From: an uncultured Clostridia bacterium
Lineage (GTDB): Bacteria; Bacillota; Clostridia; Christensenellales; UBA3700
Direction: 5' to 3'
DNA length: 64,000 bases
Assembly: GCA_947037025.1 (NCBI GenBank)
Contig: CAMQSU010000004.1
Location: forward strand, 1 to 64,000
Positions 1 through 64,000 of this stretch are shown here, in pieces. Position 1 is the stretch's first letter. The number at the start of each line of letters is the position of its first letter. Below the pieces are notes generated by a model. It made no database searches. It had not been told where the DNA came from and was given only the letters and a program-made list of their open reading frames with translations. The position numbers and the translations under genes were made by a program.

Positions 1-209
1 ACAAGATTTTGATATTCTTAAATGAAACACGAAGTATTGTAATTATAACTAATCGAGGATTATCGGAATGGAAAGAAGCAGTTGAGGATAAACACTTAAT
101 GGAAACACTGACAGATAGAATAACTGCAGATACACAAATATTAAGTTTGGATGAAGTTTTGCAGGAAGTCATTGATTATGGTGGTCAAAAGAAACATATC
201 AAGAAATAG
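1..209 (+). CDS. IstB-like ATPase, C-terminal fragment (partial at window edge)
   Basis: The reading frame is open to the left edge and only about 68 C-terminal residues are present. The segment SIVIITNRGLSEWKE followed by a DRITADTQIL stretch resembles the sensor-1/C-terminal part of IstB/DnaC-type AAA+ ATPases, where S-N-R-x-x-x-E-W and L-x-D-R-L are conserved. IstB assists the IstA transposase of IS21-family elements. No usable start lies inside the window; the TTG at 9 is not a convincing start. If the call is right, an IS21-like element or its remnant lies to the left, and the repeats at 391-650 could be its end. The family call rests on a short stretch. Confidence 0.5.
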   Translation, partial: KILIFLNETRSIVIITNRGLSEWKEAVEDKHLMETLTDRITADTQILSLDEVLQEVIDYGGQKKHIKK

Positions 210-430
210 TAATTAAATTGATTGAGTAAGAATGACATATAAAGCAATAGTGTATGAAAGTCAAAAGTAATAAAACAAGATCAATGATTAAGGAAAGAAA
301 AGCAAACATACAGAAATATAAATAGGGAGAAAATAATACCAATTAATTAAATTTGAAAACAATACTCGAAAGAGTTTAACATAGATTTAGTGTCTTACCT
401 TTTGATTAAGTATATTAACAAGTAACAAAA

Positions 431-469
431 ATCTCACAACATGTGGGTAATACCTACATAGCGTGAGAT
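431..469. other. Long imperfect palindrome (hairpin)
   Basis: ATCTCAC (431-437) pairs with GTGAGAT (463-469). Inside, ATGTGGGT (441-448) pairs with ACCTACAT (452-459) with one G-T pair. The 3-nt spacers on the two sides are matched, giving an almost continuous cruciform or RNA hairpin. No T-run follows, so it does not look like a simple terminator. Confidence 0.6.
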
Positions 470-476
470 TAATTAC

Positions 477-535
477 GAATTGTTAGTGGGGGGAGGTCTA
501 AAACCTAGGGCAATTCACCCCGTAAGCGGGGGGGT
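477..535. other. Second structured element with G-rich tracts
   Basis: GAATTG (477-482) is inverted at 511-516 (CAATTC), with AGGT/ACCT (494-497/503-506) nested inside. Directly downstream, ACCCC pairs across a short loop with a run of seven G. The G-rich tracts are unusual for this AT-rich sequence. The function is unknown; it may belong to a mobile-element end. Confidence 0.45.
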
Positions 536-537
536 AA

Positions 538-858
538 ACTCACACGAAATATATCATTAATCAAAACGGTAAGACATTCACGAAATATATCAATAATCAA
601 AACGGGGTATTAACCACGAAATATATCAATAATCAAAACGGGGTATTAACCACAAATATTGCTGCTGATATGGCGTCACTTGACGGAAAAATAGCGATAT
701 ATGAACGATTGAAAAATCATTCGATAGAAGATAAGGAAAAAGCTCTTAAATTAGCTATTGCAAAAAACTGTCACCTCGATTATATTAAAAAGATTGCGCA
801 AGAAAATTCAATTAGGCTAAAGAATATTGCAAGCACGTATTTAGCTAGCGTGGAATGA
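538..858 (+). pseudogene. Decayed gene fragment with 12-residue repeats
   Basis: The frame is open from 538 (after a stop at 535-537) to the stop at 856-858. It runs through the 36-bp repeats as KYI(I/N)NQNG repeats and continues into a 62-residue ORF starting at ATG 670. That ORF is rich in Lys, Leu, Ile and Ala and predicted helical. No ribosome binding site precedes ATG 670 and no ATG lies upstream in the open frame. I therefore read it as the 3' end of a gene whose beginning has been lost, possibly through the insertion or repeats on the left. I do not recognise the family. Confidence 0.5.
543..650. repeat. Three tandem 36-bp repeats
   Basis: Units run 543-578, 579-614 and 615-650, each beginning CACGAAATATATC. 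The second and third are identical; the first diverges in its last ten bases (GGTAAGACATT against GGGGTATTAAC). A fourth partial start (CACAAATAT) follows at 651. Thirty-six bases are exactly twelve codons and the array lies in frame with the downstream ORF, so it encodes a repeated KYINNQNG peptide. There are no spacers, so this is not a CRISPR array. Confidence 0.85.
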
Positions 859-1219
859 TAATTTAGTTTATATTCTCGTAGAGTTATCCTTTATTATTTT
901 TCAGTGTTTGTGGATTTTTAAATATGTTATTAATAAACTATTTACGTTAATAGTTTCCCCCGATGAAGATAGAAAAACTTGCCTAATCGCAACTTAGCTG
1001 TAGCTAAGTCTAAATGGTTGCCTAATTATACGAGAGTGTAGTGTGCAATGAGCTCAAGATGAGATGAGTTATGTTGACGGCGTATATATACACTAAATAA
1101 TAAAAGCCAAGTACTCCTTGATTTGGTTGCTAATATATCTAATAGTATGTTAGAATAAAGATGTTAATTGGATTAGGCTAACTAAATCCATCAGGCTTAA
1201 GCCAAACAAAAGAGAGATT
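859..1219. other. Non-coding leader upstream of the ABC exporter, with hairpins
   Basis: No gene is seen in this 361-bp stretch. ACTTAGCT (992-999) and AGCTAAGT (1002-1009) form a perfect inverted repeat. It is bracketed by the direct repeat TTGCCTAAT (near 979-987 and 1018-1026) and by GCAAC/GTTGC. A perfect 10-bp palindrome GGCTTAAGCC lies at 1194-1203, about 16 bp before the exporter start codon, near its ribosome binding site. Both could be operators or mRNA structures. Confidence 0.4.
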
Positions 1220-2962
1220 ATGATTAAAGAATTTTTAAGTTATTACAAAAAACAAAAACTGCTTTTCAGTCTAGATATGATAGCATCATTATTTTTAGCT
1301 GCATTAGCAATGCTATATCCAATACTAACAAGAATAGTATTAAACGATTATGTGCCAAATGAGAACATTACAATGATAATAGTATCTGCTGCAATATTGT
1401 TTTTAGTGTACACTATCAGAATGATATTAAACAGGTTTATACAAGACAAAGGTCATGTAATGGGTGCTCGCATAGAAAATTATATGCGTGAAGACTTGTT
1501 TGCGAAGCTTCAAAAACTACCATTCAAATACTTTGACCAGCACCAAACTGGTGATATAATGTCAAGAATGACTAATGATTTATTCAGCGTGACCGAGCTT
1601 GCTCACCATGGACCGGAAACAATCATAATATCATCGGTAACTTTTATTGCTGCATTTGGGTATTTGATGTCAATTAACTTATGGTTATCATTAATCATAT
1701 TTTTCTGTGCACCAATACTGATTATTGTCGCTGCCTTTAGTCGATCAAGATTGCTAAAAGCTTTTACTGCAAGTTCAGAAAGTAAAGCGAGTATTAACTC
1801 ATCAATAGAAAGCAGCGTGTCAGGCATTAGAGTTACAAAGGCATTTAATAATGATGATAAGGAATTTGATAAATTTTGCAAAAGTAATGAAGAATTTCTT
1901 GTTTCACGCAAAGACGTATATAAAAATTTAGGAAAGTTCACATCTAGGACTTCATATGTAGTGGATTTATTCAATATGGTAGTGCTGCTAACTGGCGGAC
2001 TTTTTGTATTGTTAGGCAAATCTTCTGCACTCGAGCAAGGTATATCTATCGGAGATTATACAGCTTTCATTATATCTGTTGGATTAATAATTGTACCACT
2101 AACGCAAATTATTAACTTTGTTGAGCAGTTTCAAAACGGATCTGCAGGCTTTAGAAGATTTATGACAGTAATGAATGAAGAAGAGGAGTTTGACAGCCCT
2201 GATGCTATTGTTGTCAACGGCGTGAAAGGTGATATTACTTTTAGTAATGTAAGCTTCAGTTACGAGAATGACGAGATAATACTTAATAATGTATCATTCT
2301 CTATCAAAGCAGGTGAAAAGATAGCTTTAGTCGGTGCAAGTGGTGGCGGAAAGACTACAATCTGTCATCTGCTTCCTAGATTCTACAACATTACAAATGG
2401 CAATATTTTGATAGACGATATCGATATTAATAACATTGCTCTTAAATCTTTAAGACAAAATATAGGAATAGTTCAGCAAGATGTTTTCTTATTTGACGGC
2501 AGTATTAAAGAAAATATTGCATACGGAAATTTGAGTGCAAGCGAAGAAGAAATTATGGCAGCTGCACAAAAATCTAATATTCATGAATTTGTAACTGGAT
2601 TGCCTGAAGGTTACGATACAAAAATCGGAGAGCGTGGCGTTAAGCTTAGCGGAGGTCAAAAACAGCGATTATCTATCGCAAGAATATTCCTTAAAAACCC
2701 TGCAATACTCATACTTGATGAGGCTACTAGTGCATTAGATAATAGCACAGAGCGATTAATTCAATCAGAATTTGATGAACTGTCAAAGGGAAGGACAACA
2801 ATTGTTGTAGCGCATAGACTATCAACTGTCAAAAATGCTGATAGGATAATGGTAGTAGAGAATGGCATTATCGCAGAGAGCGGTTCTCATGATGAATTAT
2901 TGAAACTTAAGGGGAAATATTTTACTCTGCACTCTAAAGTATCTGACATTATCGTGCAATGA
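1220..2962 (+). CDS. ABC transporter, fused permease and ATPase (MsbA/LmrA-type exporter)
   Basis: This 580-residue half-transporter has an N-terminal six-helix exporter domain (about 1-310) and a C-terminal nucleotide-binding domain. The latter shows Walker A GASGGGKTT (372-380), signature LSGGQKQR (from 476), Walker B ILILDEATSALD and the H-loop VAHRLST. Such proteins export drugs, lipids or peptides as homo- or heterodimers. Length and domain order are normal. The start is preceded by AAGAGAGA. No partner half-transporter is adjacent, so a homodimer is likely, and the substrate cannot be told. It appears monocistronic, with a terminator at 3124-3158. Confidence 0.93.
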   Translation: MIKEFLSYYKKQKLLFSLDMIASLFLAALAMLYPILTRIVLNDYVPNENITMIIVSAAILFLVYTIRMILNRFIQDKGHVMGARIENYMREDLFAKLQKLPFKYFDQHQTGDIMSRMTNDLFSVTELAHHGPETIIISSVTFIAAFGYLMSINLWLSLIIFFCAPILIIVAAFSRSRLLKAFTASSESKASINSSIESSVSGIRVTKAFNNDDKEFDKFCKSNEEFLVSRKDVYKNLGKFTSRTSYVVDLFNMVVLLTGGLFVLLGKSSALEQGISIGDYTAFIISVGLIIVPLTQIINFVEQFQNGSAGFRRFMTVMNEEEEFDSPDAIVVNGVKGDITFSNVSFSYENDEIILNNVSFSIKAGEKIALVGASGGGKTTICHLLPRFYNITNGNILIDDIDINNIALKSLRQNIGIVQQDVFLFDGSIKENIAYGNLSASEEEIMAAAQKSNIHEFVTGLPEGYDTKIGERGVKLSGGQKQRLSIARIFLKNPAILILDEATSALDNSTERLIQSEFDELSKGRTTIVVAHRLSTVKNADRIMVVENGIIAESGSHDELLKLKGKYFTLHSKVSDIIVQ

Positions 2963-3406
2963 TAATCAATAAAAATTAAATAAAAATTGAACAAAAAAAG
3001 CAATAATATATATAATAATTATGCAGAAAAAAAACTAGAAAAAAGATAAAAAAATTATGCAAAAAAATAGTTTTTTTTAAATGTTATATTTATACAATTG
3101 CAGGTAAAAAAATAAATTAATTTAAAGCACTAAAACATTATGTTTTAGTGCTTTTTTTATTTGCACTAATTTTGATAAATGCAAAATATTTAATTTAGCA
3201 ATGTTAGCATATGCTGCTGAAATATTGACAGTATATATTTGTGCTAATAACATAATTTAATTGTTTTGCATATATTAAATAGGTGCATAATGCTGCTTTT
3301 AGTGTAACTGAAATTAGAAAATAATGAAGTTATTTATGCAGCATATATGCAGTATCTGCTATAAGATAGCATAGTTAAATATATCTAAAATTAAAAGGAA
3401 GGAAGC
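2963..3406. other. Intergenic region with terminator and promoter-like sequence
   Basis: The 444-bp stretch holds the exporter terminator near 3124-3158. Beyond it is a possible promoter for the glycosyltransferase gene: TTGACA at 3225-3230, a 17-bp spacer and TAACAT at 3248-3253. The rest is low-complexity AT-rich sequence in which I see nothing further. Confidence 0.4.
3124..3158 (+). terminator. Rho-independent terminator
   Basis: AAAGCACTAAAACA (3124-3137) pairs perfectly with TGTTTTAGTGCTTT across a TTA loop and is followed by a T-run. It ends the ABC exporter transcript. Confidence 0.9.
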
Positions 3407-4498
3407 ATGATAAAATTAAGTTTATGCATGATAGTAAAGAATGAGCAAGAGGTTTTGGGCAGATGTCTTGATAGTGTGTGCGGTATTTTTGATGAAATTA
3501 TCATAGTTGACACTGGTTCTCATGATAATACAAAGTTAATCGCAAGTCAGTATACAGATAAAGTATATGATTTTAAATGGGTTGATGATTTTTCAGCAGC
3601 GCGTAATTATTCTTTTTCAAAGGCGACAATGCAGTATGTAATGTGGCTTGATGCTGATGATATTATCATGACATCTGATCGTGAACTATTGCTTGCATTT
3701 AAGAGTAAGCTAAGCTTTTCAGTAGATGTGGTAATGATGAAGTATAATGTTGCATTTGATGAAGATGATTTGCCAGTGCTTTCATATTATCGTGAGCGGA
3801 TAATGAAACGAAGTAATAATTTCAAGTGGATAAGTCCAATTCATGAAACAGTTGAAACAACAGGAAAAGTTGAATATTCTAACATTGCAATTTCGCATAA
3901 AAAATTAAGCGTTGCAGACCCAGATCGCAATATTAATATTTTTGAGAAAATGATAGCAAGCGGAGAAATTCTTGATGCTAGAGGACAGTTTTATTATGCT
4001 AGAGAATTATATTATCATGAGCGATATCAAGAGGCAATAGATAAGTTTAATTTTTTTCTTAATGAAGGCAAAGGCTGGATTGAGAATAACATAAGTGCTT
4101 GTCAAGATTTAGCGAATTGTTACACTGCTTTAAAAGATGACCGCGCAGCCTTGGTAGCATTGTTACGCAGCCTGACTTATGACGTCCCGAGGGCGGAAAT
4201 ATGTTGCAAAATAGGTAAGTATTTCTTTGAAGTGATGAAATACCAGCAGTCAATATTTTGGTATAACATGGCAACAACAATTGAGATAGATTATAATAAT
4301 AAAGGATTTATTTCGCCTGATTGTTATGGTTTCATTCCTGAAATTCAGATGTGTGTTTGCTATGATAGATTAGGTGATTATGAAAATGCACTTAAGTGTC
4401 ACGAACGGACAAAACTGTTAAAGCCTAATAATAGTTCAGTGAAAATAAACGAAGAATATTTTAGAAAAAAATTACCATGTGCAAAAGCAAATAAATAG
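3407..4498 (+). CDS. Glycosyltransferase family 2 with C-terminal TPR region
   Basis: The N-terminal 200 residues are a GT-A family 2 fold. MIVKNEQEVL and VDTGSHDNT (34-42) form the nucleotide-sugar site, and the DAD metal motif is at 82-84 (WLDADD). The remainder has TPR-like helical hairpins (YYARELYYHERYQEAIDKFNF is typical). GT2-TPR proteins often glycosylate proteins (SunS-like, or the enzymes beside collagen-like spore and surface proteins). The next gene encodes a collagen-like protein rich in Thr, so transfer of sugar to its Gly-X-Thr repeats is the obvious candidate role. RBS AAGGAAGG precedes the start. Donor and acceptor are not proven. Confidence 0.88.
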   Translation: MIKLSLCMIVKNEQEVLGRCLDSVCGIFDEIIIVDTGSHDNTKLIASQYTDKVYDFKWVDDFSAARNYSFSKATMQYVMWLDADDIIMTSDRELLLAFKSKLSFSVDVVMMKYNVAFDEDDLPVLSYYRERIMKRSNNFKWISPIHETVETTGKVEYSNIAISHKKLSVADPDRNINIFEKMIASGEILDARGQFYYARELYYHERYQEAIDKFNFFLNEGKGWIENNISACQDLANCYTALKDDRAALVALLRSLTYDVPRAEICCKIGKYFFEVMKYQQSIFWYNMATTIEIDYNNKGFISPDCYGFIPEIQMCVCYDRLGDYENALKCHERTKLLKPNNSSVKINEEYFRKKLPCAKANK

Positions 4499-4619
4499 TT
4501 TTTTACTTAGTGTATAGCAGTTTGATACGCAATATAATTAATTTTGTGGCTATACATGAAATAATTTTTAATCTAACACTTTAATTACGGAATAATAGAA
4601 TTTTCCACAAGGAGTATAA

Positions 4620-5552
4620 ATGAATTACTATAATATAAATAGAGCAAATTGTTGTAATAGATGCAGAAATGAAAGCTACTGCTGTCAAGGGCCAACAGGC
4701 TTACGTGGCCCAACAGGGTTATCTGGCGCAACAGGCGCAACTGGTCCAATAGGTTTATCTGGCGCAACAGGCGCAACAGGCGCAACTGGTCCAACAGGTT
4801 TATCTGGCGCAACTGGTGTAACCGGTCCAACAGGTTTATCTGGTGCAACTGGCGCAACTGGCGCAACTGGCGCAACTGGCGCAACTGGTATTGACGGTGC
4901 AACAGGCGTAACTGGGCCAACCGGAGCTGATGGTACAAATGGTATTGACGGCGCAACAGGCGCAACTGGGCCAACCGGACCAACTGGACCAACAGGCGCT
5001 GCGGGAACAGCTGCTTTGCAAGCTGAATCGGCATATGATTTAGCAGTAGGGAATGGGTTTATAGGGGATGAATTTACGTGGGTTGAGTCATTAAAAGGTG
5101 ATACTGGTGCTACCGGAGCAACCGGACCAAAAAGTCTAAAAGCATATGGTGGCATTTATAATGATGACAAAACAGCGATAAAAATGTTTAAGAATGCGCC
5201 TAAACCAGTGGCTACTATCTCAAGCATGGCCTCACAGAATGTTTTAGCTGATTCAAGTAATATAACTATTATTGAGGCTGGAGTGTATGAGCTACAATAC
5301 ATGATAAATGTAAAAAGTTTAAGTCCAAATTCAGTTGTGGGCTTGTATGTTCGTGATACTGAAGTTAACATTCCTGGAGCATCAGTGATAGCCGATCAAC
5401 AAAATGGGGGTATGTCGTTAACAGGTTCATTTATTACGGAGCTAGCTGATGGTGCAGTACTAGATTTAGCAGTGCAATCGTCAGTTGATACAACATTAAT
5501 ATTTAGCAATGGCGTAACTAACGCATATCTGATAGTTAAAAAAATTGATTAG
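4620..5552 (+). CDS. Collagen-like surface protein (BclA-type)
   Basis: This 310-residue protein has four parts. A Cys-rich N terminus (C11, C12, C15, C21, C22) is followed by Gly-X-Thr collagen triplets from residue 24 to about 135, mostly GAT, GPT and GLS. A linker containing [11 protein letters not shown] and W-x-x-SLKG, common in Firmicute collagen-like proteins, leads to a few more triplets. The last 140 residues look like the beta-rich BclA/TNF-like trimerisation head ([21 protein letters not shown]). There is no Sec signal or LPXTG anchor, as in exosporium-type proteins, so attachment could go through the Cys-rich N terminus. AAGGAG precedes ATG 4620. Thr-rich triplets are typical O-glycosylation sites, matching the upstream glycosyltransferase. 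The triplet DNA is repetitive and prone to length change. Confidence 0.9.
4684..4998. repeat. Collagen-triplet coding repeat (9-bp periodicity)
   Basis: The segment is built from GGCGCAACT/GGTCCAACA-like 9-bp units, with longer duplicated blocks (GGTTTATCTGGCGCAACAGG variants). It encodes the collagen domain. Long antisense frames across it are a by-product of the periodicity. Confidence 0.85.
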
Positions 5553-5590
5553 CATTATAAAATCATGCACAATAACCTAATATAAATAAA

Positions 5591-5634
5591 AACTACCCTA
5601 TTGCGATAATACATCGTAATGGGGTAGTATTTTT
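5591..5634 (+). terminator. Rho-independent terminator
   Basis: ACTACCC(TATTGCGAT) pairs with (ATCGTAATG)GGGTAGT, followed by ATTTTTAT. It closes the collagen-like gene. Confidence 0.85.
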
Positions 5635-5783
5635 ATCAAAATATGTATTACGACTCCCCAAAACACTATATTGCAAAATTTGATGTGATATTATGTTGTA
5701 TACGTATTTAATTGAACAAAACAATAACAAAGTTGCGATGTTTAGCATATGTTATATAAAATCTTGTAGGAGATATATAGAAT

Positions 5784-6899
5784 ATGGATAAACTTAATAA
5801 AGGAATAGGAATCGCGCTATCGGGAGGCGGAATACGTGCACTTATATTTCATCTTGGCACACTTCAATATTTGGCGGAAATAAATCAACTGTCAAAAATA
5901 AATCAGATATCCACAGTATCAGGAGCAAGCCTGTGTGTTGCTTTAATATTGCAGGAAAATGATGGAAGGTGGCCAACCGATTATGAATATTTGAACAAAG
6001 TTTTACCTGCTGTCAAAAAGTTATTATTAAAGCATAATATTTCGTTTAGCGCTATATGGCGATTGATATCCAGACCAAAATGGTGGTCAAACAGAATCGG
6101 ACTATATGCCAAAGTATTTGAAGATAAATGGGGTATTAAGGGCAGCAGTGAAGGTTTGCCAGACTCTCCGATATGGGATATTAACTGTACGAATTACGAA
6201 ACGGGTAAAAATTTCAGCTTTTCCAAAAATTATATGGGTGACGATACAACACATTATGTATTGAACCCTGATTTTTCTATATCAGCAGCAGTGGCAGCAT
6301 CGGCGGGAGTCCCAATTATTATTGGTCCGCTTTCGCTAGATGCTACAAAATACAAATGGTCGAGTTGCAATAAAACAATGTGTCCGGCAGCATATATTCT
6401 ACCAAAATACCACCTTTGGGATGGGGGGATCTATGATAATTTAGGAATCGAATCACTATATAATATGAATAGCAAACTAAATAGAACAATAGAGTATTTA
6501 ATTGTTAGTGATGCTATGGGCGCTTTTGATATTACTGAGAGAAAAAGCAGCTCTCCAATTGGTAACTTGAAAAGATTGCTAAATATAACAATGAATGAAA
6601 TAGGCTCATTACGTATTAAAGAAATTCAATCAAATATTATCGAAAAGGATAAAGGAATATATATTAAAATTGGCGATACTGTCAAACAGATAGTAAAAAA
6701 ATGCAATATTTCAGAGACACGAAAAAAAATGTTAATAGGCAAAAGTCTTTCTGATGATGAAGTATTGACAGTAAAGAATTATCCGACTACATTATGGAAA
6801 CCAACTAAAGAGAACTATGAGCTTATTTTGCAACATGGATACGAAACTACTAAGTGTACTTGCCTAAGTAGCAAGAAATTCAACCATAACAATAGATAG
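5784..6899 (+). CDS. Patatin-like phospholipase
   Basis: The N terminus carries the patatin oxyanion motif GGGIR (14-18) in the context IALSGGGIRA. The nucleophile-elbow Ser49 follows in STVSGASLCVA. The catalytic dyad Asp is likely D213 in the DGGIYDNLG motif. These three elements in order define a bacterial patatin-like acyl hydrolase acting on lipids. The elbow reads G-x-S-x-C rather than classic G-x-S-x-G, as in the subgroup with SGGSIxAA. At 371 residues it is a normal single domain with no signal peptide or membrane anchor, suggesting a cytosolic or non-classically released enzyme. RBS AGGAGATA precedes the start. Cargo and target are unknown. Confidence 0.87.
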   Translation: MDKLNKGIGIALSGGGIRALIFHLGTLQYLAEINQLSKINQISTVSGASLCVALILQENDGRWPTDYEYLNKVLPAVKKLLLKHNISFSAIWRLISRPKWWSNRIGLYAKVFEDKWGIKGSSEGLPDSPIWDINCTNYETGKNFSFSKNYMGDDTTHYVLNPDFSISAAVAASAGVPIIIGPLSLDATKYKWSSCNKTMCPAAYILPKYHLWDGGIYDNLGIESLYNMNSKLNRTIEYLIVSDAMGAFDITERKSSSPIGNLKRLLNITMNEIGSLRIKEIQSNIIEKDKGIYIKIGDTVKQIVKKCNISETRKKMLIGKSLSDDEVLTVKNYPTTLWKPTKENYELILQHGYETTKCTCLSSKKFNHNNR

Positions 6900-6977
6900 C
6901 ATTATGCAAGAAGATTTCATTTTCGTCAAGAAAGCTGGACTTTTAAACTAACTATCGACAGAAAATGGGATTAAAAA

Positions 6978-7005
6978 AACAGTCACCTTGCGATGACTAT
7001 TTTAA
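6978..7005 (+). terminator. Possible weak terminator
   Basis: AGTCA (6981-6985) and TGACT (6994-6998) form a short stem followed by ATTTT, between the lipase gene and the convergent AraC gene. Confidence 0.4.
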
Positions 7006-7185
7006 TTGTTGTTATTATGTTTTTGTTACAATATTGTTTGCAAGTATTTGTGGATTGCGTCATTTTAATATAAGTTTATTATACTCCAAATTATTTAATG
7101 TTAAAATTTTTTCTATTATTAAGCATTTTTTTTAATACTTAAATTTTATAATTTATATTATAAACAGAAAAACACATATCAGCTT

Positions 7186-7980
7186 TCATTTTATTTTACT
7201 GATATACTCAGTAGGGGTCAAGTTAAATTGCGTGGAAAAACTTTTGTAAAAAGTTCTGGTGCTTTTGAACCCAACATTAAAAGCGTCCTCAGAAATTGAT
7301 CCTTTTAATGTAAGTTGCTTTTTGATAAATGCTGATAATCTAATGTTAGTCAAAAATGCAGGTAGACTGCATTGAAAAACATTGTTAAAACATTCTGATA
7401 AGAATGAGCGAGAGTACATGAAGTTACTAATTAGTGATTGCATATTAATATCATGTGTGTAGTTCTCATCTAGGAAGTATATTATTTGGCTCACGATATC
7501 CAATTGTTTAATATTTTGCAATTTATTCGGATTAATTAATTTTAAAATTTCATCTAATAGATTCTGAACTAAAAATTGCTGTTTAGCAAAAGTTAAACTA
7601 TTTGCATTTTTAAAATTCATAAGTATTTTATGTAGGATTTTACTTTTTTTGCAATTTCTTATAATAAATTGATTGCTATTAAGACATAAGAAATATTTAC
7701 TAAAGGAACTATCAAATTGCAATGGTATACCTAGACACCAGCCTCTGCCATGTCCTCCATTAAAGCTATGTGCTACATAAGGTGATATTATTGCCACATC
7801 ACCTTTATATAATGTTAAGATTTGATTGTTTTGTGTAATTTCAATACTACCATGATTACAATAAATTATTTCCGGTTGCTTGTGGAAATGCATTGAAAAG
7901 ACTCTAGGAATTTTCGCATAGGCAAAAGGTTGACCTTGTTTGTAGCAAATTTTTTCATATAAACATATTTCTGATTGCAT
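7186..7980 (-). CDS. AraC-family transcriptional regulator with cupin sensor domain
   Basis: This is a 264-residue protein when started at ATG 7980, which has GGAGGT four bases upstream; the longer frame to 8046 lacks that support. The N-terminal half is a cupin-like sugar-binding domain (FSMHFHKQPEIIYCNHG and GDVAIISPYVAHSF). The C-terminal 100 residues contain the two AraC helix-turn-helices, ending in the typical SFSTQFNLTPTEYI. Such proteins activate carbohydrate genes on ligand binding. It points away from the giant lipoprotein gene at 8389, a plausible target because they share the 408-bp intergenic region. The ligand is unknown. Confidence 0.92.
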   Translation of the reverse strand: MQSEICLYEKICYKQGQPFAYAKIPRVFSMHFHKQPEIIYCNHGSIEITQNNQILTLYKGDVAIISPYVAHSFNGGHGRGWCLGIPLQFDSSFSKYFLCLNSNQFIIRNCKKSKILHKILMNFKNANSLTFAKQQFLVQNLLDEILKLINPNKLQNIKQLDIVSQIIYFLDENYTHDINMQSLISNFMYSRSFLSECFNNVFQCSLPAFLTNIRLSAFIKKQLTLKGSISEDAFNVGFKSTRTFYKSFSTQFNLTPTEYISKIK

Positions 7981-8388
7981 AATTACCTCCATTATGATAT
8001 TTTTGTCGGGTAGACAAAAATACACACTAATGAGGCGATATTGCACGCATTATAGATAAAATTGCACACTATGTGGACGCAATAGTATTGATATAAATAG
8101 TTTAGTATGTTAAAGTTAGTTTATCATAGTAAATCGTAAATGTCAATTATATTTTGCAAAGTCATTATTGCAAAATCACACTTCATCTTTATAATATAGT
8201 AGAGGAGTGAGCGGGATATATAACAAGTGTTTTGTAGTTAAACGAAAAATTTATAATAAATGCAAAAAATTCGGTGATTAATCAAATTTCACTTTTGCCT
8301 TACTAGTAAATTACTCGTTTGATCGTATATATTTGCAACTAGCAGATGTGTACCTATAAATAAATAATATATTGTTAAGGAGTAAATT
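7981..8388. other. Divergent intergenic region between AraC regulator and lipoprotein gene
   Basis: The region includes the AraC ribosome binding site next to 7981. It also holds a plus-strand promoter-like pair, TTGCAA (8168-8173) and TATAAT (8190-8195), with a 16-bp spacer. That leaves a leader of nearly 190 nt before the lipoprotein start. No ORF or clear operator was recognised. Confidence 0.45.
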
Positions 8389-11300
8389 ATGAGGAAAAAA
8401 AGTTTTGGAATGATTGTATCAATAATGATTATTCTCACCATGATGTGTGGAGTGCTTGTAGCATGTGCAAAGGAAGCACCTAAAGATGTGAACAAGGGCA
8501 ATATAGAATCAGCAATTGATGATAAATCTGCTATGTCCGACATAGTAAATGGCTGGCTAGCTGCAAACAACTGGACTGAGGGGGATACACTTGGATGGGA
8601 TACGAGCATTGACTATAGTTCGGACGTTGCGGGTGCAAACAACCTTTGCATACGATTCAATGGTGGGATAGATAATAGTGGCAATAGCGTTATTGATTTT
8701 GCTGTGATTAATAAATCTTTTGCAGATAAAGTTGAGTTTGGACTACAAATGTTAGGCGATAAATTCAACATTACTATACAAGGTAAGAGTTATACAAATA
8801 ACGAATTAGGTATCAACGACTTTGGATTAGCATTAGTTGCAAATGGTAGTGTTTCAAGCGCTATACAAACGGCATTATCTCTTATACCTATAATATTTAA
8901 TAATGCAGTTACTGTAAACAATATAGTATCAGAGCATGTGTCTGGAGAAGCTGCAGCAAATGGATCAATTTACGACGTAAATTATGATGTTACTCTTGAT
9001 ATTAATAAAGCAGTAGTAGGTGCAATTGACCTTGTGTCAGGATTGTTGACGAAGTATATAAGTGCAGAAAACATTGCAAGCATCAGAGATATATTAGATA
9101 CTGCATTGAAGGGCATTACAGTTCAATTTAATGTAGATGTAAAAGATAAGATACTTCAAGTAAAAACTCGTGTAAATGAGGAAAAAAACGAAATTAATTA
9201 TACATATTATTTCACAGATGGTTCTATTAGTGCAGATGCTTTTGACTTAAATGCAACTGTTTCAGGTGCTAATCATGATATTAAAATTAATGGATTAAAA
9301 TTTTTAAATAAAATCCCCACTATAATTGAGCCTGTAGGTGCAACAGAGGTTTACTTGTTGAAACATGAAATAAAGGGCTCTATTGAAAGTAGCAATGCGG
9401 CAAAAAAATTAATCAGTAAATATACATACAATATTAATATAGAGTTTTCCGCTGAAGGTTTAGTCAAGGCGATTATGAACAGTATTTCAACTAAGAGCGC
9501 GATACCTGTAATGACAGCACTGTTTGAAGATCAAAAGGGAAAAATGTTTGTAGATATTTCGCATAAATGTGCTGACTCGGAGGTTGGATGTAATGGACAT
9601 ATGACTACAAAAAGTGATGCGCCTGTCACTAATTTTGATGGCTCATTATTTTCTTTAGCATATGACGCAACTAATTTTGGGACAAGTAATATTTACGGCT
9701 CTGTAAATATCGCTGCACTGTTACCAGGAGATTTCATGACAACGTTAGGCAGTTTAGGATTACCAGCCGGTGTCACTCCAGCCTTAATATGGAATACAGC
9801 ATTGAAACCAAATTTACCAGTAGACGCAAGCTTTGTAGTTAATCCTAAATTAATTAGTAGTTATTATGCGGCTCGCACATCAAAAGGTAATACTGAAACA
9901 GTTGCCGATGCTAACGCTGCATATACAGAAAAGGCTACCGATATTGGCACTATAATTGGTGAATTAATAAAAGATATTGATTTTGATGCATTGCTTAAAT
10001 CTTTAACTACTAATCTGCAAGATGGTATCTTAGATATCGATGGCAAAAGCATTAGAGATTTAGCATCAAAGTTAATCACCGATTCAAAGTTGCCTGTAAG
10101 CACTGCTACTATCGTTAATTCGATAATTGATATGATAATAGGCACTGAAGATGGCGTAAATAACATTGCAATAGCAGCAAAATATAAAAATGGAGCTACG
10201 CTACCTACTGATTTTAACGTTAAAGAAAGTTTTATGAATGGTAAGGATTTTTCTCATCAAGGTACAGGCAATTCACCATCAATGAAAGCGCCGATAGGGA
10301 GTGAAATTGCTTTTGATAAGACAGGTGAATTTGTTCATGTATTCGGAGAGAAAGATAAGAATTATGATCTTCAAGCAGCAGATGGTAGTCCGCTTCCATT
10401 CAGTTATGAAGAGCTTATGACAGGGATAGATAAAACAAAAATTGGCAAAGCTTCTAGATATGTAAAAGGTAATTATACTGATATAAGTGGTAATGAAATA
10501 AAAGGCTCTAAGATGTATATTATGGATGTATTAGGATTAGACAAAACTATTACAAACAAACCACAAGAAATCACACTCGTATTAACTCGTGGTACTGGTC
10601 AAGGAATATACACAATTTTAGATAATATTCTACCACTTCTTAAAATGTTTGATATTATTAAAGAAATGCCGAATATATCTCTACCAGTTGCAACCGTTAA
10701 GAGTACTATCACTCTAAGAACTTTTAAGAGTGAAGGTTGGTCACAAGATCATATTTCAGAAGATTTAAGATTAGATACAGATAAGATATATTCGTTTGGT
10801 GACAAAGTAGCTATCGATCAAAGATACGTGCGTAAGTACTCGGGAGCAACTCAAAAGTCTTACAACGCTACAATATCATATGAAGGCACTACTCATTCTG
10901 TTTTTACAGATCCTTACAACATTATAGAAGGTGCGACTGTAGCGTTTTATAATGATGTGTTAGTTAAGTATAGCACAGTAGGTTTAGCAGGTGAAAAATT
11001 TAATACATCAGTAAAGGTTAACTCGAACGCTTCAGCTGAAGGTACGATAGAATTCAATTGCTATCAGACGAAAGCAGTAGATATTAATCCATTTACTGTT
11101 ATTAATCCAAAAACTGGACTTGGATTAGGACTATCGATTCAAAGTTTTAAGATATATATTGATGCATTCAAAAAAGCTAATACTGGCGTAACTGTTGTGG
11201 AAACATCCGACAGCTATTCTATAAGTTTTCCTGAGACTGCAGACACTGCGAATTATCAGTTTGAGGCAGTAGGTATTCGAGGTGATAAAGTTTTATTTAA

Positions 11301-11778
11301 ATTCACAGTAAATGTTAATGCAATTGTAGGATACAAGGCAGTATTTTTGCATGGTGCAGGTGGCATGGGTGCGGCCGCTGAAAATGAAGGAACTACTAAA
11401 TTAAACGCTTCAACAGAGGGGAATCCATTTGCAGCAGACCTAGCAGATACATTCTCATTCTGCGGAACAGGAACAGGAACAGTGTATGCTGATGGCACCT
11501 TAAAAGTCAGCAAGACAACTGCTGTGCCGCTTGCGCAAATCCTTGCTTATGTTAAAGATTCGGATGGCAACTGGACTTTAGTAGCGGACACGTCAGCAAC
11601 TTCTAAGGTAGTACAAATTAGTAAGTGGGCAATGGGCACCAAGATAAAATTTGCGGCGATTGGAGAGTATAAGCTTACTTACCAACCACTAGCCGCAAAT
11701 CACCCAGATGTAGACGGCATTGCTGTTTCATTAGATCTGGTGACAGTTTATACAAGTGTAATGAACAAAGCAGTTTAA
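8389..11778 (+). CDS. Giant lipoprotein of unknown function (1129 aa)
   Basis: It starts with a lipoprotein signal peptide: MRKK, a hydrophobic stretch, then the lipobox LVAC with Cys26. AAGGAGT precedes the ATG. The mature part is long, beta-rich and of low complexity in charge, with many Asn, Thr, Ser and Val residues. Segments such as SEGWSQDHISEDLRLD and GAGGMGAAAENEG belong to no family I know, and no catalytic motif stands out. It would be displayed on the outer face of the membrane. The divergent AraC/cupin regulator suggests a role in binding or handling a carbohydrate, but that is only context. A terminator follows at 11829-11868. Confidence 0.8.
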   Translation: MRKKSFGMIVSIMIILTMMCGVLVACAKEAPKDVNKGNIESAIDDKSAMSDIVNGWLAANNWTEGDTLGWDTSIDYSSDVAGANNLCIRFNGGIDNSGNSVIDFAVINKSFADKVEFGLQMLGDKFNITIQGKSYTNNELGINDFGLALVANGSVSSAIQTALSLIPIIFNNAVTVNNIVSEHVSGEAAANGSIYDVNYDVTLDINKAVVGAIDLVSGLLTKYISAENIASIRDILDTALKGITVQFNVDVKDKILQVKTRVNEEKNEINYTYYFTDGSISADAFDLNATVSGANHDIKINGLKFLNKIPTIIEPVGATEVYLLKHEIKGSIESSNAAKKLISKYTYNINIEFSAEGLVKAIMNSISTKSAIPVMTALFEDQKGKMFVDISHKCADSEVGCNGHMTTKSDAPVTNFDGSLFSLAYDATNFGTSNIYGSVNIAALLPGDFMTTLGSLGLPAGVTPALIWNTALKPNLPVDASFVVNPKLISSYYAARTSKGNTETVADANAAYTEKATDIGTIIGELIKDIDFDALLKSLTTNLQDGILDIDGKSIRDLASKLITDSKLPVSTATIVNSIIDMIIGTEDGVNNIAIAAKYKNGATLPTDFNVKESFMNGKDFSHQGTGNSPSMKAPIGSEIAFDKTGEFVHVFGEKDKNYDLQAADGSPLPFSYEELMTGIDKTKIGKASRYVKGNYTDISGNEIKGSKMYIMDVLGLDKTITNKPQEITLVLTRGTGQGIYTILDNILPLLKMFDIIKEMPNISLPVATVKSTITLRTFKSEGWSQDHISEDLRLDTDKIYSFGDKVAIDQRYVRKYSGATQKSYNATISYEGTTHSVFTDPYNIIEGATVAFYNDVLVKYSTVGLAGEKFNTSVKVNSNASAEGTIEFNCYQTKAVDINPFTVINPKTGLGLGLSIQSFKIYIDAFKKANTGVTVVETSDSYSISFPETADTANYQFEAVGIRGDKVLFKFTVNVNAIVGYKAVFLHGAGGMGAAAENEGTTKLNASTEGNPFAADLADTFSFCGTGTGTVYADGTLKVSKTTAVPLAQILAYVKDSDGNWTLVADTSATSKVVQISKWAMGTKIKFAAIGEYKLTYQPLAANHPDVDGIAVSLDLVTVYTSVMNKAV

Positions 11779-11828
11779 ATAAAATATTTAAAGCAAAAGA
11801 TTATAACAATAATATTATATTATACTTT

Positions 11829-11868
11829 AATCCTTCCACCTTGAAATCAAGGAGGGAGGATTTTTGTA
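11829..11868 (+). terminator. Rho-independent terminator
   Basis: ATCCTTCCACCTTG pairs with CAAGGAGGGAGGAT around AAAT and is followed by TTTTTGT. Confidence 0.88.
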
Positions 11869-11984
11869 TCATAACGCAGTCAAAAAAGCCAAATATTTAG
11901 GTAATATCATTCCAATCAGGTAATTGATAGAGCAATCAGTATATTTACCGCAAATTGAATAATAAATCGTTTAAGCATCTTTTG

Positions 11985-12000
11985 TGTTGTAAATACAACA
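11985..12000. promoter_or_regulatory. Palindromic operator candidate upstream of hcp
   Basis: TGTTGT AAAT ACAACA is a perfect 6-4-6 inverted repeat. A TATAAT box lies at 12022-12027 without a recognisable -35. Taking a start site near 12034, the palindrome centre (11992.5) falls at about -41.5, the position of class II CRP/FNR-family activators. HcpR, a CRP/FNR-family regulator, controls hcp in many anaerobes; identity with HcpR is an inference. Confidence 0.55.
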
Positions 12001-12117
12001 TACTTATCATTAATATTGACCTATAATAGAAACATCAGCATAAACGAGGATATGCCTCAAATGTATGAACTGATTAAAAAGTTAAACAAAATTAATAAAA
12101 CTTAGGAGGAAATAATT

Positions 12118-13662
12118 ATGTCAATGTTTTGCTTTCAATGCGAACAAACTGCAAACAACAAAGGGTGCACAACTAACGGTGCATGCGGCAAAAAATCCGA
12201 TACATCTAACTTGCAAGATGATTTAACGAGCGATCTTATTGCTTTAGCTACTGCCTATAACGGTAAAAACACGCCACAAACTGATAAGTTAATAATAGAA
12301 GGTTTATTTATCACTATTACTAATACAAATTTCGATAACGATTTTATCAAAAATTTCCGTGCAGAAATCGAGAAAATAGGCGTAAAAAATGTAGAGAAAA
12401 TGGATATGAATACGCTTTGGACAGGAAATGAGGATATCCGCTCATTAAAATCATTAATTTTATTTGGACTTCGTGGTATCGCAGCATATGCACATCACGC
12501 ATATGTTCTTGGCAAAACAGATAAAACAGTGACGGCATTTTTCTATAAAGGCTTAGCTGCAATGGCGGCGAATCTAACTTCTGATGAATTGTTATCACTT
12601 GTAATGGAAGTAGGCAGTGTAAATCTAACTTGTATGGCAATGCTTGATGATGCTAACACATCAACATATGGTACACCAGTGCCAGCCGTTGTAAACTGTG
12701 ATATTGAAGCTGGTCCATTTATTGTTATATCAGGTCATGATTTGCATGATTTGAAACTTCTTTTAGATCAGACTGCAAATAAGGGGATTAATATCTATAC
12801 CCACTCAGAAATGCTTCCAGCACATGGATATCCAGAACTAAAAAAATATCCACATTTAAAAGGCAATTACGGCACAGCATGGCATGCACAACAAACGGAA
12901 TTTATAGATATCCCTGCGCCAGTTTTGTTTACTACAAATTGCATTATGCCAGTGATGAAAAACTATTCAGATAGGATATTTACGACATCAGTTGTAGCGT
13001 ATCCAAACATGTGTCATATTGGAGCAGATAAAGATTTTACATTGGTAATTGAAAAAGCACTTGAGCTTGGCGGATATAAAACACTACATAAAGCTGTTAG
13101 TATCAATGGCGGTGGTAATACAATGACTACAGGGTTTGGACATGGCACAATTTTGGGCGTTGCTGACACTGTAATTAATGCTGTTAAACAAGGCGACATA
13201 AAGCACTTTTTCCTTGTTGGTGGCTGTGATGGAGCAAAGTCTGAAAGAAATTACTATACAGATTTTGTAAAACAATCTCCTCAAGATACTATTATTCTGA
13301 CTCTTGGCTGTGCAAAATACAGATTCAACGACCTAAATATTGGTACACTTGGCGGCTTGCCACGCCTTATGGATATGGGACAATGCAATGATGCATACGG
13401 TGCAATTAAAGTAGCTGTAGCATTATCGGAAGCGTTTGAGTGTACAGTCAATGAATTACCTCTAAGTCTAGTGCTTTCTTGGTATGAGCAAAAAGCGGTA
13501 TGTATCTTATTGACGCTTTTATCGCTAGGAATAAAAAATATCTTAATCGGGCCAACATTGCCTGCTTTTATTTCACCTAATATTTTGAATGTTCTAATTG
13601 AAAAATTTAACTTAACACCAACTTCTACACCGCAAGCAGATATGAAAAAGATTTTAGGTTAA
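12118..13662 (+). CDS. hcp: Hybrid cluster protein (hydroxylamine reductase / NO reductase-type)
   Basis: The N terminus has the iron-sulfur ligand set C5, C8, C17, C23 (MFCFQCEQT...GCTTNGACGK). Hybrid-cluster ligand regions follow in order: HSEMLPAHGYPEL, TTNCIMP, GGCDGAKSERNYY and LGCAKYRF. The 514-residue length is close to, but slightly below, the roughly 550 of class I proteins. Hcp removes nitric oxide and hydroxylamine and transnitrosates proteins in the cytosol of anaerobes. AGGAGG precedes the ATG. The gene stands alone between terminators, with its own palindrome-linked promoter, which suggests nitrosative-stress control. Confidence 0.96.
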   Translation: MSMFCFQCEQTANNKGCTTNGACGKKSDTSNLQDDLTSDLIALATAYNGKNTPQTDKLIIEGLFITITNTNFDNDFIKNFRAEIEKIGVKNVEKMDMNTLWTGNEDIRSLKSLILFGLRGIAAYAHHAYVLGKTDKTVTAFFYKGLAAMAANLTSDELLSLVMEVGSVNLTCMAMLDDANTSTYGTPVPAVVNCDIEAGPFIVISGHDLHDLKLLLDQTANKGINIYTHSEMLPAHGYPELKKYPHLKGNYGTAWHAQQTEFIDIPAPVLFTTNCIMPVMKNYSDRIFTTSVVAYPNMCHIGADKDFTLVIEKALELGGYKTLHKAVSINGGGNTMTTGFGHGTILGVADTVINAVKQGDIKHFFLVGGCDGAKSERNYYTDFVKQSPQDTIILTLGCAKYRFNDLNIGTLGGLPRLMDMGQCNDAYGAIKVAVALSEAFECTVNELPLSLVLSWYEQKAVCILLTLLSLGIKNILIGPTLPAFISPNILNVLIEKFNLTPTSTPQADMKKILG

Positions 13663-13996
13663 TTAAGCCGATATTCAGTAATTAATAAAAAATTAATTAT
13701 CAAATATTTTACTAAAATTAGTGCAATATTATTTTAATAATTTTCTGCAATTAAATTAAAATTAATATAGCAAATAAGTCTAGCTAATTTAACTTAGCTA
13801 GACTTATTTTTTTTCCTTGCTAAATTATAGAATTTGTGATATAATGTATTAAGAAAAATTAATAAGCAGTATAATATTGTCAAATATTTGCTTGCAAACA
13901 ACGCAAAGCTGCAGTGAGCATATAATCGATAGCAATTTTAGGTTAATATATAGCAAAAATACATTTAAAAATTAGATAAAATTATTAGGAGAAATT
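13663..13996. other. Intergenic region after hcp
   Basis: It holds the hcp terminator at 13772-13814. Downstream are AT-rich sequence and TATAAT-like stretches before the next gene. No further feature was recognised. Confidence 0.4.
13772..13814 (+). terminator. Rho-independent terminator
   Basis: AAATAAGTCTAGCTA (13772-13786) pairs with TAGCTAGACTTATTT (13796-13810) and is followed by a T-run. Confidence 0.9.
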
Positions 13997-15223
13997 ATGG
14001 AAAATACTAAAGAAAACATAATAATTAATAGTGATAATATTGAAGAAAAAAACGAGCAAAATTTAGCATTAAAAGCTAGTGAAATTAATCAAGAAAATAT
14101 TGATAAAAATAGCAGCAATAATGCGAATAAGTTATCAACAAAAAGCAAAGAAAATAATGCAATATCACTACTGAAAAGTCTACCGCTTTTGATTCCTATA
14201 TTATGTGCAAGCGTAGGTCTTGCAATCATAGTAATATTTGCCATTATACATGCCGGATATCAAGCAGATGGTGTTATGTGGCTAAGTGGAGGAGCTTGGG
14301 TCGCATTAATCTTAGGCACGATAGCTTGCTATATAATTACTATTTTAGGGTATGTAGCTTATTTCCAAAATAAAAAACAAAGAATAGAAAAAATAGAGCA
14401 AAGAAAAAATGATAAGAAAGAAAATGACAATAACAGGTTAGCCGATCGCGCAGAAAATAAAATGCAACATGCTAAACTAGAGGATTTTAATAATAAATTA
14501 GTTAAGTTGCAAGATGATGCTATATTAGCGGTAAAAGTCAAAATCCATATAGGCAGTATCAATAGGCAAGTAGAGCTTGTTGGTATGTTGAAGTTAAACA
14601 AAACAATATCAATTTTGAGCTTGTACGATGAGCTATTTAATGACGCAGTATGCGAAGATAATTTAGTGATCAAATTCAAAAAAGCAAGAAATATTCTGCA
14701 TGCATCATGTAATAATTTGGATGAAATATTAGATGCAGTTATCAATGGTTCGTATACAATAATGAATAGTAATTTTTATAGTGAAGTACAAATTGATATT
14801 CATTATAAGGTATTAGAGTTTTACTGCTTGCTTAGAAAGTGTAAACAAGATATATGTACAAGGTTTGAAAAAATTTCTAATGAGGGCAATTTTAGCAATA
14901 AACTGTTATTAGGTCATGAAGATTGTCTGAATGACTTAAACAAATTGACAAGTATATATTTCAGTTTAATAACACTGTATGAAGATTATAGAATGGCATT
15001 ACTAACTATGAGCAATAGATTTTTAGTTTCAATCGATAGTAAAAAAGAATTAGATTATGAAATACGAAAAAATAATGTGTTGTCGCAAAAAAGTGCGAAA
15101 ATAATTAATACTGACGTTATAAATTGCACTACAAAATATACAATAGAAGAAATGAAAAAGATAATGCAAAATAGAGAAAAAGAATTAGACACCGTAAATG
15201 AAGAGAATAGTATACTTGCATAA
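13997..15223 (+). CDS. Two-TM membrane protein of unknown function
   Basis: The 408-residue protein begins with an Asn/Glu/Lys-rich disordered stretch (1-55). Two hydrophobic helices follow (about 61-84 and 98-122), joined by a short loop. A highly charged coiled-coil-like segment (QRIEKIEQRKNDKKEN) leads to a helical domain of about 240 residues. Both termini would lie on the same side, probably the cytosol. I recognise no family or catalytic motif. AGGAG precedes the ATG. It is monocistronic, bounded by terminators at 13772 and 15290. Confidence 0.8.
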   Translation: MENTKENIIINSDNIEEKNEQNLALKASEINQENIDKNSSNNANKLSTKSKENNAISLLKSLPLLIPILCASVGLAIIVIFAIIHAGYQADGVMWLSGGAWVALILGTIACYIITILGYVAYFQNKKQRIEKIEQRKNDKKENDNNRLADRAENKMQHAKLEDFNNKLVKLQDDAILAVKVKIHIGSINRQVELVGMLKLNKTISILSLYDELFNDAVCEDNLVIKFKKARNILHASCNNLDEILDAVINGSYTIMNSNFYSEVQIDIHYKVLEFYCLLRKCKQDICTRFEKISNEGNFSNKLLLGHEDCLNDLNKLTSIYFSLITLYEDYRMALLTMSNRFLVSIDSKKELDYEIRKNNVLSQKSAKIINTDVINCTTKYTIEEMKKIMQNREKELDTVNEENSILA

Positions 15224-15289
15224 TATAATTGATATACTACATATCTATTAAAGTAATAAGTTCTTACGGAAAAATCACACACAAATATA

Positions 15290-15321
15290 AAAAAGCCCCT
15301 CAGAGTATGAGGGGTTTTTTT
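15290..15321. terminator. Bidirectional terminator
   Basis: AAAAGCCCCTCA pairs with TGAGGGGTTTTTT around GAGTA. A-runs and T-runs flank both sides, suiting the converging genes 13997-15223 (+) and 15345-15569 (-). Confidence 0.88.
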
Positions 15322-15344
15322 ATATTACAGAATTGTATAGATTA

Positions 15345-15569
15345 TTAATGTATTTTAATATCACTAGTAATTTCTTCTAACCCGAAAAACTGGTTAGGTG
15401 TAATGTCAAATACATTGCAAATTGCTAAAATATTATCAAAACTTGGCTTCTTTTTGCCAAGCAGCCATTGACTCACAGTTGTTTGATTGACATGCAACAA
15501 AATAGCCAGTTTATCCTGACTTAATTCTGTCTCAAGCATTAATAATTGCAAAACTTCAATATGTTTCAT
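15345..15569 (-). CDS. Small XRE-family HTH regulator
   Basis: The 74 residues form a single Cro/C1-type helix-turn-helix domain (LSQDKLAILLHVNQTTVSQWLLGKKKPSFDNIL). It binds DNA as a dimer. It is divergent from the M60 peptidase gene. A TATAAT box on the minus strand (15576-15581) places the expected transcript start almost on the ATG, and no ribosome binding site is visible, so the mRNA may be leaderless. Repeats at 15592-15603 and 15611-15622 beside its promoter are candidate operators for autoregulation. Confidence 0.9.
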   Translation of the reverse strand: MKHIEVLQLLMLETELSQDKLAILLHVNQTTVSQWLLGKKKPSFDNILAICNVFDITPNQFFGLEEITSDIKIH

Positions 15570-15591
15570 ATTAACATTATACGCAATTTTC

Positions 15592-15625
15592 AGGTCAAAA
15601 GTCTTGAAATAGGTTAAAAGACCTA
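15592..15625. promoter_or_regulatory. Candidate operator repeats between XRE and M60 genes
   Basis: AGGTCAAAAGTC (15592-15603) and AGGTTAAAAGAC (15611-15622) are direct repeats 19 bp apart. The second lies within the inverted repeat TAGGT-TAAAAG-ACCTA (15610-15625). They sit upstream of the XRE -10 box and upstream of the peptidase promoter, as expected for a shared operator. Confidence 0.5.
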
Positions 15626-15652
15626 ATTTAATTTAAAATTCGCTAAATATGA

Positions 15653-15683
15653 TATAATATAAGCATAAACGATAATCATTATC
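15653..15683 (+). promoter_or_regulatory. Promoter -10 and Fur-box-like 6-1-6 motif
   Basis: TATAAT at 15653-15658 is followed by GATAAT-C-ATTATC at 15671-15683. With flanks this matches the 15-bp Fur-family core TGATAATNATTATCA at all positions but the first. It lies around +6 to +18 of the expected start, so a bound metalloregulator would repress the M60 peptidase gene. Confidence 0.6.
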
Positions 15684-15699
15684 AAATTGCGGAGGACAT

Positions 15700-18600
15700 A
15701 TGAAAAAAGCGGCATCTTTAAAATATATAGTTGTATTGATGGTTGTAGTGATGTTTGGGCTATTTGCACTTACATGCATTGCATCAGTAGATATTGAAAT
15801 ATCAAATAATCACAATATCAGTAATACTAGCCAGAACGGGGGGTATCTAGCCGATCTAGCCGGTGACACTCAAATCGCTGATTATAGAAATATTAGGAAG
15901 ACAAATACCTACAATGTACCGCGCAATTTGCCAATTACATATGATGGCGGATTGTCGGCGTATCCAATTTATGGCAAGAGTTTAAGTAGTGTTGGTGCAG
16001 ATAAAGCGGCTGTAAAAGCGGAGAATTTGGCAATGTTTGATTATGACTCGATTGGTGCTGACGGAAAGTTATACAAAAATAACGTACAACTTGCAAAGCC
16101 GCATGACACATTAAAGAGGCATACATATTCAACTAATAATCTATATTTTGAAGACGCGATCGGTGACGATGTGCAAGCAATTGGCATGGATATATCATAT
16201 TATTATGATTCAGCCAAGGGATTAACTCCGTTAAATTTATATGCACTACCGGGCGAACTTATCAAAATAAACATCGCTGATATTGGCGTCGGAATGGAAG
16301 TAGTTATAGGGGCAAGTCCATTGAGTGTTGGCGCTAATCATACAGTAGGTGGTACTAATGGCAGTAATTGGGATTCCCGTATGCCACTACCATTCAAGGG
16401 TATTAAACTAAAGCAAGGCGAAAATTATGTAGGCACACAAAATGGCGGACCAATTTATGTAAGAAGCTTATCAAGTGCACCGAACCAAATATCTAGCATA
16501 GCACATGTGCTTAAATTCTCAATAGACGGAGTGGTAGAAATGCCTCATTTCGAGGTTGGATTTACTACTGAGGCGGAGTGGGAGAGGCTTAGAGTTTCTC
16601 CAGGCACATATTTTCACCTAGATGTTAACAGACTTGTACTATCAATGCCTGCAGAAATAGCAAGAAAGGTCAGTTTTGAAGAGATGAATGCGATTGCAAA
16701 TTTTTATTATAAGGCAATTAACGTATCATTGAATTTCACCACACCGGTGATGATGTCCCAATCTATTCCTATTACGCATTTTTATGATGTGTTCGTGCCT
16801 GCAGGCGAAGCGGTAGCAATTCCTGGCACACATATTACTATTGCACCTATGTATTGGAGAAATGGTGACTTAAACATAACTAATCTAATAAATAATGGTT
16901 CATGGGGAACAGTGCATGAAATTAATCATCATTTTCAAGGTGGATTTGGGGCTACTAGTGCCAATGTAGGCTTTGATGAGGTCAGCAATAATTCAATTAA
17001 CGCCGGAATTTATAGCGAATATACAAATGTATCAGCAAAAAGAAAAATGTATCTAAATGAGGGTAGAGACAGATATGAAGTAACTGGATTGAATTATTGG
17101 GATAAGGTTGCAGTACCATTTAATTCGATGCTACCACTTGCGGACAGAAGGGGTGATGCTTTAGGTGATTTATTATCGATGTATACAACTCTACAGCATG
17201 CTTTATCGTTAGATACGTATATTGAAGTTGCTGCTCATCAAAATGCACGAACAGGACAAACTAACATGAATCATGACACTTGGTTTTATTCTTTAGTGGA
17301 AGTTACAGGTTATGATATGACATATTATTATACAGAATTATGTAATTTTCCAGTAAATCAAGATCTACTTGATGCTACTGCAGCTAAAAATCTACCAATG
17401 TTTGTGCCTGTCACATCTCCACAGCAGAATGGCTCTACATATTGGGATACTGATAGTAATGGTGAAAGTGTGGAAAAGTTCCACTTTAGCGCAAGACCAT
17501 ATGAAGTAGCAGCTGATGAAAAATTACTGCTAGACCTTCAAAAACAAATGCTTGTTCCAGAAGGGTTTACAATGACTATCAAAAATGTAACAACATCTGG
17601 ATACGGTGAATTTGTTAATATTTCACCAGATACATTTACATATAAAGCTGATGGCAACTATAATAATGTAGGCAGAATGGATGTTACGGTATCACTAGTA
17701 AACGATGCAAATCCAAGCATGGAAATCAAAGATGTTACAATCATATCAGAGTTTGTAGTGAAGGCTGATAATAAGCCATTATTCATGCCTGAGCATGTAT
17801 ATAATCCAACCAAAACAACTCTAAACAAAATATATGCAGCAACTGGTGTAACGGCTGTTTCCACAAATCCATATAGGAGCAATGCAAATGTTATATTTGA
17901 TGGTAAGTATGCCTCTTATCATATGTTCCAACTAAAAGATGGACCAGCGAAAGTAGATGTGACTAGAGAGGATGCAGGCGGTTTTAATGAAATAATCATG
18001 GATATTGGTGGTGAAACCTTAACAGATGTTTCAGTTTACTACGGAGATGAGTTTAGTGATAATATGACTTTATTTAAAAAAGTAGATAATATTTCAATTA
18101 AAACTAAAAAGCTCACTATAAAGGGTGAAGATATACCTTCAGCAAAATGCGTGAGATTCGTGTTCAATGATGCCCACAAGGTTTTTGCAAGATATAAAAC
18201 AATTTCGCTGCATGAAGTTTATTTCAAAAGTACTGTTGTAATGAATAATTTTGTTGATGTTAATGATAATACAGTTGTTACTAAAACAGGCACATGGAAA
18301 ACTCTTCCTAATGCTTACCAATTAGGTAGCGGAGTGGTGGAGTCATATGACGGAGAGATAAATTTCAAGTTTTTCGGTAATGCGGTATCATTTAGTAGTA
18401 TAATAGGCCCTCAATATGGAATTGGTGAGTATAGACTTGATGGCGGAGAGTGGAAGGAGTTTAACTTAAACAATGACAAGTTTAAGTCTGGAAACATGAT
18501 AGCATTCGAAAAAAATCTGTCAAACATCGAGCATACTCTAACGATCAGAACAAAAGATGGTCACACTATTAATGTTGATGCTTTTAGGACAAGCAAAATG

Positions 18601-18780
18601 CAGGGTGATATAAATCCTATATTTTATCCAACTGATAAAGAGGTAGTTTTACCAGAAATCACTGACCCTGAGAGCAATCATACTATAGCAATTATTGTAG
18701 GCTGTGCATTGGGTGTTGAATTGTTAATCATCGGAGCAGTAGTGTCAATTATAATAGCTAAAAAACGAAAAAAAGCATAA
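15700..18780 (+). CDS. Secreted, membrane-anchored M60-family metallopeptidase
   Basis: The 1026-residue protein has an N-terminal signal peptide (1-29). The zinc-binding gluzincin motif HEINH (406-410) occurs in GTVHEINHHFQGGFG, with a likely third ligand E427 (FDEVSNN), the M60/enhancin pattern HExxH-x(8-28)-E. Regions C-terminal to it look like F5/8C-type or galactose-binding beta-sandwiches (about 725-850 and 855-975). A final TM helix with an RKKA-type basic tail anchors it to the cell. M60 peptidases cleave O-glycosylated mucins, fitting the fucose locus downstream. GGAGG precedes the ATG. A Fur-like box overlaps the start region, suggesting metal or iron control. Confidence 0.9.
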   Translation: MKKAASLKYIVVLMVVVMFGLFALTCIASVDIEISNNHNISNTSQNGGYLADLAGDTQIADYRNIRKTNTYNVPRNLPITYDGGLSAYPIYGKSLSSVGADKAAVKAENLAMFDYDSIGADGKLYKNNVQLAKPHDTLKRHTYSTNNLYFEDAIGDDVQAIGMDISYYYDSAKGLTPLNLYALPGELIKINIADIGVGMEVVIGASPLSVGANHTVGGTNGSNWDSRMPLPFKGIKLKQGENYVGTQNGGPIYVRSLSSAPNQISSIAHVLKFSIDGVVEMPHFEVGFTTEAEWERLRVSPGTYFHLDVNRLVLSMPAEIARKVSFEEMNAIANFYYKAINVSLNFTTPVMMSQSIPITHFYDVFVPAGEAVAIPGTHITIAPMYWRNGDLNITNLINNGSWGTVHEINHHFQGGFGATSANVGFDEVSNNSINAGIYSEYTNVSAKRKMYLNEGRDRYEVTGLNYWDKVAVPFNSMLPLADRRGDALGDLLSMYTTLQHALSLDTYIEVAAHQNARTGQTNMNHDTWFYSLVEVTGYDMTYYYTELCNFPVNQDLLDATAAKNLPMFVPVTSPQQNGSTYWDTDSNGESVEKFHFSARPYEVAADEKLLLDLQKQMLVPEGFTMTIKNVTTSGYGEFVNISPDTFTYKADGNYNNVGRMDVTVSLVNDANPSMEIKDVTIISEFVVKADNKPLFMPEHVYNPTKTTLNKIYAATGVTAVSTNPYRSNANVIFDGKYASYHMFQLKDGPAKVDVTREDAGGFNEIIMDIGGETLTDVSVYYGDEFSDNMTLFKKVDNISIKTKKLTIKGEDIPSAKCVRFVFNDAHKVFARYKTISLHEVYFKSTVVMNNFVDVNDNTVVTKTGTWKTLPNAYQLGSGVVESYDGEINFKFFGNAVSFSSIIGPQYGIGEYRLDGGEWKEFNLNNDKFKSGNMIAFEKNLSNIEHTLTIRTKDGHTINVDAFRTSKMQGDINPIFYPTDKEVVLPEITDPESNHTIAIIVGCALGVELLIIGAVVSIIIAKKRKKA

Positions 18781-18796
18781 TAGCAATTAAATCAAA

Positions 18797-18838
18797 TAAA
18801 ATCGTTCAAAACAAAAATGTTTTGGGCGGTTTTTTTTA
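18797..18838 (+). terminator. Rho-independent terminator
   Basis: AAATCGTTCAAAAC pairs with GTTTTGGGCGGTTT (two G-T pairs) and is followed by eight T. Confidence 0.87.
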
Positions 18839-18909
18839 TATGTTATAAAATAAAGTTAATCATTTTAAAATAATATACAATAAATTTACATTTTAAGTTA
18901 AATTTACTC

Positions 18910-18957
18910 TTGACAACTTAGCCTTAATTTGATATGATTAAGTTGACTTAATTAAGT
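18910..18957 (+). promoter_or_regulatory. Promoter with overlapping palindromic operator (marR-MATE operon)
   Basis: TTGACA (18910-18915), a 17-bp spacer and TATGAT (18933-18938) form a near-consensus promoter. Overlapping its -10 and start are TTAAGT-TG-ACTTAA (18938-18951) and the perfect palindrome ACTTAATTAAGT (18946-18957). These are alternating TTAAGT half-sites, the usual layout of MarR-family autorepression. Confidence 0.75.
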
Positions 18958-18993
18958 ATGCTTAATTAGTTTAATTAATACACAAGGAGAATT

Positions 18994-19422
18994 ATGATAA
19001 AAGAATTAGAGAAATTAGGACTAGTCCTTGCAGTTAGAGAGTTTAAAGATAGAAAAGGGGATAAAGGTCACAGCATTTCGGTCAACAGTAGAATGTATTT
19101 AGATGTGCTATCGTATTATGACAAGATTAGTATCAGTGACCTAGCTACAAGGCTCGGTGTATCTAAACCGGCAATAACGCTAAAAATGAATGAGCTTATT
19201 GAGCAAGGATACGTTGTTAAGCATCAGGATAAAAATGATAAGCGCTTTCATTATGTAAGCCTTGCCCCGCGTGAGGTTGATGAGCTTAACAGTATGTTTA
19301 TAGTGTATGATAAGTTAATTAATGATGTGGAAAATTCTATTGATAAGGCAGATGTAGATGCTTTCAAAATGGTCATAGCAGCTTTAACTAGTGCAGTTGG
19401 TAATTATAATGAAAGCAATTAA
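18994..19422 (+). CDS. MarR-family transcriptional regulator
   Basis: The 142-residue winged-helix protein contains ISISDLATRLGVSKPAITLKMNELIEQGYV, with the wing in KHQDKNDKRFHYVSL. MarR proteins are dimeric repressors relieved by small ligands, often controlling adjacent efflux pumps. AAGGAG precedes the ATG. It overlaps the MATE gene by 14 bp, indicating one transcript and translational coupling. The palindromes over its promoter are the likely binding site. Confidence 0.94.
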   Translation: MIKELEKLGLVLAVREFKDRKGDKGHSISVNSRMYLDVLSYYDKISISDLATRLGVSKPAITLKMNELIEQGYVVKHQDKNDKRFHYVSLAPREVDELNSMFIVYDKLINDVENSIDKADVDAFKMVIAALTSAVGNYNESN

Positions 19423-20800
19423 TTACAAAGATTCTTCGCCGTTAAAGATATTTGCTAAATGTGCAATACCTAGCATGATTAGTATGTTTTTTATATCAAT
19501 AGTAACAGTAGTTGACGGCATATTTGTCGGAAGATTTATAGGGCAAGATGCGATGGCGGCAGTGAATATAGTTATGCCAATATTCTTTATTATGTTTGCT
19601 GTTGCAGATATGGTTGCTATAGGTTCGTCCGTGCAAGTATCCATTGCGCTCGGTCGAGAAGATAATAAATTAGCAAATCGAATCTTTTCAACATGTCTTG
19701 CCTTGCTAGTTTTAATCGGTGTGATATTTGCATTAATATTTGGATTTGCAGGAGAGAGCATTATAAGGTTGATGGGTGCAGATGAAAAACTGATAGCGCT
19801 TTCAGTAGATTATATGATGCCTATAGTGTATTTGTTGCCACTTATAATGTTATTTTTTTCTATCGATAACTACTTAAGGGTATGCGGTAAGCAGAACATA
19901 AGCCTTTTCATGATAGTATTTTCATCATGTATAAATATATTTTTAGATTGGTTATTTATCGGTAAATTTGGATACGGAATTAGTTCGGCAGCATGGGCGA
20001 CAGGTATATCATTCTCATTAGGAGCGGTAATAGGATTAGCAACATTCATGCTTGGAAAACAGAAACTGCAATTTACCTTGCCGAAAATTCCTATCAAAAC
20101 ATTAGGCAACATATTTTATAATGGCAGTTCGGAGTTCCTCTCATTAGCGACAAGTTCGCTTATTATGATTGCAATGAATGCAGTTTTACTTAATATAGGC
20201 GGAGCAGTTGCAGTTGCATCATTTAGTGCTGTTATGTACATCGACAGTATGATTAAGCCTATTTTATTTGGTATGGCGGATTCAATTCAGCCTGCAGTCA
20301 GTTATAATTTAGGTGCAAAGAATGCAAAAAAAATAACAGGCTTAGTCGCGATTAATTTCATTTCTTCTGCTATTATATCAGCTGTGTTATTTTTGGTTAT
20401 GATATTTTGCGCTAAGGATTTAGTGGGTTTGTTTGCAAATGATCCAGATGGTGATATGATGCAAATCGCAACAAAAGGGCTACTAATTATAGCCCCTACA
20501 TATTTAGTAGCATGGTTTAATATAGGAGCAAGTTCACTTTTTACAGGATTAAACAAGCCGCTATATTCACTAATAACAATGGGATTGCAAGCAATAATTC
20601 TGCCAATTATTTTCTTATCAACATTGCCTGCTGCCTTTGGTATTGACGGCGTGTTTATGACAATGTTATTGCCTCAATTAATTACTTTCTGTCTAGTATT
20701 AATACTATTTATTATGTTGATAAAAAAATTAAAAAAACAGCTAAATAACAATGAAGATAGTTACAATGAAAATGATAGTGAGTTTATAGAAATTTTATAG
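19409..20800 (+). CDS. MATE-family efflux transporter
   Basis: About 463 residues with twelve predicted TM helices. MATE features are VDGIFVGRFIGQDAMAAVN near the N terminus and the repeat SMIKPILFGMADSIQPAVSYNLGAKN in the second half. It would export cationic drugs or metabolites using Na+ or H+ gradients. ATG 19409 is preferred over a GTG at 19391; both overlap the end of marR, so translation is coupled. A charged Asn/Glu tail ends the protein. The MarR partner suggests substrate-induced expression. Confidence 0.93.
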   Translation: MKAINYKDSSPLKIFAKCAIPSMISMFFISIVTVVDGIFVGRFIGQDAMAAVNIVMPIFFIMFAVADMVAIGSSVQVSIALGREDNKLANRIFSTCLALLVLIGVIFALIFGFAGESIIRLMGADEKLIALSVDYMMPIVYLLPLIMLFFSIDNYLRVCGKQNISLFMIVFSSCINIFLDWLFIGKFGYGISSAAWATGISFSLGAVIGLATFMLGKQKLQFTLPKIPIKTLGNIFYNGSSEFLSLATSSLIMIAMNAVLLNIGGAVAVASFSAVMYIDSMIKPILFGMADSIQPAVSYNLGAKNAKKITGLVAINFISSAIISAVLFLVMIFCAKDLVGLFANDPDGDMMQIATKGLLIIAPTYLVAWFNIGASSLFTGLNKPLYSLITMGLQAIILPIIFLSTLPAAFGIDGVFMTMLLPQLITFCLVLILFIMLIKKLKKQLNNNEDSYNENDSEFIEIL

Positions 20801-21297
20801 TAATTATAGTTGAAATATAAAATTAATATTATGGCAAATAACAAAATAATAACAATTGAAAAATTTTGAAAATTTAATGTAAAATGTAATTTAAAAAACA
20901 TGCAAAATATGTATAATTATTTACTTAGTTTCAATTGAATTAATTTCAGACAAATATCGACTATTCGCAATAATTACATATAAATGCGTAGATATTATCA
21001 TTATCATGATTAAAAAAGTGGATTATTGATTATATTTTATATTTAAATCATATCAATATATAAGTAATAAATATTAAAAAAAAACAACTCCTAAGCCAAG
21101 TGCTAAGGAGTTGTTTTTATGTGTATAATTGCTGAATTTATTTGTATGCAAATTTGCGTATTTTTATATGAAAATAATTAAGCAAAATGCAGTCAAATAT
21201 AAAATTAAATTATTACTTTAAAAAGCAAATAAACATAACAATATAGAAAATATTTTGCTAATTTTTTAATGTGTAAATTATCACATTATTTATATTT
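20801..21297. other. Intergenic region between converging MATE and TetR genes
   Basis: The 497-bp stretch is very AT-rich. The only recognisable element is the terminator at 21082-21118. No ORF or RNA gene was seen. Confidence 0.4.
21082..21118. terminator. Rho-independent terminator (possibly bidirectional)
   Basis: AACAACTCCTAAG and CTAAGGAGTTGTT form a stem, with an A-run before and a T-run after. It lies between converging genes. Confidence 0.85.
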
Positions 21298-21876
21298 TTA
21301 TTTGAATATTGCGGAAATTCCATTAGTCATAAATTGATTATAAAGTGAAACAATCTCTTCAAAAGGCTGCTGATTTTCGCTAGTGAACCAATCATATATC
21401 ATATGTGCAGTTCCAACAGCAATAAAAGAGAAGTATATCTTTGCACATTGAGCATCCTTTGTTTTGTTAATAACTACATCATCTTTCATCATATGGTTTG
21501 TAAATTCATTTTGTAATTTATCAAGAAAATGCCCTGCATGATCTGATTTGAATAAAAGTGAGTAAATCTCTATATTGCAGTTTATTTGATTATAAAGCTC
21601 AAGTAGAAAGTTTGATGGATTTTCTATTATTGTATGGCAAGGATGCAGTTCCATTAGTGTATTTAGAATGTCGATATTCTCATTTTCTATATCTTCAAGG
21701 ACAGCAAAAATATCTTGGTAATGAGTATAAAAAGATCCCTTGCTTAAATCTGCCATTTCAGTTATCTCCAAAATTTTGATTTTAGAGATATCTTTAGTAG
21801 CTAGTAGTTTAAGGAATGAAAGTTTAATCATTTTTTTAGAGCGTAACGAATTACGATAAGGTGCTTTTGGTGACAT
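21298..21876 (-). CDS. TetR-family regulator, divergent from alcohol/aldehyde dehydrogenase operon
   Basis: The 192-residue protein has an N-terminal TetR helix-turn-helix (KDISKIKILEITEMADLSKGSFYTHYQ, then a DIFAVLEDIE helix) and a helical ligand-binding C-terminal domain. GGAGGG precedes the ATG. It is transcribed away from the Fe-ADH/ALDH operon, and the 138-bp gap is packed with AATATTGT palindromes, so it probably represses both directions. The ligand may be an aldehyde or alcohol; this is inferred from its neighbours. Its C-terminal domain resembles the partial TetR gene at the right edge (shared FFSFIAVG-like and NGIS-I-K motifs). Confidence 0.93.
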   Translation of the reverse strand: MSPKAPYRNSLRSKKMIKLSFLKLLATKDISKIKILEITEMADLSKGSFYTHYQDIFAVLEDIENENIDILNTLMELHPCHTIIENPSNFLLELYNQINCNIEIYSLLFKSDHAGHFLDKLQNEFTNHMMKDDVVINKTKDAQCAKIYFSFIAVGTAHMIYDWFTSENQQPFEEIVSLYNQFMTNGISAIFK

Positions 21877-21886
21877 AATCCCTCCT

Positions 21887-21973
21887 AATATTGTTTAATT
21901 ATAGCACTTAATACAATATTGTATCGTGTACCAATAATTAAACAGCATGTAATATTGTTTTCTATAGTATAAT
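21887..21973. promoter_or_regulatory. Divergent promoter with nested TetR-type operators
   Basis: A perfect 14-bp palindrome ATACAATATTGTAT lies at 21911-21924. Around it, TGTTTAATTAT (21892-21902) and ATAATTAAACA (21934-21944) form an 11-bp inverted pair almost concentric with it. AATATTGT also occurs at 21887 and 21951. A minus -10 box (ATTATA read as TATAAT, 21898-21903) and a plus TATAAT (21968-21973) flank them, so a bound repressor would block both promoters. Confidence 0.7.
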
Positions 21974-22014
21974 TTATTTATAGAAATATGTCAAGCTAAA
22001 AATGGAGGAAAGAA

Positions 22015-23208
22015 ATGATATTAGCAAGAGTTTATCAAGGTGTACTAAATATTGCGTCGCATATTGTAGTATGGAAAATGCCTAAGTTAATTAAAGGTAG
22101 CAACGCGATTGATCAAGCTGCAAAAGAAATGGGCGTAAACAAACACAAAAAAATGCTTATAGTAACAGATTTATCAATATATAATTTAGGTCTTACAAAA
22201 AAACTTGAGGGTGGACTTAGTATAGAAGGAATTGAGTATTATATTTATAAAGATACTGTAGCAAACCCTACAATCAAAAATGTAATGGAAGGTGTAAGTA
22301 TATATAATGATAACGGTTGTGATGGAATAATAGCGATAGGCGGAGGTTCTGCGATCGACTGTGCAAAAGGTGTTAGTGCTCAAATTGCAAGACCAAACAA
22401 GCCGCTTGTAAAAATGGAAGGGGTGCAAAAAGTATGCGGAAAGACGCCAAAGTTATATGCGATACCAACCACGTCAGGCACTGGCAGCGAAACAACAATG
22501 GCAAGTGTAATAACTGACGATGAAAGTCATGTAAAGCATGTAATCAGCGACTTTAGTCTAATACCTGATTATGCGATATTGGATGCAAAATTGACGGAAG
22601 GTTTGCCGGCAAACATAACAGCATGGACAGGAGTTGATGCACTAACGCATGCAATAGAAGCGTATCTTGGTAAAAGCAACACACGAGGGACAATCAAGCA
22701 TGCAATGCTAGCAATATCATTGATTGATAAATATTTATATAGAGCGTACACGGATGGCAGTGATATATTAGCAAGGGAGAAAATGCAGTTAGCGTCATAT
22801 TATGCTGGGGTCGCATTTACAAGAGCATATGTCGGTAATGTTCATGCAGTGGCGCACGCAATAGGCGGAAAGTACAACATTCAGCATGGACTTGCAAATG
22901 CTATAGTGCTGCCAAAGGTATTGGAATATTATGGCAAAAGCATCTACAGTAAAATGTCAAAACTTGCAGATCTGTTGGCGCTGACGGAAATTGGTGATAG
23001 CAACTTAACTAAGTGTAACAAAGTGATTGAGTATATAAGGGAGTTGAATGCAAAAATGAATATCCCTACAAATATACCAGAAATCAAATATGCTGATATA
23101 GATGAAATGATTAATCTTTCATATAAAGAAGCTGTACCGCTGTATCCAACACCAAAAGTCTTCACAAAAAAAGATTTTGCAAATATTTATATTAAATTGA
23201 GAGGTTAA
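22015..23208 (+). CDS. Iron-containing alcohol dehydrogenase
   Basis: This 397-residue group III dehydrogenase shows the NAD(P)-binding IAIGGGSAIDCAKG, the IPTTSGTGSE motif and the metal-binding region DALTHAIEAY through GNVHAVAHAIGGKYNIQHGLANA (conserved Asp and His ligands). It interconverts an alcohol and an aldehyde or ketone in the cytosol. GGAGGA precedes the ATG. The aldehyde dehydrogenase starts one base after its stop, so the pair probably oxidises an alcohol to an acid, or the reverse, under the divergent TetR regulator. The substrate is not evident. The related FucO at 39685 is a separate paralogue. Confidence 0.92.
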   Translation: MILARVYQGVLNIASHIVVWKMPKLIKGSNAIDQAAKEMGVNKHKKMLIVTDLSIYNLGLTKKLEGGLSIEGIEYYIYKDTVANPTIKNVMEGVSIYNDNGCDGIIAIGGGSAIDCAKGVSAQIARPNKPLVKMEGVQKVCGKTPKLYAIPTTSGTGSETTMASVITDDESHVKHVISDFSLIPDYAILDAKLTEGLPANITAWTGVDALTHAIEAYLGKSNTRGTIKHAMLAISLIDKYLYRAYTDGSDILAREKMQLASYYAGVAFTRAYVGNVHAVAHAIGGKYNIQHGLANAIVLPKVLEYYGKSIYSKMSKLADLLALTEIGDSNLTKCNKVIEYIRELNAKMNIPTNIPEIKYADIDEMINLSYKEAVPLYPTPKVFTKKDFANIYIKLRG

Positions 23209-23209
23209 A

Positions 23210-24571
23210 ATGAATGAGATTTATCAAACAGTAGCAAAACAAAGGGAATATTTTAATAGCGGAAAACTTTCAGAGGTAAAGTCACGCAAGCAGGAGCTTA
23301 CAAAGCTGTACGAAAAAATTAAGGAACGCGAGCAAGATATAGCAGCAGCGCTGCGTGCTGATCTTAACAAATCGGACTTTGAAGGATATGCTTCAGAAAT
23401 AGGTTTAGTATATTCGGAAATAAAGTTCATGCTAGCAAACATGAAAAAAATACTAAAACCTAAGCGTTTACGTGTCGCGATCACGCAGCTACCTGCAAAG
23501 GGACGGATATATCACGAGCCGTTAGGAGTTGTTTTAATAATATCGCCATGGAATTATCCTGTCTTATTATCACTAATGCCACTCATAGGAGCGATCGCAT
23601 CAGGAAATAGCGTAGTGCTAAAGCCGTCGAATTATTCAATTAATGTGACTAAAATATTAGTCGAGATATTTAAAGATTTTGACAGTGTAAGTGTAATTGA
23701 GGGTGATAGATATGTTAATCAATCGCTGTTAGATTGCAAGTTTGATCACATTTTTTTCACGGGAAGTGAGCAAGTCGGCAAGACGGTTATGACAAAAGCA
23801 GCCGAAAATTTAACTCCAGTCACATTAGAGCTTGGCGGAAAAAGTCCATGTATTGTAGATATTTCGGCAGATATTGACAAGTCGGCAAAGCGAATAGTAT
23901 GGGGCAAATTGCTAAATAGCGGCCAAACTTGTGTAGCACCCGATTATATTATTGCACACTCAGCAATTAAAGATGAGTTAGTGGTAGCAATGCAAAAATA
24001 TGTTAAAATATTTTACGGAGAAAATCCCGAGCGAAACAGAGACTATCCTAAGATTATCAGCCAAAAACACTATGACAGGCTTACCAGTATTATAAATAAT
24101 AGTGATAATGTCATTGGTGGCAGCAAAAATGATGAAGATAGAAAGATTGCACTCGCTATTGTAAACAGTGCTAGCTGGGATTCTCCTTGTATGAGCGAGG
24201 AACTTTTCGGGCCTATAATGCCAATTATAGAGTTTTTTGATATTGCGGAAGTAATAGCTAAAATAAATAGTCGTCCAAAGCCGCTAGCACTTTATTTGTT
24301 TGCAAAAAGCCGAAAAATTCAAAATTTAATCGTAAGTAATATTTCATATGGTGGCGGATGTATTAATGATACAGTGGTTCACTTAGCATCATCACATATG
24401 CCATTTGGCGGAGTTGGCGCAAGCGGAATTGGTAGCTATCATGGGGCAAAAAGCATAGAAACCTTATCGCATAGCAAATCGGTTTTAAAAAAGTCATTTG
24501 CTTTTGAGGTGCCAATTAGATACTCACCAAATGCTAATAAATTAAAGCTGTTAAAAAAGTTAATTAAGTGA
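23210..24571 (+). CDS. Aldehyde dehydrogenase, class 3-like
   Basis: The 453-residue ALDH has SPWNYPVLLSLMPLIGAIASGN, the general base Glu207 in LELGGKSP and the catalytic Cys241 in SGQTCVAPDY. These positions and the length match ALDH3-type (fatty or aromatic aldehyde) enzymes. A hydrophobic/basic C terminus (KSFAFEVPIRYSP) is also typical. It oxidises aldehydes with NAD(P)+. It follows the Fe-ADH with one base between, so they are cotranscribed. A terminator lies at 24608-24641. Confidence 0.93.
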   Translation: MNEIYQTVAKQREYFNSGKLSEVKSRKQELTKLYEKIKEREQDIAAALRADLNKSDFEGYASEIGLVYSEIKFMLANMKKILKPKRLRVAITQLPAKGRIYHEPLGVVLIISPWNYPVLLSLMPLIGAIASGNSVVLKPSNYSINVTKILVEIFKDFDSVSVIEGDRYVNQSLLDCKFDHIFFTGSEQVGKTVMTKAAENLTPVTLELGGKSPCIVDISADIDKSAKRIVWGKLLNSGQTCVAPDYIIAHSAIKDELVVAMQKYVKIFYGENPERNRDYPKIISQKHYDRLTSIINNSDNVIGGSKNDEDRKIALAIVNSASWDSPCMSEELFGPIMPIIEFFDIAEVIAKINSRPKPLALYLFAKSRKIQNLIVSNISYGGGCINDTVVHLASSHMPFGGVGASGIGSYHGAKSIETLSHSKSVLKKSFAFEVPIRYSPNANKLKLLKKLIK

Positions 24572-24607
24572 CATAAAATCAATTCGATATTAAATTTTAT
24601 AAATATT

Positions 24608-24641
24608 AAAGCCGCATATAACAGTATTTGCGGTTTTTTTG
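24608..24641 (+). terminator. Rho-independent terminator
   Basis: CCGCATATA and TATTTGCGG pair around ACAG and a T-run follows. Confidence 0.87.
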
Positions 24642-24719
24642 CGGCAATTAGTAGCAATAATTCTAAGTATTATAAAAAGCGAGAGAAATTTAAGTATTTA
24701 GTGTAGTTATTTTCTTAAT

Positions 24720-24780
24720 AACGGAAGTCCGTTCGTTAAATGCGTATAATAATAGTAATATATAAGTACGGAGTTCCGTT
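24720..24780. promoter_or_regulatory. XRE operator candidates and promoter
   Basis: The 17-mer AACGGAAGTCCGTTCGT (24720-24736) and the related palindrome ACGGAGTTCCGTT (24768-24780) bracket a TATAAT box (24745-24750) just upstream of the XRE gene. The identical 17-mer recurs at 25206-25222. Confidence 0.7.
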
Positions 24781-24792
24781 GCGAGGTGAAAT

Positions 24793-25026
24793 ATGGTAAT
24801 TAAGGATGCGGTAATTAAACGAATTGGTGAGTTGTGCACGGAAAAAGGCAAAGCTGTTAATGAGTTTTGCTTAAAAGGCGGATTGACGCCATCTACCTAT
24901 TATGATTTTGTTAATGGTAGAACTAAGTTGCCAAAGATAGATACTATAAAAAAAATATGTCAAGGTGCTAACATCACATTAGCAGAGTTTTATGATAGAG
25001 ATTACTTCAATGATTATGAAGAGTAG
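24793..25026 (+). CDS. Small XRE-type HTH regulator
   Basis: The 77-residue protein is one helix-turn-helix domain (KAVNEFCLKGGLTPSTYYDFVNGRTKLPKIDTIKKICQ) with a short acidic tail. GAGGTG precedes the ATG. Its promoter is bracketed by ACGGA/TCCGT palindromes, and the same site lies upstream of the response-regulator gene. It probably binds these sites, regulating itself and the fucose sensor genes. Direction of control is unknown. Confidence 0.88.
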   Translation: MVIKDAVIKRIGELCTEKGKAVNEFCLKGGLTPSTYYDFVNGRTKLPKIDTIKKICQGANITLAEFYDRDYFNDYEE

Positions 25027-25380
25027 TAGAGTATCTTATAAATAAACGATATAATTATTGCCACAACTCAAAATACTTATGTTTTGTGCGGTTATATGTA
25101 TAATTATATCAAATTGGATAATTTTCAGTATAAATTAAGATATAATTTAATTTAATGAATAGATAATAATATAAAAGTGTGTATAGTAGCAGAAAAAAAT
25201 TTTAGAACGGAAGTCCGTTCGTGAAATAACTGCTTAATATAGTATTATATATACTAGTAAAGTAATATATATTACACACAATGACATTAGTAAAAAAGCT
25301 GCAAAATATATGAGGTTTTGCAGTATTAGGTGAATTAAAAGAGTTTAAAATTGTTAATTCATGATAAGTAAGAGGGGAAA
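25027..25380. other. Intergenic control region of the response-regulator gene
   Basis: The 354-bp stretch contains the second AACGGAAGTCCGTTCGT copy at 25206-25222, with TAATAT/TATTAT -10-like sequences shortly downstream and a leader of over 100 nt. I see no terminator after the XRE gene, so read-through is possible. Confidence 0.45.
25206..25222. promoter_or_regulatory. Distant copy of the XRE operator candidate
   Basis: AACGGAAGTCCGTTCGT is identical over 17 bases to 24720-24736. It lies upstream of the response-regulator gene and just ahead of -10-like sequences, suggesting control of the sensor operon by the XRE protein. Confidence 0.65.
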
Positions 25381-26976
25381 ATGTTAAAATTAATGATTGT
25401 GGAAGATGAAGACATAGTTAGAGAAGGCATGTTGAGAATAATTAATTTTGAAAAGTTAGGTTATGAGGTTGTAGCGGTATGCAAAAACGGCAAGGAAGCC
25501 TGCGAATCCTACAAATCTACCATGCCTGATGTCGTAATAACAGATATTTGTATGGATGATATGGACGGTTTTGAGTTCATTGATAGTGTTTACGTTGCTA
25601 AATCAAAGACAAAATTCATTGTAATATCAGGCTATGATAAGTTTGAGTATCTTAAACAGGCGATAAAATTTAAGGTATTTGACTATGTGTTGAAGCCAGT
25701 TACAGCAAGCGAAATTAATGAAATATTAACCAAAACCAGACTAGCTATTGAGCTGGAATATATTGATGATTTGGGCGACCATGTCTACCATTTCAGGAAA
25801 AATATTTCTATTAAAGATGAACAGACGGTAAATCTATTGCTAAGTGAGGGCGGATATAAGCAGATTCCTCAGCAAGTAGATTTGCTTATAGAGTCAAATC
25901 TTGCTGGTGCAAAATATTTCAGCACCACTAGTTTTGTGATAATTGATATTGACAAAGTGATGGAGTCTAAATTATTTGAAAGCGAACACAAGCTAATGTG
26001 TGTGCAGTTTAACACTATCGACCAGATAGCGTTAGCATATAATCAAAAAAACAAGATAAGCTGTATTATTCCATTTTGTAATGATAGCAATAAAATAGGA
26101 TGTCTTAATTTATCGATTAGTAATGGACAATCAGAAGAGAATTCGTTTATACAATTTGCTACTGAATGCATAGAAAAGTTTGAGCATATTTTCCAGATAT
26201 CAATGAATGCACGCATTGCAGCATTTACGGAGAAAAAGGAAGATTTGCACAAGTTTTATCAAGAGTTGCAAGACTCTGACCAAGTAGTATCTAAAAATAA
26301 AGTTGTCATGTATAAGCAAATTATAGAGGCTCAAAAGGATGCTTCATATGTGCCGTATTATCAATCGATATTCACATACACTATAAGCAAAGATAAAAAA
26401 TCATTCATGGAGAGCATAACAGCATTATTCAATAGACTTGGGGAAAATTACGTTCATATCCCAGAGTTGCCTATGCATTTATCACACATGACAAGTTATA
26501 TCAATGATTTAATAGAAGAAAATAATATTAAGTGTAGCCCGTTAGTATGCGATACAAGCAAGTGTAAAAGCTTTTTTGAATACATGGAGGAAGTGTTAAA
26601 AACACTAACAAAGATGTATGCAGAAATTGTTAAAAGCACAAGCATAAATAAAGAGCTTATGATAGCAATTGCTGACCAATATATTAAAAGCAACTTCAAG
26701 GATCATACATTATGTATCAATAGTGTAGCAAATGCCGTTTCAGTTAGTGTAAGTCATTTCTCATTTTTATTTAAACAATTAAAAGGCACAACATTTGTTA
26801 AATTTCTAAATGAAGTGAGAATTGATTATGCAAAAAAAATATTAAAATCTTCTACTAGTTCTATATCTGCAATCAGCGAAGAGTGCGGCTATATGGATGT
26901 TAGATATTTTTGCATGGTATTCAAAAACATCGTAGGAATGACGGCAAAAACATACAGAAATAATGAAGAAGTTTAA
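25381..26976 (+). CDS. AraC-type response regulator (YesN-like)
   Basis: The 531-residue protein has an N-terminal receiver domain with acidic pocket E8-D11, phospho-acceptor D55 (VVITDICMDD) and a conserved Lys in VLKPV. A long middle region (130-420) leads to a C-terminal AraC double helix-turn-helix (NSVANAVSVSVSHFSFLFKQ and ISAISEECGYMDVRYFCMVF). It pairs with the kinase at 27369. In Firmicutes such pairs activate adjacent sugar ABC transporters, here the fucose operon. AGAGGGG precedes the ATG. Confidence 0.93.
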   Translation: MLKLMIVEDEDIVREGMLRIINFEKLGYEVVAVCKNGKEACESYKSTMPDVVITDICMDDMDGFEFIDSVYVAKSKTKFIVISGYDKFEYLKQAIKFKVFDYVLKPVTASEINEILTKTRLAIELEYIDDLGDHVYHFRKNISIKDEQTVNLLLSEGGYKQIPQQVDLLIESNLAGAKYFSTTSFVIIDIDKVMESKLFESEHKLMCVQFNTIDQIALAYNQKNKISCIIPFCNDSNKIGCLNLSISNGQSEENSFIQFATECIEKFEHIFQISMNARIAAFTEKKEDLHKFYQELQDSDQVVSKNKVVMYKQIIEAQKDASYVPYYQSIFTYTISKDKKSFMESITALFNRLGENYVHIPELPMHLSHMTSYINDLIEENNIKCSPLVCDTSKCKSFFEYMEEVLKTLTKMYAEIVKSTSINKELMIAIADQYIKSNFKDHTLCINSVANAVSVSVSHFSFLFKQLKGTTFVKFLNEVRIDYAKKILKSSTSSISAISEECGYMDVRYFCMVFKNIVGMTAKTYRNNEEV

Positions 26977-27368
26977 GTAAATTAATTAACAAAAACTATG
27001 CGAATAACTGATTCAAATTATCTTTAAAATACAATTAAAATGATAATATAATATTTAAAAATTTATGCAATATAAAGCTATAAAAACATCTCGATTAATT
27101 TGCAAATAAATATAAAATGCAAATCAAAAATATACGATTATTTACAATTAAATTATTGTAGAAATAATGCATATTATCGCAAATTTACAGCCAGTTGTAA
27201 TTATAAGTTTTTAATTAAAAAAAATCCATGATTCTGCAATCAAAATATGAAGATAAAATATTTTAAAAATTACAGCATTATAAAAGATAAAGCGAATTAA
27301 ATATGGCAAAATCTTTTACATAAAATTATGTAAATTTAAATGCAAAAATAAAGGGTGAGGAGATTAAT
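26977..27368. other. AT-rich spacer between response regulator and kinase genes
   Basis: Three hundred ninety-two bases of very AT-rich sequence with no clear stem-loop terminator, ORF or strong promoter. The gap is unusually long for two genes of one signalling pair, so the kinase may have its own promoter. Confidence 0.35.
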
Positions 27369-29204
27369 ATGACAAAGCAAAATAAAAATAAATTCTCATC
27401 TAAATTCCGTAACAGAATTCTGATGTATTTTATGCCATTATTTTTGCTAGTTATAGCGGCAATTTCAGTAGTATATTTTGTTACAACGCAAAGTTTAGTT
27501 CGGGCAACAGCAGCTGATTTCTCTGAGCAAATAGTAACGCAAGTTGATCAGGCAATGACTGACTATGTGGCGGGGGTTGAGCATCTTAATAAAGTAATTG
27601 AAGCTTCAGCTAATGCGGTTAATTTTTTAAATGGACTGGGTATAAGTTCTGATAAACAAAAATTGCAGCAACTTTTAGAGCATATCAAAATTACTCGCTC
27701 AGACGTATTAAATGTTCATTTGATAAAAGCTCCGGTTAGTGGGAGTTTCAGTGATATAGATATCGTATCAAGTGCTGAAGGTGATCTGAATGAAAACATT
27801 GATTATTCTAAAGCAACATGGTATAACAAATATATTGATGCAAGTAACAAAAAAATTAATACGTTTATGACTCCATCTTATGTGCAGAATATTATAGCTG
27901 GGCAATATGACTGGGTTGTTAGTGTGGGCTGCCTATACCAAGTAGATAATAAATATGTTGGCATGTTTTTGATTGACTTAAAATATGACAGTATCATTGA
28001 TATTTGCACAAACATTATGCCAGATGAGAACGGATATATTTATTTGCTTAATCATGAAAATGAGATTATGTATCATCCAAAGCAGCGATATATATACAGC
28101 GGATTATTCGAGGAAGATTTTTCAGTAATCAGCCAAGACCGCGAGGATACAACAATTGTAAAAGGTGACAGCATTTACAGTGTAGTAAACTCACAAACTA
28201 CGGAGTGGATAACCGTAGGAGTAGTGAAAATATCATTTTTCAATTTGTATCTTGGGGCATTGCCGGGGATATTTTTACTTGTTAGTTTCATATTCCTAAT
28301 ATTAGTTGTTTTAATTGCATACGTCCTATCAAAGAGGATATCAAAGCCAATAATACAATTGCAAAGTGCTGTAACGCAACTATCAAGCGGTGATTTGACC
28401 GTTCAAACGCCAATTGATTCTGGTGATGAAATAGGAGCTCTAAGTAATTCCTTCAACACAATGGTAAAGCAGATTGATCAACTTATGACAGATAGGCTTG
28501 AGGATGAAAAGCACAAACAAGAAAGCGAAATGAATGTGCTAAGAGCGCAAATAAATCCGCATTTTTTATATAATACATTAGATTCAATAATATGGATGTC
28601 TGAGCTTGGCAATAACGGTGATGTAGTGGAGATGACAAGTGCGCTTGCAAAAATGATGCGAGCAAGTATAAGTCAATCGTCTAAGTATGCAACAATTAAG
28701 ACGGAGTTTGAGCATATCGCAAGTTATTTAAAAATTCAAAAATATCGACACTCAACAAAGCTAGCGTACGAGATTAATGTATCTAATGATTTAAATGATG
28801 TCAAGATGGAGCATTTAACATTGCAGCCGATAGTAGAAAATGCAATAATACACGGCTTCAGAAAAAAAACCACTGGCGGAGTTATCTCAATAACGGCAAC
28901 ATTAAATGAGTTAATGGATACTGTAAAGATAGAAGTCTGCGATAATGGCGATGGAATGGATGATGTTACAAGAGTGCAAATATTAAAAGAGAATACAGAG
29001 GATAAAGAGTTTTCCGGTCTTAGAAATGTAAACTCACGAATTAAATTAAGATTTGGCGAGGATTATGGATTAAGCATCCAGTCTACAATCGGAGAAGGAA
29101 CAAAAGTTACAATGATTGTGCCATATAAGCTAAACATAATAAATCAAAATGAAGTGATAAAAATAACGAGCAATCACAATTTGCGAGACAAAACAAATAA
29201 GTAA
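27369..29204 (+). CDS. Sensor histidine kinase (YesM/LytS type)
   Basis: The 611-residue protein has two TM helices (about 15-37 and 295-318) enclosing an extracytoplasmic Cache-like sensor of about 255 residues (YNKYIDAS, YDWVVSVGCLY). A HAMP domain (ISKPIIQLQSAVTQLSSGDL) is followed by a His_kinase domain with H398 in QINPHFLYNTLDS, and an HATPase_c domain with N and G boxes (PIVENAIIHGF, DNGDGMD). It signals to the response regulator upstream. A membrane-anchored sugar-binding protein is encoded 25 bp downstream and probably presents ligand to the sensor domain. RBS GGTGAGGAG precedes the ATG. Confidence 0.94.
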   Translation: MTKQNKNKFSSKFRNRILMYFMPLFLLVIAAISVVYFVTTQSLVRATAADFSEQIVTQVDQAMTDYVAGVEHLNKVIEASANAVNFLNGLGISSDKQKLQQLLEHIKITRSDVLNVHLIKAPVSGSFSDIDIVSSAEGDLNENIDYSKATWYNKYIDASNKKINTFMTPSYVQNIIAGQYDWVVSVGCLYQVDNKYVGMFLIDLKYDSIIDICTNIMPDENGYIYLLNHENEIMYHPKQRYIYSGLFEEDFSVISQDREDTTIVKGDSIYSVVNSQTTEWITVGVVKISFFNLYLGALPGIFLLVSFIFLILVVLIAYVLSKRISKPIIQLQSAVTQLSSGDLTVQTPIDSGDEIGALSNSFNTMVKQIDQLMTDRLEDEKHKQESEMNVLRAQINPHFLYNTLDSIIWMSELGNNGDVVEMTSALAKMMRASISQSSKYATIKTEFEHIASYLKIQKYRHSTKLAYEINVSNDLNDVKMEHLTLQPIVENAIIHGFRKKTTGGVISITATLNELMDTVKIEVCDNGDGMDDVTRVQILKENTEDKEFSGLRNVNSRIKLRFGEDYGLSIQSTIGEGTKVTMIVPYKLNIINQNEVIKITSNHNLRDKTNK

Positions 29205-29229
29205 TTGATAAAAAACATGAGGAGGGAGT

Positions 29230-30243
29230 ATGCAGAAGGTAAACAAAAGAAATTTTATTATAGCAATGACATGTATATTTCTAGTCATAATTAGTGCGGT
29301 GATGACTCTAAGTGTTGCGATATTTGGAGGCACTGATAAAATTGATATCATGATTATATCTAAAAGTAATGATATGAAAATAGATTTTTGGCGATCACTG
29401 AAAGGTGGAATGCAAGATGCTTGTGATGAGTATGGCTATGAGTTCAATTATAAAGCCCCTGCAAACGAAGGCGATATCAAAGGGCAACGACTTTTGATCG
29501 AGGAGGCGTTAATATCAAAACCTGACATCGTTCTACTAGCAGCTGTTGATTACAAAGCGATAAATGATGATGTGAAAAAATTATTAGATGCTGGGATATA
29601 TGTATTGACGTTTGACTCTGGCATAAGTCTAGAGCATGATAATTTAATTGGATTTGTAGGGATAAATAATTATCAGACTGCAAATGACCTTAGCAAATTT
29701 GCTAGTGAAAAACTTCACAGTAAAAATGCAATAATAATCGGGCATGAGCAAGGATCTAAAACAGCTCGAGAAAGAGTTGATGGATTTAATGACGGATTAA
29801 AATTATCAGGAGTTAACGTTAATAGCAATAATATCAAGTATTCAGAATCAGGTGAAGGCAAAACATATATTGAAGATGCGCGCGCCAAAACCCTTGCAAT
29901 GCTTAAAGCTGATAAAGATGTTGATGTAATATTTGCAACGAACGAAATGGTTGCTATCGGCAGCCAAATGGCAGTAAAAGATTTAATGAATGAACCCTCG
30001 GATAGGAATGTCAGTGTGATAGGATTCGACGGATCTAAAAGACAAGTAATAGATTTGGAGTCAGGCGTGTGTGATTATTTGGCAGTGCAACGAGCTTTCA
30101 AGATAGGATATTCAGCAGTAAGTAATGCTGTTGACAATTATCTTAAAGGAAAGACGGTCGGTAATTTATATATTGACGTTGCAATAATTGATAAAACAAA
30201 TATGTACGATAGAGAAAACCAAGAAATTCTGTTTCCGATATAA
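29230..30243 (+). CDS. Membrane-anchored periplasmic-type sugar-binding protein
   Basis: The 337-residue protein has an N-terminal TM/signal anchor (10-33) without lipobox Cys. A RbsB/LacI-type type 1 periplasmic binding fold follows (DIMIISKSNDMKIDFWRSL, KPDIVLLAAVDYKAI, VSVIGFDGSKRQV). It follows the kinase gene by 25 bp with AGGAGGG, so the two are cotranscribed. Because a separate lipoprotein binding protein (34485) serves the transporter, this one more likely senses sugar for the kinase. Its fold and anchor are visible; the sensor role is inferred. Confidence 0.88.
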   Translation: MQKVNKRNFIIAMTCIFLVIISAVMTLSVAIFGGTDKIDIMIISKSNDMKIDFWRSLKGGMQDACDEYGYEFNYKAPANEGDIKGQRLLIEEALISKPDIVLLAAVDYKAINDDVKKLLDAGIYVLTFDSGISLEHDNLIGFVGINNYQTANDLSKFASEKLHSKNAIIIGHEQGSKTARERVDGFNDGLKLSGVNVNSNNIKYSESGEGKTYIEDARAKTLAMLKADKDVDVIFATNEMVAIGSQMAVKDLMNEPSDRNVSVIGFDGSKRQVIDLESGVCDYLAVQRAFKIGYSAVSNAVDNYLKGKTVGNLYIDVAIIDKTNMYDRENQEILFPI

Positions 30244-30899
30244 CAATGAATTAATATAATATACTTTATACATATTACGCGCTAATATTATATATATTAT
30301 AATAAAACATTTAATACCTATAATATTCAGAATGCTCACAGCGAAATTATTAAAAGAATTTCAGTAACTTTTTTGTGATAAATATACAGTTATTAGTACA
30401 ATCAATAAAAAAGCAGTATTTGATTATCAATATGATAATTAAATGCTTTTTTTATGCAAAATTATAAAAACGCGATAAAAAATATAATACATGCTCACGA
30501 AGCAATTAATCACATATAGTTAATATTTAGCAAGTTATTAATAATTGAAAATTAAGTGTAAAAACTAGATAAAAAAGGCATAAAACAGTAAAATGAGTAA
30601 TAATACTGCTTTTTTTTGTATAATTTGAAGGCAAAAGAGCAATATTCATTCTAGCGTTATAATTAAATAACATGAGAAATATGGCTTTGTTAAAATAGTA
30701 ACGAAAAGGCAAAAATAATAATAATGTTGTGTGTTTCTATTGAAATTAGTAAAAAAAAATGTTTTGCGTATAATTTCGGTATAAATTTACCAAAATCAGT
30801 AGAATTTAAGAGCAATTTTATCGTTTACAATAGAATTTTACTATAAAATATTGTCGAAATGTATTATAGTATTATAGAAGACAAGTGGAGGTGGGTTAA
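30244..30899. other. Long intergenic region upstream of the fucose transport operon
   Basis: These 656 bases contain a terminator at 30407-30453 and a second T-rich stem-loop-like sequence near 30580-30620 (CAGTA...TACTG, then eight T). The remainder is AT-rich leader. I saw no cre box, ORF or clear -35/-10 pair. The main operon promoter and the response-regulator target are expected here. Confidence 0.45.
30407..30453 (+). terminator. Rho-independent terminator
   Basis: AAAAGCAGTATTTGATTATC pairs, with bulges, with GATAATTAAATGCTTTT around AATAT, followed by TTTAT. Confidence 0.8.
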
Positions 30900-32447
30900 T
30901 TGAGTGATGTTAATTTAAAAAACAAATTAGATTTTTCCAGTAAAATGGGCGAAGTTTATTTAGAGATGAAAGGTATTCATAAAAGGTTTGCCGGAGTACA
31001 CGCACTAAAAGGTGTTGACTTTAATTTGAAGTATGGTGAAGTCCATGCTTTAATGGGCGAGAATGGTGCTGGTAAGTCTACATTGATGAAAGTCCTTACA
31101 GGTATTCATCAACCGACTGAAGGTAGCATGACATTCCAAGGTGCAGTTTATGTTGCAGACAGTATCAATGATTCGCAGCACGCAGGTATCGGAATCGTTC
31201 ACCAAGAGTTGAACATGATGAATCACCTAACAGTTGCACAGAATATTTTCATTGGTAGAGAGTTTATGAAAACCGGCGCATGGATTGATGACGCTAAAAT
31301 GAATAAAGAGTCTACTAAGTTGTTTGATATGTTGGGAATAAATATTGACCCATCTGCAAAATTAGGAACTTTAACTGTTGGTAAACAGCAGATGGTAGAA
31401 ATTGCTAAAGCGGTTTCTCATGAGTCAAAAGTAATCGTTTTTGATGAGCCGACAGCGGCACTTACATCAAAAGAGATTGATGAGTTATTCAAAATAATTC
31501 GCGACTTGCAAACGCGAGGTATCGGTATCGTTTATATCTCACACAGAATGGATGAGGTTATGGACCTTAGCGATCGTATCACAGTAATGCGTGATGGTGA
31601 GTATGCAGGCACAGTCAATACTAAGGAAGTTACAAAAGATGATATCATTCAATTAATGATAGGACGAGTAGTATTTGAAGAGCCAAAGAGTCACTCAATG
31701 GTTCCAGAGGGTGCGGAAGTCGTTCTTGAAGTTAGAAACCTAACAGTAGGCAGAATGGTTAATGACCTTAGCTTTAATTTAAGACGCGGTGAGATTTTAG
31801 GTTTTGCGGGTCTTATGGGTGCAGGTAGGACTGAGATGGCTCGTGCTATATTCGGCGCAGACATCAAGGATCATGGCACAATTACAAGAAACGGCAGAAC
31901 AGTATCTATTAGATCTCCTAAAGATGCAGTTGCAGAAGGTATCAGTTATTTATCTGAGGATAGAAAAAGATACGGATTATTATTAGGCAAATCAATTGCG
32001 GAGAATTCATCTCTAGCAACACTTGATAAATATATTAAGCATGGCTGGATTAACGATAAAAAAATCGCTAAAGAAGCTACTGAATACAATGCAATGCTTA
32101 GGACTAAAACGCCATCAATACAACAACTACTTAAAAACTTATCTGGTGGTAATCAGCAGAAAGTTATCATTGCAAAATGGTTAATAAGAGATTGTGAAAT
32201 AATTATATTTGATGAGCCAACTCGTGGTATTGACGTTGGAGCTAAAAGCGAGATTTATCAACTAATGAATAAACTAGCAGCTGAAGGTAAATCAATAATT
32301 ATGATTTCAAGTGAGCTTGTAGAAATTCAGAGGATGAGCGATCGTGTTATAGTTATGTGCGAAGGCCGAAAGACAGCTGAGCTTGATATTAAGGACGCAA
32401 CTAGCGAAACAATAATGAAGTACGCAACACTAAGGGAGGGAGTTTGA
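30900..32447 (+). CDS. Sugar ABC transporter ATPase (RbsA/MglA-like), probable fucose importer
   Basis: This 515-residue duplicated ATPase has a canonical first Walker A (GENGAGKST, 53-61), Walker B VIFDEPTAAL and H-loop YISHRMDEV. The second half has the family's degenerate P-loop GLMGAGRTE and the signature LSGGNQQK. The architecture is typical of RbsA/MglA/XylG importers. It starts with TTG 30900, supported by GGAGGTG a few bases upstream. It is the first gene of the fucose transport operon, with the permease starting two bases after its stop. Fucose specificity is inferred from the downstream enzymes. Confidence 0.94.
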   Translation: MSDVNLKNKLDFSSKMGEVYLEMKGIHKRFAGVHALKGVDFNLKYGEVHALMGENGAGKSTLMKVLTGIHQPTEGSMTFQGAVYVADSINDSQHAGIGIVHQELNMMNHLTVAQNIFIGREFMKTGAWIDDAKMNKESTKLFDMLGINIDPSAKLGTLTVGKQQMVEIAKAVSHESKVIVFDEPTAALTSKEIDELFKIIRDLQTRGIGIVYISHRMDEVMDLSDRITVMRDGEYAGTVNTKEVTKDDIIQLMIGRVVFEEPKSHSMVPEGAEVVLEVRNLTVGRMVNDLSFNLRRGEILGFAGLMGAGRTEMARAIFGADIKDHGTITRNGRTVSIRSPKDAVAEGISYLSEDRKRYGLLLGKSIAENSSLATLDKYIKHGWINDKKIAKEATEYNAMLRTKTPSIQQLLKNLSGGNQQKVIIAKWLIRDCEIIIFDEPTRGIDVGAKSEIYQLMNKLAAEGKSIIMISSELVEIQRMSDRVIVMCEGRKTAELDIKDATSETIMKYATLREGV

Positions 32448-32449
32448 TA

Positions 32450-34384
32450 ATGGAAAATATAAATAAAAATATAAAGCTGAATATGAGAGGTGCCACTAGG
32501 CAGCTAGCTAACAAAAGCATTCATTCAGCTTGGTCTAAAGGTAAACAGATATTTATAATATTAGGGGCGCTAATTGCACTATTGCTAATATTTACAATTA
32601 TAGAACCTAATTTCCTAGGTAAAATAGGTTTCGCATCAATGTCTCAGAAATTAGCACCTTACGCTATAATGGCACTAGGAGTTACATTCGTTATTGCAAC
32701 GGGTGGCATTGACTTATCAATTGGTACTGTTTGTATAGCATCTGCATCAATTGCGGGTGGATTATTAGAAGCAGGTATGCCTCTAGCACTTACAATTCCA
32801 GTAATGCTTATTGTAGGTTTATTATTTGGTATCCTTAATGGTCTATTAATCGCAAAACTAAAAATGCCAGCATTTATCGCAACACTAGGTACTATGATGG
32901 TATCACGTGGACTAAGTGCTATCATAGTTAATAAGACAAGTGTATTGTTCCCAAATACTGGTTGGTCTAGGGAGTTATTCACAAGTATAGGTGATTTCCC
33001 AATTGGTCTTATGTGGGTTTTGGCTCTTACAGCAATATGCATGTACTTAATGTATAAGTGTAAGATTGGTCGTTACATCCTATCTATTGGTAGTAACGAA
33101 GAGGCAACTAGACTATCTGGTATAAACACAGATAGATATAAAATGTATGCTTATATGATTTCTGGTCTATTTGCTGGTATCGCAGCTATCTTCTGGGTAG
33201 CAGTTAGTCCAACTATTCAACCAGGTGGTGGTAATGGTATGGAGCTAGATGCAATTGCTGGAGTATACATCGGCGGTACAAGTGCTGCAGGTGGTATAGC
33301 ATCTATTGCTGGTTCACTTATTGGTAGTGCAATCCTTGTTGTGTTGTCTACTGGTTTGACTCAGGCATGTGTTGCATTTGGAATCCCTATCAACACTTTA
33401 TATTTGACTTACACTGTAACAGGTTTAGTAGTTGTGTTTGCAGTTTACCTTGATGTTGTTAAAAATAAAAATCAGGCTAAAGTTAAAATCGTTTCTCAAA
33501 AGACAAATTATCTAACTGAAAAGCGTGCAGTATTAGAATCAATGAAAGTTAATATAGATTATATTTTATCTGATAGGGCTTTAGCTGACGAAGTTAAAAA
33601 TGCTCAATCGGCAGCTCTTATCGAGAAAATTAATATATGTAAAAAGGATCTAAAGATCGAAAATCTTCAGGTAGGTGTAGATGCAGCAAAAGTATCTAGC
33701 TTGAAAGCAGATATTGCAACAGCAAAATCAGAACTTAAACAGTTCTATGCAGAAAACAAGATAGAGCTAAAAGAGCAACAAACAGTAAGAGTAGCAGCTA
33801 TTCGTGAAGAAATGGCAGTAATAAAAGCTGAAATGGCTATTGAATCTGTAAATCTTAAAGAAATTGATAATGAGAAAAACGCTCTTCTAGCAGGAATTGC
33901 CAAAACCTCAGCTTTAGAAGTTAAGCGTATTAAAGCAGAATCAAAAGCAGCTGCTAAAGAAAGTAAATTGCTTCAAGCTTGGAAAATGGATGACGAAACT
34001 AAAAATGAGCAACTAGTAGTAATTTTAGCTAAGATAACAGCTTGCAAAGCCGTTATTCAAAAAGAAATAGATTTAAGAAACTTTGATTTAATTCAGTCTA
34101 AAAAAGCTATATTAGCAGAGATTAAAGCAGAAAAGAAAAAAGATAAAGAGTCTATAAATATTAGTTTAATCGAGTCTAAAAAGGCTGAACTAGTAGAGAT
34201 TAAAGCAGAAATGAAAAAAGAAAAAAAGAATAGAGATATTGCGGCAATCAAAGCAAGTAAGCTTGCATTAGCAGCAGCTCAAGAAGAGCAAAATGCTTTC
34301 TTTACTGAAAACAAATCAGTAGTAGCAGCTGAAAGAGCTGAGACAGAGCGTTTAAGAAAAATTGCTTTAGCTGAAGCTGAGTAA
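32450..34384 (+). CDS. Sugar ABC permease (RbsC-like) fused to a long coiled-coil tail
   Basis: Residues 1-335 are a normal RbsC-type permease with multiple TM helices (ALGVTFVIATGGIDLSIGT, IATLGTMMVSRGL and IAGVYIGGTSAAGGIASI are conserved). A further 309 residues, absent from the family, follow after the last TM segment. This tail is Lys/Glu/Ala-rich, strongly helical and coiled-coil-like, with imperfect repeats of SKKAxLxEIKAExKK, and should be cytoplasmic. ATG 32450 after GGGAGGG is preferred to an upstream TTG at 32444. The reading frame is intact and codon use looks uniform, so it appears to be a genuine fusion. Confidence 0.9.
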   Translation: MENINKNIKLNMRGATRQLANKSIHSAWSKGKQIFIILGALIALLLIFTIIEPNFLGKIGFASMSQKLAPYAIMALGVTFVIATGGIDLSIGTVCIASASIAGGLLEAGMPLALTIPVMLIVGLLFGILNGLLIAKLKMPAFIATLGTMMVSRGLSAIIVNKTSVLFPNTGWSRELFTSIGDFPIGLMWVLALTAICMYLMYKCKIGRYILSIGSNEEATRLSGINTDRYKMYAYMISGLFAGIAAIFWVAVSPTIQPGGGNGMELDAIAGVYIGGTSAAGGIASIAGSLIGSAILVVLSTGLTQACVAFGIPINTLYLTYTVTGLVVVFAVYLDVVKNKNQAKVKIVSQKTNYLTEKRAVLESMKVNIDYILSDRALADEVKNAQSAALIEKINICKKDLKIENLQVGVDAAKVSSLKADIATAKSELKQFYAENKIELKEQQTVRVAAIREEMAVIKAEMAIESVNLKEIDNEKNALLAGIAKTSALEVKRIKAESKAAAKESKLLQAWKMDDETKNEQLVVILAKITACKAVIQKEIDLRNFDLIQSKKAILAEIKAEKKKDKESINISLIESKKAELVEIKAEMKKEKKNRDIAAIKASKLALAAAQEEQNAFFTENKSVVAAERAETERLRKIALAEAE

Positions 34385-34484
34385 TATTATTCAAGTTAAT
34401 TCAAGTAAATAAAAAAATAAAAACAGACAATTTAGTGAAACTAACTGGGTAACCAGTAGTATAAAAAACATTGGAGGGGATATT

Positions 34485-35522
34485 ATGAAATTATCAAAAA
34501 AAATCTTAGCTGCAGCTGTAGTAGGCGTTGTAGCATGTACTAGTGTGCTACTTGTAGCATGTGCTCCTGCGAAAAATAGCAAGACAATTGCTATCGTAGC
34601 AAAAGGTTCAACTCACGCATTCTGGCAAAGTATGGAAGCCGGTGTTAAAGCTCAAGCTAAGGAGTTAGGTTACACTGTATCATTTGTGGGACCTGAGAAC
34701 GAAACTCCAGACAGCGTACCAGTGCAGAAAAACCAACTTGCAGCTGCCATGGCAACTAATCCTGCAGGAATAGGTCTAGCTACTATTGGTACAGGATACA
34801 ATGATTATTTAGAAGATCTATTTGATTCTAAAACTCCAGTTGTACAGTTCGATTCAGGTATTTATGCTGAAGATATGAAGGCCGTTGAAGATAGCTGGAA
34901 GAATCCAGTAAAATCTAAAGTTGCTACTAGTAACATTGCGGCAAGTGCATTAGCTGCTCAGAAAGTTATCGAAATGAATGGTGCTGAGATTAAAGCTAGT
35001 ACTGGAAAATATAAAATCGGTGTTCTTCAACATGATGCTACTCAAACAGGAAAGGATCGTGTAGCTGGCTTTCAAGAATATTTTAACAATTCAGAGTACA
35101 AAGATTTAGTTGAAATTACTGTTACTCTAGGTGAGGACGATAAGTATGCGACTACACTAGAGGGATTTGCTGCTGACACTGACTTAATTTACATGACTAA
35201 TGAGGGCGTTGTTTCAGAAGTTTTTGATGCAGTTACTGCACCTTCAACTGGAGCAGCTTATAATAATATGGATTTCTTCGGTTTTGATAGTGGTACTGCA
35301 CAATTAACTTGGATGGAAGATAAGGAAAATAAATTTGGTGCAGAGTTAATCGGTGCTATAACTCAGAATCCTTACCAGATGGGTGTTGATACAATTAATC
35401 AATTACACTTTGCAATAACACAAGAATACGCAAAGGTTACTGACATAGCATTAGCAGGAGCATTCTGGGACAAAGACAATATGGTTCAACTTGAGAAAGA
35501 TGGTTTACTATACAAAGGTTAA
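34485..35522 (+). CDS. Sugar-binding lipoprotein of the fucose ABC transporter
   Basis: The 345-residue protein has a lipoprotein signal peptide with lipobox LVAC (Cys26) and an RbsB-type binding fold (TIAIVAKGSTHAFWQSMEAG, GKYKIGVLQHDATQTGKDR, FFGFDSGT). It delivers sugar to the permease encoded just upstream. GGAGGGG precedes the ATG. The weak terminator behind it (35596-35632) may reduce read-through into the enzyme genes, a common way to make binding protein in excess. Confidence 0.93.
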   Translation: MKLSKKILAAAVVGVVACTSVLLVACAPAKNSKTIAIVAKGSTHAFWQSMEAGVKAQAKELGYTVSFVGPENETPDSVPVQKNQLAAAMATNPAGIGLATIGTGYNDYLEDLFDSKTPVVQFDSGIYAEDMKAVEDSWKNPVKSKVATSNIAASALAAQKVIEMNGAEIKASTGKYKIGVLQHDATQTGKDRVAGFQEYFNNSEYKDLVEITVTLGEDDKYATTLEGFAADTDLIYMTNEGVVSEVFDAVTAPSTGAAYNNMDFFGFDSGTAQLTWMEDKENKFGAELIGAITQNPYQMGVDTINQLHFAITQEYAKVTDIALAGAFWDKDNMVQLEKDGLLYKG

Positions 35523-35595
35523 TTCCTGAGTATATGTAACAAAATCAAAATAAAAGTATACTGATTAGTCGGTATGCACAATAAAATATAAAAAG

Positions 35596-35632
35596 ATGTA
35601 GGGCGAGTGTTAAAGCTCTCCCTATATTTTTT
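35596..35632 (+). terminator. Terminator or attenuating stem-loop between transporter and enzyme genes
   Basis: TAGGGCGAG pairs with CTCTCCCTA (one mismatch) around TGTTAAAG, followed by TATTTTTTAT. Confidence 0.8.
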
Positions 35633-35709
35633 ATATTTTATTATTATTTGAAAAAAAACATTTAGTCCGAAAGGAATAAATTTTATATAAAAAAATAGTG
35701 GAGGTAATT

Positions 35710-36132
35710 ATGCTGAAAAATGTGCCAAATATTATATCGCCAGAGCTACTTAAAATATTAGATGAAATGGGTCACGGTGATGAGATTGTAATCGCAGATG
35801 GAAATTTTCCTTCTAGTTCGTGCGCAAAAAGATTAGTACGATTAGATGGTCACAGTGGGACGCAAGTACTTGACGCTGTTTTGAAAATGATTCCAGTAGA
35901 TACTTATAGTGAAAATCCTATCTATCTTATGAAAGTAGTGGATGGAGTTAAAACTGTTCCTGAAATATGGAGTGAGTATGAAAAGACAATTAAAGCAAAC
36001 AATGAAAGATGCAAAATAGACAACCTAGAGCGTTTCGAGTTTTATGAGAGAGCAAAAAAAGCATATGCAATAATCGCTACAAGCGAAAGTGCATTGTATG
36101 CTAACATCATAATAACAAAAGGCGTCTTGTAA
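35710..36132 (+). CDS. fucU: L-fucose mutarotase
   Basis: This 140-residue RbsD/FucU-family protein has the catalytic-site segments MGHGDEIVIADGNFPS (His in GHGD) and, near the C terminus, FYERAKKAYAIIATSES with the conserved Tyr. FucU interconverts alpha- and beta-L-fucose, supplying the anomer used by the isomerase. ATG 35710 with GGAGGTAATT just upstream is preferred over the GTG at 35698. fucI follows 30 bp downstream. Confidence 0.95.
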   Translation: MLKNVPNIISPELLKILDEMGHGDEIVIADGNFPSSSCAKRLVRLDGHSGTQVLDAVLKMIPVDTYSENPIYLMKVVDGVKTVPEIWSEYEKTIKANNERCKIDNLERFEFYERAKKAYAIIATSESALYANIIITKGVL

Positions 36133-36162
36133 AATTAAATAACATTAAGGAGAAAATAATAT

Positions 36163-37920
36163 ATGAATTGCAAAATCGGAATTAGACCTACTATCGATGG
36201 TAGATGGGGCGGAATCAGAGAAGGGCTTGAGGCTCAAACAATGGGAATGGCAAAATCAGCTAAAAAGCTTATCGAAGAGAACGTTCGTTATGCTGATGGC
36301 ACTAAAGTTGAAGTAGTTATCTGCGACACAACAATTGGTGGTAGTGCAGAAGCTGCAGCTTGTGAAGAGCAATTTGCTGCTGCAAATGTAACAGCAACAT
36401 TAACAGTAACACCATGTTGGTGCTACGGTGGTGAGGTTATGGATCTTAACATAAGCACTACTAAAGCAATATGGGGCTTTAACGGCACTGAGCGTCCAGG
36501 CGCAGTTTTCTTAGCTGCAGCAATGAGTGGTCATGCACAACGTGGCCTTCCTGCATTTGCTATCTACGGAACAGAAGTTCAAGATAGTACAGATACAACA
36601 GTTCCTGCTGACGTACAAGAGAAGCTTTTACGTTTCGCACGTTGCGCAGTAGCAGTTGGACAAATGAAGAATAAGTCATATGTAAATATCGGCTCAATTT
36701 CAATGGGAATCGCTGGTAGTACTTGTGACCCTGCATTCTTGCAAAACTTCCTTGGCATACGTGCTGAGTGGGTTGACATGGTAGAGATTTTACGTCGTAT
36801 GGATCTTAAGATCTATGATGAGAAAGAGTATGACAAAGCAATCAAATGGGCTAAAACAAATTGCCCAGAGGGTGATGATAACAATGCTAAGCCACTTAGC
36901 AAAGAAGAGAAAGCATCACAATTTGAGTTCTCAGTTAAGATGACATTAATCATCCGTGACATTATGTTCGGAAACAAAGAGTTAAAGAAAATTGATCGTC
37001 ATGAGGAAGCACTAGGCAGAAATGCACTACTAGGCGGATTCCAAGGACAACGTCAATGGACAGATTACAAGCCAAATGCAGATTTTTCTGAGGCTGTATT
37101 AAACAGTACTTTTGACTGGAATGGTAAAAGAGAGCCAATGATATTAGCAACAGAGAATGATGGACTTAACGGCGTTGCAATGGTATTTGGTAAGTTACTT
37201 ACTGGCCGCGCAAGCATATTCGCTGACGTTAGAACATACTGGAGTGCAGATGCAGTTAATAGAGTAACTAAACATAAACTTGCAGGAAAAGCTAAAGATG
37301 GTATTATCCATTTGATCAACTCAGGCGCAGCAGCACTTGATGGTAGCGGTGCTACTAAAGATGCAAGCGGCAATTCTACTATGAAACAATGGTGGGATGT
37401 TACTGATAAAGATCAAAAAGATATGCTTGCAGCTACAAAATGGGCTCCAGCTAACTTAGGATATTTCAGAGGTGGCGGATTCTCAAGTCAATATATCAGC
37501 CGTGGAGAAATGCCTGTTACACTAATCCGTGTTAACATGATTGGCAACATGCCTACTTTGCAAATTGCAGAGGGTTACACAGTTGAGCTTCCAACAGATG
37601 TTAATGCAACATTACTAAACAGAACTGACCCAACATGGCCAAGCACATGGTTTGCTCCACGTTTAATGGCAGATCATAATGCATTCAAAGATGTATATTC
37701 AGTAATGGCAAATTGGGGTGCGAACCACGGTTCATTCACTTATGGACACATTGGTAAAGATTTAATTACAATGGCAAGTATGCTAAGAATGCCTGTATCA
37801 ATGCACAATGTTGAGGATTGCGATATTTATCGTCCACATGCATTCAGTGGTTTTGGTACAAAATGTACTGAGTCAAGTGACTACAGAGCATGCGCTCAAT
37901 ACGGTCCTCTTTACAAGTAA
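36163..37920 (+). CDS. fucI: L-fucose isomerase
   Basis: At 585 residues it is close to the E. coli enzyme (591). Recognisable features include the N-terminal IGIRPTIDGRWGGIREGLE, the active-site Glu/Asp region (ATENDGLNGVA) and the C-terminal MADHNAFKDVYSVMANWGANHGSFTYGHIG. It converts L-fucose to L-fuculose, using Mn2+, in the cytosol. AAGGAGAA precedes the ATG. It follows fucU directly. L- or D-arabinose isomerase activity is a known side reaction of the family. Confidence 0.97.
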   Translation: MNCKIGIRPTIDGRWGGIREGLEAQTMGMAKSAKKLIEENVRYADGTKVEVVICDTTIGGSAEAAACEEQFAAANVTATLTVTPCWCYGGEVMDLNISTTKAIWGFNGTERPGAVFLAAAMSGHAQRGLPAFAIYGTEVQDSTDTTVPADVQEKLLRFARCAVAVGQMKNKSYVNIGSISMGIAGSTCDPAFLQNFLGIRAEWVDMVEILRRMDLKIYDEKEYDKAIKWAKTNCPEGDDNNAKPLSKEEKASQFEFSVKMTLIIRDIMFGNKELKKIDRHEEALGRNALLGGFQGQRQWTDYKPNADFSEAVLNSTFDWNGKREPMILATENDGLNGVAMVFGKLLTGRASIFADVRTYWSADAVNRVTKHKLAGKAKDGIIHLINSGAAALDGSGATKDASGNSTMKQWWDVTDKDQKDMLAATKWAPANLGYFRGGGFSSQYISRGEMPVTLIRVNMIGNMPTLQIAEGYTVELPTDVNATLLNRTDPTWPSTWFAPRLMADHNAFKDVYSVMANWGANHGSFTYGHIGKDLITMASMLRMPVSMHNVEDCDIYRPHAFSGFGTKCTESSDYRACAQYGPLYK

Positions 37921-38033
37921 TATAATTAACAATTTTGATGGCTTAGGTTACGGAATTTTTAAAAACAGAAAATGTGTTTGTTAACAATAAATACATCACA
38001 ACATTCTATCATTGATAGGTGGCAGAAATGCAT

Positions 38034-38079
38034 TTATGGCAAAGTTTTATACTTAATAGTGTAATATCTTTGCCATTTG
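38034..38079 (+). other. Stem-loop upstream of the kinase gene
   Basis: ATGGCAAAG (38036-38044) pairs with CTTTGCCAT (38068-38076) across a 23-nt loop, and TGCA/GCA extend the stem. It lies in the 229-bp fucI-kinase gap. No T-run follows, so it may be an mRNA-processing or stability element, or an operator. Confidence 0.45.
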
Positions 38080-38149
38080 CACGTATTTGCTATGCAATTA
38101 ATAGTAGATGTGGTATAATATATTTATATACAAGCATGGAGGGAAAAAG

Positions 38150-39583
38150 ATGTCAAAAAAAGTATTAGCTTTTGATTTCGGTGCGTCAAGCGGCAGAGCT
38201 GTATTGTTTCATGTTATCGGCGGAAAGTTAGAAATGCAGGAAGTGCATAGATTCTCTAACGATCCTGTTGAGATAAACGGAACGTTACACTGGGACGTTT
38301 TAAGACTATATCACGAAATTAAAGTAGGTATAACCAAAGCGAAAGCAATAAGCGCATTTGATGCAATCGGAATTGACACATGGGGTGTTGATTTTGGGCT
38401 CATCGACGAAAATGGCAATTTGCTAGAGAATCCCGTACATTATAGAGATGAAAGAACAGACGGGTGCATGGAAAAAGTTTTTAAGCTTATACCTAAAAAA
38501 GAATTATATTTAAGATGTGGTTTGCAGTTTATGCGTTTTAACACATTGTTTCAATTATTTTATCTGCAAAATAACCGCAATGATTTGATGTCTAGGACAA
38601 AAAAATTATTGTTAATGCCAGATTTATTTGCATACTTCCTAACGGGAGAAATGCGTTCGGAGTTTTCGCTAGCGTCAACAACACAAATGTTGAACCCGAA
38701 AACAGACGAATGGGATTTGGAGTTGTTGAAAGAGTTAGGAATCAATTCAAACATTTTACCGCCTCTTATACATGCGGGTGAAACTTACGGAAAGTTGAGT
38801 CAGAAACTAGCTGATGAATTAGGAGTTCCAAGAATCCCTGTCATTGCAGTTTGTGCTCATGATACAGCCTCAGCAGTTGTTGCTGTTCCTGAAGATAAAG
38901 AGCAAATATTGTTTTTATCGTGCGGAACATGGTCACTTATCGGCACGGAGCTGCATAAGCCTATCTTAACGGAGAAGTCTTATGAATGCGACATGACAAA
39001 TGAGCGTGGATATAACAAAACAACTAGATTGCTAAAAAACATTATGGGGCTATGGATAATCCAAGAATGCCGCAGACAATGGGAACGTGAAGGCATAGAA
39101 ATATCTTTTGCGGAAATAGCAAAGCAAGCTAACGAAAGCGAACCATTTGCAAACTATATAGATGTTGATGCAAGTATCTTTGAAATGCCAGGTAATATGC
39201 CAGATCGTATTGTAAAATACTGTGCAGATCATGGACAAACACCACCACATACAATCGGTGAGATTGCAAGGTGTGTGTATGAAAGTTTAGCTGACAAGTA
39301 TCGCAAATCGTATCAAGAAATTGAGTCGGTTACTGGCAAAAAGTTCAACGTGTTGAACATTGTCGGCGGTGGATGTAATGCGGAAATATTATGTCAGTTC
39401 ACAGCGAATGCACTAAACATGACAGTATGTGCAGGACCGAGTGAAGGCACTGCAACGGGTAATGCGTTAGTTCAACTAATGGCATTAGGCGAAGTTGACA
39501 ACATATCAGAAGCAAGAAAAATAGTAAAAAACAGCACCGATATCAAGGTTTATAAACCAAGCGGTGTTTGGCTACACAAGTAG
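38150..39583 (+). CDS. FGGY carbohydrate kinase, RhaB-like; predicted L-fuculokinase
   Basis: The 477-residue FGGY kinase has the ATP/Mg motif LAFDFGASSGRAVLF, the sugar-binding IDTWGVDFGL, HDTASAVVAVP, SCGTWSLIG and the C-terminal VGGGCNAEILCQFTANA. Its sequence is much closer to rhamnulokinase (RhaB) than to E. coli FucK. Its place between fucI and fucO implies it phosphorylates L-fuculose to L-fuculose 1-phosphate, a non-orthologous use of the RhaB subfamily. ATG 38150 after GGAGGGA is preferred to a longer frame from 38108. No rhamnose isomerase or aldolase is in the window. Confidence 0.92.
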   Translation: MSKKVLAFDFGASSGRAVLFHVIGGKLEMQEVHRFSNDPVEINGTLHWDVLRLYHEIKVGITKAKAISAFDAIGIDTWGVDFGLIDENGNLLENPVHYRDERTDGCMEKVFKLIPKKELYLRCGLQFMRFNTLFQLFYLQNNRNDLMSRTKKLLLMPDLFAYFLTGEMRSEFSLASTTQMLNPKTDEWDLELLKELGINSNILPPLIHAGETYGKLSQKLADELGVPRIPVIAVCAHDTASAVVAVPEDKEQILFLSCGTWSLIGTELHKPILTEKSYECDMTNERGYNKTTRLLKNIMGLWIIQECRRQWEREGIEISFAEIAKQANESEPFANYIDVDASIFEMPGNMPDRIVKYCADHGQTPPHTIGEIARCVYESLADKYRKSYQEIESVTGKKFNVLNIVGGGCNAEILCQFTANALNMTVCAGPSEGTATGNALVQLMALGEVDNISEARKIVKNSTDIKVYKPSGVWLHK

Positions 39584-39684
39584 ATTTATCTTACAAACAG
39601 TAATTGTTTTGATAAGATGATCTAATTATTAAGGTATCAGCTGCATAGCAGTAGATAAAATTATATATTTAGGAGGATGTAAAA

Positions 39685-40833
39685 ATGGCAAGATTTATTT
39701 TGAATGAAACATCATATTTTGGTGCAGGTTCTAGGAGTGAGTTAAAAACTGAGGTTATCGCAAGAGGTGCTAAAAAAGTTTTCGTAGTTACTGATAACGA
39801 TTTATTAAAGTTCAATGTTGCAAAAATGGTTACTGATGTACTTGAGGGCGTAGTTCCTTATACAGTATTCAGTGATGTTAAACCAAACCCAACAGTTAAA
39901 AATGTTTTAGACGGTCTAAATGCTTTCAAAGCAAGCGGAGCAGATCTAATCGTTGCAATCGGTGGCGGAAGTGTTATCGATACATCTAAAGCAATCAGTA
40001 TTATATATAACAACCCAGAGTTCATTGATGTAATATCACTTGAAGGCTGTGCTGTAACAAAAAATAAAGGTATACCAATCGTTGCATTACCAACTACTGC
40101 AGGAACAGCAGCAGAGGTTACAATCAACTACGTTATCACTGATGAGAAAAACGGCAGAAAGCTTGTTTGCGTTGATCCTCATGATATCCCAGTTGTTGCA
40201 ATTATCGATGCAGAGCTTATGTCATCAATGCCAAAAGGCTTAACAGCTGCTACTGGTATGGATGCATTAACACACGCAATCGAAGGTTATATCACTAAAG
40301 CTGCATGGGAGTTATCTGACATGTTCGAGATTAAAGCAATTGAGCTTATCTCTAAGCATTTAAGAGCTGCTGTTGCAAACGGAAAAGATTTAGTAGCAAG
40401 AGAAGGAATGGCACTTGGACAATATGTTGCAGGTATGGCATTCAGTAACGTTGGTCTTGGTTGCGTACACGCAATGGCTCATCCTCTAGGCGCTAGATAT
40501 GATACACCTCATGGTGTTGCAAATGCACTATTACTACCTGTAGTTATGGAGTTCAACATGAAAGGCTCTGAGGCTAAGTACAAGAACATAGCAGCTGCTA
40601 TGGGCGTTGATGTATCTAAAATGAATGACTCTGAAGGTGCTCTTGCAGCTCTTGCAGCAGTTAGAAAATTATCTACAGACGTTGCAATTCCTCAAAAGTT
40701 ATCTGACATAAAAATTCCAATGGAAGGATTAGAGCAACTTGCAAAAGATGCTGTAGTTGATCCATGTGCAGGCGGAAACCCAATCGACATGACAGAGGCT
40801 CAAATTTTAGCATTATACAAGAAAGCTTTTTAA
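39685..40833 (+). CDS. fucO: Lactaldehyde reductase (iron-containing ADH)
   Basis: The 382-residue iron ADH has the FucO-type start (RFILNETSYFGAGSR), IVAIGGGSVIDTSKA, PTTAGTAAEVT, and the metal site in MDALTHAIEGY through GCVHAMAHPLGARYDTPHG. FucO reduces L-lactaldehyde, released by the fuculose-phosphate aldolase, to L-1,2-propanediol with NADH, balancing redox under anaerobic growth. AGGAGG precedes the ATG. It lies between the kinase and aldolase genes. Confidence 0.95.
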   Translation: MARFILNETSYFGAGSRSELKTEVIARGAKKVFVVTDNDLLKFNVAKMVTDVLEGVVPYTVFSDVKPNPTVKNVLDGLNAFKASGADLIVAIGGGSVIDTSKAISIIYNNPEFIDVISLEGCAVTKNKGIPIVALPTTAGTAAEVTINYVITDEKNGRKLVCVDPHDIPVVAIIDAELMSSMPKGLTAATGMDALTHAIEGYITKAAWELSDMFEIKAIELISKHLRAAVANGKDLVAREGMALGQYVAGMAFSNVGLGCVHAMAHPLGARYDTPHGVANALLLPVVMEFNMKGSEAKYKNIAAAMGVDVSKMNDSEGALAALAAVRKLSTDVAIPQKLSDIKIPMEGLEQLAKDAVVDPCAGGNPIDMTEAQILALYKKAF

Positions 40834-40867
40834 TTTTAATTACAAATTTTAATTAGCAGAATAGCTA

Positions 40868-40900
40868 ATACTACCATATGATTTAATATGGTAATAGTAT
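40868..40900 (+). other. Intercistronic hairpin before fucA
   Basis: TACCATAT (40872-40879) pairs perfectly with ATATGGTA (40886-40893), and ATACT/AGTAT extends it beyond a short bulge. It ends directly at the fucA ribosome binding site (AGGAG from 40901) and has no T-run, so it may influence fucA translation or mRNA cleavage. Confidence 0.55.
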
Positions 40901-40915
40901 AGGAGAAATATATTT

Positions 40916-42211
40916 ATGAATCAAAAATTTAAACACCCAGCTGATCTATTAGTTGAGTTGATGAATCGCGTTTATTACCGTGGAATGACAACAACTTCAG
41001 GCGGAAACTTTTCAATGAAGGATGAAGATGGTAATATTTGGATTACTCCAAGCGGTATTGATAAAGGCACATTAACAAGAGAAGATATCGTTAAAGTTGC
41101 ACCAAACGGAGAGCGTTTTGGTAAACATAACCCATCATGTGAGCTACCATTTCATACAAAAGTGTATGAAGTTAGACCTGATATGAAAGCTGTTTTCCAT
41201 GCACATCCTCCAGCACTTGTGTCAATTAGCTTATTACGTAGAAAAGCTAAAATCAACTTGCTACCAACATTCTCAACAAAAGTTAAGAAGCTTGATACAA
41301 GTGTATATGACATTCCGGGCAGCATAGGATTAGGAGAGAAAATTTCAAAAGTTTTCGCTGCTGGCTCTGATGCAGTTATGATGGAAAATCATGGAATAGT
41401 TGTATGCGGAACTGATTTATATGACGCATTCAAGAAATTTGAGGCTATGGAAACTGCAGCTAACTTAACTTTAGAATGTCAAACATTCGGCAAAGAGAAA
41501 GAGCTTAACAGATCTCAGATTAAAGCATTCGGCAATGTGAAAACAGTAATGAAGAATGGCAAAATAGTTAGTTCAACTAATGAAATTGATTTACGTAACT
41601 CAATGGTTAAGTTCTCTCAAAGATCTTATCACCATAGACTATTTGATTCAACTGAAGGTATCTATGCAGTACGTGAGGATGATAATAACTTCCTAATCAT
41701 GGCAGATGATGTTGACAGAAAGTTGCTTGAAGCATGTGATATTGTTAAAGTGCAAAATGGTGTTGCAGAGCTAGGCAAAAAGCCTTCTCGTTATTCTGAT
41801 ATTTGTAGCGCAATATTTGCAAAAAACAAAGCAATTGGTTCAGTAGCAGTAGCACAACCAGTTTACGCTATGGCATTCGGTGCAACAGGACACTTCTTGG
41901 ATTCAAGAACTATTCCAGAAAGTTACATCAACATGCGTGACGTTGTTCATGTTAAATATGATGATTTCGTAGCAAACCCACTTTTAGTAGTTGACATTTT
42001 ATCACTAGTAACTCCAATAGTTATCGTTGATAATGCGTTGGTATTTGTAGTAGGTGCTAACATCACAAAATGTTTTGATTCACTTGAGGTTACTGACTTC
42101 ACAGCTAAAACATTATTGAATGGCGCGCGTTTGAAGAAATTAGGAGCTATCCAAACAATTTCTGATCAAGAAGTTGAAGACATGATAGTTGCTTTTAATT
42201 TACCTAGATAA
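40916..42211 (+). CDS. fucA: L-fuculose-phosphate aldolase with second degenerate aldolase domain
   Basis: The first 210 residues form a class II aldolase/adducin domain with active-site Glu in PSCELPFHTKVY, zinc ligands in VFHAHPPA and a third His in MMENHGIVVCG. It would split L-fuculose 1-phosphate into DHAP and L-lactaldehyde. The protein is 431 residues, about twice the E. coli length. Residues 220-431 look like a second aldolase/adducin fold in which the HxH and ENHG ligands are lost (AVAQPVYAMAFGATG, NALVFVVGANI). The extra domain is probably structural or regulatory. Confidence 0.92.
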   Translation: MNQKFKHPADLLVELMNRVYYRGMTTTSGGNFSMKDEDGNIWITPSGIDKGTLTREDIVKVAPNGERFGKHNPSCELPFHTKVYEVRPDMKAVFHAHPPALVSISLLRRKAKINLLPTFSTKVKKLDTSVYDIPGSIGLGEKISKVFAAGSDAVMMENHGIVVCGTDLYDAFKKFEAMETAANLTLECQTFGKEKELNRSQIKAFGNVKTVMKNGKIVSSTNEIDLRNSMVKFSQRSYHHRLFDSTEGIYAVREDDNNFLIMADDVDRKLLEACDIVKVQNGVAELGKKPSRYSDICSAIFAKNKAIGSVAVAQPVYAMAFGATGHFLDSRTIPESYINMRDVVHVKYDDFVANPLLVVDILSLVTPIVIVDNALVFVVGANITKCFDSLEVTDFTAKTLLNGARLKKLGAIQTISDQEVEDMIVAFNLPR

Positions 42212-42227
42212 ATAAAATTATATTAGG

Positions 42228-42269
42228 GCAGGATGACAGTGCTTAAGTACTGAAGTCCTGCTTTTTTAT
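42228..42269 (+). terminator. Rho-independent terminator of the fucose operon
   Basis: GCAGGA...CAGT pairs with ACTG...TCCTGC around GCTTAAGT, followed by TTTTTT. Confidence 0.87.
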
Positions 42270-42290
42270 TGCATAAAAACTGTGCAAAAA

Positions 42291-42323
42291 CACGCAAAAA
42301 ACACGCAAAAAACACGCAAAAAT
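42291..42323. repeat. 11-bp tandem repeat (three copies)
   Basis: CACGCAAAAAA is repeated three times, the last copy ending in T. It lies between the fucose operon terminator and the malic enzyme gene. It is too short for a CRISPR or origin assignment. Confidence 0.8.
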
Positions 42324-42408
42324 GAACAAAAATTAATTAAATTTGTTGATATAATTACAAATAATTGGTCAATAATTTATATAATTAAAGACATCAAGGA
42401 GTAATAAA

Positions 42409-43569
42409 ATGAGTAAAGCATTAGATTGTCACAAACAGTGGCAAGGAAAAATAGAAGTAATATCACGAGTATCTGTGCAAAGTCAAGAGGAATTGTCTAT
42501 AGCATATACACCAGGCGTAGCAGAGCCATGCCTTGCAATTGCGAAGGATAAGGAGCTAAGCTACACTTATACAAGAAGAAGTAACTTAGTTGCAGTAATC
42601 ACTGATGGCAGTGCTGTTCTGGGATTAGGCAATATCGGAGGACTTGCAGGAATGCCAGTGATGGAAGGCAAATGCGTACTATTCAAAGAATTTGCAAATG
42701 TTGATGCTTTCCCTCTTTGCCTATCTACTCAAGATAGCGGTGAGATTATTACAACAGTAAAAAACATTGCAGAGTCTTTCGGCGGTATAAATTTAGAAGA
42801 TATTTCCGCACCAAGATGCTTTGAAATAGAGCGTGCATTAAAGGAAAGTTGCGACATTCCAATATTTCATGATGACCAGCACGGCACTGCAATAGTGACA
42901 GCTGCGGCACTGATTAATGCACTTAAGTTCACAAAAAGAAAGATAGAAAAAACTAAAATAGTAATAATCGGCACAGGAGCAGCAGGTTCTGCTATTGCAA
43001 GATTACTACTTCAAATGAATGTATTTGATATATTAATGTGTGATAGAAAAGGTATTTTGTATGAGGGTAGAGATGGCATGGACTGGTCAAAAGTAGAGTT
43101 AGCTGCTATCACTAACAAGCAAAATCAGAAAGGCGCTATTGCTGATGCAGTGGTCGGAGCGGATGTTATAGTTGGCGTTAGTGGTCCTGATACTGTAACA
43201 CTTGATATGATTAAAAGTATGAATAAAGATGCTATTGTGTTTGCACTTAGCAACCCAACTCCAGAGATTATGCCTGACCTTGCAGTTAAAGGTGGCGCAG
43301 TAGTAGTTGGTACTGGTAGATCAGATTATCCTAATCAAATCAATAATGTACTTGCCTTCCCAGGAATATTTAGAGGTGCACTAGATGCTAAAGCTACTAA
43401 AATTACTGAAGGAATGAAAGCTGTATCAGTTCATGCAATAGCAAATCTTGTATCAGATAGTGAGCTTGCAGCTGACTTTGTAATACCAAGACCATTTGAT
43501 AAGCGTGTTGCAAAAGCTGTAGCAGATGCAGTTTATAAGCAAGCAAAACTTGAAAAAGTATGTAGATAA
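42409..43569 (+). CDS. NAD(P)-dependent malic enzyme
   Basis: This 386-residue short-form malic enzyme has the N-terminal LSIAYTPGVAEPC (catalytic Tyr), the metal/substrate segment IPIFHDDQHGTAIV, the nucleotide-binding VIIGTGAAGSAIARL and the C-terminal VVVGTGRSDYPNQINNVLAFPG. It decarboxylates malate to pyruvate, generating NAD(P)H, in the cytosol. AAGGAG precedes the ATG. It is downstream of the fucose operon but behind a terminator, so it is probably a separate unit. Confidence 0.95.
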   Translation: MSKALDCHKQWQGKIEVISRVSVQSQEELSIAYTPGVAEPCLAIAKDKELSYTYTRRSNLVAVITDGSAVLGLGNIGGLAGMPVMEGKCVLFKEFANVDAFPLCLSTQDSGEIITTVKNIAESFGGINLEDISAPRCFEIERALKESCDIPIFHDDQHGTAIVTAAALINALKFTKRKIEKTKIVIIGTGAAGSAIARLLLQMNVFDILMCDRKGILYEGRDGMDWSKVELAAITNKQNQKGAIADAVVGADVIVGVSGPDTVTLDMIKSMNKDAIVFALSNPTPEIMPDLAVKGGAVVVGTGRSDYPNQINNVLAFPGIFRGALDAKATKITEGMKAVSVHAIANLVSDSELAADFVIPRPFDKRVAKAVADAVYKQAKLEKVCR

Positions 43570-43682
43570 TTATTGATTTTAAAAGTATTTATCATGTTTT
43601 TTATGCGTAGTTTAACCATTATAATATTATCTAGTATTAAGTATAAAAAAATCTTAATTTACAATTAAATAAATTATATTTA

Positions 43683-43720
43683 AAAGACGCAAAGTTAATT
43701 AACTTTGTGTCTTTTTTTTA
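43683..43720 (+). terminator. Rho-independent terminator
   Basis: AAAGACGCAAAGTT pairs with AACTTTGTGTCTTT around AATT, followed by a T-run. It ends the malic enzyme transcript. Confidence 0.9.
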
Positions 43721-43985
43721 TGGTAATATATCAGTAAAAATAAAATAAATGAATCGAAAAAATTGCTAGTAAAATCAATCAATATTATGTGTTATATCTA
43801 ATAAAAATAATAAATAAAACTATACGTTATTTGTTAATTTTTTCAATGATTAATTAGTATCATGCTGCAAAATTATATTAAATTAAATTGTAAAAAAAGT
43901 GTTAATTCTTGCTGAAATACATAAGTTTATGCTATATTTAGTGTGCTTTCATGAGATACTTAATATAGTTTTAAAATGAAAAAGC

Positions 43986-44027
43986 AAAACAAAGTGCTCA
44001 GCAAAAATTTGCTGAGCACTTTGTTTT
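43986..44027 (-). terminator. Perfect 20-bp inverted repeat, terminator of asd-dapA-dapB
   Basis: AAAACAAAGTGCTCAGCAAA (43986-44005) is exactly inverted at 44008-44027 with a 2-nt centre. A-runs and T-runs flank both sides. Lying about 140 bp beyond dapB, it would stop the minus-strand operon and could act in both directions. Confidence 0.82.
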
Positions 44028-44163
44028 ATAGAATGAATGGGTTAATTAAAATAGTCAATAATCATCAATTATTTTTTAATTAAATATAGCATAAAAATAT
44101 TATAATCTACTACAATTGATTTGGCAAAAATATTACTCAAATTTGACTAACGAAATGTGCTAA

Positions 44164-44922
44164 TTAGCTAAGAAGATCTGCCATGTCATACATGCCATTT
44201 TTCTTAACTCCAGCAAGGAATATACCTGCTTTAATTGCACCTTCTGCAAAGACAGCTTTAGAGCTAGCTTCATGTTTAATAGTGATAATTTCGTCATTTC
44301 CAAGGAATAGCACTTCGTGTTTACCAACTACTGTACCGCCACGCACTGCATGTATACCAAGCTCGCGTTTATCACGCCTTGCATTGCTATCGTTGCGACC
44401 GTGCTTGTAGTTAAGCGTGTTGTTCATTTCCTTATTAATTGCATCAGCAATAGTTATTGCAGTGCCTGACGGGCTATCAACTTTAATATTGTGATGATAC
44501 TCTAAAAGTTCAATGTCAAACTTATCGCCAAGTACGTTAGTAGCTCTTTTAACTAAATCAATTAAAAGATTAACACCAAGTGACATGTTGCTTGCCTTGA
44601 ATATAGCAATATCTCTAGACATTTCACGGATATAATCTAGATGTATAGGCGTATGTCCTGTTGTGCATAATACTACTGGTATATGATTTTCCTTAGCATA
44701 AGGCAGCATATCATATATTGCATCGGCACGAGAAAAGTCGATGATAACATCAGGCTTTACATTGATATCCGACACTCCCTTAAAGATAGGAATGTTGAAG
44801 TCTGCAGGATCTGCAAATTTATCAACTCCGCCAGAAGCTTTAGTATTTTCACTAGCGTCTATACAGCTTAGCACAGTTCTGCCCAGTCTGCCGCCAACGC
44901 CCCAAATTAAAATATTAGTCAT
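44164..44922 (-). CDS. dapB: 4-hydroxy-tetrahydrodipicolinate reductase
   Basis: The 252-residue protein has the N-terminal Rossmann motif GVGGRLGR, the NADH-contact segment LCTTGHT and the catalytic/substrate segment LEYHHNIKVDSPSGTA with His-His and Lys. It reduces 4-hydroxy-tetrahydrodipicolinate in the diaminopimelate/lysine pathway. AAGGTG precedes the ATG on the minus strand. It is the third gene of the lysine-riboswitch operon, starting 18 bp after dapA. Confidence 0.96.
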   Translation of the reverse strand: MTNILIWGVGGRLGRTVLSCIDASENTKASGGVDKFADPADFNIPIFKGVSDINVKPDVIIDFSRADAIYDMLPYAKENHIPVVLCTTGHTPIHLDYIREMSRDIAIFKASNMSLGVNLLIDLVKRATNVLGDKFDIELLEYHHNIKVDSPSGTAITIADAINKEMNNTLNYKHGRNDSNARRDKRELGIHAVRGGTVVGKHEVLFLGNDEIITIKHEASSKAVFAEGAIKAGIFLAGVKKNGMYDMADLLS

Positions 44923-44940
44923 ATTATCACCTTTTGTATA

Positions 44941-45816
44941 TTAAATCAGGTTGACATCACGCATGACATCAATCAATCTTGCCGCACCGCTTTCGCTAAG
45001 TGGAGTAAGAGGTAGTCGTAGAATATTTTCGCCATAGCCCAGTTTAGAAGCTGCAAATTTGACCGGAATTGGATTTACTTCAACGAATAATGTGTTTAAT
45101 AAATCGTGGTATTTGAAAAACAATTCGATCGCATGAGAGTAGTCTCCATCCATACAGCTATGTACAATATCGACCATAACGCTAGGGATAATGTTAGATG
45201 CAACACTGATAAGACCAGCAGCACCTAGTGACATTACCGGCACAATAATTCCGTCATCGCCGCTATAAAGCTCAAAGTCCATATTGCGAGCAATGTCTTG
45301 AATTTCTACCATCTGTCCGATATTGCCTGATGCTTCCTTAATACCAATGATATTAGGGATTCCAGCAATTGCACGCACTGTTGCAGGAAGGATGTTAACA
45401 CCCGTTCTTGACGGAACGTTGTATGCGATAATTGGAATAGTAACGCTTTCTGCTATGCTTGCAAAGTGCTGAATTAATCCAGATTGCGTGCATTTATTGT
45501 AGTAAGGTGTAACAACTAGTAGCATATCCGCACCTAGTTTTGCCGCCTCGATACTGTCTGAAACTGCGCATATTGTATTGTTGCTGCCTGTGCCAACTAT
45601 AACGGGTACTCTGTGATTTATAGTTTTTACTGCAAATCTGATTACTTCAGTTTTTTCTTCGCTAGTCATCGTTGCAGGCTCGCCTGTTGTTCCTAATACT
45701 ACCAAAGCATCAATGCCCGCTTGAATTTGAAACTCGATTAATTTTGCAAACGCTTTATAGTCAACACCAGTCGAGTTGAATGGTGTGATAAGAGCCGTCG
45801 CTACTCCTTTGAACAT
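44941..45816 (-). CDS. dapA: 4-hydroxy-tetrahydrodipicolinate synthase
   Basis: The 291-residue TIM-barrel aldolase has substrate motif LGTTGEPATM, a Tyr in VTPYYNKCTQSG, Schiff-base Lys in IIGIKEASGN and GDDG. It condenses pyruvate with aspartate semialdehyde. ATG 45816 with GGAGGTAATT just upstream is the real start; a longer open frame to 45939 has no such signal. It is the second gene of the operon, 173 bp after asd. Confidence 0.96.
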   Translation of the reverse strand: MFKGVATALITPFNSTGVDYKAFAKLIEFQIQAGIDALVVLGTTGEPATMTSEEKTEVIRFAVKTINHRVPVIVGTGSNNTICAVSDSIEAAKLGADMLLVVTPYYNKCTQSGLIQHFASIAESVTIPIIAYNVPSRTGVNILPATVRAIAGIPNIIGIKEASGNIGQMVEIQDIARNMDFELYSGDDGIIVPVMSLGAAGLISVASNIIPSVMVDIVHSCMDGDYSHAIELFFKYHDLLNTLFVEVNPIPVKFAASKLGYGENILRLPLTPLSESGAARLIDVMRDVNLI

Positions 45817-45989
45817 AATTACCTCCAAAACAAACCCAAAATCGTTTCGCACTATATTGCACGTGACGAATATGAAAATGTTTAATTGTTTATATTGTTT
45901 TTCAATATTTTGCAGAGCATTAATAATAAATGCATGCAAAAATTAAAAGTCTTATTGTAATTATATGATTTATCCACTAAAAACAGTGA

Positions 45990-46988
45990 TTATTTAACCA
46001 TTTTCTCAATAAGTTTTTCAGCTATTTGAACAGCGTTAGTAGCAGCACCCTTACGAATGTTATCTGCTACAACCCACAAGTTGCAACCGCTATCTACAGT
46101 ATCGTCAAGTCTAACACGACCAACATAAGTTTCGTCCGTGCCAGATACATTGCATGGCATAGGGTAGCTAATGTTTGCAGGATCGTCCATAACGATTAGG
46201 TTTTCTCCGCTGCGTAGAGCTGCGTAGATTCCATCTAAAGTACAAGGCTTTTCAAATTCTACATTGATACTCTCGCTGTGGCTATTAAGAACGGGAACTC
46301 TAACAGTTGTTGCAGTTACTTTAATGTTCTTGCCAAGGATTTTTTGAGTTTCAAGTATCATTTTTTCCTCTTCCTTAGTATATCCATTAGGTAGGAAAAC
46401 GTCGATTTGAGGAATTACGTTATTAAATATTGGATAAGGGAATTTAGTAGGAGGATTGCCTTTAGCGCCCTCTACTAAATCATTATATCCAGCAACACCA
46501 GCGCCTGATACGGCTTGATAAGTGCTGTAAACGATTCTTTTAATAGTGAATTTATCATGCAGCGGCTTCAATGCTACCACTGCTTGAATAGTAGAGCAGT
46601 TAGGATTTGCAATAATGCCTGTATTCCACTCGATATCACTTGCATTTACCTCTGGTACAACTAGCGGTACATCATCACACATACGCCACTGACTAGAGTT
46701 ATCGACAACTATTGAGCCTGTTTTTGCAAATATTGGTGCAAAAGTAGCTGATGTACCGCCGCCTGCAGAAAATAAAGCAATATCAACTTTTGTAGACTTG
46801 ATATTAGCCTCGTTAAGCTCGATAATTGTGTGTGGTTTGCCCATAAAGTCTATCACTTTACCAGCACTTTTAGCTGATGCAAATAGATAATAATTCTCAA
46901 CAGGTAAATTTCTCTCTGTTAAAACCTCAAGGAACTTTGTTCCTACCATGCCAGTAGCGCCAACTACTGCGATATTAATTTTTTTCAT
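45990..46988 (-). CDS. asd: Aspartate-semialdehyde dehydrogenase
   Basis: The 332-residue enzyme has GATGMVGTKFLEVL for NADP binding, SAGGGTSATFAP, catalytic Cys in IIANPNCSTIQAV, and RVPVLNSHSESI. It reduces aspartyl phosphate to aspartate semialdehyde, the branch point to lysine, threonine and methionine. GGAGG precedes the ATG. It is the first gene behind the lysine riboswitch, so lysine controls the operon. Confidence 0.96.
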   Translation of the reverse strand: MKKINIAVVGATGMVGTKFLEVLTERNLPVENYYLFASAKSAGKVIDFMGKPHTIIELNEANIKSTKVDIALFSAGGGTSATFAPIFAKTGSIVVDNSSQWRMCDDVPLVVPEVNASDIEWNTGIIANPNCSTIQAVVALKPLHDKFTIKRIVYSTYQAVSGAGVAGYNDLVEGAKGNPPTKFPYPIFNNVIPQIDVFLPNGYTKEEEKMILETQKILGKNIKVTATTVRVPVLNSHSESINVEFEKPCTLDGIYAALRSGENLIVMDDPANISYPMPCNVSGTDETYVGRVRLDDTVDSGCNLWVVADNIRKGAATNAVQIAEKLIEKMVK

Positions 46989-47003
46989 TTTTATGCCTCC
47001 ATA

Positions 47004-47037
47004 TAAAAAAAATAACAGTACGATTACTATCGTACTG
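47004..47037 (-). terminator. Riboswitch-controlled terminator
   Basis: On the minus strand, CAGTACGAT-TAGTA-ATCGTACTG (47016-47037) is followed by TTATTTTTTTT. It lies between aptamer and asd, as expected for transcription attenuation. Confidence 0.92.
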
Positions 47038-47059
47038 CAAAAAAGATAAAACTTTATTA

Positions 47060-47240
47060 ACAGCTGAATAGTACTTCATCATATTTGATGACAGTTATAA
47101 GGATTTAGCCTTATACCCAACACAACACATCACAATATGTATTATGCTTCGGCATCCACACCCTTTCCACAAGCCACAGTAATTGCTACCTTTGTGTTTG
47201 GCTTATGTACTAATGCTGAACGCACCTCTATTAGCATTTA
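47060..47240 (-). promoter_or_regulatory. Lysine riboswitch (L box)
   Basis: Read on the minus strand, the segment has the hallmark ATAGAGGTGCG near its 5' end. A GGAAAGGG...GCCGAAGC region and ACTGTCA follow, then a short P5 hairpin (CATCAAATATGATG). P1 can form from GCTAATAG and CTATTCAGC. These elements occur in the order of the B. subtilis lysC leader. It senses lysine and, through the terminator at 47004-47037, switches off asd-dapA-dapB. Confidence 0.96.
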
Positions 47241-47278
47241 TTATTACGGAAATAGCTATATTCCCTTAATGTATCATA

Positions 47279-47307
47279 ACTATATCATGATTTTATTTAT
47301 TTGTCAA
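47279..47307 (-). promoter_or_regulatory. Promoter of the lysine-riboswitch operon
   Basis: On the minus strand, TTGACA (47302-47307), a 17-bp spacer and TATAGT (47279-47284) form a near-consensus promoter. The transcript would start near 47272, shortly before the aptamer. Confidence 0.85.
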
Positions 47308-47386
47308 AGAAATATAGCTAATTTGTTTGATATTTTATTCAATTTGGTGTATTATGGTATTATATTAAATTATTTAGGAGTTGTAT

Positions 47387-48421
47387 ATGTCAAAAGCTGC
47401 ACCACAACAGAAAGACAAGTCTAAGTCGTATTCTGCGAAACTACTGTCTAACCTTACTTTGTCGCCTGACCTTAGCATGAACAGAGAGCCGTTACAAACG
47501 GGTATGTTCAGGCACTGGTGGGCTATCATAAGAACTAATCTTACATCACTTCTTGCACAGAATTTGATGTTTTTCCTTTTTGCTGCACCAATTCTAGCCG
47601 TGATATTTTTTGTTATGCCATTACTGGAGACAAAATATGTTATTGAGAGCGGCTTTAATTTTGTAGGTGACATGGGATTTGGTTTCAGTGGCGCTAACAA
47701 TGACGCAAATATTGCCTCAAAAGGTATTTATATGATGCGAATCATTTTCTATTCGCTAATTATACCAGGCTTCGCTCTTACTGGTGTAGGCGCTGCGGGT
47801 CTTTTCTACTGCACAAGAAACAGAGTTTGGGGTGCAACTGTCAAAATACGTGTTCACTTCTTTCGTGGTATTAAACTATACTGGTGGAAGTTCGTACTTG
47901 CCTTTACTACAGTTGGTGCGGGTATCTACGGCATCACAGGATCTATAAACGCATATTTCTATTACAGCGTGCTTGGCACTGCCCCTTGGTGGATATGGAT
48001 TATAATGATAGCATCTTGTATTTTTACTTTGCTAACTCTTATATATATGTTCAACTACTTGCCTTCTGTTACAATGTACAGAATCAAACATACAGCAACT
48101 ATTAAAAACAGCTTACTAACTTCAGTAGTTTCAGTGTTTGCTAGCCTAATCATAATGGTTATGCTTTCATTACCTCTACTAATGTTTTTAAGTGATATTA
48201 CTATGATTATACTAGGAATATTCTTCCTTTTCTATGGTTTCTCATTTTATGCACTTGCAATTCAATGCTTCGGTCAATACGTCGCTGATGGTTATGTAAA
48301 CGCACTTTATGAGCAGTCAATCATTAGTGCAGAGCGTGACCGTCGTCGTATGGAGCACATAGAGCGCAGGAAAAATGGATCAAGCAAATCAAGCAAAGCT
48401 AAAAAAGGTAAAAGAAGATAA
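47387..48421 (+). CDS. Multi-pass membrane protein, DUF624/YesL-like
   Basis: The 344-residue protein has about six TM helices and a basic C-terminal tail (ERRKNGSSKSSKAKKGKRR). The pattern GMFRHWWAIIRTNLTSLLAQNLM, then FFRGIKLYWWKFVLAF resembles YesL/DUF624 membrane proteins, whose function is unknown. AGGAG precedes ATG 47387, which is favoured over an upstream TTG. Its stop overlaps the start of the methyltransferase gene by one base, so the two are translationally coupled. Confidence 0.78.
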   Translation: MSKAAPQQKDKSKSYSAKLLSNLTLSPDLSMNREPLQTGMFRHWWAIIRTNLTSLLAQNLMFFLFAAPILAVIFFVMPLLETKYVIESGFNFVGDMGFGFSGANNDANIASKGIYMMRIIFYSLIIPGFALTGVGAAGLFYCTRNRVWGATVKIRVHFFRGIKLYWWKFVLAFTTVGAGIYGITGSINAYFYYSVLGTAPWWIWIIMIASCIFTLLTLIYMFNYLPSVTMYRIKHTATIKNSLLTSVVSVFASLIIMVMLSLPLLMFLSDITMIILGIFFLFYGFSFYALAIQCFGQYVADGYVNALYEQSIISAERDRRRMEHIERRKNGSSKSSKAKKGKRR

Positions 48422-49161
48422 TGCAGAAAGCGTATTCGGTTCTTGCAGGTTACTATGACTCGCTTATGACTGACTTTAACTACACTGAATATTATGACTA
48501 TGTAAGACGTTACGCAAAGGGGAGAGTGTTAGAGCTCGCTTCTGGCAGTGGCGTCTTTACTGCACTATTGCTATCTTCAGCGGAGGAAGTTTTGGCAGTC
48601 GATATCAGCCGTGAAATGCTTGATATTGCTAAAGAGCGTAACTTTCGAAATAGGAAGTATGTCAAGTTTGTAGAGTCATCTATGCTTGACTTTGAGCTTA
48701 TGCACAAGATGGATAATGCGTTTTGCGTTTGTGATGGAGTCAATTATATCAGCCAAGAGGAGGTTGCAATCCTTGCAGCAAAAGTTAGTGATAGCATCAA
48801 GGTCGGCGGACATTTTATTTTTGATATTAGCTCAAGTTATAAACTAACAACCGTTATAGCAAACAATATTTTTTATGAAGACACGGATGATTTTACTTAT
48901 CTTTGGACAAATAAACTATCGGACAAATCAGTTCAGATGGATATTGCTGTTTTTGAGAAAGAAAAAGATTCTAATGATTGCCATAACGATACTTACAAAA
49001 GGCGTGATGAGCAGCATTCTCAATATATACACGAGCAAAAAAATGTTGTGGATGCGATGACCGCTGCAGGGTTTGATGTAAAAGTTGTTTCGGGTGAGGA
49101 TTTCGGCGAAGTTAAACCTGATAGCAAAAGACTACTTTTTATTTGTCACAAAATCAAATAA
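48421..49161 (+). CDS. Class I SAM-dependent methyltransferase
   Basis: The 246-residue protein contains the SAM motif VLELASGSGVFTALLLSSA, motif II EVLAVDISREMLDIA and FVESSMLDFEL, then FCVCDGVNYIS and GGHFIFDISSSYKL. It probably methylates a small molecule or protein; the substrate cannot be told. ATGA-like one-base overlap with the upstream membrane protein gene shows an operon. Length and fold are ordinary for YjhP/UbiE-like methyltransferases. Confidence 0.9.
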   Translation: MQKAYSVLAGYYDSLMTDFNYTEYYDYVRRYAKGRVLELASGSGVFTALLLSSAEEVLAVDISREMLDIAKERNFRNRKYVKFVESSMLDFELMHKMDNAFCVCDGVNYISQEEVAILAAKVSDSIKVGGHFIFDISSSYKLTTVIANNIFYEDTDDFTYLWTNKLSDKSVQMDIAVFEKEKDSNDCHNDTYKRRDEQHSQYIHEQKNVVDAMTAAGFDVKVVSGEDFGEVKPDSKRLLFICHKIK

Positions 49162-49215
49162 TTATGCATTTATTTATCAGGCAATATAGACTTGATATGT
49201 AATAATGGCTACATG

Positions 49216-49296
49216 TTGTTAATGCAAATTTAGTCTGATATAATTCGCAATTGAATTAAATTATTTGGCAAGGTTGTTACCGTGTAATTGCGGTAA
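49216..49296 (+). promoter_or_regulatory. Promoter and leader hairpin of hslO
   Basis: TTGTTA (49216-49221), 17 bp, TATAAT (49239-49244) make a good promoter. In its leader, GTTACCG pairs with CGGTAAT (about 49276-49297) around TGTAATTG. This could be a temperature- or stability-related leader structure for a stress chaperone, or simply a chance hairpin. Confidence 0.6.
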
Positions 49297-49374
49297 TTGA
49301 ATACAGATTTAATGTAATTAATATAACACTTTACGCGTATACATATGCGCGCGAAGCAAAATCGAGGTTTTAAT

Positions 49375-50247
49375 ATGGATATTATAAGGAAAGCAATTTT
49401 ATTTGGTGGAAAGGCAATCGTGTCTGTTGTAGATGCAACTCAGCTTGCTAGCGATGCCGCAAAGGCTCAAGGAACTAAGGGCGGTGCTAGCGAAGTGCTT
49501 GCAAGGTCACTTGCTTTTGGCGCGTTTCTTTGTGCGGGAATTAAGGGCACTAACATTAAACTAAGCATGGCAATAGAGGGCGATGGTTCTCTAGGCAAAA
49601 TAATAATCGCAGGTGTTACTGGTGGTGTTGTTCGTGGCTATGTAGAAAATAGAGGGGCAGTGCTACCAATTTTAGCTGATGGTAGGTATGATGTTGCGGC
49701 TGGTATCGGCAGCAAAGGAACAATCTCAGTTATTAAGGATTTCGGACTGAAAGAGCCTTATGTTGGCAAAAGCGAAATAGTCAACGGCACTCTTGATGCT
49801 GACCTTGCATATTACTTGACTGTTAGCGAGCAATTGCCTTCTGCGGTTGCCAGTGCGGCCGTTATTGATGGGGATAAAATAAGTGCATGCGGTATGATAA
49901 TAGTTCAGCCTATGCCAAATTGTGAGGAAGAAATTCTTTTTGTACTGCAAGATATTGTACGCAATTTCGTTGATTTTGGAAAAGTAATACTTGAAAAATC
50001 AGTAGATGAAATAATCGAGGAGAACTTTGGACATTTCGAATGCAAATTTCTTGAGCCAATCACGCCGCGATTTGAATGTATGTGTTCATCCGAGAGAATG
50101 GATAGTATTGTTAAATCTTTAGGATTAAAGGAAGCGCATAAAATTGCTAAGGAAGATGGATTAATTGAGATTCATTGTGATTTTTGCAATAAGTATTATA
50201 GATATACTAGGAAACAAGTAGATAAATTATTCGGAGATGTTAAGTGA
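49375..50247 (+). CDS. hslO: Hsp33 redox-regulated chaperone
   Basis: The 290-residue protein matches Hsp33: N-terminal DIIRKAILFGGKAIVSVVDAT, the core domain GSLGKIIIAGVTGG, and a C-terminal zinc switch with CMC and CDFC about 31 residues apart. The Cys cluster holds Zn2+ when reduced; oxidation unfolds the domain and activates holdase function. ATG 49375 after GAGG is preferred to ATG 49345. It overlaps the following TPR gene by four bases (GTGA). Confidence 0.95.
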   Translation: MDIIRKAILFGGKAIVSVVDATQLASDAAKAQGTKGGASEVLARSLAFGAFLCAGIKGTNIKLSMAIEGDGSLGKIIIAGVTGGVVRGYVENRGAVLPILADGRYDVAAGIGSKGTISVIKDFGLKEPYVGKSEIVNGTLDADLAYYLTVSEQLPSAVASAAVIDGDKISACGMIIVQPMPNCEEEILFVLQDIVRNFVDFGKVILEKSVDEIIEENFGHFECKFLEPITPRFECMCSSERMDSIVKSLGLKEAHKIAKEDGLIEIHCDFCNKYYRYTRKQVDKLFGDVK

Positions 50248-51956
50248 TTAAAAGTTTTGATTCAATTATGACAGGCGATTATATATTAGATAAAGCGCAA
50301 GAACATTTCGACCAGGAAAACTATGTTGATTGCGTGAAATATATTGTGTTTTATTTTGACGACTGCTCTTTAGAGTGCCAGTCAAGATTAGCAACAGTAG
50401 CGGGTAGATGTTATTATGAGCTAGGTAGTATTGATAGTGCCATAATGTCACTTAAGCGTGCTATTGCTTGTGATGATGATTACGCAGATCCGCTATATTA
50501 TTTAGCGCTGTATCAGCAGGAGAGTAAAAATAAAATAGGTGTTCAGGACGCGTTTTTCGAACTGAACCATGTGGATACGGATGGTGATTTAGCTCAAGAA
50601 ATACTTAAAATGATTGTCGCTGATGCTCAGCTAGATGAGGAGTTTAAACTTGTATCTTCTGCTGAAACTAAGGAAAGAGTCATGCTAAATGCGGAAAACT
50701 TGCTTAAACAAAACAGTTTAGATGAGGCTCTAGCCATGCTAAAAGATCTTAATAATTATTTAAATGATGATGTTGATGTGCTGAATGATATGTCAATAAT
50801 ATGCTTATATATGGAAAATATGGATGATGCTAAGAAGTATGCTGAGCGTGCATTGTTGCTAGATGAAGATAATTTTAACAGTTATTTTATATTAGCGCAA
50901 GTTGCAAAATTAGAGGATTCGGAGGAAAAACTTGCACAAATCACTGATTTATTAATCAAAGAAGAGTATACAGATATTGCAATGTTAAGGAAGGTTGTAG
51001 CAATGCTAGAGCTGTCTTGTGGCAATGATAAAATAAACGTATATGTTGATGGATATACAGATAAAAATGCGATAGAGCGGTTGATGATGAAAAGCATATC
51101 GCTATTCAATTTAGGCGATAGAGATGGTGCAATATGCATAATGGATGATGTTCAAAAATTGTACGGTGACTTGTCACTTGCAAGGACTTACAAGGAATAT
51201 TTTGCTGATACACATTTTACCAGTGCAGTAGTTGGAGAGTTTATGGAGCTTCCGAGCGGCTATGTTACTGAGTATGATGAAAAGGAATATGATATCGTTT
51301 TAGATACAAATCAAGTGAATCATGAGCTAGTTATGATTAAAGCATTTGGGCTATATGATGAAGTTAAACTTTATCAATGGCTGATAGATAATAAAGAGGA
51401 AATTGGAGAAGATTATATCGATATATATTTGCATTATATTAACGCTTTTGATTTTATATCTCCACTCAATAAAGCGGCAATTATCATGTTTTTAATCAAG
51501 GAGTTTAAGCTTGAGGAATTCACTATCTACAATCATGGTGGTGCAAACGGTGTATACTTTGAGGATGTAGTAGGAATTAGTAAATTTCCTCCACAATACA
51601 ATGACGCATATGTTCTAGCTTTTTCTGTTGCAAGCAATATATCAAGAGGGTTTGAGAATAGTCTTATGACCTCAATGAATGATTTTTTAAACGCTATGGG
51701 CGATAGGCAAGTTGAGTTTGAAAATGTACGTGTTTTGGCAAGTGCAATATTATGTAATTCATATATCATAGTCGCTGATAATACTATAGCAAGAGTTGCT
51801 GCTGTTATGAATACTGATGAGCAATCAATCAAAGAATGTCTAGATATAATAAGGGCTGGAGGTAACTTCTTTGACCTAGAGCAAGACGAAATTTTCAGTA
51901 AACATATTAAGCGTGTTATGAGTAGATTCGGAGCAATAGAAACTGTTGATGATTAA
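50244..51956 (+). CDS. TPR-repeat protein of unknown function
   Basis: The 570-residue cytosolic protein contains tetratricopeptide motifs (about 20-110 and 135-240: GRCYYELGSIDSAIMSLKRAI, NDMSIICLYMENMDDAKKYAERAL). A less clear helical C-terminal half follows, and the protein is strongly acidic. The GTG start overlaps the hslO stop, with GGAG upstream, so the two are coupled. TPR proteins are scaffolds; the tie with Hsp33 suggests a proteostasis role, but no partner is evident. Confidence 0.85.
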   Translation: MIKSFDSIMTGDYILDKAQEHFDQENYVDCVKYIVFYFDDCSLECQSRLATVAGRCYYELGSIDSAIMSLKRAIACDDDYADPLYYLALYQQESKNKIGVQDAFFELNHVDTDGDLAQEILKMIVADAQLDEEFKLVSSAETKERVMLNAENLLKQNSLDEALAMLKDLNNYLNDDVDVLNDMSIICLYMENMDDAKKYAERALLLDEDNFNSYFILAQVAKLEDSEEKLAQITDLLIKEEYTDIAMLRKVVAMLELSCGNDKINVYVDGYTDKNAIERLMMKSISLFNLGDRDGAICIMDDVQKLYGDLSLARTYKEYFADTHFTSAVVGEFMELPSGYVTEYDEKEYDIVLDTNQVNHELVMIKAFGLYDEVKLYQWLIDNKEEIGEDYIDIYLHYINAFDFISPLNKAAIIMFLIKEFKLEEFTIYNHGGANGVYFEDVVGISKFPPQYNDAYVLAFSVASNISRGFENSLMTSMNDFLNAMGDRQVEFENVRVLASAILCNSYIIVADNTIARVAAVMNTDEQSIKECLDIIRAGGNFFDLEQDEIFSKHIKRVMSRFGAIETVDD

Positions 51957-52464
51957 GTAATTTTGCTATAAAAATAAAAGCATTTTATAGTATAAAACTA
52001 ATGATAATTTATAAATATAATAATGAAAATTAATCGATAAAATATGCAAATATAATCTGCTGCAAAATTATAATATTTTATGAGAAAAACAACTGTAAAA
52101 AAGTAGATCAATAACTTAATAAGTTATAAGATTAATTATTAAATAAGCTGTGTTGATGCAGCTTATTTTTTTTGCAAAATAGTGTAAATTATTATAGTAA
52201 ACATAGATAAGTATACTAATTGAGTAATTAATTATTCAAATTGTCAAATATTTAGAAGTCAAATTTTAAAAAAAATATATATAAATCAATGTCGATAATA
52301 AGTGCTATAAAAATTAAATATCAGTCTATGCAATAAAAAAAATAATATTACAAATATATACTGAAAATACATGATAAATTTAAACAGTACAAAGCATATT
52401 GTTTTTATAAAAAAATATACAAATAATCACTAATAATTTATAATATAACTGAATAGAATATATT
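51957..52464. other. Intergenic region before the YkvI-like gene
   Basis: The 508 bp are extremely AT-rich. The terminator at 52142-52175 is the only clear element. Confidence 0.4.
52142..52175 (+). terminator. Rho-independent terminator
   Basis: AATAAGCTG pairs with CAGCTTATT around TGTTGATG, followed by eight T. It ends hslO-TPR. Confidence 0.9.
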
Positions 52465-53436
52465 ATGATTTTTTCTATATTTAAAACTGTATTTTTATTT
52501 GTGGGCGCTGTTATTGGTGCAGGGTTTGCAACGGGTAGTGAGGTTATGTTATATTTTGGCAATAGTAATATGCTTACTATAATTTTGGCAGGATTGCTTA
52601 TAGGTTTGTTTGCCATGGTTTTTGCAAGTTTTGGCAAAATATCCAACAAGTATAAGTGGTTAGATAACATGCTGAAAATTGCTGTATTCTTTAGCTCGCT
52701 TATAACATTTTGTATTATGGTTGCGGCATCGGATGAAGTGATGAGGTTAAGCTTTAATATTAGGTATGTGGGTGCTGCAACTGGCGTTATAGTTGCATTC
52801 TTAATGCTGTTTGATATGCGGATTATTAAGCTGCTTAATAGTATAATAGTACCGTTTATTGTAATGCTGTTTATTGTAATGTTAGTTAAAACTGGAGGCG
52901 GTTCAAGCGGTGATTTTCACCCATATAATAGTTTTTTATATGGTAGCATGAATATGTTGCTTGGTGGTTATATGATGACATGTGAAGGTAAGCAATATTC
53001 AAATAAGCATATACTCATCATTGGGGGTATTGTTGCTGCTGTCATGACAGGTTTGTTGTCGCTGTGTTATCTTATCAGTAGCGAGGGTGTAGGGTTTTCT
53101 ATGCCGCTATTTGAGGTCGCAAGGCGAATTGGGTTAGGTCAATGTGCAGGTATCGTAATTTATCTTGCAATATTTACAACACTTATTGGTTCAGGGCGTG
53201 TGATGGGTGATATCATGTGCGAGCTTGGTCAATCAAAATGGATATTCTCAATAATACTCGCACTAGTAAGTGTTCTTATATACTCAGTAGATTTCAAGTC
53301 TAGTGTCAGTTTGCTTTATCCGCCTATTGGGTGGGTAGGTGCATTCTTTACCATGTCACTAATTGCAGTATTGTTTTCGCATTTTGTTATCCGCAAGCAT
53401 TGTAAAAAGTTAAAACGATGTAGACTTTCTGGATAA
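52465..53436 (+). CDS. YkvI-like membrane transporter
   Basis: The 323-residue protein has about ten hydrophobic helices. Its first helix GAVIGAGFATGSEVMLYFG is the signature of the YkvI family, distant members of the APC-like LeuT-fold superfamily. Substrate is unknown. No good Shine-Dalgarno is visible before ATG 52465, which is odd in this window. It is monocistronic. Confidence 0.82.
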   Translation: MIFSIFKTVFLFVGAVIGAGFATGSEVMLYFGNSNMLTIILAGLLIGLFAMVFASFGKISNKYKWLDNMLKIAVFFSSLITFCIMVAASDEVMRLSFNIRYVGAATGVIVAFLMLFDMRIIKLLNSIIVPFIVMLFIVMLVKTGGGSSGDFHPYNSFLYGSMNMLLGGYMMTCEGKQYSNKHILIIGGIVAAVMTGLLSLCYLISSEGVGFSMPLFEVARRIGLGQCAGIVIYLAIFTTLIGSGRVMGDIMCELGQSKWIFSIILALVSVLIYSVDFKSSVSLLYPPIGWVGAFFTMSLIAVLFSHFVIRKHCKKLKRCRLSG

Positions 53437-53780
53437 AAATATAATGATATTGTGATGTTTTTATTAATTATGTGGTGATTTTACTGATATTTTGCCTAAT
53501 ATTTATCTTGCATGGGTATAATAGCCATTATGGTATTAAATTGCATAAAATAGTAAATAATATTACTATAGTCTTTACAAAATCAGCTCTTTGTGGTATA
53601 ATAGCTTGTATGGTTATAGATATATTTATATAAACTATATTACAACTACCAATTATAAAACAAATTATTAAAGTCTAGATTAAAACGCAGGAAAGTGTAG
53701 CAAATTAAGGCAGTACATTATTGATGAATTAACATTACTATAAAACAGTAATTAAAATGATTTAAGAAATTGGAGAAAAT
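53437..53780. other. Promoter region of the phosphatidyltransferase gene
   Basis: The 344-bp region contains two similar tandem promoters (see 53492-53602). The rest is AT-rich; the leader from the nearer promoter is about 170 nt. Confidence 0.5.
53492..53602 (+). promoter_or_regulatory. Two tandem promoters with similar -10 regions
   Basis: TTGCCT (53492-53497) with TATAAT (53517-53522), and TTTACA (53574-53579) with TATAAT (53597-53602, 17-bp spacer). Both -10 boxes sit in GGTATAATAGC(N)4-5TATGGT, so the region looks duplicated. Confidence 0.65.
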
Positions 53781-54680
53781 ATGAAGTTTAATAAAAAGGA
53801 TTTACTTTTAATACCAAACATTTTAACATACATTAGATTCCTAAGTGTACCATTTTTTGTATGGATGATACTGGATGTTCGCATACCAAATCATCAATAT
53901 ATAGCTTTCGGCTTGTTCATGGCGGCATCCTTTACTGATGTCGTCGATGGATTTATTGCGCGTCAATTTAAGATGACATCAGACATCGGTAAAATTATTG
54001 ACCCGATGGCGGATAAGCTATTGCAAGTAACTACACTATTGGGTTTGACACTTATAGGTAACATAGAATGGGTATTCCCAGTGATTTACTTTATTAAGGA
54101 AGCCTATTTAGTAATTGGCGGATGTTATATTATAAATGTAATGAAAAGTAATTATGTCCTTCAGTCAAACTTTTTTGGTAAAAGTGCTACATGGCTAAAT
54201 TCATTAGGTATCGTTCTTGCATTCTTTGTTGATGATGTGAACGCCGCATACGATACTGCAGTATTTGTAATATTAGCTATAGGTGCAACTTTTGCAATTA
54301 TCACTGCTATTATCTACACTTACAGCTTCAGAGGATTCAGAAGTATTGAGCTTGAGCAAAATGGCGGAGTGAAATATGGTTTCCGTGATCTTTTTAATAA
54401 AAAAGTTGTAGGCGATTGTGGAGAGAATAGAGATGAGCTTTGCGGAGATTGTGAATCTTGCAACATTCTAAATCCAAAATGTGATAAAACACTTAAAATA
54501 AATAATACAGTTAAAACTTGCGATTGCAATGAAGAAGATAAAGATTGCAATATCAGTATAGAAGAAAAGTGCAACATTGAAAAAGACTTTAAAGCTGAAG
54601 ATAACACTTGCGATTGCAATGCGGATGAAAAATGCGAGCAAGACAAAGAGTCTGCCGGCTCGGAGTTAGAGGGAAAGTAA
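53781..54680 (+). CDS. CDP-alcohol phosphatidyltransferase (PgsA-like) with Cys-rich tail
   Basis: The first 205 residues are a PgsA-type enzyme: several TM helices and the catalytic motif D-x2-D-G-x2-A-R-x8-G-x3-D-x3-D (DVVDGFIARQFKMTSDIGKI, followed by IDPMAD). It would make phosphatidylglycerophosphate from CDP-diacylglycerol and glycerol 3-phosphate. The last 90 residues are an extension with 12 Cys and many Asp/Glu, including two TCDCN motifs 30 codons apart and CGDCESC. This tail is not part of the family and could bind metal. GGAG precedes the ATG. Confidence 0.9.
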   Translation: MKFNKKDLLLIPNILTYIRFLSVPFFVWMILDVRIPNHQYIAFGLFMAASFTDVVDGFIARQFKMTSDIGKIIDPMADKLLQVTTLLGLTLIGNIEWVFPVIYFIKEAYLVIGGCYIINVMKSNYVLQSNFFGKSATWLNSLGIVLAFFVDDVNAAYDTAVFVILAIGATFAIITAIIYTYSFRGFRSIELEQNGGVKYGFRDLFNKKVVGDCGENRDELCGDCESCNILNPKCDKTLKINNTVKTCDCNEEDKDCNISIEEKCNIEKDFKAEDNTCDCNADEKCEQDKESAGSELEGK

Positions 54681-54681
54681 T

Positions 54682-54945
54682 ATGTTAGGATTAATTAGTG
54701 GTTTTTTCGAGTTTGATGCGTCAAGACTTGCAAACCCTTTAGTAATTGTGGGAATAATATTTATTGTCATCGGTATAGTGCTTATGATTGCTAGGGCAAA
54801 ATTAGCTTTTGAGATTACAAAAAGGCTAAAAGGCGGCAATGATGAAGTAATGTCAAAAGTCGCATACGGGATTATTGGCTTAGCACTAGTACTAGTAATT
54901 GCAGGATCATTAATGGCGATACTTGCACTTCCTCCTTCAATTTAG
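54682..54945 (+). CDS. Small two-TM membrane protein
   Basis: The 87-residue protein has two hydrophobic helices (about 18-37 and 62-84) joined by a basic loop (ARAKLAFEITKRLKGGNDE). It starts two bases after the phosphatidyltransferase stop, so it is cotranscribed and probably sits in the same membrane. No family recognised. Confidence 0.78.
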   Translation: MLGLISGFFEFDASRLANPLVIVGIIFIVIGIVLMIARAKLAFEITKRLKGGNDEVMSKVAYGIIGLALVLVIAGSLMAILALPPSI

Positions 54946-55026
54946 TAATAATCGGACAGGCTATGGTCGGTCTTTATAGTTAAACAAAACATGCAAGATA
55001 AAATTAAGTAATGAGAGGTATTATAT

Positions 55027-57660
55027 ATGGAAATGTCAAAAACTTACAGCCCTCAAGAATTTGAGGCAAAATTATATAAGGAGTGGGAGCAGAAAGGATA
55101 CTTTAAGGCTAAAGTTGACAAGACTAAAGAGCCATTCACTATCGTGATTCCACCGCCTAATATCACAGGACAATTACATATGGGTCATGCGCTCAACAAC
55201 AGTATTCAAGATACTATTGTTAGATATAAAAGAATGCAAGGGTTTTCTACACTATGGATCCCTGGCACTGACCACGCATCAATTGCTACTGAAGTGAAAA
55301 TAGTAGAAAAAATGAAATCTGAGGGACTATCTAAACAAGATGTTGGTCGCGAGGGTTTTCTTGAGCGTGCTTGGGAGTGGAAGGCGCAATATGGCGGTCG
55401 AATTGTAGAGCAATTAAAAAGTCTTGGTAGTTCATGTGACTGGTCAAGAGAAGCTTTCACAATGGACGATAATCTTTCAAGCTCAGTCAAAAAGGTTTTT
55501 ATTGATTTATTCAACAAGGGTTTGATATACAAGTCTGATAGAATTATTAACTGGTGCCCGTCTTGCATGACGGCGCTTAGTGATGCGGAAGTTGAGTATG
55601 AGGAAAAAGACTCATTCCTTTGGCATGTTAGATATCCGCTTGCTGATGGCAGCGGTGAGCTTATTGTTGCAACTACTCGCCCTGAAACAATGCTGGGTGA
55701 TACGGCAGTAGCAGTAAATCCTACTGATGAAAGATATCAGCACATGATTGGCAAGCAGTTAATACTTCCGTTAATGGACAAGCTGATTCCAATTATTGCA
55801 GATGATTATGTAGAAAAAGATTTTGGTAGCGGTGCAGTTAAGATCACTCCAGCGCATGACCCTAACGACTTTGAGGTTGGTGTTAGACATAACCTAGAAG
55901 TTATACGTATAATGAATGATGATGGATCTTTGAACGAACTTGCGGGTGCATATTGCGGACTTGATTCGCTTGCAGCTAGAAGTAAAGTTGTAGATGATTT
56001 GCAAAAGGGCGGTTATTTAGTAAAAACCGAGCCTTATGCACATAATGTTGGTGTTTGTTATCGCTGTCACAGCGTTGTTGAGCCACTGACAAGCAAGCAA
56101 TGGTATGTTAAAATGGCTCCGCTTGCTAAGCCTGCAATCAAAGTTGTCAAACAGAAAAAAGTTGAGTTTCTACCTGCTAGATTTAGCAAGACTTATTTTA
56201 GTTGGATGGAGAATATTAAAGATTGGTGCATTTCGCGTCAGCTTTGGTGGGGACACAGAATACCAGCATATTATTGTGATGATTGCGGCGAGATTATGGT
56301 TTTATCTGACGCACCAAGCAGCTGCACTAAGTGCGGAAGTAGCAAAGTTCGTCAAGATGAAGATGTTCTTGATACATGGTTTTCAAGTGCGTTGTGGCCG
56401 TTTTCTACTTTAGGTTACCCTAAGGAGAATGACGAGCTAGATTATTTCTATCCTACAAGCTTGCTAGTTACTGCATATGACATTATTTTCTTCTGGGTTG
56501 CTAGAATGATTTTTAGCGGAATAGAGCACATGGGCGAGATTCCTTTCCCAGAAGTTTTAATCCATGGTATCGTTCGTGACTCTGAAGGTCGCAAAATGAG
56601 TAAGTCACTAGGCAATGGTATTGACCCGCTTGAGATTATCTCTAAGTACGGCGCGGACAGTTTGCGTATGAGTTTGCTTATCGGTATTGCACCGGGCGGA
56701 GATACAAGATTCATCGAGGAGAAAGTCGTAAGCTGCCGTAACTTTATCAATAAAGTATGGAATGCTTCTAGGTTTGTAATGATGAATACTGCGGGCGTTC
56801 AATTAAAGGAAATGGGTTCATTCCGTCTTAGCCCTGCGGACAAGTGGATTTTGGCAAAGCTAAATAATGTTATTAAAGATTGTACAAATTCTCTTGATAA
56901 ATACGATTTAGGACAAAGTTGTAGCAAGGTATATGATTTTGTGTGGAATGATTTTTGTGATTGGTATATAGAGCTTTCTAAGGCGACACTGCATAGTGAT
57001 AACGCTAGCAAAATAGCAAGTACAGTAACTGTTTTAAATTATGTATTAGATAAAATACTTAAATTATTACATCCATATATTCCATTTGTAACTGATGAAA
57101 TTTATAGGAGTACTGCTGGTAAAAGTGCTAGCATTATGATTAGCGAATGGCCGCAAGTTGTTAAAAAATATAAATACAAAAAAGAATGCGAAGGCATGGA
57201 GAGCGTGATGGAAGTTGTAAAAGCAATCCGCAACTTAAGGCTTGAGATGGACATTAAACCGTCGCGCAAAATAAAGTTATTAATTATTCCCAATGTGGAT
57301 ACAAAAGATATCGATAACGTGTTGCCATATATTATTAAAATGGGCAATGTGGAAAGTATAGAGTACATTACAGATCGCGCTGAGGTTACTGATAAGACTA
57401 GTGGAATAATTAGCATTTTCGGTGATATACTTGTGCCGCTTGGTGACTTAGTTGATACTGATAAGGAAATCGCTAGAATAACTAAGGAACTATCAGATAC
57501 TGACAGCGAAATTGCAAGAGCGGAAAAAATGCTTGCAAATACGGGCTTTGTTGCACGTGCTCCTAAGTCACTGATAGATAAAGAGAATGAGAAGCTAGCA
57601 AGTTACAAAACTCTACGAGAGAAGCTACTTGTAAAGCTTAGCGAGGTTACAAATGCGTAA
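55027..57660 (+). CDS. valS: Valyl-tRNA synthetase
   Basis: The 877-residue class Ia synthetase has the HIGH motif (GQLHMGHALNN), an editing CP1 domain (ATTRPETMLGDTAVAVNP), Cys pairs in CYRCH and CDDCGE/CTKCGS, KMSKS in GRKMSKSLGNGIDP and the C-terminal coiled-coil arm typical of ValS. It charges tRNA-Val. GAGAGG precedes the ATG; ATG 55033 is an alternative. No T-box leader fits in the 81-bp gap upstream. It overlaps the HAD gene by eight bases. Confidence 0.97.
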   Translation: MEMSKTYSPQEFEAKLYKEWEQKGYFKAKVDKTKEPFTIVIPPPNITGQLHMGHALNNSIQDTIVRYKRMQGFSTLWIPGTDHASIATEVKIVEKMKSEGLSKQDVGREGFLERAWEWKAQYGGRIVEQLKSLGSSCDWSREAFTMDDNLSSSVKKVFIDLFNKGLIYKSDRIINWCPSCMTALSDAEVEYEEKDSFLWHVRYPLADGSGELIVATTRPETMLGDTAVAVNPTDERYQHMIGKQLILPLMDKLIPIIADDYVEKDFGSGAVKITPAHDPNDFEVGVRHNLEVIRIMNDDGSLNELAGAYCGLDSLAARSKVVDDLQKGGYLVKTEPYAHNVGVCYRCHSVVEPLTSKQWYVKMAPLAKPAIKVVKQKKVEFLPARFSKTYFSWMENIKDWCISRQLWWGHRIPAYYCDDCGEIMVLSDAPSSCTKCGSSKVRQDEDVLDTWFSSALWPFSTLGYPKENDELDYFYPTSLLVTAYDIIFFWVARMIFSGIEHMGEIPFPEVLIHGIVRDSEGRKMSKSLGNGIDPLEIISKYGADSLRMSLLIGIAPGGDTRFIEEKVVSCRNFINKVWNASRFVMMNTAGVQLKEMGSFRLSPADKWILAKLNNVIKDCTNSLDKYDLGQSCSKVYDFVWNDFCDWYIELSKATLHSDNASKIASTVTVLNYVLDKILKLLHPYIPFVTDEIYRSTAGKSASIMISEWPQVVKKYKYKKECEGMESVMEVVKAIRNLRLEMDIKPSRKIKLLIIPNVDTKDIDNVLPYIIKMGNVESIEYITDRAEVTDKTSGIISIFGDILVPLGDLVDTDKEIARITKELSDTDSEIARAEKMLANTGFVARAPKSLIDKENEKLASYKTLREKLLVKLSEVTNA

Positions 57661-58294
57661 ATACAAATATTTGTTTTGGGATTTAGATGGAACTATTTTG
57701 AATTCTTTCGTGGGCTGTTCAATATGCTTTGAAAAAGTGTTTAATCATTTCAACTTAGATATTGCAAAAAACGAATATAAACAGTTTATCGGGCCACCTT
57801 TAAGGACATCTTTTTTGAGGGTTTTAGGTGGTGATAAGGTGTTAGCTGAGGAGGCAATTAAAGTATATAGTGACGCATATCGCGATAGGGATTTGAGCCA
57901 TGATGTACTATTTGAAGGGATTGTCCAAGCACTAAAGTCTATAAAAGCTAAAGGCTATATTATGAATGTAGCGACTAGCAAAGGTCAAGCATCAGCAAGA
58001 GAGCTGCTAAAAGTTTTAGGTGCGTATGATTTATTCGATTGTGTTTACGGTGCTGATTATGCAACGGGCAAAGTTGAGAAAGAAGATGTTCTAGCAGAGG
58101 CAATAGTCCGCTCAGGAGCTGATAAGGAATTGTCGCTAATGATTGGTGATTCTATGTACGATGCATATGGTGCTAAGCATGTTGGAATAGACTGTTTAGC
58201 TTGTACTTATGGTTACGGCGACATAGCAGAAATGAAAGAAATCGGTATTGTTGCTGAGTGTGATGAAGTAAGTAAGTTAGTAGATTTTTTCTAA
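57653..58294 (+). CDS. HAD-family hydrolase, phosphoglycolate-phosphatase-like
   Basis: The 213-residue HAD subfamily IA protein has motif I FWDLDGTILNS (nucleophile and general Asp), motif II VATSKG, a motif III Lys near KVEKED and motif IV MIGDSMYDAYGAK. It likely removes phosphate from small metabolites. It overlaps the end of valS by eight bases, so translation is coupled. The substrate is not evident. Confidence 0.92.
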   Translation: MRKYKYLFWDLDGTILNSFVGCSICFEKVFNHFNLDIAKNEYKQFIGPPLRTSFLRVLGGDKVLAEEAIKVYSDAYRDRDLSHDVLFEGIVQALKSIKAKGYIMNVATSKGQASARELLKVLGAYDLFDCVYGADYATGKVEKEDVLAEAIVRSGADKELSLMIGDSMYDAYGAKHVGIDCLACTYGYGDIAEMKEIGIVAECDEVSKLVDFF

Positions 58295-58759
58295 TCTTTT
58301 TATCTAAATTTTAATCTTTATAATAAGAAATGAAATTTAATTAAATTTTTATTTATATCTTAATATAAAATAGCAAAAAAATTAAATATATTATACTGCA
58401 TTTTAAGGCAAAAAATAAGTAATAAAATAATGAACATACATGGCATTAATGTTAATTTAATTATCAATTAGTGTGTTTATTTGGATAATATCTACTAAAT
58501 TTGTGATTATGACGATTTGTATTAATGTTAAAAATGAGATAAATTTTGCAAATTCATTGATTAATAAGTTTAATGATAATTAGTATTAATTAAGTAAAAT
58601 GTATACAATGTATATAGAAGTAAATAGAGATAGAAATATAATAATTTCCGTCAGCAATATATAGTAGTTTTATCAAATATATCTGAATATATTTCGGGTA
58701 AAAATATCGATAAAATTTATTATATAGTCAGGAAAAAAAATCAAAGTTGAGGTATTCAT
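58295..58759. other. AT-rich intergenic region
   Basis: The 465-bp stretch has no ORF, convincing terminator or promoter pair that I can identify. Several TTAATTA-type low-complexity runs occur. Confidence 0.35.
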
Positions 58760-59572
58760 ATGAGATATATTAAGTTGTCACTTCAGTATATGTTCAAAAA
58801 CTTTTTCCAGTTGTTTTTAGTTGTACTTATTCCGTCAATTATTGCCGGTTTAGTATCGGAGGCATGCAGCACAGTAAAGTTTTTGGCAGAATTCAAAGAA
58901 GGTAATTATCAATCATTTACAAGTATTTACTTGGCTATGGGTGATTATGATTGGAAGAATATAGTCGCAGGAGTGTTGCTACTTCCAGTTGCTGTTATAA
59001 TGATTAGTGGTGCTTGCGGTTTGGTATCAAGACATATGCGATTAGGTATCATGAATTTTAATAACTTTAATAGACGTATTAACAATAACTTTTTAGTTGT
59101 TTTAAAGACAATAATTTTATTGCTTGTTGCGCTTCAGATTTACGCTATTATTATTTCTGCTACAACATTCCTCTGGGTTAAATTGTTTGCAACAATACAG
59201 GGAGCGTATGTTATGACTATTATTTCAAATGTTATTATGATGATTTCAATGGTATTGTTTGTATCTGTGTTTATGTTATCTGTTCCTACAATGTCGATTA
59301 CAGGTCTTAACATGAGAGGCGCTATGGCTGAATCGATGACAATGATTAAAGGTAATTTTTTAAGAATTTTATTAGCTGTTGTTTTTCCTTTAGTCACTGT
59401 TTATGCTGGAATGTGTGTGTTAGCTGCTTTTGGTATTTGGTGGAGATGGATTATTTATCCAATAGGTTTTATATTTATTTTATCTTACTATATTTCACTA
59501 ATGTATTCAAGTTACTGTGATATCGCTGATGTCGATAGAGAGGACTTGAAAAATAAATATTTATTTAATTAA
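58760..59572 (+). CDS. Multi-pass membrane protein of unknown function (first of pair)
   Basis: The 270-residue protein has about six TM helices. The region ALAESMTMIKGNFLRILL-like (MRGAMAESMTMIKGNFLR) recalls the amphipathic 'ALxxS...V.GN..R' pattern of DUF975/GDPD-membrane-domain proteins. No catalytic motif seen. TTGAGG precedes the ATG weakly. It is followed 12 bp later by a second multi-pass protein with a similar layout, suggesting a membrane complex. Confidence 0.78.
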   Translation: MRYIKLSLQYMFKNFFQLFLVVLIPSIIAGLVSEACSTVKFLAEFKEGNYQSFTSIYLAMGDYDWKNIVAGVLLLPVAVIMISGACGLVSRHMRLGIMNFNNFNRRINNNFLVVLKTIILLLVALQIYAIIISATTFLWVKLFATIQGAYVMTIISNVIMMISMVLFVSVFMLSVPTMSITGLNMRGAMAESMTMIKGNFLRILLAVVFPLVTVYAGMCVLAAFGIWWRWIIYPIGFIFILSYYISLMYSSYCDIADVDREDLKNKYLFN

Positions 59573-59584
59573 GGAGGAAGTATT

Positions 59585-60520
59585 ATGGAATTAAGGCATT
59601 CGTTCAGGATCATGTCATCTAGATTTTCTCTAGTATACAAAACATTACTATTCATTACTATAACGCTGGTTGTGTTATCTGCGTTAGCTTTCTCCGCTGT
59701 ATATAGTATCATTGAACCTATTATAGAAGGTATTAGAGAGATGATGTTTTTCGAGCATATCGGTGATGCATTTAGATCGTTCTTTGCAAGCGATTTTACT
59801 ATTCAGTCAGCAGCATTTGAACAAGTAAATCTTGACTTTGAAGCGATAGGTAAAATGTTTGTAGAGAATAGAAATAATATTATTTTAGCATCTGTTTTAT
59901 TTGCAATATTTATTTTTATTACAAAAACATTCATTAACATTGCTAGATTCCCTACTGCTGATGTACTGAATAACTTTATGAATAGTAACAGTAGATTTGG
60001 TTTTACTTCTAATCTTATTGTTAACTTCAAAAAGTCAGTAGCATATAGCCTAGTTGATTCATTAATCAGCATACCATACTACTTAATTTTGGGCTTAATA
60101 CTTTGGGGCGTTGGTGAGTTGTTTATGCTATTCTCTATTTGGTTAGGTCTTATGACAATTCTAACAATTATAATTGTATTGCATTCACTTAAACATAGCG
60201 TACTAGTCTTATGGCTTCCAATGTATGTCAAGGAAGATAAAGGTATATTTAAGTGCCTTCGCGATTCTGTCATAATGAATAAAAACAATATCCTTAGGTA
60301 TATGGGACTTTATGTTATTACATTCTTTTTAACTTATACTTTTACTGTGATATTTGGTTTAGTAACCTTCGGAGTTGGTGCAATAATTGCTCTTAGTATA
60401 GTTCATGTTCTTTTAGTAGCTATTGAAATGGTTGCATACTACAGATTTAAAGAAGAAAAATATTATGTTGATACTGATACTGTTATAAATTCTAAATCAG
60501 CAGTGAAAGATGTTTTATAA
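59585..60520 (+). CDS. Multi-pass membrane protein of unknown function (second of pair)
   Basis: The 311-residue protein has about six TM helices and a soluble loop near residues 50-90. FKCLRDSVIMNKNNILRYMG resembles the equivalent amphipathic segment of the upstream protein, so the two may be diverged relatives. AAGGAGG precedes the ATG, with 12 bp from the previous stop, so they are cotranscribed. Function unknown. Confidence 0.78.
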   Translation: MELRHSFRIMSSRFSLVYKTLLFITITLVVLSALAFSAVYSIIEPIIEGIREMMFFEHIGDAFRSFFASDFTIQSAAFEQVNLDFEAIGKMFVENRNNIILASVLFAIFIFITKTFINIARFPTADVLNNFMNSNSRFGFTSNLIVNFKKSVAYSLVDSLISIPYYLILGLILWGVGELFMLFSIWLGLMTILTIIIVLHSLKHSVLVLWLPMYVKEDKGIFKCLRDSVIMNKNNILRYMGLYVITFFLTYTFTVIFGLVTFGVGAIIALSIVHVLLVAIEMVAYYRFKEEKYYVDTDTVINSKSAVKDVL

Positions 60521-60596
60521 TTGCACTCTTTTTAGCTGCATGATGGTTAATATTGTAAATTGAAAATTATTCTTATGTAAATTTTTTTAATATCTA

Positions 60597-60625
60597 TTGA
60601 TTATACACTTTAATTGTGATATACT
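60597..60625 (+). promoter_or_regulatory. Promoter of the structured RNA
   Basis: TTGATT (60597-60602), 17-bp spacer, TATACT (60620-60625). Expected start near 60632, with no ORF following. Confidence 0.7.
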
Positions 60626-60631
60626 ATAAAT

Positions 60632-60880
60632 GTAGTTGAACTGTGTAATACGAAAATAATTTCATTTGTAACCACATTTTTAATAAGGGATTGCGATCAG
60701 CTTTTCAATGTCACGCCCTCGGTCTTTCAGTTTGTCTGAAGACAACGGCAGGGGAAGACAGCGATGGTAGTTAGCTTGCCCACCTCGAGTACGGGGTTCC
60801 AATAAATTATTAAACGGTTAATGCGGTACTACACGCAATATGCGTTTTTAGAGGTGTACGTTTTCGTGCACCTCTATATT
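60632..60880 (+). ncRNA. Structured non-coding RNA candidate, 6S-like
   Basis: The segment is far more GC-balanced than its surroundings and contains no ORF. It folds by eye as one long irregular hairpin. The closing stems are TAACC/GGTTA and TTTAATAA/TTATTAAA. A large asymmetric central bubble includes a small CCC/GGG hairpin on the 3' side. The terminal arm has TGTC/GACA, CCCT/AGGG and GTCTTTCAG/CTGAAGAC. A strong promoter precedes it, and AGAGGTGTACG-TTTT-CGTGCACCTCT (60850-60875) ends it. This architecture matches 6S RNA (RNA polymerase regulator), but the sequence match was not verified; it could be another stable RNA. Confidence 0.45.
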
Positions 60881-60883
60881 TAT
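60850..60883 (+). terminator. Terminator of the structured RNA
   Basis: Perfect 11-bp stem AGAGGTGTACG/CGTGCACCTCT (one G-T pair) with a TTTT loop, followed by ATATTTAT. The U-tract is weak. Confidence 0.75.
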
Positions 60884-61054
60884 GCAAAACCTATCAAACT
60901 GCATCAATAATCAGTGCTTTATGTATAAAATATAGATACTATTTATCAAAAGTAAACTAAAAATCAATTGTACATTATTAAAAAGTATGGTATAATAATG
61001 TATATTACTAAATATATCTAATCCTAATTTTGGGTTAATATTCAGGAGGATTCA

Positions 61055-61540
61055 ATGTTTGTAGCGGTAGAAGTATCAACGTGGAGCATAATAGGAATTA
61101 TATCATGTCTAATAGCTGTAATGGCAGCAATTGTTGCGGTGGCGGCTTTGATTAAAATCAAATCCGGCGATAAAAAAACGAATTTTATTGACAGCAAAAT
61201 TAAGGAAAATATTGCTTCAGGTGCAACGACTAAAATGTCGCAAAGGGAAAAAGATGCGATTTCAAGAGAAACTGCTGAATCAATCTTAAATTATAATAAC
61301 AACCCAACAGAAGAAGATTATAATACTTATTGCGAAAAATCATATAATTTCTTAAAGCATTTACCAGAAGGACAATGGAGTAATTTTGATCAGATTTTTG
61401 AGTTAGTTTTTAACGCTGATCCTAAAAAGAAAACTTTTATGCGTAAGGTTTTAGTGATGTTGCAGCAGAATGATTTAATTATTATTATGAACTTAAATGC
61501 AGCAAATGATTTTTCTAGAAGAGTTAGGATTCGCAATTAA
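61055..61540 (+). CDS. Single-TM protein of unknown function
   Basis: The 161-residue protein has an N-terminal TM helix (10-34) and a charged, soluble C-terminal domain of about 120 residues (SQREKDAISRETAESIL, FNADPKKKTFMRKVLVMLQ). No recognised family. AGGAGG precedes the ATG, and a clear promoter lies at 60968-60996. Confidence 0.78.
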   Translation: MFVAVEVSTWSIIGIISCLIAVMAAIVAVAALIKIKSGDKKTNFIDSKIKENIASGATTKMSQREKDAISRETAESILNYNNNPTEEDYNTYCEKSYNFLKHLPEGQWSNFDQIFELVFNADPKKKTFMRKVLVMLQQNDLIIIMNLNAANDFSRRVRIRN

Positions 61541-61686
61541 TTAGCTGTAGTTTAAATAATAATATACACATTTAACAGTAACGTCTCAAGCTTAATATTT
61601 GCATATAGCAAATTAGGCTGAAGTAGCTGGTAATCTAATAATTACATATTAAATTGAGTGATTTTGTTGATTACAAGGAGTTTTTA

Positions 61687-63036
61687 ATGAAGAAGTTTGA
61701 AATAACAAAAAATAAAATTATATTTGCAGTCTTATGTGCAATTTTGCTAATAGGAATTATTTCCGGTGTTTTGGTCGGAGTATTTAGTTCTTCGTCAAAT
61801 ACAATCCTTGATGGCGTTGTGTACACAAAGACAATCGGAGCAAAGGAGTATTCTGTGACAGGCTTTAAAGCAGGCTCTGATGAGCTTGTTATTAAAAATG
61901 ACATTGATGGAATCCCTGTTACTAGTGCAAATGTTAAAAAAAACAATTACAAAAATGTAGATGCTGTTACTTCAATAGTTGTCGGCAATAATATGGAGTC
62001 TTTACCTCAGTTTGGCAAGTTCGAAAATCTGACTAAAGTTGTAGTTGGTAGTTCTATTTCAATTCTTCAGGAGGGTGTCTTTGAGAATTGTATGAACTTA
62101 GTTGAAGTTGTATTACCGGAAAAACTTACTATTATCGGTTGGAATGCGTTTAAAAATTGTTCTAAATTATCTATAATAAATATACCTAGTACCGTAGTAA
62201 GTATTGGCAATAGTGCATTTGAAAATTGTATAAATCTTAAGGATGAAATAATAGCTACATTGCCGAATAAACTTTTAGCCATTGGCGGTAACGCTTTTTA
62301 CAATAACTCAAAAATAACAAATGTTGTTATTCCTGAAAGTGTAATTAGTATTGGAGCTGGTGCTTTTGAAAACTGTATAAATCTTGAGACTATTACTGTT
62401 CCTTCAACTCTTCCTGTAATTGAAAAAAACCTTTTTAAAGGATGTACAAGTCTAACAAGTATTGTATTGCCAGAGAGTGTTAAACGAATAGGTGAGGGTG
62501 CATTTGCTAATTGCAAATCATTAACTAGCATTAATATCCCTAAGGCGATAGTCCGTATCAATAAAGAAACTTTCACTAATTGCGAGTCTTTGACATCGCT
62601 TATTATTCCGGAAAAAGTAGAATATATTGGGGATTATGCTATTAGTGGATGCAGAACTCTAACGAATATAGTTTTGCCAGAGGGTTTAGTTGAAATTGGA
62701 TATGGTGCATTTGCAAGAGATGAAAGACTTATAAGTATAAATATTCCAGATAGCGTTGATTCAATTGGAGGAAAAGCATTTGAAAAATGCTCGCAACTAT
62801 CTACTATAATTATCCCAATTAATGTTAGTAGGATGGGTGAACATGTTTTTAATAAGTGTGAAGCATTAACAATTTATATTGAAGTGGTGAAACCTACTAG
62901 TTATGAATCGTTGTTAGGATGGGATTTTGATTGGAACAATGAATCTTGTACGACATATTGGAAAGGTGAGTGGAGTTTCATTGATAATATTCCAACTCCA
63001 AATATAGCAACTAACAATTTTGAAAATAAATTTTAA
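61687..63036 (+). CDS. Membrane-anchored leucine-rich repeat protein (LRR_5/BspA type)
   Basis: The 449-residue protein has a basic N terminus and signal-anchor helix (about 8-30), then roughly ten BspA-type LRR_5 repeats of 22-24 residues (IGxGAFENCxNLxxIxxP pattern, e.g. SIGAGAFENCINLETITVP). A Trp-rich C-terminal tail follows. BspA-like proteins bind host or bacterial surfaces. AAGGAG lies eight bases before ATG 61687; a longer frame from 61654 lacks such a signal. It is exported and anchored by the N terminus. Ends with a strong terminator. Confidence 0.9.
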   Translation: MKKFEITKNKIIFAVLCAILLIGIISGVLVGVFSSSSNTILDGVVYTKTIGAKEYSVTGFKAGSDELVIKNDIDGIPVTSANVKKNNYKNVDAVTSIVVGNNMESLPQFGKFENLTKVVVGSSISILQEGVFENCMNLVEVVLPEKLTIIGWNAFKNCSKLSIINIPSTVVSIGNSAFENCINLKDEIIATLPNKLLAIGGNAFYNNSKITNVVIPESVISIGAGAFENCINLETITVPSTLPVIEKNLFKGCTSLTSIVLPESVKRIGEGAFANCKSLTSINIPKAIVRINKETFTNCESLTSLIIPEKVEYIGDYAISGCRTLTNIVLPEGLVEIGYGAFARDERLISINIPDSVDSIGGKAFEKCSQLSTIIIPINVSRMGEHVFNKCEALTIYIEVVKPTSYESLLGWDFDWNNESCTTYWKGEWSFIDNIPTPNIATNNFENKF

Positions 63037-63049
63037 TCAAAACAAATAG

Positions 63050-63092
63050 CAAATAGCAAGCTGTATATTAATATACAGCTTGCTATTTTTAT
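63050..63092. terminator. Bidirectional terminator
   Basis: AAATAGCAAGCTGTATA pairs perfectly with TATACAGCTTGCTATTT around TTAA, with T-run on the plus side. It separates the LRR gene from the converging holin-like gene. Confidence 0.9.
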
Positions 63093-63136
63093 TGTATCTA
63101 AAATATACATATGATAATATATTCAGGGTAATTGTG

Positions 63137-63451
63137 TTATTTAATTTCTTTATCTTCTTTTTCTTTTTGCTGTTTTGCATAGCTTTCTATTTTGTCAAAT
63201 GCAGATTGCACCAAATTATGCACTAAAGATTTTGGCAGTACGCTTCTTAATATTTTAGGAACAAGTGCATACACAGAGTCAGTTGCAATAGCTAACTTTT
63301 CTGCGCCAGATTTATCCAACTTTTCAGCGTCGTTGATCGCGTCTGCAGCAGCCTCGTCAATTACGGTTTTAATGTAGTAATAGTAAGATATAAAGCTAAC
63401 TAGAATAGCGACTATTCCAAGAAAAACGTTTATTACTAATGATGTTGTCAT
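63137..63451 (-). CDS. LLH-family phage holin-like protein
   Basis: The 104-residue protein has one N-terminal TM helix (6-28) and an amphipathic, charged C-terminal domain with LVHNLVQSAFDKIESYAKQQ, close to the pattern of the LLH holin family (small proteins forming membrane pores in phage lysis modules). GGAGG precedes the ATG on the minus strand. No endolysin or other phage genes are adjacent, so it is an orphan, possibly domesticated. The call rests on a short C-terminal motif and size. Confidence 0.6.
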   Translation of the reverse strand: MTTSLVINVFLGIVAILVSFISYYYYIKTVIDEAAADAINDAEKLDKSGAEKLAIATDSVYALVPKILRSVLPKSLVHNLVQSAFDKIESYAKQQKEKEDKEIK

Positions 63452-63583
63452 ATAATTTTTCCTCCATTCATCTTATTTTTGCTAAAGTGTTTCATATTAT
63501 TCTATGCTAAAATCACGAAAAAAGTGCAATTTGAGTATTATCACGATCGATATAAAAGGGTGGCATATTGCAATATTGGCTAA

Positions 63584-63621
63584 AAAATATCACCCTTAGC
63601 AGTGCTACGGGTGATATTTAT
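63584..63621. terminator. Stem-loop terminator
   Basis: AAATATCACCC pairs with GGGTGATATTT around TTAGCAGTGCTAC, itself containing TAGCA/TGCTA. It lies between the TetR fragment's end (minus strand, 63705) and the holin-like gene, so it probably terminates the TetR gene. Confidence 0.75.
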
Positions 63622-63704
63622 TCTGTCTTGCTTGATTACTATTTATTCTATCAAAGTTAATAAGTTTTAAACTAATGAATGTTTATTATTTGCTTTATAT
63701 TAAT

Positions 63705-64000
63705 CTATTTAAGAATTGTGCTTATTCCGTTGATAATGCAGCCACTAAGCAAAATAGCAAGTTCTTCAAGTTCTTCAAATTCAACATTATTAGTTCCATT
63801 AAACCATTCACATACAATATTAGAAATGCCTACGGCAATAAATGAAAAAAACATTCTCGACTGATTAGGAGTTTTGATCTTTACGACCATTTCCTCATTA
63901 CTCATCATGTAGTCAACAAAAGCATTTTGCACTTTGTTTAGAAAAGCGTCTGCACAAGTAGACCTAATAAGGTATGAGTACTTCTCCGATTCGCGTTTAA
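63705..64000 (-). CDS. TetR-family regulator, C-terminal part (partial at right edge)
   Basis: The minus frame is open from the window edge to a stop at 63705, about 98 residues without a start in view. The segment EKYSYLIRSTCADAFLNKVQ followed by SRMFFSFIAVGISNIVCEWF and NGISTILK parallels the C-terminal domain of the TetR protein at 21298-21876 (IYFSFIAVG, DWF, NGISAIFK). Hence it is a paralogue's ligand-binding domain; the DNA-binding part lies outside. A GTG inside (63932) is not taken as the start. Confidence 0.82.
   Translation of the reverse strand, partial: KRESEKYSYLIRSTCADAFLNKVQNAFVDYMMSNEEMVVKIKTPNQSRMFFSFIAVGISNIVCEWFNGTNNVEFEELEELAILLSGCIINGISTILK

Follow-up and report, generated by a model that had tools for sequence, protein, structure and literature searches.

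The closest described system to the locus studied here is the Cphy_2010-2012 fucose importer of Clostridium phytofermentans, a CUT2 ABC transporter that is reported to be induced 58-82-fold on fucose (PMC3557285). The system shares with our locus the gene order ATPase, permease and binding protein, the monosaccharide-importer family, and a functional link to fucose mutarotase, isomerase and kinase (PMC3557285). However, the transporter and catabolic genes of C. phytofermentans lie in separate operons, whereas they form one cluster here; a permease tail goes unmentioned in the part of that paper considered here, a silence that is not a test of its absence (PMC3557285). Regulatory C-terminal tails on transporters have precedents in ProP, BetP and OpuA, membrane transporters that likewise extend at the C-terminus into the cytoplasm (PMC10710835). 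They differ from our protein in substrate, transporter class and osmosensing role, are not known to be related to it in sequence, and resemble it in manner of working only.

The permease described here lies in a window of 64,000 nucleotides, by which we mean the whole stretch of DNA that was analysed. It resembles the RbsC, AraH and MglC permeases (PF02653) over the entire core (residues 67-331), but it adds a 309-residue tail, whereas the surveyed RbsC-type relatives have at most about 35 residues beyond the matched core. RbsC-type importers contain two permease copies per transporter. When an ABC importer has an accessory domain, the ATPase usually carries it (MetNI, ModABC) rather than the permease.

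The permease gene and its operon

The start codon is most likely ATG 32450, which lies 6 bases within the listed TTG frame and has a purine-rich site just 5' of it. From this ATG to the stop at 34384, a single unbroken frame of 644 aa runs on the + strand, and the tail (residues 336-644) is in frame with the core without any stop codon. When the tail DNA was resampled 5000 times with a Markov model, the frame never stayed open. In addition, the G+C contents of the three codon positions in the tail (0.49/0.29/0.18) show the same coding pattern as in neighbouring genes, up to the tail end. The permease core and the tail are fused into one protein, as the first-pass annotation had proposed from the uninterrupted frame. 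Its tail length of 309 residues stands, but the start that it gave, 33456, is out of frame by one base; the in-frame start is 33455.

The Pfam model BPD_transp_2 covers residues 67-331 (E 1.9e-42; 145.7 bits vs. a cut-off of 26.8), and the top PDB fold match of the core is a BtuC-like importer (E 2e-3). In the ATPase gene, Pfam ABC_tran matches in two stretches, and the best NCBIfam models are RbsA and related ones, under the equivalog cut-off. ATPase orthologues, 60-69% identical, stand directly 5' of every checked orthologous permease having upstream sequence, and binding-protein orthologues come after the permease in most loci. With its BPD_transp_2 core, an adjacent ATPase of two ABC domains and a Peripla_BP_4 gene in the operon, the protein belongs, judged by sequence and gene order, to a CUT2-type (RbsABC-like) ABC importer, of which it is the transmembrane subunit. 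Genes for FucU, FucI and FucO lie downstream and link the importer to fucose catabolism; L-fucose is probably the substrate, as the gene context suggests. The earlier assignment to a sugar importer agrees with these results. FucU and/or FucI also adjoin the orthologues L036, L039, L040 and L057. Upstream of the importer genes lie those of a histidine kinase/response regulator pair, along with a gene for another binding protein.

Three side observations concern the surroundings. The aldolase contains two Aldolase_II stretches and, at 431 aa, is roughly double the size of the matched FucA models (205-215 positions). A protein of 1129 aa (8389-11778) gave no Pfam match at 1e-5. Near the fucose cluster, an M60-like (enhancin-like) peptidase is encoded at 15700-18780, which would fit growth on mucin.

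Table 1. Coordinates of the importer, tail and fucose pathway features in the window.
Feature	Position	Strand	Basis
RbsA-type ATPase of the sugar ABC transporter, with two ATPase domains in a single chain	30900..32447	+	Pfam, NCBIfam
RbsC-type permease core, residues 1-335	32450..33454	+	BPD_transp_2, PDB fold match
C-terminal K/A/E-rich helical tail, 309 residues and stop codon	33455..34384	+	Open frame, coding signature
Membrane-proximal helical hairpin, homologous to tails of 7 orthologues	33497..33676	+	Profile scores, prediction
Extension specific to the window, helices predicted at 412-509 and 515-643, turn 510-514	33683..34378	+	AlphaFold2 of tail
Tandem pair of 78-bp (26-aa) units inside the extension	34085..34240	+	TRF, in-frame comparison, self-comparison
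Sugar-binding lipoprotein of the same importer	34485..35522	+	Peripla_BP_4
Fucose mutarotase, FucU/RbsD family	35698..36132	+	PF05025, E 1.8e-43
L-fucose isomerase FucI	36163..37920	+	NCBIfam fucI, 915.8 vs. equivalog cut-off 850 bits
FGGY kinase, presumably fuculo-/rhamnulokinase	38108..39583	+	Rhamnulokinase model, 501 bits, just under cut-off 528
Lactaldehyde reductase FucO	39685..40833	+	NCBIfam above cut-off
Class II aldolase, presumably fuculose-phosphate aldolase	40916..42211	+	PF00596 in two stretches; FucA-like models below cut-off

The shared hairpin and the extension of the tail

About 21 distinct orthologues with 55-66% identity to the window permease were assembled from a genome-collection scan and from order- and class-level searches. 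In the 46 genomes of the genus and family to which the window belongs, only remote paralogues of the permease occurred. Thirteen of the approximately 21 orthologues finish in a short basic tail, about 16-32 residues past the core, and eight, the window included, extend at least 61 residues past it. In the seven other long-tailed orthologues, the tails (61-114 aa) can be aligned to the initial ~75 residues of the window tail in a pattern of two helices and a turn, and their hairpin of about 60 aa is at the same site as in the window permease. The hairpin helices comprise residues 350-374 and 380-409 with the turn SDRAL, and Asp 370 is invariant in the alignment of the hairpin carriers.

We compared the profile scores with those of shuffled sequences. 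First, a profile built without the window gave the full window tail 21.6 bits, whereas none of 2000 shuffled versions exceeded 17.2. In addition, the window hairpin scored 26.3 with its leave-one-out profile vs. at most 11.8 in shuffles. Finally, the leave-one-out scores exceeded all 500 shuffles in seven of the eight rows, L055 being marginal (4/500 as high). The homology is colinear from the core into the tail through residue ~405. The view that an RbsC-type permease stops once its last transmembrane helix is complete is correct for nearly all relatives but fails in this clade, where 8 of ~21 carry the hairpin.

The nearest relative of the window in the core tree is L035 (support 95/93), and the window branch is long. 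The L035 tail of 114 aa is second in length only to that of the window, and the turn sequences of the two are alike (DYVLSDKRLLQEERLAQSA vs. DYILSDRALADEVKNAQSA). Across bootstrap trees, the long-tail label has to change a minimum of 4-6 times, so the hairpin has been gained or lost often. It is missing in over half of the orthologues, and L057 is without it though it belongs to the same genus as the carrier L056. Past residue 410, no counterpart of the extension was found among the ~21 orthologues, and this part occurs in one genome only. By these alignments, the window tail opens with the hairpin of its clade and continues with about 235 added residues.

The tail is Lys/Glu/Ala-rich, as first described, with 50 K, 49 A, 37 E, 29 I and 27 L, two glycines and no proline in 309 residues. 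The SKKAxLxEIKAExKK repeats reported at first sight correspond to two tandem copies of the 26-aa unit, with a self-match score of 101, whereas none of 200 shuffles exceeded 74. The extension thus grew partly via in-frame tandem duplication. The two copies differ at 10 nonsynonymous and 3 synonymous codons, and these differences give no sign of strong constraint on the units. An origin of the whole tail from two hairpins was considered (residues 380-404 vs. 515-539), but the self-match of 50 was inside the shuffle range and is left as a hint.

AlphaFold2 predicted a confident core, the hairpin (pLDDT ~72-92, mostly near 90) and then the two long helices. The packing of these helices is unreliable, because the tail alone reached a pTM of 0.36. 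A fold search with the tail returned no significant solved structure; its matches were unspecific long helices, the best of them with E 0.015. Neither a heptad (3.5) nor a hendecad (3.67) hydrophobic periodicity peaked above shuffles in the tail; a weak 3.6 helical signal was confined to tail residues 75-165 (21/500 shuffles). The coiled coil of the first-pass annotation is therefore borne out only in part: long continuous helices are predicted, but the heptad periodicity does not rise above shuffles.

Candidate roles of the tail

We give about even chances to the tail being an accessory cytoplasmic helical arm that either self-associates or contacts the ATPase, by analogy with the regulatory or oligomerising tails of other transporters. 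The permeases of the clade would carry an optional cytoplasmic helical hairpin past the last transmembrane helix, and this lineage would have lengthened it, partly by in-frame tandem duplication, to a long all-helical arm. Since each transporter has two permease copies, two arms would reach into the cytoplasm beside the ATPase. The hairpins may pack on one another or on the ATPase, and the long helices may self-associate, so that activity is modulated or transporters are kept close to each other; the C-terminal tails of ProP and BetP, although unrelated, would be the model for such a role. We infer the cytoplasmic side of the tail, its self-association and a regulatory role. The hairpin-less majority, the one-genome extension, the unconstrained-looking copies, the lack of heptads and the low pTM speak against such an arm. 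The tail is best read as fast-evolving and as dispensable for most relatives; orthologous importers in the same operon type manage without it.

Close behind ranks a mostly neutral expansion, which we regard as a serious, if somewhat less probable, explanation. The hairpin would be an optional stabiliser, and the ~235 extra residues would be a low-complexity helix driven by slippage or duplication, tolerated rather than used. The occurrence of the extension in one genome, the tandem duplication with two loosely diverged copies, the restricted composition and the repeated coming and going of tails are in its favour. However, 235 residues are still open, proline-free and predicted to form long helices, and the genome is small (1.6 Mb assembly, 74% complete). 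In a bolder reading, the hairpin and its expansion might together be a module, new to science, that regulates or clusters the fucose importers of gut clostridia, with the assembly or activity of the transporter set by the length of the arm (0, ~60 or ~300 residues); we consider this unlikely.

Transporter clustering, FucI tethering and ATPase gating, the roles put forward by the first-pass annotation, are conjectures. A scaffold role, in which the tail would hold FucI, FucK or other catabolic enzymes at the importer, is quite improbable. The pathway genes are adjacent and long helices could bind partners, yet the importers L036, L039 and L057 adjoin FucI or FucU and have no tail, and the tail contained no known binding motif or domain. 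A frameshift or misassembly that fused the permease to a separate gene is very unlikely, because orthologues carry the hairpin and the window tail consists of this hairpin and a partly duplicated extension: the draft assembly (63 contigs, 74% complete), the A-rich runs near 34214-34230 and a distal tail without homologue would allow it, but the colinear homology, the persisting codon-position signature, the intact orthologous order ATPase-permease-binding protein on both sides, no excess of promoters or terminators inside, and no stop or second-gene signal all argue against it. Both objections that the first-pass annotation had raised to its own reading fall away, as nothing in the sequence bears the mark of a frameshift and relatives share the initial part of the tail.

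The same core with no tail, with a hairpin or with a 300-residue arm makes a natural length series within one clade. Such a series suits the question of whether tails regulate, cluster or merely decorate the transporter.

Tails on other permeases

No tail of comparable length was found among ~150 listed RbsC-type permeases from 299 genomes of the phylum, in line with the exceptional length first claimed; this survey is not a full census, because at most four candidates were scored per genome. In class- and order-wide profile searches, the strong hairpin matches were these permeases only, and the remaining matches had E values of at least 0.0014 and partial coverage. The tail had no known domain or sequence match in Pfam, NCBIfam, PHROG or PDB sequences, and the weak Pfam matches of the hairpins (E>0.002) were mutually inconsistent. 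A coiled-coil tail on sugar permeases was not found in the literature, of which coverage was incomplete.

The idea of a tail without precedent has to be given up, given the homologous hairpin in seven orthologues and a second long tail elsewhere. A remote RbsC-type permease of a Bacilli MAG (L053:4944-6662) has its own ~200-aa K/E/A/L-rich C-terminal tail. As a homologue of the window tail it was rejected: its score of 18.1 bits falls below the best block shuffle (19.4), so that only a likeness in composition is shown.

The few further long open frames that the survey of the phylum brought up had ordinary short ends or, in one case, encoded a permease-ATPase fusion. In L105 (G1051:C43), an ORF of 919 codons encodes an RbsC-type permease and then an RbsA-like double ATPase in one frame. 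The paralogous sugar permeases L006 and L005, from the window's genome and a genus relative, have no C-terminal tail and carry an N-terminal extension of ~130 residues.
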